Assembly (NCBI GenBank): GCA_022775005.1
Contig: JALFJR010000103.1
Location: forward strand, 1 to 36,742
DNA from: Parabacteroides sp.
GTDB taxonomy: Bacteria > Bacteroidota > Bacteroidia > Bacteroidales > Tannerellaceae
Reading direction: 5' to 3'
DNA length: 36,742 bases
The translations under genes were made by a program, and so were the position numbers. A model generated the notes under the pieces. That model ran no database searches. It was not told the DNA's origin and saw only the letters and a list, made by a program, of their open reading frames with translations. Shown here piece by piece: positions 1 to 36,742 of this stretch. Within the stretch, counting starts at the first letter, position 1. Each line of letters opens with the position of its first letter.

Positions 1-75
1 CAACAAGGGCTTACCTGCTTTCAGCTGTTCAATAGCCTTGTTCTTGATACTCTCGAAATCAAACTCTTCTTTCAT
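1..75 (-). CDS. IS256-family transposase, N-terminal fragment (runs off window)
   Basis: Read on the minus strand from the ATG at 75-73, the 25 visible codons begin MKEEFDFESIKNKAIEQLKA. This resembles the N-terminus of IS256-family (mutator-type) DDE transposases of Bacteroidales, from memory of the family. The rest lies outside the window, so the catalytic residues cannot be checked. An inverted repeat matching an IS end lies directly upstream at 81-127, which supports the call. The element abuts the GTPase gene that follows and may have removed its original start and promoter. Confidence 0.65.
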   Translation of the reverse strand, partial: MKEEFDFESIKNKAIEQLKAGKPLL

Positions 76-80
76 AAAAA

Positions 81-127
81 AAACTGTGTTAGCAAAGTTA
101 ATATTTTATTCTTTGCTGACACAGTTT
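81..127. repeat. Inverted repeat at the end of the IS256-like element
   Basis: The arms are AAACTGTGTTAGCAAAG (81-97) and CTTTGCTGACACAGTTT (111-127), 17 bp with one mismatch and a 13-base AT-rich spacer. The outer arm is probably the terminal inverted repeat. The second terminus and target duplication lie outside the window, so the element boundary is inferred. Confidence 0.6.
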
Positions 128-147
128 AATTTACATCCTCTAATAGT

Positions 148-822
148 GTGATTTATGCAGGTCTTCAAACGGCATTTTTCTTTCTTCCATTTCTCTACTT
201 TGTCCCTGCAATACTCATGGGTATATTTGTTGTTTGGGCAAATTTCGCACCAAACGAGAAGACAAAAAGCATTGTGATATTAGGATCTATTGCATCAGGT
301 AAAACAACACTTTGGAACCGGCTAAGAGGTCTTGGATATAAAGAGGAACATGTCCAAACATCAGAGGCTATCATCGATAGTTTTAAAATACAAGGTAAGG
401 AGTATGAAGTTACGATCAAATCTACAAAAGATTTTGGAGGTGGTGATCAATGGGTAAGATATTATGATGAGTTGATTAATGAAGATACTTTTGTATATTA
501 TCTTATTGACCTGACTCGACTGGATGAGAAAACTTGCAAGGAGACAAGATCTCGTTTACAGAAAATATTTAAAATAATATCTGAGAATAATTTTAATAAT
601 TGTGGATTAAAAATATTAGCTACTCACTTTGACGAGTATATAATACAGAATAAATATAGCAAGGACAAAGTTATAGATATTGTTAAAGAATTTATAGGAT
701 TTGATAATATCAAAGGAGCAGAAAAGATTAATTTCAGCAAAGCAGTACTAGCTGTTAATCTTTTAGATATCAACGATGTTTCGATAATCAAGGAGGATAT
801 TTGCACATTAAAAAAACAATAG
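148..822 (+). CDS. Membrane-anchored Arf/SRbeta-like small GTPase (possibly 5'-truncated)
   Basis: 224 aa. Residues 8-32 form a hydrophobic, probably membrane-spanning segment. A TRAFAC-type G domain follows: P-loop GSIASGKT at 46-53, a DFGGGD motif at 95-100 where Arf and SRbeta proteins have DxGG, and THFDEY at 159-164 at the place of the NKxD base-specificity motif, which is therefore degenerate. An N-terminal anchor plus an Arf-like domain recalls the SRbeta subunit. The GTG start at 148 is uncertain: the frame is open back to 130, next to the IS end, so the native start may be lost. ATG at 217 is an alternative but would cut the anchor. The gene is AT-rich like the next two, with which it seems to form a unit (3-base gap). 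The partner and role are unknown. Confidence 0.6.
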   Translation: MIYAGLQTAFFFLPFLYFVPAILMGIFVVWANFAPNEKTKSIVILGSIASGKTTLWNRLRGLGYKEEHVQTSEAIIDSFKIQGKEYEVTIKSTKDFGGGDQWVRYYDELINEDTFVYYLIDLTRLDEKTCKETRSRLQKIFKIISENNFNNCGLKILATHFDEYIIQNKYSKDKVIDIVKEFIGFDNIKGAEKINFSKAVLAVNLLDINDVSIIKEDICTLKKQ

Positions 823-825
823 ATT

Positions 826-1299
826 ATGGGAAAGAGTATATTATGGTATCAGCATGAAGATTCTTCTATTGGTGATGTGATTTTTTGCAATGGAGAAAGA
901 GTTTTAGATAAAAATGAAGAGATTTTGAATTTTGATACAATCAAATCAAAAGCAGATAAGGTCATAAAAAAACATTTACCATGGTGTGGAAATGTAAGTG
1001 GTTATTTCTTCATGAAGGGTTTTCTTCAATCAAAGGATGACAAGCAACGAAGGATGTGCTTTATGTATGTAACCGATTTAAAAGATTATGAATCGGCCTG
1101 TCGTGAAGAGTTAAAAGCTGCGGGCCTTGCTATGAGCGAAGATTCAGAGCAGTGTTTAAAAAAGAAGCAACTTCCTTCGTGGCTAATCTTAACAGGGTTA
1201 GTCTTAATTGTACTAGCAATTATAGGCATAGTTACATATCTGAATAATAGTAATCATCCCTTGGCGGATTTGCCACAAGAAATATCAAGCATAGAATAG
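826..1299 (+). CDS. Hypothetical tail-anchored membrane protein, partner of the GTPase
   Basis: 157 aa, starting three bases after the GTPase stop, so probably cotranscribed and translationally linked. Residues 1-122 are soluble, polar and rich in Lys/Asp/Glu, with a short Cys-containing stretch. One strong transmembrane helix at about 124-143 (LPSWLILTGLVLIVLAIIGI) is followed by a short tail. I do not recognise the family. The arrangement of a TM-anchored GTPase next to a tail-anchored protein suggests that both act at the inner membrane, but this is inference from topology and spacing. Base composition is as AT-rich as the GTPase gene. Confidence 0.6.
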   Translation: MGKSILWYQHEDSSIGDVIFCNGERVLDKNEEILNFDTIKSKADKVIKKHLPWCGNVSGYFFMKGFLQSKDDKQRRMCFMYVTDLKDYESACREELKAAGLAMSEDSEQCLKKKQLPSWLILTGLVLIVLAIIGIVTYLNNSNHPLADLPQEISSIE

Positions 1300-1334
1300 T
1301 TGTTAAATTTTTGACAATAGATAAATAATGGAAT

Positions 1335-2087
1335 ATGAATAATAAGTCTGAAGTGCTGGCGATTGTAGATGAGGATTTCTTCTATGGTATAGAAAATGGA
1401 TATTATCCTCAACTTGCGCAAGATATAAATGAGGGAAGAATAGAAATTATCTCCATAGAACAATATAATAATTTGAGAAAATGCTCTCAGATTTCTATCT
1501 TAACCAATCCTAAGAATCAAGGAAAAGATTTTTATATTAAGAATCCCTATACGAATAGTTATGTATCCGTGTTGGATGATAATATAGTTTATGAGTTTAT
1601 AAAAGATCGTAGTCTGGTTATGAAAGAGGCTTTGGTTCGTTTAGGAGCAAAAGAAATTAAGTTAGAAGATAATATTTCGGATAAAGACAACTTGGCAATT
1701 TCTGTTGAAGGGAAGGCAAACAATGGTGTTGGCAATGGTCAGATGGAAGCTGCATATACAAGGGCTCAATCTTTGAATCTCCATTCTTTGATTGAGAGTG
1801 TAGATCCCAATCGGAAACCTAAGAGTTATTCTGTTGTCCAAGACTATATTTTTTCTCATGGGCTTGACAAGGATTCAGGAATAATGTTGTATTTGGAACG
1901 GTTAAAAGAGGATGGAAGATTGTTCGGAAAGGAGAAATATGAAATCACCTTTTGTTCTGAGATCCAGAGTGCTTTCAAAATTCTATCTTCAATTGACTAT
2001 AAACTGTTTAATGCTGAATTGGATTTTTCTATTGAACATAATTGTGTTCATACTGTCACTAAGAAGCTATATTTAGATTTTGGATGA
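1335..2087 (+). CDS. Hypothetical protein, third gene of the AT-rich GTPase unit
   Basis: 250 aa, soluble, no signal peptide or membrane segment seen. The start is ATG 1335, 35 bases after the preceding stop. The first 60 residues (about AIVDEDFFYGIENGYY onward) look like a small alpha/beta domain. Residues 120-150 are a low-complexity Asp/Asn/Gly-rich linker, and the rest is a second mixed domain. I do not recognise the family and can name no catalytic motif. Codon use is AT-rich like the two preceding genes, and unlike the DUF6140-led operon after it, so genes 148-2087 were probably acquired as one block. Function unknown. Confidence 0.55.
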   Translation: MNNKSEVLAIVDEDFFYGIENGYYPQLAQDINEGRIEIISIEQYNNLRKCSQISILTNPKNQGKDFYIKNPYTNSYVSVLDDNIVYEFIKDRSLVMKEALVRLGAKEIKLEDNISDKDNLAISVEGKANNGVGNGQMEAAYTRAQSLNLHSLIESVDPNRKPKSYSVVQDYIFSHGLDKDSGIMLYLERLKEDGRLFGKEKYEITFCSEIQSAFKILSSIDYKLFNAELDFSIEHNCVHTVTKKLYLDFG

Positions 2088-2194
2088 GTTCTTTCTAGTG
2101 ATGATTTTGACAGTGAATCGGTTAAATATAACTATAATTAAATTGAGAACTGAACAACACAATAACAATATAATTAATATTAATTCAAAGAATC

Positions 2195-2416
2195 ATGGCA
2201 CTTTTTAGAGTAACAGTAAAGCAGATGAAGAATACGAATGGTATTCGAGTAGAGAAAGGAATGAGTGTTGAGGTCGTTACGAACTCGATGTCTAATCCGG
2301 TGACAACAAACGGCGGTCAGGCAGTGGCAGATGCGTTCTATCGTATCTATGGCATTGATGCCAAGAAAGCGGGAATCCTCTCCACTGTCTATTTGGATGT
2401 GCAACGGATTGGTTAA
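2195..2416 (+). CDS. DUF6140 family small protein
   Basis: 73 aa. The sequence (MALFRVTVKQMKNTNGIRVE at the start, then a conserved SNPVTTNGGQAV block at about 33-44 and FYRIYGIDAKKAG at 48-60) matches my memory of DUF6140 proteins of Bacteroides and relatives, short beta-rich proteins of unknown function. It is the first gene of the operon that extends to about 8209. The 107-base gap upstream (2088-2194) is very AT-rich and probably holds the operon promoter, but I see no clean -7/-33 pair there. DUF6140 leading a multi-gene cassette with an AAA+ ATPase suggests a scaffold or adaptor, but that is inference. Confidence 0.75.
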   Translation: MALFRVTVKQMKNTNGIRVEKGMSVEVVTNSMSNPVTTNGGQAVADAFYRIYGIDAKKAGILSTVYLDVQRIG

Positions 2417-2435
2417 TGTCTAACGTATTTCTCAA

Positions 2436-2897
2436 ATGATTGTATTGAAGTGTATCAATGGATCGTTCGCAGGGATGCGTCTGCATGGTGTCCCTTTCGA
2501 GCGCAAAGTACTCCACATGCATGGTGTGGAGGCGGAGGGAGTTTTCCCAGTGTTTCAAGGAATCAAGGTAGAATTGCTTGCCGATGTGGATACGCTTTAC
2601 CATCAGTTGGGTAATACGGATCAGGCATTTTATTGGGGCACGATGAGGGAGGCGACCAAGGTACTGAAAGATGTATTGCGTTGCACTCCCTCTTTGAGTG
2701 CTCAGTTTTCCGCTCAGCAATTGGAGGATATTGCGCAGGAGAAAGGGCAGATTATGGGTAAGGTATGGCATCATTATGAGGAACTCACCGCTGATGGCCG
2801 TCCTATCATGCAGTTGGTGGATCGGGAGCCGCATCAAAAATGCAAGCATACCGGTGGTAGTTATACTTGGAATCCCAAGCATTTTCACAGAGAATAA
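2436..2897 (+). CDS. Hypothetical protein of the AAA+/FtsZ-like operon
   Basis: 153 aa, 19 bases after the DUF6140 gene. No signal peptide or membrane segment. The N-terminal third looks beta-rich, the middle is helical (DQAFYWGTMREATKVLKDVL region), and the C-terminus is rich in His, Lys and aromatic residues (CKHTGGSYTWNPKHFH at about 135-150). The clustered Cys/His could bind a metal, but no standard HNH or zinc-ribbon spacing is present, so I do not claim a nuclease. Family not recognised. Short intergenic distances on both sides indicate cotranscription. Confidence 0.6.
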   Translation: MIVLKCINGSFAGMRLHGVPFERKVLHMHGVEAEGVFPVFQGIKVELLADVDTLYHQLGNTDQAFYWGTMREATKVLKDVLRCTPSLSAQFSAQQLEDIAQEKGQIMGKVWHHYEELTADGRPIMQLVDREPHQKCKHTGGSYTWNPKHFHRE

Positions 2898-2915
2898 GAA
2901 TAAATAGTAATTAGA

Positions 2916-3275
2916 ATGGAAACTTTTGAGGAGATATTGGCTTCCTATTTGGAGGCTTTCGAGCAACATCCGGATCAGGATGTGGAGCAGCTGATCGCAC
3001 AGAAGACCACTGAACATGGTCTTTCGGATAAAGGCAGGGCCTTGCTACAAGGGACAAATGCTTATTTAGATGATTTTCAGCAGAAAGTAGAAGAGATTGC
3101 TGACGCTAAAAGGTCAAAGGTTGGCTTGAATACTTGGTTCTCAAATAACCTTGACCAAAGTTTGGATGGATTGGAAGAGGGACAAAAAAGCGTTATGTGT
3201 GATACACTTTTGAAACAGATGACACAACAAACCGAACGTTTAATTGCTAAGGAGGAGAGTCATGGAAAATCTTAA
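2916..3275 (+). CDS. Small helical hypothetical protein
   Basis: 119 aa, 18 bases after the preceding gene. The composition (Glu, Gln, Leu, Lys) and heptad-like spacing suggest an almost wholly alpha-helical protein: METFEEILASYLEAFEQHPD opens one helix and LLKQMTQQTERLIAKEE closes another. No catalytic motif or membrane segment is visible. Its last 14 bases overlap the start of the next gene, so the two products are probably made in linked amounts and may interact. Family not recognised. Confidence 0.55.
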   Translation: METFEEILASYLEAFEQHPDQDVEQLIAQKTTEHGLSDKGRALLQGTNAYLDDFQQKVEEIADAKRSKVGLNTWFSNNLDQSLDGLEEGQKSVMCDTLLKQMTQQTERLIAKEESHGKS

Positions 3276-3930
3276 AATGGTAGGTGCTCAATTAGTTGAT
3301 CAAGCACGAAAGCAAGATGCTATAGAATCTCTTTTATTAGGGCAAGAGTTACCTATAGATCAGATTCCTATAATTAAGGAATTTAGTGTAATGAAAGAGT
3401 TTCTGGACTTGCCGATGGATGATCCCAAAGAGGTTGCCTTGAAGAAAATCATAGCAGCGGCCATAGTCACAGCTGCCGAAAAAGGAGTGTTACCCATTCC
3501 TATGGAAATAAGTTCTGAAGCTATAGCCAGTTTAGTGGATGATGGATTAACACGCATAAAGGTAGCCTATAAAGTAGCAAATGGTGATCTGAATGCTATT
3601 AAGGCCACTGAAGCAGTGGTTAACCATAGTATGGCTCGTGTTGTGACTGTCGTTAAAAAGGTCGCCGATAAACTGATTGATCAAGCACTACCGATAGTGG
3701 CTGATGCTGCACTCAATGCGATTTTGATGGTTTACCCTCAAGCGCAACTGCTAAAGCCTTATGTATGTCAAGTGCTTCCTTACGTCGGTCCGATGGTAAA
3801 ACAGGCAGTTCATATTGGAGTTAACCGAATAGCGGAAATGGCAAAACCTGTAGTTAAATCCATCATTACCTCTATAGCAGCTGAAGGTAAGACTATTTGT
3901 TCAACCCTAAAAAATGTTCTTTTTGCATGA
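3262..3930 (+). CDS. Hypothetical helical, partly hydrophobic protein
   Basis: 222 aa from ATG 3262, chosen because AAGGAGGAG precedes it and because it gives a compact overlap with the upstream gene; a start at 3244 would only add a few poorly placed residues. The protein is rich in Ala, Val, Ile and Lys with long amphipathic helices, and has marginally hydrophobic stretches around residues 58-75 and 145-190 (LPIVADAALNAILMVYPQAQ). It could associate peripherally with membrane or form a helical bundle, but no clear transmembrane segment is evident. Its stop overlaps the next start as ATGA (3927-3930), indicating translational coupling. Family not recognised. Confidence 0.6.
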   Translation: MENLKMVGAQLVDQARKQDAIESLLLGQELPIDQIPIIKEFSVMKEFLDLPMDDPKEVALKKIIAAAIVTAAEKGVLPIPMEISSEAIASLVDDGLTRIKVAYKVANGDLNAIKATEAVVNHSMARVVTVVKKVADKLIDQALPIVADAALNAILMVYPQAQLLKPYVCQVLPYVGPMVKQAVHIGVNRIAEMAKPVVKSIITSIAAEGKTICSTLKNVLFA

Positions 3931-4994
3931 CCTTGATACCTATTGCAAAACCGGTTCGGATTCGCATCAAGTCTGGAGGCGAAGAACATTCCTCTTTGGA
4001 ATCATTGAAACGAAATTTCTGTCTGGAGGACATAAAACCGCTGTTGGATGGACGTTTGATTCGTTGGTTGCAACGGTTAGGAAAGAAAGAACAAATGTTG
4101 GCAGATAAGTTGAAAGCTTTTGATACCAATCGATTGGAACGAGAGGAAGGTATGTTCGCCTTTATTCAACTTTTTTTTGACCAAGAATTAGATGCAGCCC
4201 ATTTGCGCTCTTTGCAAGATGTGGCTCAACATTGGCTGACTAATCCAAACTATCAACGTAATGGTATTTATTTAGTGAAAGCTTTTTTCGAATCGGATGT
4301 GCAATGGACTGATTTAACTCTTGCAAAAGAAGTGTATAAAAAACGACTTTTTCCTACACAAGATTGGTCGGCCATTTTTAAAGGTTTTCTATACCAAAAA
4401 GATCCGGAATTGTTTTTTATCTATGGCAAACTGTTGTATGAAGGCATCGGTTGTACCAAAGATGATGTGACAGGTCGCAAATACATGAATGAGGCATATA
4501 GTTTGGGTTGGGAAGAGGCAGGAACTTATCTGAAGCGTGCTGAAGATCAGTCCATATTAGAGAATAGAAACCTGGTTCGCAAAGCAGTGTTAGAGATTAT
4601 TCGGAAAGAGATGGCGATTCATGCCATCAATGATCGTACACCCATCAGGTTTATGCTTTATTCCCATTTGAGAGATCAATTGCTTGAACAGTTTAATGTT
4701 ACAATAAGTAGTAGAGATCTTCAGGACTATAAAACTGCTGGTGAGTTAGCGGATTTCATCGTGAAAAGGATCCCTGCTGAAACTCCGAAGAACAAAATGA
4801 CATTAAAGATAGATTTAGAACGATGGAAAAATGGGTGTACATACACAAATTTTGTTACCAATGAGGATTGTGAACGTTTGTGGCAGCTACTTAAAACGAA
4901 GTATCAATTGGAGATACCATTTAGTGCGTTAATAGGAAGAAGGGGGCGCAGTCGTTTGATCATTGATTATGTTTTATCCCAGTATTCCGAATAA
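3927..4994 (+). CDS. Sel1-repeat protein with ACP-like helical modules
   Basis: 355 aa from ATG 3927, which overlaps the upstream stop as ATGA; the frame is open further upstream, but only from a TTG inside the previous gene. Residues 20-51 contain a motif (SSLESLKRNFCLEDIKPLL then DGRLIRWLQRLG) that I have seen at the start of various Bacteroidota accessory proteins. Residues 157-203 fit a Sel1/TPR-like helical repeat. Residues 215-281 and 309-353 each read like an acyl-carrier-protein fold (LLEQFNVTI, then KTAGELADFIVKRI; LLKTKYQLEI, then IIDYVLSQY). The usual DSL phosphopantetheine motif is not intact, although a Ser lies near its place (YSHL, about 245-248). It lies nine bases before the AAA+ gene. 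A scaffold or adaptor role is inferred. Confidence 0.55.
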   Translation: MTLIPIAKPVRIRIKSGGEEHSSLESLKRNFCLEDIKPLLDGRLIRWLQRLGKKEQMLADKLKAFDTNRLEREEGMFAFIQLFFDQELDAAHLRSLQDVAQHWLTNPNYQRNGIYLVKAFFESDVQWTDLTLAKEVYKKRLFPTQDWSAIFKGFLYQKDPELFFIYGKLLYEGIGCTKDDVTGRKYMNEAYSLGWEEAGTYLKRAEDQSILENRNLVRKAVLEIIRKEMAIHAINDRTPIRFMLYSHLRDQLLEQFNVTISSRDLQDYKTAGELADFIVKRIPAETPKNKMTLKIDLERWKNGCTYTNFVTNEDCERLWQLLKTKYQLEIPFSALIGRRGRSRLIIDYVLSQYSE

Positions 4995-5003
4995 CGAACA
5001 GCT

Positions 5004-6515
5004 ATGAACACAAAAGTTATTTCTGCCTTTCAAAAGATGATAGATGTTAATACACCTATCATCTATATCCATGATTATGATTTCGCTCGGGTGGATGCCT
5101 TGATTGAAGAAGTGATTCCTGATATAGATAGTATATATGAGTGGAACCCTGCAACGGGAACCACAAACTTTGCAACCAAGGAACCTGAAGGAAATGGAAC
5201 GGAAACGAAACTTGATGTTTTTTTGAACCAGCTATTTAATTCTTCTCAAGAGCAATATGTGGTCTTGAAAGAGGTTCATGATTTTTTAGATGATCCCAGG
5301 ATTAAAACCCTTTTAGCCTTGATGGCTCAACGTAAACTTTATGATCGAGACTATGAAACGACTATTATTATTGTCTCCTCTGTCTTGCGTGTGCCTTCGG
5401 AGCTTGAAAAGTATGTTTCTTATTTGGAGATTGATTTCCCGAATGAGGAAGAGATTAATACTTTGATTGACCAACATATCGAGGTAAACTTTTATGATAA
5501 AGAGAAGTTTACGAAGGCTGACCGGGAAAAATTGATGCCCTCACTGAAAGGAATGACTGCATTTGAGATTGACCGAATGCTTGATATGGCAATGAGTAGC
5601 AATGGTTCTTTAAGTGCAGAGGATACGGAGATGATCTTGCGCCAAAAGAAGCAAATGGTCAAAAAGTCTGGATTATTGGAGTTGATTGACACCCCTGAAA
5701 GTTTGGATAGCATTGGCGGTATGGAGGCGTTGAAAAGCTATTTGAAGAAAAAGGAAAAGGTGATCAAACGTTTGGCTGAAGCGCAAAAACAGGGCGTTGC
5801 TGTACCGAAAGGTGTGTTCATAGTTGGAATGCCAGGATGTGGTAAATCTCTCTGTGCTAAGGCCTCAGCTGCATTGTTTGAAGCTCCTTTGCTGAAATTA
5901 GATATGGGTAGTATGATGGGTAAATACGTGGGTGAAAGTGAATCTAATCTACGTGCGGCGATCAAGATTGCTGAAGCGGCTGCTCCTTGTGTTTTATGGA
6001 TTGATGAGATTGAGAAGGCTTTCTCAGGTGTAGGTGGTCACAATGATATTTTGACCCGCATGTTTGGTTATCTGCTCTCTTGGTTACAAGATAAGCAGAG
6101 CAGTGTCTATATTATTGCCACAGCTAACAATGCAGAAAGTTTACCACCAGAATTAAAACGTAAAGGACGTTTTGATGAGATCTTTTGTGTGAACTTGCCA
6201 AATAAGGAAGAGCGGAAAGCCATTTTCAAAGTGCATTTGGGGAAACGCAAGAAAAAGTTGGGAGAAAATATAGATGGTTTACTAAACGCCACTGAAGGAT
6301 TTAATGGCGCAGATATTGAATCGGTTGTGAATGAGGCGATAGAGGATTGCTTCATCAATCAAGAACCATTGAGTATCGCTAAATTGACACAGGTTGCGAA
6401 TGAGACGGTCAGTATCACTAAATCGTGTGGCAAGCAGATAGAGGCGATGAAAAAACTATTCGATGAAAATTGTTTTAAGGATGCCTCGACAGGAAAGTAT
6501 ACAAAACGGAGGTGA
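5004..6515 (+). CDS. AAA+ ATPase, Ycf46-like/classical FtsH-spastin clade
   Basis: 503 aa. The N-terminal region (1-220) has the Ycf46-type opening in which a strand such as TPIIYIHDYDFARV is followed by a YEWNPATG element. The AAA+ module spans about 235-460: Walker A GMPGCGKS (275-282), pore-loop-like KYVGES (307-312), Walker B VLWIDE (330-335), sensor 1 in ATANN (372-376) and a second-region-of-homology motif KRKGRFDEIF (385-394) with arginine-finger candidates. All key residues are present, so it should be an active hexameric remodelling ATPase. No protease domain is fused. It is the only clearly energy-coupling enzyme of the operon and probably acts on a neighbouring product; the substrate is unknown. 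Confidence 0.85.
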   Translation: MNTKVISAFQKMIDVNTPIIYIHDYDFARVDALIEEVIPDIDSIYEWNPATGTTNFATKEPEGNGTETKLDVFLNQLFNSSQEQYVVLKEVHDFLDDPRIKTLLALMAQRKLYDRDYETTIIIVSSVLRVPSELEKYVSYLEIDFPNEEEINTLIDQHIEVNFYDKEKFTKADREKLMPSLKGMTAFEIDRMLDMAMSSNGSLSAEDTEMILRQKKQMVKKSGLLELIDTPESLDSIGGMEALKSYLKKKEKVIKRLAEAQKQGVAVPKGVFIVGMPGCGKSLCAKASAALFEAPLLKLDMGSMMGKYVGESESNLRAAIKIAEAAAPCVLWIDEIEKAFSGVGGHNDILTRMFGYLLSWLQDKQSSVYIIATANNAESLPPELKRKGRFDEIFCVNLPNKEERKAIFKVHLGKRKKKLGENIDGLLNATEGFNGADIESVVNEAIEDCFINQEPLSIAKLTQVANETVSITKSCGKQIEAMKKLFDENCFKDASTGKYTKRR

Positions 6516-6546
6516 GTGTGCTTGCAGCCAAAATAAATGAAGAAGC

Positions 6547-7314
6547 ATGATACTGAAAGAATTATTTGATCGGGTCACATTCGATCAGTTGCTGCCTTAT
6601 CTATTACCGAGGATAGAAGGGCATGAGGACAATATTCATCATTTTCGAGAGGCTTACGATTTGATTAGCCTCTATGAACCTATACAGGGTTTAGCAACGG
6701 CTGTATGGATCAGTGATGATGAGGATGTAGATAACGCATATCATATTGAGGTTCGTTTTTTAGATGGTGATACTTGGCCTCATGCGTTAGCTAAAGAGGT
6801 CATTTTTGAGGAGGGTGTCGTTTTCAACGAGGCAGAAGTGTTGGCTGCGTGTCTATGGGAGATGACCTTCTATGGGTATTCAGAGGAGGAAATTACTGGC
6901 GAAGGGGATGAGATTGGTTTCTCTTATGAGCCCAAGTGGGTACTGAACGCACAATATGAGCGTTTAAGTAAAAGGATGGATAAACATGGCTATCGCTGGA
7001 AGCACAAACTGAACCGAGCAAAACGGAAACGCAACTACAGACAAAGCGCACGATTGGATCTGTTGGAATGCTTGGCAAAACGGGAAACCTTGATCTTGCG
7101 CATGAAAGAGGCTTTCCCTGATGAGCGTTTGGGATTCTTGTTATCGATTGATCGGGGTATGGAGTATCATTATCGTTCCACTCTTGCGGGTGGTAATGAA
7201 CGATTACCTTATATCTTGAAATCGATGACGGTTTACCAGCAGATGGATAAATCTCCGTATGAAGAAGCTTATGTTTGGGCCTATTTGCCGAGTAATTTCC
7301 CTTGGCTGGAATAG
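6547..7314 (+). CDS. Hypothetical protein with an in-frame TAG before its apparent C-terminus
   Basis: 255 aa to the TAG at 7312-7314. The frame stays open for 40 more codons to TAA 7435-7437, and the extra stretch is protein-like (DWLHFQEEVRRWLGMPVHFG, then a short hydrophobic end). The gene was therefore probably about 296 aa and has acquired a nonsense mutation. Visible parts are an acidic alpha/beta N-terminal domain (ATAVWISDDEDVDNAYHIEV) and a very basic helical middle (WKHKLNRAKRKRNYRQSARL, about 156-175). I recall similar Bacteroidota proteins but cannot name the family. It may be a functional truncated protein or a young pseudogene. It lies 31 bases after the AAA+ gene. Confidence 0.6.
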   Translation: MILKELFDRVTFDQLLPYLLPRIEGHEDNIHHFREAYDLISLYEPIQGLATAVWISDDEDVDNAYHIEVRFLDGDTWPHALAKEVIFEEGVVFNEAEVLAACLWEMTFYGYSEEEITGEGDEIGFSYEPKWVLNAQYERLSKRMDKHGYRWKHKLNRAKRKRNYRQSARLDLLECLAKRETLILRMKEAFPDERLGFLLSIDRGMEYHYRSTLAGGNERLPYILKSMTVYQQMDKSPYEEAYVWAYLPSNFPWLE

Positions 7315-7487
7315 GATTGGCTCCACTTTCAGGAAGAGGTTCGCCGATGGTTAGGTATGCCTGTCCATTTTGGAACAGTTCTGAAAGAGATGAGTTGTGA
7401 CGAGATAGGTGTATGTCTATTGATGCTTAAAAGGTAAAAATAGTCTATATATGGTATTTGGAACAACAACCTTTAAATGATTAAGCT

Positions 7488-7973
7488 ATGCATACAAACA
7501 ATTCAGAAAAGTCGCTCTTGATTGCTATGGGAACGGGAGCGAACAACATGGTGATAGGATATTTGTGTGAGCGATTAGCGGATCAAGTAGATTTCGTCTT
7601 GATTGACTCACTGGATCAGAAAGAGTGGAACAAGGAATTGCCTGATACAAAATTGCAGGCATTGAAACAAAAGGAATCGTCAGTTATCTTATTGGTAATG
7701 TTGGGCGGGAACACCGGCAGTGGCTGTGTGGAAAAAATTATTCCATTACTTCAAAAGCATCAGCTGACTTTTTCAGCGATTGTGGTATTACCATTTGAAT
7801 ATGAAGGCACACGACCTAAGGCGTTGCCTTTGGCCGAAAAGTTAAAGGAGGCGGCTGTAGCTTATCGTCAATTCGATAATCAAACTCTTCTCGCCTTGCA
7901 AGATCTAACCATGAGAGAGGCGATGCAACATGCGGACAAAGAGATAGAGAAATTGCTGATGGAAATACTGTGA
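7488..7973 (+). CDS. Minimal FtsZ/tubulin-like nucleotide-binding protein
   Basis: 161 aa. Residues 10-21 (LLIAMGTGANNM) correspond to the T1 loop region of FtsZ. Residues 73-79 are GGNTGSG, a tubulin signature (FtsZ GGGTGTG). The following VVLPFEYEG at 99-107 matches FtsZ KPFxFEG, and the C-terminal helix (TMREAMQHADKEIEKLL) matches helix H7. The protein stops there: it lacks the T7 loop with its catalytic Asp and the whole C-terminal domain, and the T2-T3 region looks shortened. It may thus bind GTP but be unable to polymerise or hydrolyse it like FtsZ. It shares an operon with a Ycf46-like AAA+ protein, and its stop overlaps the next ATG. The superfamily call rests on motifs only. Confidence 0.7.
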   Translation: MHTNNSEKSLLIAMGTGANNMVIGYLCERLADQVDFVLIDSLDQKEWNKELPDTKLQALKQKESSVILLVMLGGNTGSGCVEKIIPLLQKHQLTFSAIVVLPFEYEGTRPKALPLAEKLKEAAVAYRQFDNQTLLALQDLTMREAMQHADKEIEKLLMEIL

Positions 7974-8209
7974 TGCAAAATGAATGGGATGGACTGCCCA
8001 AAGAAACAGGTCAGCGGATTTGTCGTTTAGATGAGGCTATCCGTGCAGCTAAAGAAAATACTTTGGTCGATCTACATATAGTTTGCAAAGATAGTTTTTT
8101 CTTTTTGAATTGTCGTTGTAATTCTGCGAAATCTCCCCGCGAGCCGCGGGAGCTTTTTTCAGGGGTGATATTTCTTCCCGCGAGCCGCGAGAGCCTTTTT
8201 CAGGGGTGA
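7973..8209 (+). CDS. Short hypothetical ORF running into the 41-bp repeats (probably truncated)
   Basis: 78 aa from ATG 7973, which overlaps the stop of the FtsZ-like gene (TGATG). The first 53 codons (MQNEWDGLPKETGQRICRLD onward, ending near FFLNCRCN) look like ordinary coding sequence. From about base 8130 the frame passes through the tandem hairpin repeats, and the last 25 residues are just their translation. The likeliest reading is a gene whose 3' end was replaced by the repeat array. Coupling to the FtsZ-like gene suggests it was part of the same system. Confidence 0.4.
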   Translation: MQNEWDGLPKETGQRICRLDEAIRAAKENTLVDLHIVCKDSFFFLNCRCNSAKSPREPRELFSGVIFLPASRESLFQG

Positions 8210-8362
8210 TATTTCTTCTCGCGAGCCGCGAGAGCTTTTTTCAGGGGTGAAATTGCTTCTCGCGAGCCGCGGGAGCTTTTTTCAGGGGTGATATTTGCTC
8301 TCGCGAGCCGCGGCGACCTTTCTACAGGGTGAAATTGCTTCTCGCGAGCTGCGGCGACATCA
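8125..8362 (+). repeat. Tandem array of 41-bp hairpin repeats, six units (array 1)
   Basis: The core GCGAGCCGC (last unit GCGAGCTGC) recurs at 8139, 8180, 8221, 8262, 8303 and 8344, exactly 41 bases apart each time. Each unit is centred on an inverted repeat such as CTCGCG-AGC-CGCGAG, and in the first four units the stem is followed by AGCTTTTTT or a near copy, so on the plus strand they resemble intrinsic terminators. The remainder of the unit carries AGGGGTGATATTTCTT or a variant. The last two units are diverged (GCGGCGAC). No unique spacers are present, so this is not a CRISPR. Confidence 0.9.
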
Positions 8363-8385
8363 GGTTTACACAATCTGGATAATCG

Positions 8386-8415
8386 TTGCAATGAGGAGAA
8401 TAATTTGTACTTTCG
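8386..8415 (+). promoter_or_regulatory. Bacteroidota-type promoter for queA
   Basis: TTG at 8386-8388, a 19-base spacer and TACTTTCG at 8408-8415 fit the Bacteroidota sigma-ABfr consensus (TTG, N19-21, TAnnTTTG) with one deviation. Transcription should start near 8421, giving a leader of about 30 bases to ATG 8452. Confidence 0.65.
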
Positions 8416-8451
8416 CGCAGGAATCTTGCCAGAGTGAGATCCGTGCTTTTT

Positions 8452-9681
8452 ATGATGATGACGACAGAGACGAAACAGATACGTATGGAGGATTATGACT
8501 ATCCTCTGCCCGATGAACGCATTGCAAAATTTCCATTGGCAAAGCGCGACGAATCCAAGCTACTTTTATATCGTAAGGGTGAGATCGAAGAGAATCAATT
8601 CAAACGGCTTCCTGACTTCTTGCCGACCGATGCCTTGATGGTGTTCAACAACACGAGGGTTATCCAAGCGCGCCTGTTTTTCCAAAAAGAGACGGGTGCA
8701 CGCATCGAGGTCTTTTGCTTAGAGCCTTTCCAACCCCTTGATTATGCGTTGGTTTTCCAACAGACAACTTCCTGTGTGTGGACCTGTTTGGTGGGTAACT
8801 TGAAGAAGTGGAAAGAGGGCACCTTGCATCGCTCTGTCACGATCGGAGCAGATGAGGTGGTGCTTCATGCGGAGAAATTGGCATCGCATGGCGATACGCA
8901 CGAGGTTCGTTTCTCTTGGGACAATGCGCATTATACCTTTGCCGACATCTTGGACGCGGCAGGCGTGCTGCCTATTCCTCCCTATTTGCATCGAGCCACT
9001 GAGCAGAGCGACTTGCAGACCTACCAAACCGTTTATTCCAAGATCAAGGGTTCGGTAGCGGCACCTACCGCCGGTTTGCATTTCACGCCGGAAGTCTTGG
9101 CGGCTATTGACGAAAAGGGAATTGGTAGAGAGGAGGTTACTTTGCATGTGGGTGCTGGTACGTTTAAGCCGGTTAAGAGCGAGACAATCGAGGGACATGA
9201 GATGCACACAGAGTTTATCTCTGTACGCCGAGAGACAATCGCTCATCTGAAGAGTAAAATAGGTCACATCATCGCTGTTGGCACCACCTCCGTGCGTACG
9301 TTGGAAAGCCTCTATTATATAGGTGTCATCCTGTCCACTCAGCCGGAAGCAACCTCCGAGGAGCTGGTGGTCAAGCAATGGATGCCTTACGAGGCCGCGA
9401 ATAACCAACTGACCGCAGAGGAGGCTTTACAAAACATCTTGGATTACTTAGACCGTCATCAAGCGGATAAGTTGGTGACTGCCACACAGATCATCATCGC
9501 TCCGGGCTATACGTTCAAGTTGGTGAAAGGAATTGTGACCAATTTCCATCAACCCAAGAGCACACTGCTACTGCTCATCTCCGCCTTCGTGAAAGGTGAT
9601 TGGCGGAAGATCTATGATTACGCATTGGCGCATGATTTCCGTTTCTTAAGTTACGGAGACAGTTCTTACCTTCAATTTTGA
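8452..9681 (+). CDS. queA: S-adenosylmethionine:tRNA ribosyltransferase-isomerase (QueA family)
   Basis: 409 aa from ATG 8452 (an upstream GTG at 8434 is less likely given the promoter). QueA transfers and isomerises the ribosyl moiety of SAM onto preQ1-modified tRNA to give epoxyqueuosine. Diagnostic blocks are YDYPLPDERIAKFPLAKRDE near the start, VAAPTAGLHFTPEVL in the middle, GAGTFKPVKSE and HEMHTEF shortly after, and VGTTSVRTLES. The protein is about 55 residues longer than typical QueA (about 350 aa). Bacteroidota often carry such a longer paralogue, so it could be a paralogue with altered substrate rather than the main QueA. It lies 10 bases before porE. Confidence 0.85.
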   Translation: MMMTTETKQIRMEDYDYPLPDERIAKFPLAKRDESKLLLYRKGEIEENQFKRLPDFLPTDALMVFNNTRVIQARLFFQKETGARIEVFCLEPFQPLDYALVFQQTTSCVWTCLVGNLKKWKEGTLHRSVTIGADEVVLHAEKLASHGDTHEVRFSWDNAHYTFADILDAAGVLPIPPYLHRATEQSDLQTYQTVYSKIKGSVAAPTAGLHFTPEVLAAIDEKGIGREEVTLHVGAGTFKPVKSETIEGHEMHTEFISVRRETIAHLKSKIGHIIAVGTTSVRTLESLYYIGVILSTQPEATSEELVVKQWMPYEAANNQLTAEEALQNILDYLDRHQADKLVTATQIIIAPGYTFKLVKGIVTNFHQPKSTLLLLISAFVKGDWRKIYDYALAHDFRFLSYGDSSYLQF

Positions 9682-9691
9682 GTTTTGAATT

Positions 9692-11662
9692 ATGAATGAT
9701 AGAGTACTGTATTTTTTGATGCTCCTTCTTTCGCTTTGCGCTTGTCGATCAGCCAAGTTGAGCGAGGCGGAGGAAAAGCAACGGATTGGCGAGTATTATG
9801 AGGCAGCCGCTATCTATCGGAAGGTTTATACGAAGACCTCACCCCAGAAACGGGATTTGCGGGGGTATATCGCTTTCCGCATGGCTGAATGCAATCGACT
9901 GATTAACAATACAGGAAAGGCTACCAGTGGCTATATGAACGCCATTCGCTACGACTATCCGGATAGCATCGTCTATCTGCGTTTGGCACAGATGCAGCAC
10001 AAGGCTGGAGCCTATGCGGAAGCTATCAAGAATTACGATATTTATTCCGAGAACGCACCAAGCAGCCAATTGGCGATCAATGGCATACAGGGCTGCGAGC
10101 TGGCTCCCGGATGGCGAAAGAACCCTACCCGCTACGAAGTGCATCGCATGGAGAAATTCAATTCCCGCCGAGCAGAGTTTAGCCCGATGCTGACGGGTGA
10201 CAAGTATGACCAACTCTATTTTGCCTCTTCTCGCACCAAAGACAAGGAGGCCAAGATCAGTGCGATCACCGGGCAAAACAACAATAATCTTTTCTTGGTG
10301 AAACAAGATGAGAAGGGAGCTTGGTTAGCGCCCCAAGAATTGGAAGATGAGGTGAATACGGAGTTTGACGAAGGTACACCCTCTTTCTCCGCTGACGGGA
10401 ACACCATGTATTATACCTATTGTGCCCAAGATCCGGAAGGACCACGAACCGCAGAAATTTACATCTCCAACCGGAGTAGCGCCAAATGGGGAAAAGGTAC
10501 CCGAGCGACGATCGTAAAAGATTCCGTGACGGCTTTGGGACACCCTTCCATCTCACCCGATGGGAAATATCTCTACTATGTATCGGATGCGGTAGGTGGA
10601 TTAGGGGGAAAAGATATTTTCCGTTCTAAGGTATTAGGCAACAACAGCTTCGGGCCTATGGAGAATCTGGGGCAAGAGATCAACACCGCCGGCGACGAGC
10701 TTTTCCCCTATTGTCGTGATTCTGTCACGCTTTACTTCGCCTCCAACGGCCATCCAGGGATGGGTGGATTGGATTTATTTAAAGCCACCCAAGACAGTAC
10801 CGGCCATTGGAAAGTGGAGAACATGGGAGCTCCCATCAATTCCATGGGCGATGATTTTGGCATCACCTTCGCCGGACAGGCAGAAAAAGGTTTCTTTAGC
10901 TCCAACCGCAACGATGCTCGAGGTTATGACCACCTCTATTCGTTTGAGCTGCCTACGATTACGATTTCCATCGAGGGCATAGTCAACGACGTGGATGAAT
11001 ACCCGATCGAGGAGGCCACCGTGCGCATCGTTGGTAAAGATGGCTTGAACGTGAAGGTCCCGGTCAAGAAGGATGGCTCCTATCGGGTAGAATTGGAGCG
11101 GGATATTCGTTATGTGATGATGGCGAGTGCCCGAGGCTACCTCAATCAGAATTATGAGCTGCACACCGGCCCGGAGGAGAAGAACGAGACCTATATCGTC
11201 GATTTCTTCCTCTCTCCCATCAGCAAACCGGTGGTCATCGAGAATATCTTCTATGATTTCGACAAAGCCACCCTGCGGCCAGAGTCGAAGAAAGCGTTGG
11301 ACGAGATGATTAAGATGCTGAACGACAACCCTAACGTCACGATTGAGCTGGGTGCGCATACTGACCGTAAGGGTACGGATCAGTATAACGAACGGTTGGC
11401 CAGTCGCCGAGCTCAATCCGTGGTGGATTACTTGATTGCAGGGGGTATCAAGGCCGATCGCTTGGAGGCGAAAGGGTATGGCGAGAGCGTGCCCAAGACC
11501 ATCAACAAGAAAATGGCCAAGCAGTATGACTTTTTGAACGAAGGGGATGTTTTGACGGAAGAGTTTATCTTGAACCTGACACCCGAGCAGCAGGAGATCG
11601 CCGATCAGATCAACCGACGGACGGAGTTCAAGGTGCTACGTACGAATTATAACCTGTTTTGA
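9692..11662 (+). CDS. porE: PorE-like lipoprotein: TPR, beta-propeller, CRD and OmpA peptidoglycan-binding domains
   Basis: 656 aa. A lipoprotein signal with LCAC places the lipidated Cys near residue 18. TPR-like helices follow at about 25-140 (AEEKQRIGEYYEAAAIYRKV), then WD40/PD40-type propeller repeats at about 150-420 (recurring FSADGNTMYY, ISPDGKYLYY, RDSVTLYFAS), a carboxypeptidase-regulatory-like domain at about 425-510, and an OmpA C-terminal domain from about 515 (FYDFDKATLRPES, then ELGAHTDRKGTDQYNERLAS with the peptidoglycan-contacting Asp and Arg). This order and length match Porphyromonas gingivalis PorE, which links the type IX secretion machinery to peptidoglycan. It acts in the periplasm, attached to the outer membrane. 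The exact orthology is from memory. Confidence 0.8.
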   Translation: MNDRVLYFLMLLLSLCACRSAKLSEAEEKQRIGEYYEAAAIYRKVYTKTSPQKRDLRGYIAFRMAECNRLINNTGKATSGYMNAIRYDYPDSIVYLRLAQMQHKAGAYAEAIKNYDIYSENAPSSQLAINGIQGCELAPGWRKNPTRYEVHRMEKFNSRRAEFSPMLTGDKYDQLYFASSRTKDKEAKISAITGQNNNNLFLVKQDEKGAWLAPQELEDEVNTEFDEGTPSFSADGNTMYYTYCAQDPEGPRTAEIYISNRSSAKWGKGTRATIVKDSVTALGHPSISPDGKYLYYVSDAVGGLGGKDIFRSKVLGNNSFGPMENLGQEINTAGDELFPYCRDSVTLYFASNGHPGMGGLDLFKATQDSTGHWKVENMGAPINSMGDDFGITFAGQAEKGFFSSNRNDARGYDHLYSFELPTITISIEGIVNDVDEYPIEEATVRIVGKDGLNVKVPVKKDGSYRVELERDIRYVMMASARGYLNQNYELHTGPEEKNETYIVDFFLSPISKPVVIENIFYDFDKATLRPESKKALDEMIKMLNDNPNVTIELGAHTDRKGTDQYNERLASRRAQSVVDYLIAGGIKADRLEAKGYGESVPKTINKKMAKQYDFLNEGDVLTEEFILNLTPEQQEIADQINRRTEFKVLRTNYNLF

Positions 11663-11681
11663 GAAAGGAGTATATCAAACA

Positions 11682-12200
11682 ATGATCACCCTTTATTTGG
11701 CACGACACGGACAAACCGAGCAAAACCTGGCGCACATCTTCCAAGGGCAAATGCCGGGCAACCTGACCGCCTTAGGCCGACAGCAAGCCGCCGAATTGGG
11801 GGAGCGGCTGCGTGCGATTCCGTTCGATAGCCTCCTGAGTAGCGACCTCGCCCGTGCTTATGACACGGTAGAGATTGCTTGCGGCGATCGTCACCTCCCC
11901 CATTACACCACCCCCTTGCTTCGAGAGATCGACTGGGGCAGCTGGACAGGTTTGGACATCACCCCTGAGCGAAGCCTGCTGATGCGTCCGGCCGATGCCG
12001 AGAGCGATGCGCAACTCTACGAACGAGCCGCCCGCTTCGTGGAGTACGTCAGGCAGCACTTCGAGGGGCAGACCCTGTTCGCCGTCGGGCATGGCATGAT
12101 CAATCGCCGCATCATCGCCCAAATCGAAGGCCTTCCTTTGGAGCGCGTCAAAGAGGTGCCCCTCTTCACCAATTGCGAATATCGCCGGCTGACGTTATAA
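11682..12200 (+). CDS. Histidine phosphatase family protein (phosphoglycerate mutase-like)
   Basis: 172 aa. The RHG signature (LARHGQTEQN, catalytic His9) opens the protein, and VGHG near residue 143-146 provides the second catalytic His. Arg residues expected of the phosphate pocket are present (R8 and LSSDLARAYDT near 46-56). Length and motifs fit the CobC/GpmB-like branch of the superfamily, so the substrate cannot be told from sequence. It begins 19 bases after porE and may be cotranscribed. GC content rises from here into the RiPP cluster. Confidence 0.85.
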   Translation: MITLYLARHGQTEQNLAHIFQGQMPGNLTALGRQQAAELGERLRAIPFDSLLSSDLARAYDTVEIACGDRHLPHYTTPLLREIDWGSWTGLDITPERSLLMRPADAESDAQLYERAARFVEYVRQHFEGQTLFAVGHGMINRRIIAQIEGLPLERVKEVPLFTNCEYRRLTL

Positions 12201-12205
12201 TCATT

Positions 12206-12236
12206 GCCCATCGTTTTGGGAAACCATGGGCAACAA
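12206..12236 (+). terminator. Stem-loop after the histidine phosphatase gene
   Basis: TTGCCCATCGTTT pairs with AAACCATGGGCAA across a short loop with one mismatch. No long U-tract follows, so it is a weak intrinsic terminator or a 3'-end protecting stem. Confidence 0.45.
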
Positions 12237-12354
12237 GTTTCCATTCCTATGAATTTGTGGCAAAATTACACATTTTTCCTATGAAAAACGTGATGATTTG
12301 CACATTTCTGACACTTATCCAACCGGGGACCATGGAGATTTTGACAGCATGAGA

Positions 12355-12505
12355 TGCCGGGGCAAGCCCGGCAGGACACGAGGGAGAGTAGAGACGTCAC
12401 ACCGGGGCGTCTCAATCATAACCCATGACCTCACACGTAGAGACGTTGCGTGCAACGTCTCAAAATACCATCCGGGGATCATGGAGACGTAGCACGCTAC
12501 GTCTC
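12355..12505. repeat. Cluster of REP-like palindromes in a 520-bp intergenic region
   Basis: TGCCGGGGCAAGCCCGGCA (12355-12373) is followed by three hairpins that all start GAGACG and end CGTCTC: 12391-12413, 12440-12461 and 12484-12505, with different but self-complementary centres. The same two families recur at 31365-31383 and 31441-31463, so they are dispersed genomic repeats and not specific to this locus. Confidence 0.75.
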
Positions 12506-12541
12506 TACACACAGCAACCCTTATTGAAGAAAAATACTTGG

Positions 12542-12571
12542 CCAGTTAGAGAAATATTTTTCTACAACTGG
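12542..12571. promoter_or_regulatory. Imperfect palindrome upstream of the RiPP operon (candidate operator)
   Basis: CCAGTTAGAGAAATA is followed directly by the near-complement of itself ending AACTGG, a 30-bp dyad with 12 of 15 positions matched. It lies about 67 bases upstream of the -7 box of precursor gene 1, so an activator site is more plausible than a blocking repressor site. Evidence is symmetry and position only. Confidence 0.35.
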
Positions 12572-12637
12572 ATAAAAATTTTCGGTCAATAAAAATAAAT
12601 CGCAAATGACCGGGTACAATCATTGAACCCTATTTCC

Positions 12638-12645
12638 TACCTTTG
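12638..12645 (+). promoter_or_regulatory. -7 box of the RiPP operon promoter
   Basis: TACCTTTG matches the Bacteroidota -7 consensus TAnnTTTG. The nearest upstream TTG (12623-12625) is only 12 bases away rather than 19-21, so the -33 element is weak or absent, which fits an activator-dependent promoter. The leader to ATG 12721 would be about 70 bases. Confidence 0.5.
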
Positions 12646-12720
12646 CCATCAATCAATGGGACAGGCATCCTTATCGGAGAACGAATCATTGAGATGTAAC
12701 CTTATAAACTTAATAGGAAT

Positions 12721-12996
12721 ATGAACATCGAAGCGAACAAAAAGCTTTGGGCGAAGATCGTCGCCAAAGCATGGTGTGATGAGGCCTACAAGGCTGAGTT
12801 GTTAAACAATCCTGAGCAGGTGCTGAAAGCGGAAGGTGCTGATATTCCCGAAGGAGTGCGTGTGCACGTGGTGGAAGAGCAGAAGCCCTCGACTGCGGAG
12901 GATATCTACCTTTACCTGCCCTCTGTGAAAGGGACCATCGTCATGGACGAGAACGAGGTGAAGAAGGCAGCAAAGAGCTGTTGCTTTACCATGTAA
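12721..12996 (+). CDS. NHLP-type (nitrile hydratase leader) RiPP precursor peptide 1
   Basis: 91 aa. The first 80 or so residues resemble the nitrile-hydratase-alpha-like leader of TOMM/NHLP precursors: LWAKIVAKAWCDEAYKAELL at 9-28, then NNPEQVLKAEGADIPEGVRV, then IYLYLPSV. The C-terminus (KAAKSCCFTM) is short, with adjacent Cys and a Thr, which are substrates for azoline formation by a YcaO cyclodehydratase. The usual Gly-Gly before the core is replaced by Ala-Ala-Lys, so the cleavage site and core length are uncertain. It lies 22 bases before the SagB-type dehydrogenase gene and is intact, unlike its paralogue at 14327. The product is unknown. Confidence 0.8.
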   Translation: MNIEANKKLWAKIVAKAWCDEAYKAELLNNPEQVLKAEGADIPEGVRVHVVEEQKPSTAEDIYLYLPSVKGTIVMDENEVKKAAKSCCFTM

Positions 12997-13018
12997 CGAA
13001 GCTGAACTGGAGGATAGC

Positions 13019-14308
13019 ATGGAATACCGATTCAAACAGGACATACATATAGCGCAGATTCCCGCTTTAACCGCCGAGCAGACGCAGCGGTTGCAGCAGA
13101 CGTGGTGGACGGAGGATGACTTCGTAGAGCTTTTCTCTGCCTCGCCCGATGGCTTTACGACCGCCTATTTCCTGCTCGAACAGCTGAAGAAGCAGCAACT
13201 TTTAGAGGTCCGCTTGGCGGATGCCACGCATGAGCTGCGCCTGCCCGCACACTATGCGGACTTTCGCTTTCCGGAACCGTTAGAGCTGCCCGACCGGGTT
13301 CGCCTGAGTCGTTGGGCTTATTTGCGTTCCTCCACAGAGGATCTATCCGAACGCAACACGTTGCGTCCCTACCTCTGGTTACGCTCTTCCAAGTCTTTGT
13401 TGTGCTATCGGTTCGAGGCTGAGGTGCTTCCCCACCTGTTTGCCCCCACCGAGGCATTGACTGTGTTTGAATGGCAAGTGCGCTTCCTGCTCTTGCAGGA
13501 GGGTGTGCTGCTATCGGCTGAGGCTCCGCAGGAGGAGGCGGGTGCTTGGGAATTTCACGACCGGCTGTTCTATGCCGAGAGCACGGACGGAACCACCCTC
13601 TCCCCGACGGGAGTACGCTTTGAATTGCAGGGCAGCGCACCATCTCTCTACAAAGAGCCAATGGTGGACGAGGCTCGGTGCATTGCCTTGCCGGAAGTCG
13701 CCCTGTCGGAGGAGCGTTCATTCGCTGAGGTGCTCCACGGTCGTCGCACAGATCGGCATTTCAGCGAGGCCGCCTTACCACTCCCGTTGCTGTCCACTTT
13801 CCTTCGGGAGAGTATGCAGGTGCAACAGGAGGTCTCTTCAGGTCTTAGTAAGGAGGACAGGGTATCGCTCCGCCCCTCGCCATCGGGAGGTGCCCGCCAT
13901 GCGTTGGAGTGCTACCTGCGCATCGACCGGGTGGAGGGGCTCGCACCGGGGCTCTACCACTACCTGCCACAGCAGCACGCCCTGGAGCCGATCCCCTTCG
14001 GTGAGAAGGCGTGGAAAACGACCGCCCGACTCTGCTATCCCCTTCGCACGAAAAGCGATTTTCCACCGCAGGTATGTTGCTTCTATGCAGTCCGCCTCAG
14101 ACGCATCTCGTGGAAATACACCGGCATCGCCTATCGGTTGGCGTTGCCGGATCTGGGCTGCCTGCTGCAGACGCAGCAGTTAGTCGCCACCTCCCTCGGG
14201 ATGAAGAGCTGCATCTTCGGAGCTGTGGAGGGCGAGGCGTTCGCCAAGGCCTTTGGAACCGACGTGGAGCAAGAGCCTTTCATTGGAGAATTGATCATCG
14301 GCATTTAA
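13019..14308 (+). CDS. SagB-type (ThcOx) FMN-dependent azoline dehydrogenase
   Basis: 429 aa, preceded by GGAGG. Members of this nitroreductase-fold family oxidise azolines in RiPP peptides to azoles with FMN. Residues 1-215 form the variable N-terminal region (leader-interaction part in relatives). The FMN domain starts near 225: FAEVLHGRRTDRHFSEAALP, then RPSPSGGARHALECYL (285-300), GLAPGLYHYLP (307-317), and WKYTGIAYRLALPDLGCLLQ (365-384). The FMN-binding SPSGGARH block is intact and the length is typical, so this gene looks functional. It stands between the two precursors, as expected for a tailoring enzyme of this cluster. Confidence 0.85.
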   Translation: MEYRFKQDIHIAQIPALTAEQTQRLQQTWWTEDDFVELFSASPDGFTTAYFLLEQLKKQQLLEVRLADATHELRLPAHYADFRFPEPLELPDRVRLSRWAYLRSSTEDLSERNTLRPYLWLRSSKSLLCYRFEAEVLPHLFAPTEALTVFEWQVRFLLLQEGVLLSAEAPQEEAGAWEFHDRLFYAESTDGTTLSPTGVRFELQGSAPSLYKEPMVDEARCIALPEVALSEERSFAEVLHGRRTDRHFSEAALPLPLLSTFLRESMQVQQEVSSGLSKEDRVSLRPSPSGGARHALECYLRIDRVEGLAPGLYHYLPQQHALEPIPFGEKAWKTTARLCYPLRTKSDFPPQVCCFYAVRLRRISWKYTGIAYRLALPDLGCLLQTQQLVATSLGMKSCIFGAVEGEAFAKAFGTDVEQEPFIGELIIGI

Positions 14309-14326
14309 CCTTTAAAAATAGACATT

Positions 14327-14617
14327 ATGAATATCGAAGAGAACAAGAAGCTGTGGGCGAAGATAGTAACCAAGGCTTGATGTGATGAGGCCTTCAAGGC
14401 CGAGTTGCTGAGCAACGCAGAGCAGGTGCTGAAAGCGGAAGGTGCGGAGATCCCCGAAGGGGTACATGTGCATGTGGTGGAGGAGCGGAAGCCCTCGACG
14501 GTGGAGGAGATCTACCTCTATTTACCGCCTGTAAGCAAGACCATCATGCTGGAAGAAGAGGAGGCCAAAAAGGCGGCAAGCATGTGTTATAGATATACTA
14601 AAAGTTGTAAGCCTTAA
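14327..14617 (+). pseudogene. NHLP-type RiPP precursor peptide 2, interrupted by a TGA
   Basis: From ATG 14327 the frame closely follows precursor 1 (MNIEENKKLWAKIVTKA) but reads TGA at 14378-14380 where precursor 1 has Trp18 (TGG). The frame then continues unbroken (CDEAFKAELLSNAEQVLKAE onward) to TAA 14615-14617. A single base change explains it. The C-terminal core differs strongly from precursor 1: ASMCYRYTKSCKP against AKSCCFTM, while the leaders are nearly identical, as expected for leader-guided RiPPs with diversifying cores. Restart at ATG 14405 would lose the first leader helix. Confidence 0.8.
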
Positions 14618-14665
14618 TCCTGCATCAATGTATTCTTAAAGAAGATCACCTGATTAGATTACGAC

Positions 14666-14719
14666 AAGGTGTACCCACTGTGAGGGGATGTAAACAGCCC
14701 TCCTGGTGAGTACACCCTT
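14666..14719 (+). promoter_or_regulatory. Long stem-loop between precursor 2 and the cyclodehydratase gene
   Basis: AAGGTGTACCCACTGTGAGGG (14666-14686, given here only as its 5' arm) pairs with the complementary arm ending GTACACCCTT at 14719. The terminal loop is about 10 bases, with a few mismatches near TGT/CTG. No U-tract follows. In RiPP operons such stems often allow partial read-through or protect the abundant precursor mRNA. Confidence 0.6.
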
Positions 14720-14761
14720 ATTCATATATAACAATATAGTATTGCAAAGAACGGAAAGCGT

Positions 14762-15592
14762 ATGCGAAGCGAAACCTATTATTTGAAAAGAGACTGGAGC
14801 TTTATCGAGAAGGTGGGGCAGGTCGTGCTGATGAAAGCAGACTATTCCCTGTTCTATGTTTCCAACCAAGCGACCCACCTGTTGCGGCTGCTGGCGGAGC
14901 GACCGCACACCGAGGAGGAGCTGTTGGCGGCTGTGGAGGAGAAGCTCGACCTGACGGAGTACTACTACCTGTTGGAGCAATTCAAGCAAAGAGGAGTGAT
15001 TGGCTGTACCCCCGCTGCTCGCCACCATTTCCTGCTGATCCACACGGAGGAGGTCACCGCCGCAGAAGTAGAGCGATTGGCCGCCCTGCTCAGCGAGGAG
15101 GACGAGGTGGAGGTAGCCGGACAATGGGAAGCGTTGCGAGAGGTAGCACCCGACAACCTCGTAGTGCTCTGTGTGCCCCATTATCACCATCCTGCCCTCA
15201 CCGCCTTCAACCGTATCGCCCATGCGCAGCATTGGCACTGGATGCCCCTCGCCATTGGCGACGATGAGCTCTGGGTAGGACCTCGCTTCGAATCGGGAGA
15301 GGGCTGCTTCGAGTGCCTCGGCTTCCGCTTCTACCACCAATCGCCGGTGGTTCACTATGCCTATCTGCAATCCGATTGCCACCTGTCCACCCATCGGGCT
15401 TCGTGGCGACAGCTGTTGGCAGCAGCTGAGTTGCTCCGGGAAGAGGCCGATGCCAAGGAGCAGCGACTCACCCTCGTCAAGCGGACCGGAGAGACGACGG
15501 AGAGGGAGTATCATCTCCTGCGTCCTTGGCCTCACTGTCCCACCTGCAGGAGGGAACAGCCCGTGGAGGAGGGCGTGCCCGTCAGGCTGTAA
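14762..15592 (+). CDS. TOMM cyclodehydratase, N-terminal ocin-ThiF-like part (ends at in-frame TAA)
   Basis: 276 aa. The start resembles the peptide-clamp (RRE/PqqD-like) region: VLMKADYSLFYVSN, then LLAERPHTEEELLAAVEE. An E1/ThiF-like domain follows with WVGPRFESGEGCFECL at about 171-186. Two CxxC pairs, C182/C185 and C259/C262 (PHCPTC), form the structural zinc site of this family. In azole RiPP pathways this domain presents the leader to the YcaO domain. The TAA at 15590-15592 falls exactly at the domain junction. The frame resumes SRPKIGYTDGGDRTEEAQ, which matches the usual start of the YcaO domain, so the stop is probably a CAA-to-TAA mutation in a C-D fused protein. Confidence 0.75.
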   Translation: MRSETYYLKRDWSFIEKVGQVVLMKADYSLFYVSNQATHLLRLLAERPHTEEELLAAVEEKLDLTEYYYLLEQFKQRGVIGCTPAARHHFLLIHTEEVTAAEVERLAALLSEEDEVEVAGQWEALREVAPDNLVVLCVPHYHHPALTAFNRIAHAQHWHWMPLAIGDDELWVGPRFESGEGCFECLGFRFYHQSPVVHYAYLQSDCHLSTHRASWRQLLAAAELLREEADAKEQRLTLVKRTGETTEREYHLLRPWPHCPTCRREQPVEEGVPVRL

Positions 15593-16313
15593 AGCCGTCC
15601 GAAGATCGGCTATACCGACGGAGGCGATCGGACGGAGGAGGCCCAAGCCACGATCCGCCGCTTGATCGACCGGGTGGATCCCTTCACCAGCGAGGTGGGC
15701 CGATTGACTCCTGTGGTCACGCCAGAGGAGGGCTATGGCTACTCGATGGTGGTCAGCCAATGGGCCACGCTCCGCAATGCGGATAGGCTGTGGAACGGTG
15801 CGGTCGATTGGAAAAAGGGACGCATCCAGTCCTTAGGAGTCAACGGACAACCCGAACGTACCGATGCTCTTGGGATTGGGTGCACACTATCGGGTGGAGG
15901 TGGCCCTGCAACGGGCTTTGGCGGAGCTGACGCAATCACTGAGAGAGGATACAGAGGCCCCGGAGGGCCATTGGTGGCACACGGTGCGACAAGCGAATCC
16001 GGCCTATCTTTATCCCGACCCGACACAGCCGATGCGCCGACCCACTGACTTCATCGACCAATCGACCGATGACCTGCTGACCGACATTGAACGGGCAGTG
16101 GCTTTGATGCGTGCCGAGGGTATGGAGTTGATCGTCCACGACTTGACCCGTCCGGAGACGGGACTGAACGTGATGCGGGTGATCGTGCCCGGCCTTTCCC
16201 ACTTCTGGCCCCGCTTCGGGGATCCTCGGATCTATCAACACCCCGTCCGTCTGGGATGGACCGCACGGGCGCTTACCGAGGAGGAGCTAAACCCCGTCCC
16301 CTTTCCCTTCTGA
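15593..16313 (+). pseudogene. YcaO domain remnant of the TOMM cyclodehydratase (nonsense, internal deletion, frameshift)
   Basis: The frame after the TAA (SRPKIGYTDGGDRTEEAQ, DPFTSEVGRLTPVV) is the N-terminal part of a YcaO domain and stays recognisable to about 15840. From about 15849 the similarity moves to another frame: NVPMLLGLGAHYRVEVALQR, then LIVHDLTRPETGLNVMRVIV, and the end NPVPFPF with the PxPxP tail important in YcaO enzymes. About 240 residues remain from SRPK to the end, where roughly 400 are expected, so the middle with the ATP-binding residues appears deleted. The YcaO activity should be lost unless another copy exists in the genome. The missing length is an estimate from memory of the family. 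Confidence 0.75.
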
Positions 16314-16366
16314 CCAACGACAGACAATTTGCGAAAAGATAAACTGATACAAATTGTTGAGAGAAG

Positions 16367-17935
16367 ATGATGAATAAAATTGCTTGTACCCTCCCCTTGG
16401 AGCTGCGTTGGCTCTCGCTGATCCGCCAGTGGGTCAGCGGTTATGCCAGGGCCGTGAAGTTCACCCCGGCCTTGGAGGAGCTGCTGCTGCACTCCGTGGA
16501 GGAGGCTTGCGGGGAACTGCTGCGTCGAGCTGAGGAGCTGCGAATCGGCGGCAATTTCCGATTGGAATTGGGCTACACCGGGGAGGCCTTAGAGATCGCC
16601 CTGGCCTACAACCGAAAGATTCCCTTGAACCCGCTGAAGGATGCCCCCTACGAGGTGCCCGACGGGGAGGCCGACTTGGATGAGATCCAGATCGACGCCT
16701 TGTGGCTCTTCCAGATCAAACGCTACATGGACCGGGTCTATTTCCAGATCGACGGTTCCGACCATGTGCTGCGGATGCAGAAGTTCACCCGAGCGGAGGG
16801 TGCGGAGAAACGGGTTTGGGTGATGGGGCTCACACCCCGTCTCAAGCCGGAGCTAAACCTCAACCTGCGTCGATCAGCTGAGGGAGCTATCTTGGGGGGA
16901 TTCATCCAAGACTTCGAGACAAGTGCCCTGCTAAAGGTGGGCCCCGCCGAGGCCTATGCCTTGAGCCAGATGAATGGCCAACGCACCTGCTATGAGATCT
17001 ACCTGCAAGCAGTGGAGGAGGGGCTCTTGCTCTCGCCCGTGCAGTTGACCGCCCTCTATGAGGCTTTGGAGCAGAAACAGATGTTGGCGCTGCCCGAAGC
17101 ACCCAAGCCCTCCCCCTGGCGTTGGCTGACCAACATCCACAACCTGAGCTTCTCCATTCCGCATGCCGATGCCGTGGTGACCGCTGTGCATCAGGTGGCG
17201 AAGCCGCTCTTTAGCCGTGTGGGTATCTTCCTGATGCTGCTCATCGGCCTTTCCGGCCTTTATCCGTTGATGCACAGCAAGGCACATTTCTTCGACCTCA
17301 TGTCACAGGCGCAGGAGATTATCCTGCATGATTGGTGGGTGATCCTCCCGATCTACGGAATCTCATTGCTCACGGTGGCCCTGCATGAGCTGGGGCACGG
17401 GGTCTGCTGCAAGCACTATGGCGGGACGGTGCCAAGGTTAGGTATCACCTACTACCTCTCCGACTTCATCTTCTTCTGCGACGTGTCGGCCTCCTACAAC
17501 TTCCCGGAGAAGTGGCCCCGCATTGCGGTCTCGTTGGCCGGTCCTTTCATCACCTTCGTCACCTGGAGTCTCTCCTGCTGGTGCTTCTATTGGTGCGAGG
17601 ATCCGCTCTGGCAATTTATTTGGAACATGGTGCTCTTCTCTGAGACCATCGGACTGATCATGAACTTCAATCCCTTCCTGCGGATGGATGCCTACTACAT
17701 GCTGATGGATTGGACCGGTATCTCCAACCTACGGGACAAAGCCACTCAATATGTGACCGCCCTTTTCACAGGCAAACGGGAGAAGTATGCTGGCTATCCC
17801 GCTTCTCTCCAACGTTGGCTACTGGGTTACGGATTGGTGGGTGGCGCCATGACGGTCTTGATGTTCGTCTATCCCTTCGTGGTGTTCTTGCCCCGCTTGC
17901 TGCAGGATAGTGAGGGTTGGCTGCGCATCGGTTAG
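16367..17935 (+). CDS. M50 (site-2-type) membrane metallopeptidase with N-terminal histidine-kinase-like ATPase fold; TAG near C-terminus
   Basis: 522 aa to TAG 17933-17935. Residues 1-142 read like an RsbW-type GHKL ATPase fold (HSVEEACGELLRRA, then ALWLFQIKRYMDRVYFQIDG). Residues 175-245 are a PqqD-like winged helix. From 280 a multi-spanning M50 domain follows, with HELGHG (H340, E341, H344) and NFNPFLRMDAYYML (Asp441), the expected zinc ligands. Such proteins in RiPP clusters are thought to process or export the peptide. After the TAG the frame continues for 30 codons to TGA 18028: TLFVLLLAVGNLCNFAY, a likely last TM helix, and a basic tail. So the native protein was probably 553 aa. Catalytic residues are intact, and the truncated product might still work. 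Confidence 0.75.
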   Translation: MMNKIACTLPLELRWLSLIRQWVSGYARAVKFTPALEELLLHSVEEACGELLRRAEELRIGGNFRLELGYTGEALEIALAYNRKIPLNPLKDAPYEVPDGEADLDEIQIDALWLFQIKRYMDRVYFQIDGSDHVLRMQKFTRAEGAEKRVWVMGLTPRLKPELNLNLRRSAEGAILGGFIQDFETSALLKVGPAEAYALSQMNGQRTCYEIYLQAVEEGLLLSPVQLTALYEALEQKQMLALPEAPKPSPWRWLTNIHNLSFSIPHADAVVTAVHQVAKPLFSRVGIFLMLLIGLSGLYPLMHSKAHFFDLMSQAQEIILHDWWVILPIYGISLLTVALHELGHGVCCKHYGGTVPRLGITYYLSDFIFFCDVSASYNFPEKWPRIAVSLAGPFITFVTWSLSCWCFYWCEDPLWQFIWNMVLFSETIGLIMNFNPFLRMDAYYMLMDWTGISNLRDKATQYVTALFTGKREKYAGYPASLQRWLLGYGLVGGAMTVLMFVYPFVVFLPRLLQDSEGWLRIG

Positions 17936-18047
17936 ACACTCTTCGTCCTGCTGTTAGCCGTAGGCAACCTTTGCAACTTCGCCTATCAGAAGTTTCGAGC
18001 TATGCGCCACCAGATCCATAAGTTGTGAGTCTCTCTATCTTGGAGCA

Positions 18048-18683
18048 TCACCACTCGCGCTGCTCTAAGTAGCGCCCGGCCTGCTGCCAATCATCCCCAT
18101 CTAACAGACTGTGATTAAACTGAATAGAGAGGGTGAGCATCCATCTTCCCTTCCAGTTCTCCTCTGGCTTGCTTGCATAGAGGTAAGGGATGCCCGTCAG
18201 CCCCTCCGGGCTGATAAAGTTCATGTCGAAACCTAAAAGACGAACCTGCGGGAGGATATTCAGGACAAAACAGTTTGGAGGCGTGGGTGTTTCGCGTTCC
18301 TCCATGGGTAGCGCCTCCATGCGTCGCTTCTCTGCTTTGTAGGCTACTCTCAACTCCGTTAGGGAGCCTGTCAAGGGTAGGAGCATGAAATAGTAGCGAT
18401 TCGCTTTGTCCAAAGTGGCCAAGCGCACTTTGATATGGTCGAAAAGGAGCACCTGATCCAGTACCACCCGGTGACGGAAAGCCTCGAAATGGTTGATGGC
18501 CTGTCCGATCGCATGGATGAACATCAGCCAGAAGCTGGTACGCTCCCGTCTTGCCGCCTCGTGGATGCGGGTCACGTCCACCTCGACCGAGCAGGAGATG
18601 ATGGGATACTTTCCCAATTTTTGATACCGCTCAAACATCTTGCCTTTGTTCCATTGGGCTACATCTACGATCTTTACATGCAT
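18048..18683 (-). CDS. Chloramphenicol acetyltransferase-like acyltransferase
   Basis: 211 aa, typical CAT length. The catalytic motif near the C-terminus reads FNHSLLDGDD (His191, with Asp195-Gly196), where CATs have HHxxxDG. The N-terminal SFWLMFIHAIGQAINHFEAF block and FNHSLLDG define the fold. CAT-like proteins of Bacteroidota act on varied acceptors, so chloramphenicol resistance cannot be assumed. It lies 36 bases downstream of a MATE exporter gene on the same strand and is presumably cotranscribed. The gene faces the decaying RiPP cluster tail to tail, with only 19 bases between the two. Confidence 0.8.
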   Translation of the reverse strand: MHVKIVDVAQWNKGKMFERYQKLGKYPIISCSVEVDVTRIHEAARRERTSFWLMFIHAIGQAINHFEAFRHRVVLDQVLLFDHIKVRLATLDKANRYYFMLLPLTGSLTELRVAYKAEKRRMEALPMEERETPTPPNCFVLNILPQVRLLGFDMNFISPEGLTGIPYLYASKPEENWKGRWMLTLSIQFNHSLLDGDDWQQAGRYLEQREW

Positions 18684-18719
18684 AGATTCTTTGGTTTATG
18701 GGTTTTACAACTAAACGTG

Positions 18720-20042
18720 TCAGATACGCTTGTTCTGCCATTTAGCCCGACGCAGATAGAGCATACTGAGCGAGAACAATCCTACATAATAAATAATCTC
18801 CGCCCCGAAACAAATCGCCACGGGATAGCGCATGATCCTGCCCGACCAATAGATGAAGAGGGCATAAAAGAACAAGGTAGTCATTTCGATCACCAAAGAG
18901 GCTTGCGTGTTGCCCGTACCGGTCACGCCATTGAAGACCACGAAAGCAAATGAGGAGAGTACCAAGGCGGCTGCTATGACATAGACCGAAGGAATTGATT
19001 CCGCAATCAATACCGCATCATTGGTATAGACGGAGAGAATCCCCGTCGGGAACAGCACCACGCAGAGCAAGACAACAGCCATGATCGAGACTGACCATAG
19101 GGCTACTCGCCGAATCACCGCGATCACTTGATCTGTATGTCCCTCGCCGATCGTATTGCTGACCAATGTATTGGCAGTCATGGAAAGGGAGTTGATGGGA
19201 ATCAGCAGAATCATGTAGAGGCTACGCACGATATTGGCGATGGCCAACGCACGCACACCCAGATGCTCCACCACGACAAAAAGCATGAAGTAGGTGGTCA
19301 AGGAGATGAAATATTGCAACATCGTGAAGACTGAGATAGACAGTATCTGTTGCAACGTATCGAGACGGAACCGCCCGAAACGGTTGAGCCCATATTTCCG
19401 ATAATCGACTTGCATAAATGTATAAACCACGAAGAAGAGCACAGAGATGGCTTCAGCCATGACTGAAGCGATCGCCGCCCCTTGGATGCCTAAACGAGGA
19501 AATCCGAAATGGCCAAAAATCAACGCATAATCTAAGAAGACGTTCGTAACCGCCATCACCAGGGCGTTTAAGGTCAATACCTTGGTGCGGGTGATACCGA
19601 TATAGAGCGCCCGGAACATCACGGAAAGACCGATAAAGAAGAAACCCCAAATGCGATAGGTAAGGAAATCCTGCGTGGCCTGCCACACCTCGTCCGACGA
19701 GATCAAAAGCCGCATGATGTCTCCGGAGAAGAAGCGAGAAAAGAGGATGAACAACAGGGACAATACCAGCATGAAGAGCGATCCTTGAATCAGCAAAGGA
19801 CCGATCGTGTGATAGCGTTGCTCTCCATTGCGGCGAGCGATCAAAATCTGCGCACCCGTGCTGAAACCAAATGCGATGGTGAAGACACATATATAATATA
19901 AGCCACCCATGCCGGCAGCACCCAAAGCAACCTCGCCCACACGTCCCAAAAAGGCTGTATCTGTCACATTGATAATATTTTGTGCTAAAAGACCTAAAAA
20001 GATGGGATATGTAATCTGCCAAATACGTCTGTCTAAACTCAT
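18720..20042 (-). CDS. MATE family multidrug/sodium efflux transporter
   Basis: 440 aa, about 12 predicted membrane helices. Family marks include ITYPIFLGLLAQNIINVTDT in helix 1, GTGNTQASL in the second half, and the repeat of two six-helix bundles (GAAIASVMAEAISVLFF near the end of the first). MATE proteins extrude cationic compounds in exchange for Na+ or H+. The start ATG at 20042 lies downstream of a well-formed promoter. The CAT-like gene follows in the same transcription unit. Confidence 0.9.
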   Translation of the reverse strand: MSLDRRIWQITYPIFLGLLAQNIINVTDTAFLGRVGEVALGAAGMGGLYYICVFTIAFGFSTGAQILIARRNGEQRYHTIGPLLIQGSLFMLVLSLLFILFSRFFSGDIMRLLISSDEVWQATQDFLTYRIWGFFFIGLSVMFRALYIGITRTKVLTLNALVMAVTNVFLDYALIFGHFGFPRLGIQGAAIASVMAEAISVLFFVVYTFMQVDYRKYGLNRFGRFRLDTLQQILSISVFTMLQYFISLTTYFMLFVVVEHLGVRALAIANIVRSLYMILLIPINSLSMTANTLVSNTIGEGHTDQVIAVIRRVALWSVSIMAVVLLCVVLFPTGILSVYTNDAVLIAESIPSVYVIAAALVLSSFAFVVFNGVTGTGNTQASLVIEMTTLFFYALFIYWSGRIMRYPVAICFGAEIIYYVGLFSLSMLYLRRAKWQNKRI

Positions 20043-20062
20043 AAAATCCGCTTTTTCGCTGA

Positions 20063-20092
20063 CGAAAGTACAAAGTTATTCGCAATTGACAA
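20063..20092 (-). promoter_or_regulatory. Promoter of the MATE/CAT-like operon
   Basis: On the minus strand, TTG (20092-20090), 19 bases and TACTTTCG (20070-20063) repeat the arrangement seen upstream of queA. The -7 box is about 20 bases upstream of the MATE start codon. Confidence 0.65.
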
Positions 20093-20111
20093 TGGATTCA
20101 ATCTTTTTGGC

Positions 20112-20119
20112 TACATTTG
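20112..20119 (+). promoter_or_regulatory. -7 box of the divergent DUF3078 gene promoter
   Basis: TACATTTG matches TAnnTTTG exactly. The nearest TTG lies 23 bases upstream at 20086-20088, slightly beyond the usual spacing, and overlaps the divergent MATE promoter region. Confidence 0.5.
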
Positions 20120-20167
20120 CGGCTCGACGACTAAAATGTAACGAAGAATTAGATAGGAATAATAGGT

Positions 20168-21721
20168 ATGAGAAAGATTGTGATTTACACATTGATAGGT
20201 TTATCAACCGCACTCTGTCAGGCTTTCGCTCAAAGCAACCAACTGATTCAACCGCAAATTATCCAGCAAACCATACAGGCTACTACTCCTCCTGACAGCA
20301 CCGAAGAGGATCTTGAATTTGACGAGAGCGACTTGAAGAGCATCGTCACACTTCGACAACAGTTTGATCGACAAAACAGTGGATATGCAAAGCAAAAGGC
20401 CCTCAATGAGAACCTGCTGCGCTTCTTGAAGAAAGATGAGCTGGAGCTATCGGACGAGACACTCTATTGGGCACGTTGGGTGCGTGATGCGGCTACCCGG
20501 TTCGACGATCGCATGACCTTCCAAGACACAGTCATCGTGAACCCATTGTTTATGCCTATCGTCTTTAAAGGCAATTATTTGCCAGAGGAGCAAGACTTGG
20601 TGTTCTATGACACGAATCCCTTCCCTGCACGTTCGCCCTACGACAACCTATACGCTACCGACAGCCTGTTTAAGGATGAACTGCGCCTCCAAGCGATCGA
20701 GGCCAGCGCCCATCGGTATGTGGAGACGAACCACCCCACCTATTTCCGTTATTCCCTGCAAGATCTGCCAACTGAGTTGATCAAGCAGCATGTCATCAAT
20801 AAAGATATTCACGAAGATACGCCTATTAAGGTAGAGAACGAAGCCAACTTCGAGGAAGTGGATGCTCCACAAAAGTTTATCCCAGAGCGTCGCTACTGGA
20901 CCTCTCACTTCGAGAGCAGTGTACAGTTCGCCCAGAATTATATCTCCTCTAACTGGCACAAGGGAGGAACCAGCACCCTGAACCTCTCTAACCGCCAATA
21001 TTTTGTTTACAACTACGCAAAGGACAAGGTACAATTAACCAACGAGCTGGAATGGAAGACCAATGCTTATACCGCTCCTAAAGATACGTTGCGCAACTAT
21101 AAGATTGGTGATGACGTATTGCGCCTGCATAGCAACTTGGGTTACAAGGCCTACAACAAATGGTTCTATACGTTCGACTTCACGTTCCAGACCCAATTGT
21201 TCAGCAACTTTGCCGAGAACACCAACAACAAGATCTCCGCATTGCTCGCTCCGTTTAGCATCAATATGGGTATTGGTATGAAATATGACCTCGCCAAAAG
21301 TTTCAAGAGCAATAAGCACAAAAAGCTCTCATTGGCCTTGAACGTGGCTCCTATCTCCTATACCTATATGTATAGCATTCGTGACGACATAAACTTCGGC
21401 AAGCATGGTTTTGAGAAAGATGAAGCAACAGGCGAATTCAAACGCAGTTATAGCAAGTTCGGTTCGACCATCAACGCCACTTTCAACTTCCAGTTCAACC
21501 GCAATGTCAGCTGGTATTCTCGTTTCTACTACTTCACCAGTTACGAGCGCATCTTAGGAGAGTTTGAGAACCGCCTGAACTTAGCGATCAGCCGTTTCTT
21601 CTCGACGACGATCTCACTCAACCTGCGTTACGACGATGCCGCACAGAAATCTGACGATTTCCTGAAGAACTACCTTCAAATTAACGAGCTACTCAGCTTT
21701 GGCTTCAATTACAAATGGTAA
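20168..21721 (+). CDS. DUF3078 domain outer-membrane-type protein
   Basis: 517 aa. A cleavable signal peptide is likely (KIVIYTLIGLSTALCQAFAQ, cut after AFA). The C-terminal 250 residues match DUF3078: SNWHKGGTSTLNLSNRQYF, then LHSNLGYKAYNKWFYTFDFT and GIGMKYDL. They consist of alternating aromatic beta strands and end in Trp, suggesting a beta-barrel in the outer membrane. Function unknown. It stands alone between the divergent MATE operon and the Rnf operon. Confidence 0.8.
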   Translation: MRKIVIYTLIGLSTALCQAFAQSNQLIQPQIIQQTIQATTPPDSTEEDLEFDESDLKSIVTLRQQFDRQNSGYAKQKALNENLLRFLKKDELELSDETLYWARWVRDAATRFDDRMTFQDTVIVNPLFMPIVFKGNYLPEEQDLVFYDTNPFPARSPYDNLYATDSLFKDELRLQAIEASAHRYVETNHPTYFRYSLQDLPTELIKQHVINKDIHEDTPIKVENEANFEEVDAPQKFIPERRYWTSHFESSVQFAQNYISSNWHKGGTSTLNLSNRQYFVYNYAKDKVQLTNELEWKTNAYTAPKDTLRNYKIGDDVLRLHSNLGYKAYNKWFYTFDFTFQTQLFSNFAENTNNKISALLAPFSINMGIGMKYDLAKSFKSNKHKKLSLALNVAPISYTYMYSIRDDINFGKHGFEKDEATGEFKRSYSKFGSTINATFNFQFNRNVSWYSRFYYFTSYERILGEFENRLNLAISRFFSTTISLNLRYDDAAQKSDDFLKNYLQINELLSFGFNYKW

Positions 21722-21784
21722 GCGTTGAAAGGAGCACATCCGTAAAAAACTCGATGAATCAACTGTTGGTAAATAAATAATCGT

Positions 21785-21792
21785 TACTTTTG
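21785..21792 (+). promoter_or_regulatory. -7 box upstream of the rseC-rnf operon
   Basis: TACTTTTG matches the Bacteroidota consensus. A TTG at 21766-21768 is 16 bases upstream, shorter than usual. Leader to ATG 21833 would be about 35 bases. Confidence 0.5.
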
Positions 21793-21832
21793 TCCCGATT
21801 TTGCAAAGTCGAGTTGACAAGCGAAGTAAACC

Positions 21833-22252
21833 ATGAGCGAAACTATCCATCACACGGGAGTCGTGACACGAATCAGCCAAGAGGCCGTCTTCGTACGCAT
21901 TACGCAACGGTCGGCCTGTTCAGGTTGTCATGCCCAGTCCTTGTGTAGCGCCTCCGAACAAAAGGAGCAAATCATAGAGATTCCAGACCATACCGGACAA
22001 TATGCTGTCGGCGAGAAAGTGGAGATTTGCGGGCAGATCAATTTAGGTATGGAGGCCGTAATATTGGCATTTGTGATTCCGCTGATTCTGGTCGTCGCAG
22101 GTGTGGCAATCGGGATCACCCTCGGATGTGACGAGAGTGCCAGTGGATTGATCAGTTTGCTGACGCTGGTTCCCTATTATGGGGCGCTCTATCTGTTTCG
22201 TGACCGACTGAAAAGACGATTCGTGTTCACTATAAGAAAACTAAATTCATAA
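21833..22252 (+). CDS. rseC: RseC/SoxR-reducing-system family protein, Rnf-associated
   Basis: 139 aa. The RseC family fold is shown by an N-terminal soluble domain with four Cys (SACSGCHAQSLCSA at 27-40), two membrane helices at about 77-99 and 105-120, and a basic tail. In Bacteroidota it routinely precedes rnfB, and here only seven bases separate them. It probably helps assemble or reduce the Rnf complex. The role in SoxR reduction described in enterobacteria may not apply. Confidence 0.85.
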   Translation: MSETIHHTGVVTRISQEAVFVRITQRSACSGCHAQSLCSASEQKEQIIEIPDHTGQYAVGEKVEICGQINLGMEAVILAFVIPLILVVAGVAIGITLGCDESASGLISLLTLVPYYGALYLFRDRLKRRFVFTIRKLNS

Positions 22253-22259
22253 ACATATC

Positions 22260-23204
22260 ATGATTTTAATTGCCGTTATTTCATTAGGAGCAATTGGAGC
22301 GATCGGAGCCTTGTTTCTCTACGCCGCTTCCAAGAAATTCGAAGTCTATGAAGATCCTCGTATCGCTCAGGTGCAAGCTGTGCTTCCGGGTGCCAACTGC
22401 GGAGGTTGCGGTTATCCGGGCTGTGCGGGTTTTGCCGGAGCGTGTGTGAAAGCAGATTCGTTAGACGGAATGCTCTGTCCCGTTGGCGGTGGCCCGGTGA
22501 TGGCCCAAGTTGCCACGATCTTAGGAAAAGAGGCGGGAGCTACTGAGCCCATGGTCGCTGTTGTACGTTGCAACGGTACCTGTAAGGCCCGCCCGAGAAC
22601 AAACCAGTATGATGGCACGAAGAGCTGTGCCATCGCCTCCACCCTGTATGGAGGAGAAACAAACTGTACCTTTGGTTGCTTAGGCTATGGCGATTGCGTA
22701 AAGGCCTGCAACTTTGGTGCGATCCACATCAATCCCGAGACAGGTCTCGCCGAGGTGGATGAGGAGAAATGTACCTCTTGTGGTGCCTGTGTAAAGGCTT
22801 GTCCGAAGAGCATCATCGAGTTGCGCAAGAAGGGGCCGAAGTCTCGTCGCATCTTCGTCTCTTGCGTCAACAAAGACAAGGGTGCCGTAGCCCGCAAGGC
22901 CTGCCAGAACGCCTGCATCGGTTGTGGTAAGTGCGAGAAGGAGTGTCCGTTTGGTGCTGTGGCTGTTACCAACAACGTGGCCTACATCGACTACACGAAA
23001 TGCCGTATGTGCCGTAAGTGCGTAGCAGTTTGTCCGACCGGCGCTATCCATGAGTTGAACTTCCCGCCTCGTAAGGAGGCCGCTCCCGCTGCGCCCAAGG
23101 CCGCAGAGGTAAAGCCCGTTGCACCGGCTGCGCCGAAAGCCGCTCCTAAGGCAGAGGCCATCGTAGAGCCTAACGTAAGTATCCAATCACCTACAAAAGA
23201 ATAA
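22260..23204 (+). CDS. rnfB: Rnf complex subunit B, polyferredoxin
   Basis: 314 aa. An N-terminal membrane anchor (ILIAVISLGAIGAIGALFLY) is followed by the four-Cys Fe-S domain (GANCGGCGYPGCAGFAGACV at about 43-62) and several [4Fe-4S] ferredoxin motifs: CTSCGACVKACP, CIGCGKCEKECP and CRMCRKCVAVCP, plus a CTFGCLGYGDCVKAC set. RnfB takes electrons from ferredoxin and passes them into the Rnf pump. The last 45 residues are a low-complexity Ala/Pro/Lys tail (EAAPAAPKAAEVKPVAPAAP), absent from short proteobacterial RnfB and possibly a flexible tether. Confidence 0.95.
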   Translation: MILIAVISLGAIGAIGALFLYAASKKFEVYEDPRIAQVQAVLPGANCGGCGYPGCAGFAGACVKADSLDGMLCPVGGGPVMAQVATILGKEAGATEPMVAVVRCNGTCKARPRTNQYDGTKSCAIASTLYGGETNCTFGCLGYGDCVKACNFGAIHINPETGLAEVDEEKCTSCGACVKACPKSIIELRKKGPKSRRIFVSCVNKDKGAVARKACQNACIGCGKCEKECPFGAVAVTNNVAYIDYTKCRMCRKCVAVCPTGAIHELNFPPRKEAAPAAPKAAEVKPVAPAAPKAAPKAEAIVEPNVSIQSPTKE

Positions 23205-23231
23205 ATCAATCAAAACTAAAATTCCAAATAT

Positions 23232-24563
23232 ATGCTAAGGACATTTCGAATCGGAGGTATTCATCCCCCCGAGAATAAACTGTCTGCCGGGAAAAAGATT
23301 GAGGTGCTTGCCACCCCCAAACAGGTCATTATCCCACTTGGACAACATATCGGAGCCCCTGCTTTAGCGGTTGTAAAGAAGGGCGATATAGTAAAGGTGG
23401 GTACACTACTGGCTAAGGCCGGTGGATTCGTTTCGGCGAATATCCACTCCTCTGTTTCCGGCAAAGTGAACAAGATTGACAATGCGCTCGACGCTAGCGG
23501 CTATCGTCGCCCGGCCATCTACATTGACGTAGAAGGCGATGAGTGGGAAGAATCTATCGATCGCACAGATACGTTAGTGAAGGAGTGCAATCTCTCATCG
23601 AAAGAGATTATCGACAAGATCGCTGCCGCAGGTATCGTAGGTTTGGGTGGTGCGACTTTCCCAACCCAGGTGAAGTTGATGCCGCCTCCCGGCAACAAAG
23701 CCGAGATCGTGATCATCAACGCCGTAGAGTGCGAGCCTTACCTGACCTCCGACCATTCGTTGATGATGGAGAAGGCGGAGCAGATCTTGGTAGGTGTAAC
23801 GATCCTGATGAAGGCTGTGAACGTGAACCGTGCCGTGATTGGCATCGAGAATAATAAGCCCGACGCAATCGCCAAGATGCAGCAGTTAGCGGTCAACTAT
23901 CCGGGCGTGGAGATCATGCCGTTGAAAGTGCAATACCCGCAAGGTGGTGAAAAGCAATTGATCGACGCGGTGATTCGCCGTCAAGTGAAGAGTGGTGCGC
24001 TGCCTATCTCAGCCGGTGCTGTGGTGCAGAATGTGGGAACTGCTTACGCCGTCTATGAGGCCGTGCAGAAGAACAAGCCGTTGTTCGAGCGCGTCGTAAC
24101 GGTGACCGGTAAAGCGTTGGCCAATCCGTCGAACTTCTTGGTGCGTATGGGTACACCGATCAGCTGCCTGATCGATGCCGCAGGTGGTCTGCCGGAAAAT
24201 ACGGGTAAGATCATTGGTGGTGGCCCGATGATGGGTAAAGCCTTGATCAGTGCGGAAGTACCTGTCTGCAAGGGTAGCTCAGGCGTCTTGCTGCTGACGA
24301 AAGAGGAGTCTGTGCGCAAGCCGATGCGCGATTGTATCCGCTGCGCAAAGTGCGTGGGAGCCTGCCCAATGGGCTTGAACCCGACCCTGCTGATGACCTG
24401 CACGGAGTTCAAGAATTGGGAGTTGGCCGAAGAGAATCATATCACCGATTGTATCGAGTGCGGATCTTGTAGCTTCACCTGCCCCGCTAATCGTCCGTTG
24501 CTGGATCAGATTCGTATGGGTAAGGGTAAAGTTATGGGCATTATCCGAGCGAGAAAGTCATAA
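23232..24563 (+). CDS. rnfC: Rnf complex subunit C, NADH/FMN and Fe-S protein
   Basis: 443 aa. RnfC is the peripheral subunit that reduces NAD+. The N-terminal RnfC domain starts FRIGGIHPPENKLSAG, the FMN/NADH fold carries GLGGATFPTQVK at about 137-148 and INAVECEPYLTSDH further on, and two [4Fe-4S] sets lie at 368-378 (CIRCAKCVGAC) and 407-417 (CIECGSCSFTC). Length and residues are complete. It lies 27 bases after rnfB and 12 before rnfD. Confidence 0.95.
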   Translation: MLRTFRIGGIHPPENKLSAGKKIEVLATPKQVIIPLGQHIGAPALAVVKKGDIVKVGTLLAKAGGFVSANIHSSVSGKVNKIDNALDASGYRRPAIYIDVEGDEWEESIDRTDTLVKECNLSSKEIIDKIAAAGIVGLGGATFPTQVKLMPPPGNKAEIVIINAVECEPYLTSDHSLMMEKAEQILVGVTILMKAVNVNRAVIGIENNKPDAIAKMQQLAVNYPGVEIMPLKVQYPQGGEKQLIDAVIRRQVKSGALPISAGAVVQNVGTAYAVYEAVQKNKPLFERVVTVTGKALANPSNFLVRMGTPISCLIDAAGGLPENTGKIIGGGPMMGKALISAEVPVCKGSSGVLLLTKEESVRKPMRDCIRCAKCVGACPMGLNPTLLMTCTEFKNWELAEENHITDCIECGSCSFTCPANRPLLDQIRMGKGKVMGIIRARKS

Positions 24564-24575
24564 AACAAGAGCAAC

Positions 24576-25535
24576 ATGGAAAATAGTTTATACGTATCGC
24601 CCTCGCCCCACATCCATGGTGGCGACAGCATTAGCAAAAATATGTATGGGGTACTGATTGCCTTGATTCCGGCTTTCTTGGTATCACTTTACTGTTTCGG
24701 CCTTGGCGCATTGATCGTGACCGCGACCTCTGTCTTGGCCTGCGTGATTTTTGAGTACTTGATCCAACGCTTCCTGATGAAGAAGGAGCCGACCCTTTGC
24801 GATGGCTCTGCCATTCTGACCGGTGTGCTGTTGGCGTTCAACGTCCCCTCAAACCTGCCGATCTGGATCATTTTGATCGGTGCGTTGGCTGCGATCGGCA
24901 TCGGAAAGATGTCGTTTGGCGGTTTGGGTAATAACATCTTCAACCCCGCTTTGGTGGGTCGTGTCTTCCTGTTGATCTCCTTCCCGGCACAGATGACCAC
25001 ATGGCCGGTGCCCGAGGTCTTCCCGATGACCTATACCGATGCGGAGACCGGTGCGACGATCCTCTCCGCCTTGCATGAGGGAGGCGCAGCATTGCCCTCA
25101 ATGGTGGACATGCTGATCGGCCACATCGGCGGTAGCTTGGGTGAGGTCAGCGCCATCGCCCTGCTGTTAGGCTTCGCCTTTCTGTTGTGGAAAAAGATCA
25201 TTACGTGGCACATCCCCGTTTCCATCCTGGCAACGGTGTTTGTTTTCACGGGTATCCTCTATTTGATCAACCCGACAGTCTATGTCAATCCGTTCATTCA
25301 CCTGCTCTCTGGTGGTCTGTTGCTCGGTTCCATCTTTATGGCGACCGACTACGTCACCTCTCCGATGAGCAAGAACGGCATGATTGTCTATGGTGTCGGC
25401 ATCGGTCTGTTGACCTCCGTGATCCGTATCTTCGGTTCCTATCCCGAGGGTATGTCATTCGCTATCTTGATCATGAATGCCTTCACGCCGTTGATCAACA
25501 GCTATATCAAACCTAAACATTTCGGAGGAAAGTAA
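24576..25535 (+). CDS. rnfD: Rnf complex subunit D, FMN-bearing membrane protein
   Basis: 319 aa, about 9-10 membrane helices. The flavinylation motif DAETGAT (155-161) places covalent FMN on Thr161. Helical blocks such as LCDGSAILTGVLLAFNVPSN and FGGLGNNIFNPALVGRVFLL are characteristic of RnfD/NqrB. It conducts electrons and probably ions across the inner membrane. rnfG begins two bases after its stop. Confidence 0.95.
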   Translation: MENSLYVSPSPHIHGGDSISKNMYGVLIALIPAFLVSLYCFGLGALIVTATSVLACVIFEYLIQRFLMKKEPTLCDGSAILTGVLLAFNVPSNLPIWIILIGALAAIGIGKMSFGGLGNNIFNPALVGRVFLLISFPAQMTTWPVPEVFPMTYTDAETGATILSALHEGGAALPSMVDMLIGHIGGSLGEVSAIALLLGFAFLLWKKIITWHIPVSILATVFVFTGILYLINPTVYVNPFIHLLSGGLLLGSIFMATDYVTSPMSKNGMIVYGVGIGLLTSVIRIFGSYPEGMSFAILIMNAFTPLINSYIKPKHFGGK

Positions 25536-25537
25536 GT

Positions 25538-26155
25538 ATGGCAAAATTGAAATCAACATTACCGAATATGCTCCTCTCGCTGACAGGTATCTGTCTGATC
25601 GCTGGAGCGATTTTGGCGGGCGTCAATGCGTTTACGGCTGGCCCTATCGCGGTTGCCAAAGCGGCAGCCTTAGAGGAGGCCATCAAAGCGGTAGCCCCGG
25701 AGTTTGATAACAAGCCGACCGAAGAGGCCTACATGGCCGTAACGGCAGACGGTGACTCCTTGAAGATCTATCCAGCCAAGAAGGGCGACGAAACCGTAGG
25801 TGGTGCCGTAGAGAGCAACACGCTGAAGGGTTTCGGCGGAGAGATCAAGGTGATTGTCGGCTTCGACATGAAAGGTACGATCTTGAACTACTCCGTGTTA
25901 GAGCATGCGGAAACACCGGGCTTGGGTGCCAAGATGCAAGAGTGGTTCCGGATGGACAAAGGGCAGCAAAGCATCTTAGGCCGTGCCGTTCCCGCCGATG
26001 GCTTGAAGGTGGTGAAAGATGGTGGCGACGTAGATGCTATCACCGCAGCCACGATCTCCAGCCGTGCGTTCTTGAATGCCGTGAACCGTGCGTATAGTGC
26101 TTTTGCGGGTGTAGATGGATTGACCTCCGCTACGCCTTCATCAGATAACAATTAA
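25538..26155 (+). CDS. rnfG: Rnf complex subunit G, periplasmic flavoprotein
   Basis: 205 aa. One N-terminal membrane helix (LLSLTGICLIAGAILAGVNA) and a periplasmic FMN-binding domain ending in DAITAAT (166-172), the ApbE flavinylation site with Thr172 as acceptor. GLGAKMQEWF is the usual preceding block. An ApbE flavin transferase is needed for maturation and is not in this window. Confidence 0.95.
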   Translation: MAKLKSTLPNMLLSLTGICLIAGAILAGVNAFTAGPIAVAKAAALEEAIKAVAPEFDNKPTEEAYMAVTADGDSLKIYPAKKGDETVGGAVESNTLKGFGGEIKVIVGFDMKGTILNYSVLEHAETPGLGAKMQEWFRMDKGQQSILGRAVPADGLKVVKDGGDVDAITAATISSRAFLNAVNRAYSAFAGVDGLTSATPSSDNN

Positions 26156-26171
26156 TAAGGAGGACCAAACA

Positions 26172-26756
26172 ATGAGTAATCTGAAAGTAATTTTGAACGG
26201 TATCATTACCGAGAACCCGACCTTCGTTTTGCTGTTGGGTATGTGTCCTACTTTGGGTACGACCTCTTCGGCCATCAATGGCATGAGTATGGGTCTGGCC
26301 ACGATGTTCGTGTTGATTTGTTCCAACATCGTGATCTCCGCTGTGAAGAACTTGATTCCGGATATGGTCCGCATCCCGGCCTATATCGTGGTGATCGCCA
26401 CCTTCGTGACCGTTGTTCAGATGTGTATGCAGGCTTTTGTGCCGGCGCTTTACGCCACCTTGGGTCTGTTCATCCCGTTGATCGTGGTGAACTGCATCGT
26501 GTTGGGACGTGCTGAGGCCTTCGCCGCTAAGAACGGGGTAGTTGCCTCCGCTTGCGACGGTATTGGTATCGGCCTGGGTTTCACCTTGGCTTTGACACTT
26601 TTAGGCGCATGTCGTGAGTTGTTAGGCACAGGTAAGCTGTTCAACCTGACGCTGGTTCCTGAAGAGTATGGATCATTGATTTTCGTGTTGGCTCCAGGTG
26701 CGTTTATCGTGCTGGGCTATTTGGTAGCAATCGTAAACAAACTGCGTAAAGCATAA
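26172..26756 (+). CDS. rnfE: Rnf complex subunit E, membrane protein
   Basis: 194 aa, six helices. The pseudo-symmetric Cys-containing half-helices shared with RnfA are seen: LLGMCPTLGTTSS (Cys25) and PLIVVNCIVLG (Cys108). In known Rnf/Nqr structures these bind an intramembrane [2Fe-2S] cluster together with RnfA. A good GGAGG precedes the start. Confidence 0.95.
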   Translation: MSNLKVILNGIITENPTFVLLLGMCPTLGTTSSAINGMSMGLATMFVLICSNIVISAVKNLIPDMVRIPAYIVVIATFVTVVQMCMQAFVPALYATLGLFIPLIVVNCIVLGRAEAFAAKNGVVASACDGIGIGLGFTLALTLLGACRELLGTGKLFNLTLVPEEYGSLIFVLAPGAFIVLGYLVAIVNKLRKA

Positions 26757-26768
26757 TAACCGATCAGT

Positions 26769-27341
26769 ATGGAATATATCTTGATATTTATCGCCGCTGT
26801 TTTTGTAAACAACGTCGTATTATCCCAATTCTTGGGTATCTGTCCCTTCTTGGGCGTATCAAAGAAGGTGTCAACCGCAGTCGGCATGAGTGCGGCCGTT
26901 ACCTTTGTCTTGACGATCTCTACGATCGTCACCTTCTTGGTGCAGAAGTATATTCTGGATGCCTTTGGCTTAGGCTTCATGCAGACCATCAGTTTCATCT
27001 TGATCATCGCCGCCTTGGTACAGATGGTGGAGATTATCCTCAAGAAGGTCTCCCCCGCCCTCTATCAGGCGTTGGGCGTATTCTTGCCCTTGATCACTAC
27101 GAACTGCTGTGTATTGGGTGTGGCTATCATGGTGATCCAGAAAGATTACAACCTCTTGGAGGCGATCGTCTATGCGATCTCTATCGCCATCGGTTTCGCC
27201 TTGGCGTTGATCATCTTCGCAGGTATTCGTGAGCAGCTGGCCATGACCCACGTGCCGGAAGGCATGAAGGGTACACCCATCGCTTTGATCACCGCAGGTT
27301 TGCTGGCTATGGCCTTCATGGGATTCTCCGGTATTGTCTAA
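26769..27341 (+). CDS. rnfA: Rnf complex subunit A, membrane protein
   Basis: 190 aa, six helices, homologous to RnfE with inverted topology. The Cys motifs are FLGICPFLGVSKK (Cys25) and LITTNCCVLGVAI (Cys113/114). The opening ILIFIAAVFVNNVVLSQFLG is a hallmark. This completes the order B-C-D-G-E-A typical of Bacteroidota. galE follows after 20 bases and may share the transcript. Confidence 0.95.
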   Translation: MEYILIFIAAVFVNNVVLSQFLGICPFLGVSKKVSTAVGMSAAVTFVLTISTIVTFLVQKYILDAFGLGFMQTISFILIIAALVQMVEIILKKVSPALYQALGVFLPLITTNCCVLGVAIMVIQKDYNLLEAIVYAISIAIGFALALIIFAGIREQLAMTHVPEGMKGTPIALITAGLLAMAFMGFSGIV

Positions 27342-27361
27342 CCGCAAACATACAGCGTAGC

Positions 27362-28402
27362 ATGAAAAAGAAGATTTTGGTGGCAGGTGGCACGGGCTAT
27401 ATCGGCTCACACACCTCCGTAGAGTTAATCAATGCCGGGTATGAGGTCGTTATCATCGACGACCTCTCCAACTCCAACATCGAGGTGCTCGACGGCATCG
27501 AGAAGATCACAGGTGTACGCCCCGCCTTCATCCAATTGGATTTGAAAGACAAGGAGGGAGCACGCCAAGCGTTGGAAGCCCATCCGGGTATCAATGGAAT
27601 CATCCTCTTCGCCGCCAGCAAAGCGGTGGGCGAATCGGTGCAGATGCCGTTGAAATATTACCGCAACAACATCGTCACGCTACTGAACCTGCTCGAGCTG
27701 ATGCCCGAGTTTGGCATCGAAGGCATTGTCTTCTCCTCCTCTTGCACGGTCTATGGCCAACCTACGCCAGAGAACCTGCCCGTGACCGAGAACGCGCCGA
27801 TTCAGCCGGCCCTCTCGCCCTACGGCAATACCAAGCAAATCAACGAGGAGATCATCCGGGATACGATCCATGCGGGAGCGCCCTTCAAGAGCATCATCTT
27901 GCGCTACTTCAACCCGATTGGCGCGCATCCCAGCGCAGAGATTGGAGAGTTGCCCAATGGTGTACCCCAGAACTTGATCCCTTATTTGACACAGACCGCC
28001 ATCGGCGTGCGTAAGGAGTTGAGTGTCTTTGGCGACGATTACAATACGCCTGACGGCTCTTGCATCCGCGACTATATCAATATCGTCGATCTGGCCAAAG
28101 CGCACGTCATCGCCATGGATCGTATGTTGCAAGGCAAGTCTGCTGAGGCTGTGGAGTATTTCAACCTGGGTACAGGCCGTGGCGTTTCCGTCTTGGAGCT
28201 GATCAACACCTTCGAGGAGACCACCGGCGTGAAAGTGCCGCACAAGATCGTAGGTCGCCGAGAGGGAGACATCGAGAAGGTTTGGGCCAATCCGGAGCGT
28301 GCCAACAAGGTATTAGGCTGGACAGCTAAAGAGACCTTGGCCGACACCTTGGCTTCCGCTTGGAAATGGCAACTGCGTTTGAGAGAGAAAGGCATCATGT
28401 AA
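27362..28402 (+). CDS. galE: UDP-glucose 4-epimerase
   Basis: 346 aa. NAD-binding GGTGYIGSH (9-17), the SSSCTVYG block (125-132), and catalytic YGNTK (Tyr154, Lys158) of the extended short-chain dehydrogenases. ILRYFNPIGAHPS and the C-terminal WTAKETLADTLASAWKWQ fit GalE and the length is normal. It interconverts UDP-glucose and UDP-galactose for glycan synthesis. Its last 110 bp (28292-28401) are repeated at 29702-29811 with two synonymous differences; the copy closes a chimeric ORF. Confidence 0.95.
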   Translation: MKKKILVAGGTGYIGSHTSVELINAGYEVVIIDDLSNSNIEVLDGIEKITGVRPAFIQLDLKDKEGARQALEAHPGINGIILFAASKAVGESVQMPLKYYRNNIVTLLNLLELMPEFGIEGIVFSSSCTVYGQPTPENLPVTENAPIQPALSPYGNTKQINEEIIRDTIHAGAPFKSIILRYFNPIGAHPSAEIGELPNGVPQNLIPYLTQTAIGVRKELSVFGDDYNTPDGSCIRDYINIVDLAKAHVIAMDRMLQGKSAEAVEYFNLGTGRGVSVLELINTFEETTGVKVPHKIVGRREGDIEKVWANPERANKVLGWTAKETLADTLASAWKWQLRLREKGIM

Positions 28403-28423
28403 GGTGTTCACACACAGCTACAA

Positions 28424-28463
28424 AAAGCGGGCGAAAGCAAACGGACTTTCACCCGCTTTTTGG
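28424..28463 (+). terminator. Intrinsic terminator after galE
   Basis: AAAAAGCGGGCGAAAG pairs with CTTTCACCCGCTTTTT with one mismatch across an eight-base loop, and the 3' arm ends in five T. The stem with A/T ends can act in both directions. Confidence 0.8.
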
Positions 28464-28565
28464 TAGAGAACCCTATTTCTTTTAGCGCAGGAGGCCATTT
28501 ATTTAATGAAGGATTCAAGATAATCCATATATACAAATAATATCAACCTATAAATCATAAACATC

Positions 28566-28985
28566 ATGAAGAAAGACATCTTATCCCTTACCCTGTCGGC
28601 CCTGTGCGTCCTCTCCGCTTGCTCCAACGATGACGAGGAGTGGAGATATGGCGAGGAGCAAGCGCTCAACGCCACGGAATGGATCCGCGTAGGAGCGGTG
28701 TACGACGCGGCGGAGAGCTTCTCGCCGATCCGATTCCCCAAAGAACAAACGCTGAGCTTCGGGGAAAACGATTTCACGATGACTACCCAAGGCAGCATCC
28801 ATGACGAGAAGTCGGACAGCATGCGCGACACCACCATCATCACCCGCGGGAGCTACACATACGAGCATCCCACGCTGCGAATGACACCGGAGGCGGGCCT
28901 TCCCACCGTGGAGGCCTGGATATCGCCACAAAACAGGATCTGTTTTTACGACTCCAAGGATTTCTGCGAGTTCCAGCGGAAATAG
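28566..28985 (+). CDS. Small hypothetical lipoprotein
   Basis: 139 aa. A lipoprotein signal with LSAC gives lipidated Cys near residue 19, followed by SNDDEEW, an acidic start typical of Bacteroidota surface or outer-membrane lipoproteins. The mature part (about 120 aa) looks beta-rich, without a recognisable domain. The ATG at 28566 is preceded by 160 bases of AT-rich DNA in which I see no clean promoter. The gene is inside the 1.4-kb segment between the two galE 3' ends, so it may have arrived with the rearrangement. Confidence 0.6.
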   Translation: MKKDILSLTLSALCVLSACSNDDEEWRYGEEQALNATEWIRVGAVYDAAESFSPIRFPKEQTLSFGENDFTMTTQGSIHDEKSDSMRDTTIITRGSYTYEHPTLRMTPEAGLPTVEAWISPQNRICFYDSKDFCEFQRK

Positions 28986-29005
28986 CCGGCCCAGACGGGA
29001 GCCTC

Positions 29006-29063
29006 CGGCGGCCCTCCGAAGGCTCTCTAAAACCCCAAGCTCGGTAACGGCGGCCCTCCGAAG
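29006..29063. repeat. Two-copy direct repeat spaced 42 bp
   Basis: CGGCGGCCCTCCGAAG occurs at 29006-29021 and 29048-29063, and the following bases remain similar (CTC, AAACCC). The first copy forms a stem with the preceding GCCTCCGG. The spacing is close to the 41-bp period of the two large arrays. Confidence 0.55.
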
Positions 29064-29146
29064 ACCCTCGAAACCCTCCCGTTATCGATATTTTTCCCCT
29101 TGAACATGGAAGATCCCCGAGGAAGAAGTATATTTAGGGAAATTTT

Positions 29147-29812
29147 ATGAACCGTATAAATCAAGTTATCATGAAAGATCAAATCGTTTCCATTTCCCTG
29201 AGCCGATCGACAACCTGTTCGCTCAGCTCCTTCAACAACGGAATCCTCGACCTGATCGAGAAGACGACACCCGCCGCCTTGCACATCGAGAGCCAGTTTC
29301 CCGCCTACAAGACCGCGGTGGGCACGTTGGCCAGCATCGTGAGACGCCGCACGGCGTTCGTCTCCACCCAGATGCTGCAAGAGGCGGACCAGCGGCGCGA
29401 CAACGGTTGCGGGACGGTCATCAACGCGGTGAAGGCCTTTGGCACCAGCCTCGTAGACGAGAAGCGGGAGGCCTCGAAGATCCTGCTCCCGCAGCTCGCG
29501 CCCTACAAGAGGATCGGGCGGCACGAGTACTCCAAGCAGAGCGCCGAGCTGCGGGGTATGCTGTCCGTGCTGAACGCCGAGGCGAATGCCCCCCACGTGA
29601 AGGCGCTGGGACTGACCGCCGACGTGGAGGCCCTGCGAGCCGCGAGCGAGGCTTTCGACCAAGCCATCGAGCAACGGACGACCGAGATGACCGAGCGCCT
29701 GCCGGAGCGTGCCAACAAGGTATTAGGCTGGACAGCCAAAGAGACCTTGGCAGACACCTTGGCTTCCGCTTGGAAATGGCAACTGCGTTTGAGAGAGAAA
29801 GGCATCATGTAG
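29147..29812 (+). CDS. Chimeric ORF: DUF6261-like protein fused to a copy of the GalE C-terminus
   Basis: 221 aa. Residues 1-185 look like the N-terminal part of a DUF6261 protein (helical: QIVSISLSRSTTCSLSSFNN, then HIESQFPAYKTAVGTLASIV and REASKILLPQLAPYKRIG); that call is from memory. The final 35 residues, ERANKVLGWTAKETLADTLA onward, are identical to the end of GalE, in frame, and carry the GalE stop position (TAG instead of TAA). Start may be ATG 29147 or 29171. The remaining part of a normal DUF6261 (compare the 256-aa protein at 29912-30682) is missing. Whether the fusion is expressed is unknown; a broken gene is likely. Confidence 0.6.
   Translation: MNRINQVIMKDQIVSISLSRSTTCSLSSFNNGILDLIEKTTPAALHIESQFPAYKTAVGTLASIVRRRTAFVSTQMLQEADQRRDNGCGTVINAVKAFGTSLVDEKREASKILLPQLAPYKRIGRHEYSKQSAELRGMLSVLNAEANAPHVKALGLTADVEALRAASEAFDQAIEQRTTEMTERLPERANKVLGWTAKETLADTLASAWKWQLRLREKGIM
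29702..29811 (+). repeat. 110-bp duplicate of the galE 3' end
   Basis: Matches 28292-28401 at 108 of 110 positions; both differences (28327 T/C region and 28341 C/A region) are third-codon synonymous changes. The two copies are direct repeats 1,410 bp apart and end at the stop codon. Confidence 0.95.
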
Positions 29813-29840
29813 GCTTATCTACATAACCTTATACCACAGA

Positions 29841-29879
29841 AAAGGGTGTATCCGATCGTGCGATACACCCTTTTTTTTT
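29841..29879 (+). terminator. Intrinsic terminator after the chimeric ORF
   Basis: AAAGGGTGTATC pairs perfectly with GATACACCCTTT over a nine-base loop, followed by a run of nine T from 29871. On the minus strand it could also serve the gene ending at 29912, with a weaker U-tract. Confidence 0.9.
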
Positions 29880-29911
29880 CAGTGTGGCGGTTTGCCACAT
29901 GGCAAATTATC

Positions 29912-30682
29912 TCAAACCACATCCGGATTCTCAGGCTCCGGCTCCGGTTCGGGCTCCGAAGGCTCCACAGGCGTAGGAGTCGTGGAGCTGGTAGCCTTCT
30001 GGTTCAACACCTCGCGCTTATAGTGCACGATCTCGGCGTTCAGGTAGTCGATGAAGCCTGCATAGGCCGCGTCACCCTCCACCAAGGCATAAGCGTTGAT
30101 CATCTTCACCAAATCGCGATAAGCCTCGTCGGTCACCGCACGGGCCGTCTTCAGACTCTCATCCATGCGTTGTGTCGTCACCTCGATCACCTCATCGTTC
30201 GCCTTCTTCAGCTCCTCCACGAGCGGCATCAGCCCCAAGGCCTCCACCTGCGTCTTGTTCTTGCCCATAAGGTCGTCCAGCAGGTTCATCAGCAAACCGG
30301 TCTCTTTGTCCAACTGCATTTTCGGATCAATTCTATAATCCTTGATCAACTGAGACAGGATGATCGCTGCCTCCTGAATAGCCGGCACGGGAATGCCCTC
30401 TGAGCCTTTCACCGCCTTCTTGAATGCCCGATAATAGTCATCGCGTAGCGCATCAGCCTCTTTCAGCTTATCGGAAAGCAGGCTTTTTTGAGAAAGCACC
30501 AAACATTTGTCTTCCGTGACAACCGCAGCCTGGAGGCTACTCAAATAGTCAGGCATCTTCTGCCCGATCACCTCAATCTCACTCGCACGCGTCGAAACGC
30601 GGTACATGAACATGTAGTGCGCACCGTTGTTCATCGCCTCAACGGTGATCGCATCAATCTGTTTGTTCTGGATCATACTCAA
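29912..30682 (-). CDS. DUF6261 family protein with a Pro/Glu-rich tail
   Basis: 256 aa. The helical body (NGAHYMFMYRVSTRASEIEV, then YYRAFKKAVKG and LMNLLDDLMGKNKTQVEALG) matches my memory of DUF6261 proteins of Bacteroidota, of unknown function and usually about 230-250 aa. The last 27 residues are low-complexity (TPTPVEPSEPEPEPEPE). No signal peptide or TM segment is seen, so it is probably cytoplasmic. Its relative is the truncated chimeric ORF on the opposite strand 100 bases away. Confidence 0.7.
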   Translation of the reverse strand: MSMIQNKQIDAITVEAMNNGAHYMFMYRVSTRASEIEVIGQKMPDYLSSLQAAVVTEDKCLVLSQKSLLSDKLKEADALRDDYYRAFKKAVKGSEGIPVPAIQEAAIILSQLIKDYRIDPKMQLDKETGLLMNLLDDLMGKNKTQVEALGLMPLVEELKKANDEVIEVTTQRMDESLKTARAVTDEAYRDLVKMINAYALVEGDAAYAGFIDYLNAEIVHYKREVLNQKATSSTTPTPVEPSEPEPEPEPENPDVV

Positions 30683-30712
30683 ATAGTTTTTAGGTAAATA
30701 TTAAATAGGCTC

Positions 30713-30730
30713 CAAGTACTCATCACTTGG
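30713..30730 (-). promoter_or_regulatory. Small dyad in the leader of the DUF6261 gene
   Basis: CCAAGT and ACTTGG are separated by six bases, between the -7 box and the start codon. It may be a leader hairpin or an operator. Confidence 0.35.
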
Positions 30731-30742
30731 TTTGCACTGCAA

Positions 30743-30750
30743 CAAATGTA
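30743..30750 (-). promoter_or_regulatory. -7 box of the minus-strand DUF6261 gene
   Basis: Minus strand TACATTTG, an exact TAnnTTTG match. No convincing TTG was found at 19-21 bases. The leader would be about 55 bases. Confidence 0.5.
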
Positions 30751-30802
30751 CGGAAAATAACTTTATATCAGTCACATTCTTCTCCGGAACCATGAATAAA
30801 GC

Positions 30803-31140
30803 ACTTTTTCCAGCTTGTTCCCGAGCGGGAATACGTTAGAAATGTCCTTTCCAGCCTGTTCCCGAACGGGAATACGTTAGAAATGTCCTTTCTTGCCTGT
30901 TCCCGAACGGGAATACGTTAGAAATGTCCTTTCTTGCCTGTTCCCGAGCGGGAATACGTTAGAAATGTCCTTTCTTGTCTGTTCCCGAACGGGAATACGT
31001 TAGAAATGTCCTTTCTTGCCTGTTCCCGAACGGGAATACGTTAGAAATAGCCTTTCTTGTCTGTTCCCGAACGGATTCACGTTAGAAATACCCTTTCTTG
31101 CCTGTTCCCGAGCGGCGGCACGTTAGAAATAACCTTTCTT
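30803..31140. repeat. Tandem array of 41-bp hairpin repeats, eight units (array 2)
   Basis: TTCCCG recurs at 30818, 30859, 30900, 30941, 30982, 31023, 31064 and 31105, exactly 41 bases apart. Each of the first six units contains TTCCCGAACGGGAA or TTCCCGAGCGGGAA, a near-perfect palindrome, followed by TACGTTAGAAATGTCC and CTTTCTTGCCTG. The last two units have decayed stems (ACGGATTC, GCGGCGGC). There are no variable spacers. The sequence is unlike array 1 but the period is the same. Confidence 0.9.
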
Positions 31141-31160
31141 GGGCCGCCCAGGTAGTCTAT

Positions 31161-31283
31161 CCAAAAGATTTTTATCGCATCCCTCCATCGCTCCGCGGTT
31201 CCATCCAAAAAATTCGGCCTAAGCGGCGCAGCGTAAAGCGGAGCGATGGAGGCGAGCGATCAGCGTCAGTTTTGAACTTTTGG
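31161..31283. repeat. Nested inverted repeat, 123 bp
   Basis: The inner arms CCTCCATCGCTCCGC (31182-31196) and GCGGAGCGATGGAGG (31238-31252) are perfectly complementary over 15 bp with a 41-base loop. Outer arms CCAAAAG (31161-31167) and CTTTTGG (31277-31283) enclose them. It may be a MITE-like remnant or a structured RNA. No ORF of note lies inside. Confidence 0.6.
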
Positions 31284-31364
31284 AGGGGGTGTCAAAATTC
31301 TTTCGTGTCATTGCGGGCTCAACCCGCAATCCCATACTATCCAGATTCTCAAGACAGGATGAGA

Positions 31365-31463
31365 TGCCGGGTCAAGCCCGGCAAGACACGGAGAGAACGT
31401 CTGCAGCATTTTGACACACCAACATTTCCACAAAAAAAGAGAGACGCCACACTGTGACGTCTC
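31365..31463. repeat. REP-like palindromes related to those at 12355-12505
   Basis: TGCCGGGTCAAGCCCGGCA (31365-31383) and a GAGACG-to-CGTCTC hairpin (31441-31463) belong to the same two families as the first cluster. A third palindrome, TTGCGGGCTCAACCCGCAA, lies just before at about 31311-31329. The last hairpin is 10 bases from the stop of the DUF1015 gene and could act as its 3' stem. Confidence 0.75.
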
Positions 31464-31472
31464 TACTATGGG

Positions 31473-32720
31473 TTAATCCAGCTTGTGAATCACCAAACCG
31501 GAGCGTAATTTCGGCTCAAACCACGTGGTCTTTGGCGGCATGATGTTGCCCGTGTCGGCAATATCCATCAACTGCTTCATAGTGACGGGGTAAAGGGCCA
31601 AAGCGACTTTCATCTCGCCGCTATCAACCCGACGCTTTAACTCACCTAATCCACGAATACCACCGACGAAGTCGATCCGCTTGTCTGATCGCAAATCCTT
31701 AATGCCCAAGATCTCGTCCAAGATCAAGTTGGAGGAGATGGTCACGTCCAACACACCAATCGGGTCTTGATCGTCGTAGGTGCCCGGCTTTGCGGTCAAC
31801 GAATACCACTTGCCCCCTAAATAGAGCGAGAAGTTGTGCAAAGCGGCCGGCTTATAGATTGCCTCGCCCTTCGGCTCGACCGTGAAATGACGACCCAACG
31901 CAGCCAGGAACTGCTCCTCCGTCAGGCCGTTCAGGTCTTTCACGACCCGGTTGTAGTCAATGATAGTCAACTGATTAGCCGGGAAGCAGACTGCCATGAA
32001 GTAGTTGTACTCCTCATCGCCCTTGTGGTTCGGGTTCTGCTTGGCCTTCTCCGCACCGACCAACGCTGCAGCGGCAGAGCGATGGTGACCATCAGCGATA
32101 TAGAGCGCCGGCATGGCCGCAAAGAGTTCAGTAATGCGGGCGATGTCTTGCGCCTCATCAATGATCCAGAAGGTGTGTCCGAAGCCATCCAGTTTCGCTA
32201 CGAAGTCGTACTCCGGTTCACGAGCCGTGTATTTGGCCACGATCTGATCCAACTCCGCATTATCGGGATAAGCGAAGAAGACCGGTTCGATGTTGGCATT
32301 GTTCACCCGCACATGCTTCATGCGATCCTCTTCCTTGTCACGCCGCGTCAGCTCATGCTTCTTGATCACGCCATTCATGTAGTCGGGCACGTAAGCGCCC
32401 ACCACCAACCCATATTGGGTCTTGCCATTCATGGTCTGCGCATAGACGTAATAGCACTCCTGCTTGTCTTGCACCAACCAACCCTTCTCTTGGAACAGCT
32501 TGAAGTTCTCCGCCGCCTTCAGATAGACAGCGGGATCATGCTCATCTGTCCCCACCGGAAAATCAATCTCCGGCTTAATGATATGATACAGGGACTTCTC
32601 GTTGCCTGCCGCCTCAGCCCGTGCCTCCTCTGAATTCAACACGTCATACGGCCGGGAAGCCACCTCCTCGATCAATGCCTTCGGAGGTCGAATGCCCTTG
32701 AATGGTTTAACTACTGCCAT
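31473..32720 (-). CDS. DUF1015 family protein of the serine operon
   Basis: 415 aa, full length for DUF1015. Marks are VKPFKGIRPP at the start, SRPYDVLNSEEARA, MNGVIKKHELTRRDKEEDRM and YIADGHHRSAAAA, a His-rich conserved block that suggests a hydrolase- or kinase-like active site. The family is linked to serine metabolism in several lineages (some members are proposed serine kinases), and here it follows serC and serA with 10 bases between, which supports that link. The activity is not shown by the sequence alone. Confidence 0.9.
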   Translation of the reverse strand: MAVVKPFKGIRPPKALIEEVASRPYDVLNSEEARAEAAGNEKSLYHIIKPEIDFPVGTDEHDPAVYLKAAENFKLFQEKGWLVQDKQECYYVYAQTMNGKTQYGLVVGAYVPDYMNGVIKKHELTRRDKEEDRMKHVRVNNANIEPVFFAYPDNAELDQIVAKYTAREPEYDFVAKLDGFGHTFWIIDEAQDIARITELFAAMPALYIADGHHRSAAAALVGAEKAKQNPNHKGDEEYNYFMAVCFPANQLTIIDYNRVVKDLNGLTEEQFLAALGRHFTVEPKGEAIYKPAALHNFSLYLGGKWYSLTAKPGTYDDQDPIGVLDVTISSNLILDEILGIKDLRSDKRIDFVGGIRGLGELKRRVDSGEMKVALALYPVTMKQLMDIADTGNIMPPKTTWFEPKLRSGLVIHKLD

Positions 32721-32730
32721 AATTCAAAAG

Positions 32731-33654
32731 TTATTTATTGACTCTGAATCGCTCGTTTCCGTTCACTAAATAATCGACGATCTGCTTGGCAGCGGCGATA
32801 CCCGCATTGATATTGGCCTCCGCCGTCTGCGCACCCATCTTCTTGGGTGTGCTGAAATAGCGACCGCCAAACTTCTCAGCCAACTCCGGATGAATAGCCG
32901 GCATGACATCGGTCAGGTACTTGAAGTCAGGACGCTCCGCCAAGATCTGCGCCAAGCCGGCCTCGTCCATCACCTCCTTGCGTGCCGTGTTCACCAAGAT
33001 CGCGTTCTTCGGCATAGAACTCATCAGCTCATGATTGATCGAGCCCTTCGTCTCCGGTGTTGCGGGGATATGGAGCGATACGATCTGACACTCCTTGAAG
33101 AGATCAGCTGTAGAGGCCACTGCCTTCACACCATCCGCCTCAATCACCGAAGCCGGACAGAATGCGTCGTACGCACACACCTCCATGCCAAAGCCCTTCG
33201 CAATGCGAGCCACGTTACGACCTACATTGCCATAGGCCAAGATACCCAACTTCTTACCCTTCAGCTCAATGCCTGAGGTACCGTTATAGAAGTTACGCAC
33301 GGCGAAGACCAACAGGCCAAAAACCAACTCCGCTACCGCATTTGAATTCTGCCCCGGTGTGTTCATCACTACCACCTGATGCGCTGTCGCTGCCGCCAGA
33401 TCCACATTGTCATAACCCGCACCCGCACGTACGACAATCTTCAACTGCTTAGCTGCGTCGAGCACCTCATTATCCACTTTATCGCTACGGATGATCAATG
33501 CGTCCGCATCCTTCACAGCCTCTAAGAGCTGTGCCTTGTCGGTATATTTCTCTAAGAGCGCCAACTCCATGCCTGCTCCTTCGATCACCTCACGTATTCC
33601 TTTGACGGCTACTGCCGCAAACGGCTTCTCCGTAGCCACTAATACTTTTGCCAT
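32731..33654 (-). CDS. serA: D-3-phosphoglycerate dehydrogenase-like protein (short SerA, atypical active site)
   Basis: 307 aa, without the C-terminal ACT domain of enterobacterial SerA. The NAD-binding turn reads LGILAYGNVGRNVA (136-149), with Ala in place of the first Gly of GxGxxG. The catalytic Arg is in VNTARKEV (Arg225). The usual catalytic Glu (in DVFxxEP) is replaced in DVMPAIHP (249-256), and the usual His in the TPHIGG block is replaced in STPKKMGAQT (268-277). The operon position between serC and DUF1015 still argues for the first step of serine synthesis. The variant is, as far as I recall, shared by Bacteroides relatives. It may use a different catalytic base. Confidence 0.85.
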   Translation of the reverse strand: MAKVLVATEKPFAAVAVKGIREVIEGAGMELALLEKYTDKAQLLEAVKDADALIIRSDKVDNEVLDAAKQLKIVVRAGAGYDNVDLAAATAHQVVVMNTPGQNSNAVAELVFGLLVFAVRNFYNGTSGIELKGKKLGILAYGNVGRNVARIAKGFGMEVCAYDAFCPASVIEADGVKAVASTADLFKECQIVSLHIPATPETKGSINHELMSSMPKNAILVNTARKEVMDEAGLAQILAERPDFKYLTDVMPAIHPELAEKFGGRYFSTPKKMGAQTAEANINAGIAAAKQIVDYLVNGNERFRVNK

Positions 33655-33675
33655 GTTCTTGTTGATTTGATGTGA

Positions 33676-34743
33676 TTAGTGTTTCCGCTCAAACTCTTGC
33701 ATACAAGCTACCAACGCCTCTACGCTGCTCTTCGGCATCGCATTGTAGAGAGAGGCACGGAAGCCACCCACTGAACGGTGTCCCTTGATACCGACCATAC
33801 CAGCAGCCGCAGCAAATTTGCTGAACTCCTCCTCCAACTCTTTGTACTCGTCAGCCATCACGAAGCAGACATTCATGATCGAACGATCCTCCGGAACTAC
33901 CGTACCACGGAACAATTTGTTGCGATCAATCTCATCATAGAGGATAGCCGCATTCTCTTTGTCTTTCTTCTCCATTGCGGCAACACCACCCTGCTCCTTA
34001 TACCATTTCAAGGTTTGCAAAGCCGCAAAGATCGGCAATACGGGAGGTGTGTTGAACATCGAATCCTTGTCGATGTGGGTCTTATAGTTCAACATCGTGG
34101 GGATCGGACGCTCTACATGACCCAGGGCATCCACACGCACGATGGCCAAAGTCACACCGGCAGGTGCCAAGTTCTTCTGCGCACCCGCATAGATGATGTC
34201 GTATTTAGAGACATCCACCGGACGAGAGAAAATATCGGAAGACATATCAGCCACCAAACGCTGCTTCACATCAAGGTCTTGACGAATCTCCGTTCCATAG
34301 ATCGTGTTGTTGGTCGTGATATGGAAATAATCCGCATCCTCAGCGATCGTGTAATCCTTAGGAATATAGGTATAGTTCTTATCCTTGGAAGAAGCCACTA
34401 CCTCTACCTCTCCAAACAATTTCGCCTCCTTGATCGCCTTAGACGACCACGTACCCGTATCGAGGTAAGAAGCCTTCTTGTTCAATAAGTTGTAGGGCAC
34501 CATGCAGAATTGCATACTCGCACCACCGCCCAAAAAGACAACCTCATAGCCAGCCGGAACATCCAGCAACTCCTTGATCAAGGCACGTGCCTCATCATTT
34601 ACAGCCACAAATTCTTTACTTCTGTGGGAAATCTCCAGCAAAGACAAACCCATACCCGCAAAGTTCTCCACCGCTGCAGCGGTATTCTTGATCGTGTAAT
34701 CACTCAAGATTGACGGACCTGCATAAAAATTGTGCTTCTTCAT
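33676..34743 (-). CDS. serC: Phosphoserine aminotransferase
   Basis: 355 aa, normal length. N-terminal [19 protein letters not shown], then [18 protein letters not shown] (PLP phosphate binding) and [14 protein letters not shown] with the PLP Lys at 190. It converts 3-phosphohydroxypyruvate and glutamate to phosphoserine. First gene of the serC-serA-DUF1015 operon, with 21 bases to serA. A TACTTTAG element at about 34816-34823 on the minus strand could be its -7 box, but no good -33 was found. Confidence 0.95.
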
Positions 34744-34898
34744 ACTATCATGCTTTTTTTAGAATGTTATATTTACTGTTCTTAACTAATCTCATTTCAA
34801 AAACGAGCGGCTAAAGTAATCATTTTACTGAAAAATGAAAACAAAAAGCATCAAAAATCGACATTTAGATAGTCTTTTCGCCTTTTAGCTTACTTCTG

Positions 34899-36173
34899 TC
34901 ACTCATAACGTGCGCCCCACAACGCTCTCATCCGATCGATCAGCTTTTGCTCGGCAGGATTCAGTTGCCCTTTCCACAAGTGTTTACCCTGCAACTCCTT
35001 GGGCAAATACTCCTGCTTCACAAAATGGCCGGGATAGTCGTGCGCATACTTATATTCCTTGCCGTAATCCAGCTCAGCCATCAGCTTCGTCGGTGCGTTA
35101 CGCAGGTGCAACGGCACCGGCAGATTGCCCGTGCGATTGACCAGCTCTAACGCCTCATTGATCGCCATATAGGCGGAATTACTCTTGGGGCTACAGGCCA
35201 AATAGACCGTTGTCTCCGCCAAGATGATGCGACCCTCCGGCCAACCAATCTTTTTCAAGGCATCAAAACAGGCATTCGCCAGCAACAGGGCATTGGGATT
35301 GGCCAACCCGATATCTTCCGACGCAGAGATTACCAATCGCCGAGCGATGAACTCGGGATCTTCCCCACCAGCCACCATGCGCGCCAACCAGTAAATCGCA
35401 CCATCAGGATCACTGCCACGAATGGATTTGATAAAAGCCGAAATAATGTCGTAGTGCATCTCACCGCCCTTATCGTAGGCGGCCGGATTCTCCTGCAGCC
35501 GCTCAATGACTTTGGCATCCAAGATCTCTACTTCGTTCGACTCCTCCGCCGAAACCACTAACTCTAAAATGTTGAGCAATTTACGCGCATCTCCTCCGGA
35601 ATAGCGCAACAGTGCGTCTGTCTCCGTCAGCTTGATCTGTTTCTCCTTCAACACTACATCCTCTGTGATGGCCCGATGTAGCAAGGCCAACAAGTCTGCC
35701 TTATCCAACGATTTCAGCACATAGACCTGGCAGCGCGAGAGCAATGGTCGAATCACCTCGAAAGAGGGATTCTCTGTGGTGGCACCAATCAAGGTTACGA
35801 CTCCCGTTTCCACCGCGTTTAGTAATGAGTCTTGCTGCGACTTGCTGAAACGATGAATCTCATCGATAAACAAGATCGGTGAGACACTGTCGAAGAAACG
35901 ATTGCTCTTCGCCTTCTCGATCACCTCACGCACATCCTTCACCCCAGAACTAATCGCACTCAGCGTATAGAAAGGCGCATTCAGCTTCTGGGCGACAATC
36001 TGCGCCAAGGTGGTCTTTCCTACACCCGGAGGTCCCCACAAGATGAAAGAGGGCACTCTGCCCGCCTCAATCATTTTGCGCAACACCGCCGTCGGACCGA
36101 CCAAATGCTGCTGTCCGATGTAAGCATCCAGCGTCCTGGGACGCATTCTCTCTGCTAATGGTTGACTCATCAT
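34899..36173 (-). CDS. rarA: Replication-associated recombination protein A (RarA/MgsA)
   Basis: 424 aa. An AAA+ clamp-loader-like ATPase with Walker A GPPGVGKTT (47-55), Walker B LFIDEIHRFSKSQQ (101-114), sensor 1 GATTENPSFEV and the conserved SRCQVYVLKSL. The C-terminal tetramerisation part (KSIRGSDPDGAIYWLARMVA) is complete. RarA acts at stalled replication forks. It starts directly after its own promoter and is followed by a short gap before the serC promoter region. Confidence 0.95.
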   Translation of the reverse strand: MMSQPLAERMRPRTLDAYIGQQHLVGPTAVLRKMIEAGRVPSFILWGPPGVGKTTLAQIVAQKLNAPFYTLSAISSGVKDVREVIEKAKSNRFFDSVSPILFIDEIHRFSKSQQDSLLNAVETGVVTLIGATTENPSFEVIRPLLSRCQVYVLKSLDKADLLALLHRAITEDVVLKEKQIKLTETDALLRYSGGDARKLLNILELVVSAEESNEVEILDAKVIERLQENPAAYDKGGEMHYDIISAFIKSIRGSDPDGAIYWLARMVAGGEDPEFIARRLVISASEDIGLANPNALLLANACFDALKKIGWPEGRIILAETTVYLACSPKSNSAYMAINEALELVNRTGNLPVPLHLRNAPTKLMAELDYGKEYKYAHDYPGHFVKQEYLPKELQGKHLWKGQLNPAEQKLIDRMRALWGARYE

Positions 36174-36178
36174 GGAAG

Positions 36179-36209
36179 CAAAAGTCGGAAGTTATTTTCA
36201 TTTGACAAA
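36179..36209 (-). promoter_or_regulatory. Promoter of rarA
   Basis: On the minus strand TTTG (36209-36206), 19 bases and GACTTTTG (36186-36179) fit the Bacteroidota consensus with G in place of the first T. The element ends six bases before the annotated start, so either the transcript is nearly leaderless or translation begins at the second Met. Confidence 0.5.
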
Positions 36210-36395
36210 GAAATCAATCGAAAAATTCAGGGAGAATAAGATGTTAGACAACATGATTTTACGACAATATGTCAACAATTTATCAGTAATAAGTCCTATG
36301 TAAACTATAAATCATGACAATATGATAAAATTCACTGCGATGCTCGCACAAACAGGTATAATCCTCCCGTTACGCATGGAGCTCAAGAACAAAAA

Positions 36396-36430
36396 AAGCC
36401 CTGCAGCAAAAAAAATGCTACAGGGCCACT
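36396..36430 (-). terminator. Intrinsic terminator of the partial minus-strand gene
   Basis: On the minus strand GCCCTGTAGCA pairs with TGCTGCAGGGC across an A/T loop, with one mismatch, followed by a run of seven T. It lies about 20 bases after the stop at 36449. Confidence 0.8.
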
Positions 36431-36448
36431 GAAGAAATAATATTCCCT

Positions 36449-36742
36449 TTATTTTACGAAGGGAGCGTTTGCCAAATAGGTGGCACAATCTTTCACGCCA
36501 GCAAACTGCGTACGTCCGTCGGGCATCTTCTCCAACTCTACAAAGTAATCCTGAATGCCGTTCGCATACATTTGTTTGAAAATCATCTCAAAGTTCATCA
36601 TACCACTTTGGCCGAATACAGCGCGATCCTTGATATGAAGCACCTTGATGCGATCCTTGTGTTTCTGCATATACTCCACGGGGTCGTTCTGTCCCATGAC
36701 TGTCCAATAAACGTCCATCTCGAAATAGACCTTTGAAGGATC
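36449..36742 (-). CDS. Sugar phosphate isomerase/epimerase (xylose-isomerase-like TIM barrel), C-terminal part
   Basis: 97 codons of the 3' end are visible; the frame is open to the window edge (DPSKVYFEMDVYWTVMGQ). Blocks EMDVYWTVMGQNDP, IKVLHIKDRAV and YFVELEKMPDG carry the Asp/His/Glu metal ligands expected near the end of AP-endonuclease-2/xylose-isomerase-like barrels. Bacteroidota have many such proteins, often with a Tat or Sec signal, so the substrate is open. The start lies beyond 36742. Confidence 0.8.
   Translation of the reverse strand, partial: DPSKVYFEMDVYWTVMGQNDPVEYMQKHKDRIKVLHIKDRAVFGQSGMMNFEMIFKQMYANGIQDYFVELEKMPDGRTQFAGVKDCATYLANAPFVK

Follow-up and report, generated by a model that had tools for sequence, protein, structure and literature searches.

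The stretch from 2195 to 8209 of a contig from the gut bacterium Parabacteroides sp. (JALFJR010000103.1; the analysed window is this whole contig, C59 of genome G000, 36,742 nucleotides) is best explained as a modular conflict cassette marked by a DUF6140 gene and placed at a chromosomal hot spot, most likely directed against phages, a reading to which we give about an even chance. Elsewhere its parts occur apart from one another, which suggests that it was put together from modules rather than being a single, fixed new machine. From sequence comparisons, a defence role is probable: the family of the putative nuclease effector, the WYL regulators and PADLOC-matching proteins that neighbour DUF6140, the McrC context of related genes, the exchange of modules at the site and a GC content below that of the flank all point to it. 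If this is right, DUF6140 would be a handle for finding Bacteroidales defence cassettes. The cassette would stay silent until infection. Its hydrophobic helical protein would lie at the membrane or close to it, and either this protein or a captured target would be what the AAA+ ATPase acts on; the FtsZ domain would bind GTP but form no normal filaments, serving as sensor or brake, and DNA would be cut by the WHH nuclease as the effector. No described counterpart of this composition was found in the literature searched, in agreement with the first-pass annotation.

Gene content and boundaries of the cassette

Nine open reading frames follow one another on the + strand of this stretch, in the order previously described, with intergenic distances of 19, 18, -14, -4, 9, 31, 173 and -4 bases, and the single strand and close spacing bear out the earlier operon reading. 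Judged by the named families and the operonic spacing, the grouping exceeds chance. The last frame (79 aa) had been counted as a ninth cassette gene and is left out here, because it lies mostly in chromosomal DNA common to a sister species and runs into 41-bp repeats. Among the genes that had been recognised, those for DUF6140, the AAA+ ATPase and the tubulin-type protein were found again; the nuclease had been overlooked, and the Sel1/ACP likeness of the 355-aa protein fell below the cut-off (PP-binding 0.00099, Sel1 0.099).

The window opens with the end of an IS256-family element (1..143, - strand), which is also the contig end and shares 95% identity with stretches annotated as IS256 transposase in Bacteroides plasmids; this IS was the sole match in a search of plasmid DNA. 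Three AT-rich genes follow on the + strand: a small Arf/Ras-like GTPase with a hydrophobic N-terminus (148..822; Arf PF00025, 2.6e-6, above the cut-off; GC 0.319), whose start is uncertain because the IS ends just upstream, a 157-aa protein with a hydrophobic C-terminal stretch, as judged by eye (826..1299), and a 250-aa protein (1335..2087), the last two without a Pfam match. This trio has a GC content of 0.32-0.35, whereas the cassette genes have 0.39-0.48 and the right flank reaches 0.519; the earlier suggestion that the trio is a separate module was upheld.

This copy of the cassette may be partly decayed, because one of its genes is interrupted. The gene (6547..7314, +) codes for a DUF6557-related protein of 255 aa (PF20194, 2.1e-10) and has an in-frame TAG at 7312, with the open frame running on to 7436; a 337-aa homologue reads through the stop position, and the continued frame makes up most of the 173 bases that separate this gene from the FtsZ-like one.

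The DUF6140-nuclease pair and its chromosomal site

The cassette begins with the DUF6140 gene (2195..2416, +), whose assignment is certain (PF19637, 9.6e-40) and which marks modular loci, 24 further ones having been compared. It is followed by the gene for a stand-alone WHH/colicin-DNase-type nuclease of 153 aa (2436..2897, +), the proposed effector. This protein belongs to an HNH/ENDO VII type nuclease family (Colicin-DNase PF12639, 7e-12, 46.4 bits against a gathering cut-off of 25; WHH PF14414, 7e-7, 29.3 against 25.1 bits), with WHH at 111 and HTGG at 138. It shares 90% identity with the sister-species copy, which also adjoins DUF6140, and 35% with an HNH endonuclease on an Exiguobacterium plasmid, and had no match among PDB sequences. 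No immunity family was matched in profile searches of the window proteins, so that the nuclease may be the domain of a toxin that is secreted or acts by contact; the DUF6140 or the 119-aa protein could also serve as its immunity.

WHH and colicin-DNase domains are characteristic of both bacteriocins and polymorphic toxins, and the Exiguobacterium nuclease homologue is followed by a gene of the SMI1/KNR4 family, which is used for immunity. Both features would fit polymorphic-toxin leftovers: DUF6140 and the nuclease would be a toxin unit used between bacteria, and the remaining genes, for immunity or cargo and unrelated to it, would have accumulated at a recombination hot spot. However, no part for export or delivery was seen on the nuclease, which consists of just the 153-aa domain, such a nuclease occurs in only one of the 24 other DUF6140 loci, and the neighbours include several intracellular NTPases and WYL regulators, all of which make this explanation unlikely.

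The anti-phage cassette reading is in line with what is found at the same site of the sister species, where DUF6140 and the nuclease are present and the 5.1-kb AAA+/FtsZ segment (2886..8003), an inserted or exchanged module, is absent, about 105 bases standing there instead. This segment is regarded as a module because the sister species has the DUF6140-nuclease pair without it, and the same observation speaks against the proposal that DUF6140 through the AAA+ and FtsZ-like genes form one system. The pair is thus common to both species and the modules at the shared site differ, the sister species carrying dynamin-like GTPases there (Dynamin_N; LeoA/LeoBC-like); profile searches found no LeoABC-type dynamin-like GTPase pair among the window proteins. 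DNA from base 8004 on is 96% identical in the sister species. The left flank of the site lies on another contig of the same genome (C1), with a WYL protein of 620 aa that is 97% identical, over 574 aa, to the WYL protein opening the sister-species island. The genes on either side of this probable chromosomal hot spot were read as ffh and queA.

Just beyond the segment, a repeat motif search located 41-bp tandem repeats (8133..8353), whose motif (with up to 3 mismatches) occurs at just two places in this genome, this one and the other DUF6140 locus. Taken as a whole, tandem repeats show no enrichment at DUF6140 loci (12/24, against 8/20 controls), and therefore only the specific 41-bp motif is linked to them.

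Neighbours of DUF6140 in other loci

Twenty proteins encoded at or near DUF6140, from 16 of the 24 loci and half of them picked by eye, were compared with PADLOC models at 1e-3, and 13 of them, from 10 loci, had a match, against 2 of 10 controls; the first ten queries, those picked by eye, gave nine matches and the next ten gave four. Known or candidate defence genes adjoining DUF6140 include LeoA/LeoBC, IetA-like and AriA/PtuA-like genes, and in one locus (L096) LeoBC (1.1e-90) and LeoA (9.7e-86) matches lie one gene after DUF6140. WYL regulators were found in 7 of the 24 loci and in none of 20 control stretches (Fisher 0.011), a count that includes one fragment at a locus edge and for which three of the five WYL profile seeds came from DUF6140 loci; they were not found in the other 17. 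A published study (PMC9122601) describes the co-localisation of WYL-family regulators with phage defence. No paper on DUF6140 was found in the literature searched.

The AAA+ unit and the FtsZ-like protein

The AAA+ ATPase (5004..6515, +; AAA 2.2e-29) is complete, as had been stated, with Walker A, Walker B, sensor and Arg motifs all found (GMPGCGKS, VLWIDEIEK, IATANN, RKGRFDE). Its label as Ycf46-like is presumed, no library model bearing that name; its N-terminal 250 aa are conserved with plasmid homologues, a degenerate AAA-like domain there being a Ycf46 trait. This N-terminal part occurs in 1 of 38 genus genomes, and a scan of viral contigs with the AAA+ protein gave nothing useful. Over 96% of its length, the ATPase is 46% and 45% identical to proteins of Exiguobacterium (NZ_CP081879) and Microcystis (NZ_CP025929) plasmids. 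Two genes upstream of these closest AAA+ genes lie genes for glycine-rich helical proteins homologous to the helical, hydrophobic 222-aa protein of the cassette (3262..3930, +; hhalign probability 91, E 1e-6). The 355-aa protein (3927..4994, +), whose gene overlaps the preceding one by 4 bases, shares its N-terminal part with the product of the gene directly before the Exiguobacterium AAA+ gene (30% identity, 73 aa, pairwise E 5e-5); across 295 genomes of the order, it gave its own copy and one weak match. The 119-aa helical protein (2916..3275, +; predicted as an open reading frame, with a weak LeoBC match of 3.6e-4) appeared by eye to be a possible homologue of the N-terminus of the plasmid helical proteins, but comparison gave no support.

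The Exiguobacterium pair comes after genes for McrC and for an AAA ATPase, and the nuclease relative lies about 10 kb away. Unlike the cassette, the 25-kb stretches compared from the two plasmids contain nothing that matches DUF6140, the FtsZ-like protein or the 255-aa protein. In Enterobacterales plasmids, a homologue stands beside CARF, PP2C and kinase genes, a looser form of the pair. The companions of the AAA+ gene elsewhere are the helical protein and, in one case, the 355-aa N-terminal part, and the AAA+ and helical proteins, recurring together in two other phyla (Bacillota and Cyanobacteria, besides Bacteroidota), are a candidate second unit.

IetAS consists of an AAA+ protein plus a subtilisin-like partner protease. 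The cassette ATPase matches IetA models (PADLOC 1.4e-29; NCBIfam 9e-27); membership was rejected, as its IetA score of 94.2 bits lies below the curated cut-off (510) and no protease model was among the Pfam matches of the window proteins.

The last cassette gene (7488..7973, +) codes for a stand-alone FtsZ GTP-binding domain of 161 aa. Its Tubulin/FtsZ match (4.6e-6) is under the Pfam cut-off, and the predicted tubulin-type nature is borne out by a fold that aligns over the length of the protein to the FtsZ GTPase domain, the 50 matches listed being FtsZ or CetZ (other families may exist beyond these). Loop T4 reads GGNTGSG and the PFxFEG motif PFEYEG, and G73, G74, T76, P102, F103 and E106 are invariant in five members. 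Unlike FtsZ, it has no T3, and in alignment with the FtsZ of the same genome it ends in H7, without the T7 loop or the C-terminal domain, both needed for filament-coupled GTP hydrolysis. It is not the division gene, because the genome has a full-length FtsZ on contig C35. Nothing pointed to a phage or a plasmid as the source of the gene: no match was found in phages, plasmids or viral contigs (the viral scan covering close relatives only).

According to Makarova and Koonin 2010 (PMC2875224), a long coiled coil and a C-terminal domain are present in most FtsZl1 proteins, and about 300 further residues in FtsZl2; the 161-aa protein has no residues after H7, with neither a coiled coil plus helical domain nor a C-terminal region of about 300 aa, and was assigned to neither family. 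The DO-GTPase/GAP1 conflict systems of Kaur et al. 2020 (PMC7159879) are GTPase-centric, and tubulin and HSP70 are among the components of some of them. Like the cassette, they are modular operons of variable composition in which NTPases, membrane-linked proteins, tubulin homologues and effector domains occur together. The cassette differs in its NTPase, a Ycf46-like AAA+ protein, and in its tubulin homologue, a bare GTP-binding domain. Pfam includes GAP1 models, and neither GAP1, FNIII nor HSP70 was among the Pfam matches of the proteins of this contig, so that GAP1-system membership was rejected.

The first-pass annotation had proposed an AAA+ machine controlling the FtsZ-like subunit through small helical adaptors. 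Such a dedicated two-NTPase apparatus would agree with the two genes being closely spaced in one operon on one strand, both with intact frames. However, an interrupted gene and the 173-base gap separate them, and they are apart in every other locus examined: this AAA+ (at 1e-4) is absent from the four other FtsZ-like loci (in one the gene lies 759 bases from the contig start and in another beside an IS scar), and the FtsZ-like gene from all 16 AAA+ homologue loci scanned (13 Bacteroidota, 3 plasmids). The homologues are thus not neighbours in the loci compared, an outcome that the annotation itself had named as refuting its proposal; a fixed machine was rejected and the apparatus seems very improbable.

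The FtsZ-type domain would also suit a module without a phage-defence role that controls stress or cell division (Ter-like, or for membrane remodelling), the domain acting on the division ring, as would the TerB and dynamin domains of L096 and the DUF3944, Sel1 and metallopeptidase genes that neighbour FtsZ-like relatives in G002 and G020. The patchy distribution seen for the AAA+ N-terminal part, the low GC, the presence of the nuclease and the defence-type neighbours argue against it and make it quite unlikely. A point against the DUF6140-marked cassette reading is that G002 lacks any DUF6140 match despite its FtsZ-like gene, and that in G020 the match is confined to a different contig.

Within the defence cassette, the bare FtsZ domain, unable to extend filaments, might be freed on infection to cap or poison the host FtsZ ring, so that division would stop while the nuclease destroys the DNA; we see only a slim chance of such an FtsZ decoy acting as abortive infection in DUF6140-marked Bacteroidales immune cassettes. 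If the cassette reading is right, this small family of FtsZ domains, ending just before the T7 loop, would test the reuse of the nucleotide domain of a filament protein as a switch or decoy. A profile search of 277 genomes of the class gave a match in 264; outside this genome, the matches listed lie in frames of at least 343 aa, of FtsZ type by their length, with the exception of one of 244 aa in G904.

Content and setting of the cassette

All nine ORFs claimed by the first-pass annotation are present (window 2195-8209, + strand), and it had correctly read the operon and its two main enzymes. Pfam matches above the cut-off identify DUF6140, a Colicin-DNase/WHH nuclease (153 aa), the AAA+ ATPase and a DUF6557-like protein, and the tubulin/FtsZ domain (161 aa) falls just under it; the 119-, 222- and 355-aa proteins have no Pfam family above cut-off, and none of the ten proteins queried has an NCBIfam match above its cut-off. 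The nuclease was the main omission in the earlier list of recognisable genes. In PADLOC, in a search that displays no cut-offs, the AAA+ protein matches IetA models and the other matches are weak. An in-frame TAG at 7312 interrupts the 255-aa DUF6557-like gene (window 6547-7436), and a 337-aa homologue at another locus (L098) reads through; this copy is probably truncated, or the TAG is a draft error.

The window spans the entire contig C59 of a 3.1-Mb draft genome, and its left end falls inside an IS256-type element. From their sequences, we take the genes flanking the site to be ffh, folD and queA. The sister species (G028) shares this site, with 96% DNA identity from window 8004 to 12200 and 87.5% over window 2140-2885 (DUF6140 and the nuclease), and window 2886-8003 corresponds to about 105 bases there. 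In place of the GTPase trio (window 148-2087), it contains two dynamin-like genes with partners, preceded by a gene for a 620-aa WYL-domain protein that is 97% identical over 574 aa to a protein on contig C1 of the window's own genome. The C1 flank matches G028 along 4.8 kb at 96.4% identity; beyond it lie a putative mobile element with a recombinase (identified by eye), a 664-aa gene and a Sel1-like gene, and the contig ends in a stretch resembling the IS end of the window. We infer that C1 and C59 join through this IS copy. The comparison with G028 thus shows a hot spot whose module content differs between close species.

AAA+ and FtsZ-like genes in other genomes

The central claim of the first-pass annotation, that an AAA+ machine controls the tubulin-like subunit, found no support in the loci fetched, where neighbourhoods show each gene without the other. 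An AAA+ of the window type is absent from all four other FtsZ-like loci (threshold 1e-4), and the FtsZ-like gene is absent from 13 Bacteroidota loci around AAA+ homologues and from the three plasmid loci scanned (L057, L058 and L059, out of L057-L060 and L077-L082), several AAA+ stretches stopping at contig ends and one FtsZ-like gene (G002) lying only 759 bases from a contig start. The N-terminal half of the AAA+ is found in 1 of 38 genus genomes and, own genome counted, in 11 of 295 from the order (profile, 1e-10) and 4 of 296 from the phylum (1e-20).

The best plasmid matches of the AAA+ are from Exiguobacterium (46%) and Microcystis (45%), across 96% of its length. In both, a glycine-rich relative of the helical 222-aa protein is encoded two genes upstream of the AAA+, the same position as in the window (blastp in a seven-protein set gave 3.4e-7 with the Microcystis protein and 2.0e-4 with that of Exiguobacterium; hhalign gave a probability of 91 and E 1e-6), and these plasmid proteins have glycine-zipper or YtxH matches in Pfam, under cut-off. 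The intervening gene encodes a relative of the start of the 355-aa protein in Exiguobacterium and a CobW-type protein in Microcystis. McrC and AAA ATPase genes directly precede the Exiguobacterium pair, and a nuclease relative and an SMI1/KNR4 gene are located about 10 kb away. Klebsiella and Enterobacter plasmids carry an AAA+ homologue (37-38% identical) among vWA, CARF, PP2C and kinase genes; the protein preceding it matches the glycine zipper weakly (0.015; L059 only) and shows no homology to the 222-aa protein by blastp. Across the plasmid and window neighbourhoods, the truly conserved unit is thus the helical protein with the AAA+.

The Enterobacterales cluster (L059, L060; vWA, hypothetical, AAA+, DUF1887 CARF, hypothetical, PP2C, kinase, AAA) looks like a signalling-type conflict system. 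In four Bacteroidota loci (L064, L070, L072, L074), a long gene (in L072 truncated where the contig stops) is followed by genes for 754-756 aa and 209-228 aa and, last, by the AAA+ homologue; the middle genes of L069 encode 926 and 210 aa, and the two L064 proteins queried match no Pfam family. In a Treponema plasmid (L077:8100-9524), the homologue lies among genes annotated as VgrG/Pvc8 contractile injection protein and baseplate protein V, suggesting that this AAA+ family may also serve contractile injection particles.

In L095 the FtsZ-like gene adjoins DUF6140, and in the window some 5 kb separate the two; of two relatives in the window's genus that have an FtsZ-like gene, G002 has no DUF6140 match and G020 a single one, on a different contig from the FtsZ-like gene. 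WYL genes are present in two of the four other FtsZ-like loci (L021, L112); at L112:7413-9180 (G215), a WYL regulator is followed on the same strand by an FtsZ domain of 235 aa that stands alone. Another kind of modular operon, seen in Parabacteroides, combines a 299/300-aa membrane protein with varying sets of Sel1, DUF3944 and M48 or YgjP-like peptidase genes, and adjoins the FtsZ-like gene in L020 and L021 and DUF6140 in L087.

DUF6140 loci, precedents and a possible mechanism

Counting its own genome, DUF6140 is present in 10 of the 38 genomes of the genus and 11 of the 295 of the order, and 24 loci outside the window, including the second locus of the same genome, were compared. Their neighbours include dynamin pairs (L088, L089, L092), a TerB-dynamin pair with LeoBC and LeoA matches (L096), IetA-matching AAA+ proteins (L100, L106), AriA/PtuA-like ATPases (L087, L094), PDC-S26-like proteins (L107, L108), an HEC-06-like protein (L110), relatives of DUF6557 no more than about 5 kb away (L097, L098) and the nuclease (L089). 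WYL genes occur at 7 of the 24 loci (one a fragment at the locus edge) versus none of 20 control stretches of 16 kb, 19 from DUF6140-bearing contigs and one from G279. At 1e-3, PADLOC models match 13 of 20 neighbouring proteins (9 of a first ten picked by eye, 4 of the next ten, which are further neighbours), from 10 of the 16 loci sampled among the 24, with no match for L090, L093, L103, L104, L105 and L109; two of ten control genes (20 drawn) also match, one a beta-galactosidase-type model and the other PDC-S01 at 5.4e-84. DUF6140 is thus associated with defence-type genes and WYL, an association and not a proof.

The literature searched yielded no paper on DUF6140 and no description of a cassette of such composition; the nearest precedents are the conflict systems described by Kaur et al. 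in 2020, where GTPases have tubulin and HSP70 as partners (PMC7159879), and the families called FtsZl (PMC2875224). The presence of the domains and the recurrence and exchange of modules are established, and the cassette is a member of a modular kind of putative conflict locus, its novelty lying in the minimal FtsZ domain and in DUF6140 as a marker. A WYL-type regulator might govern its transcription, by analogy with BrxR, a WYL-domain protein that represses a defence island and 48% of whose homologues co-localise with known systems (PMC9122601). The AAA+ could handle the helical protein, which is itself putatively membrane-linked, the FtsZ domain may respond to nucleotide as a sensor, brake or decoy, and the nuclease would act as the likely effector.

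A 41-bp repeat (window 8133-8353 and G000:C60:24848) is found in its own genome only beside the two DUF6140 loci (up to 3 mismatches); by eye, it shows a hairpin and a T-run, and similar arrays occur at two G028 loci (L089, L090). Another tandem array, with about 7 copies of a 41-bp unit, is located at window 30816-31111. At L095:6198-6381 (G025), DUF6140 seems to have lost its start to an IS256-like end.
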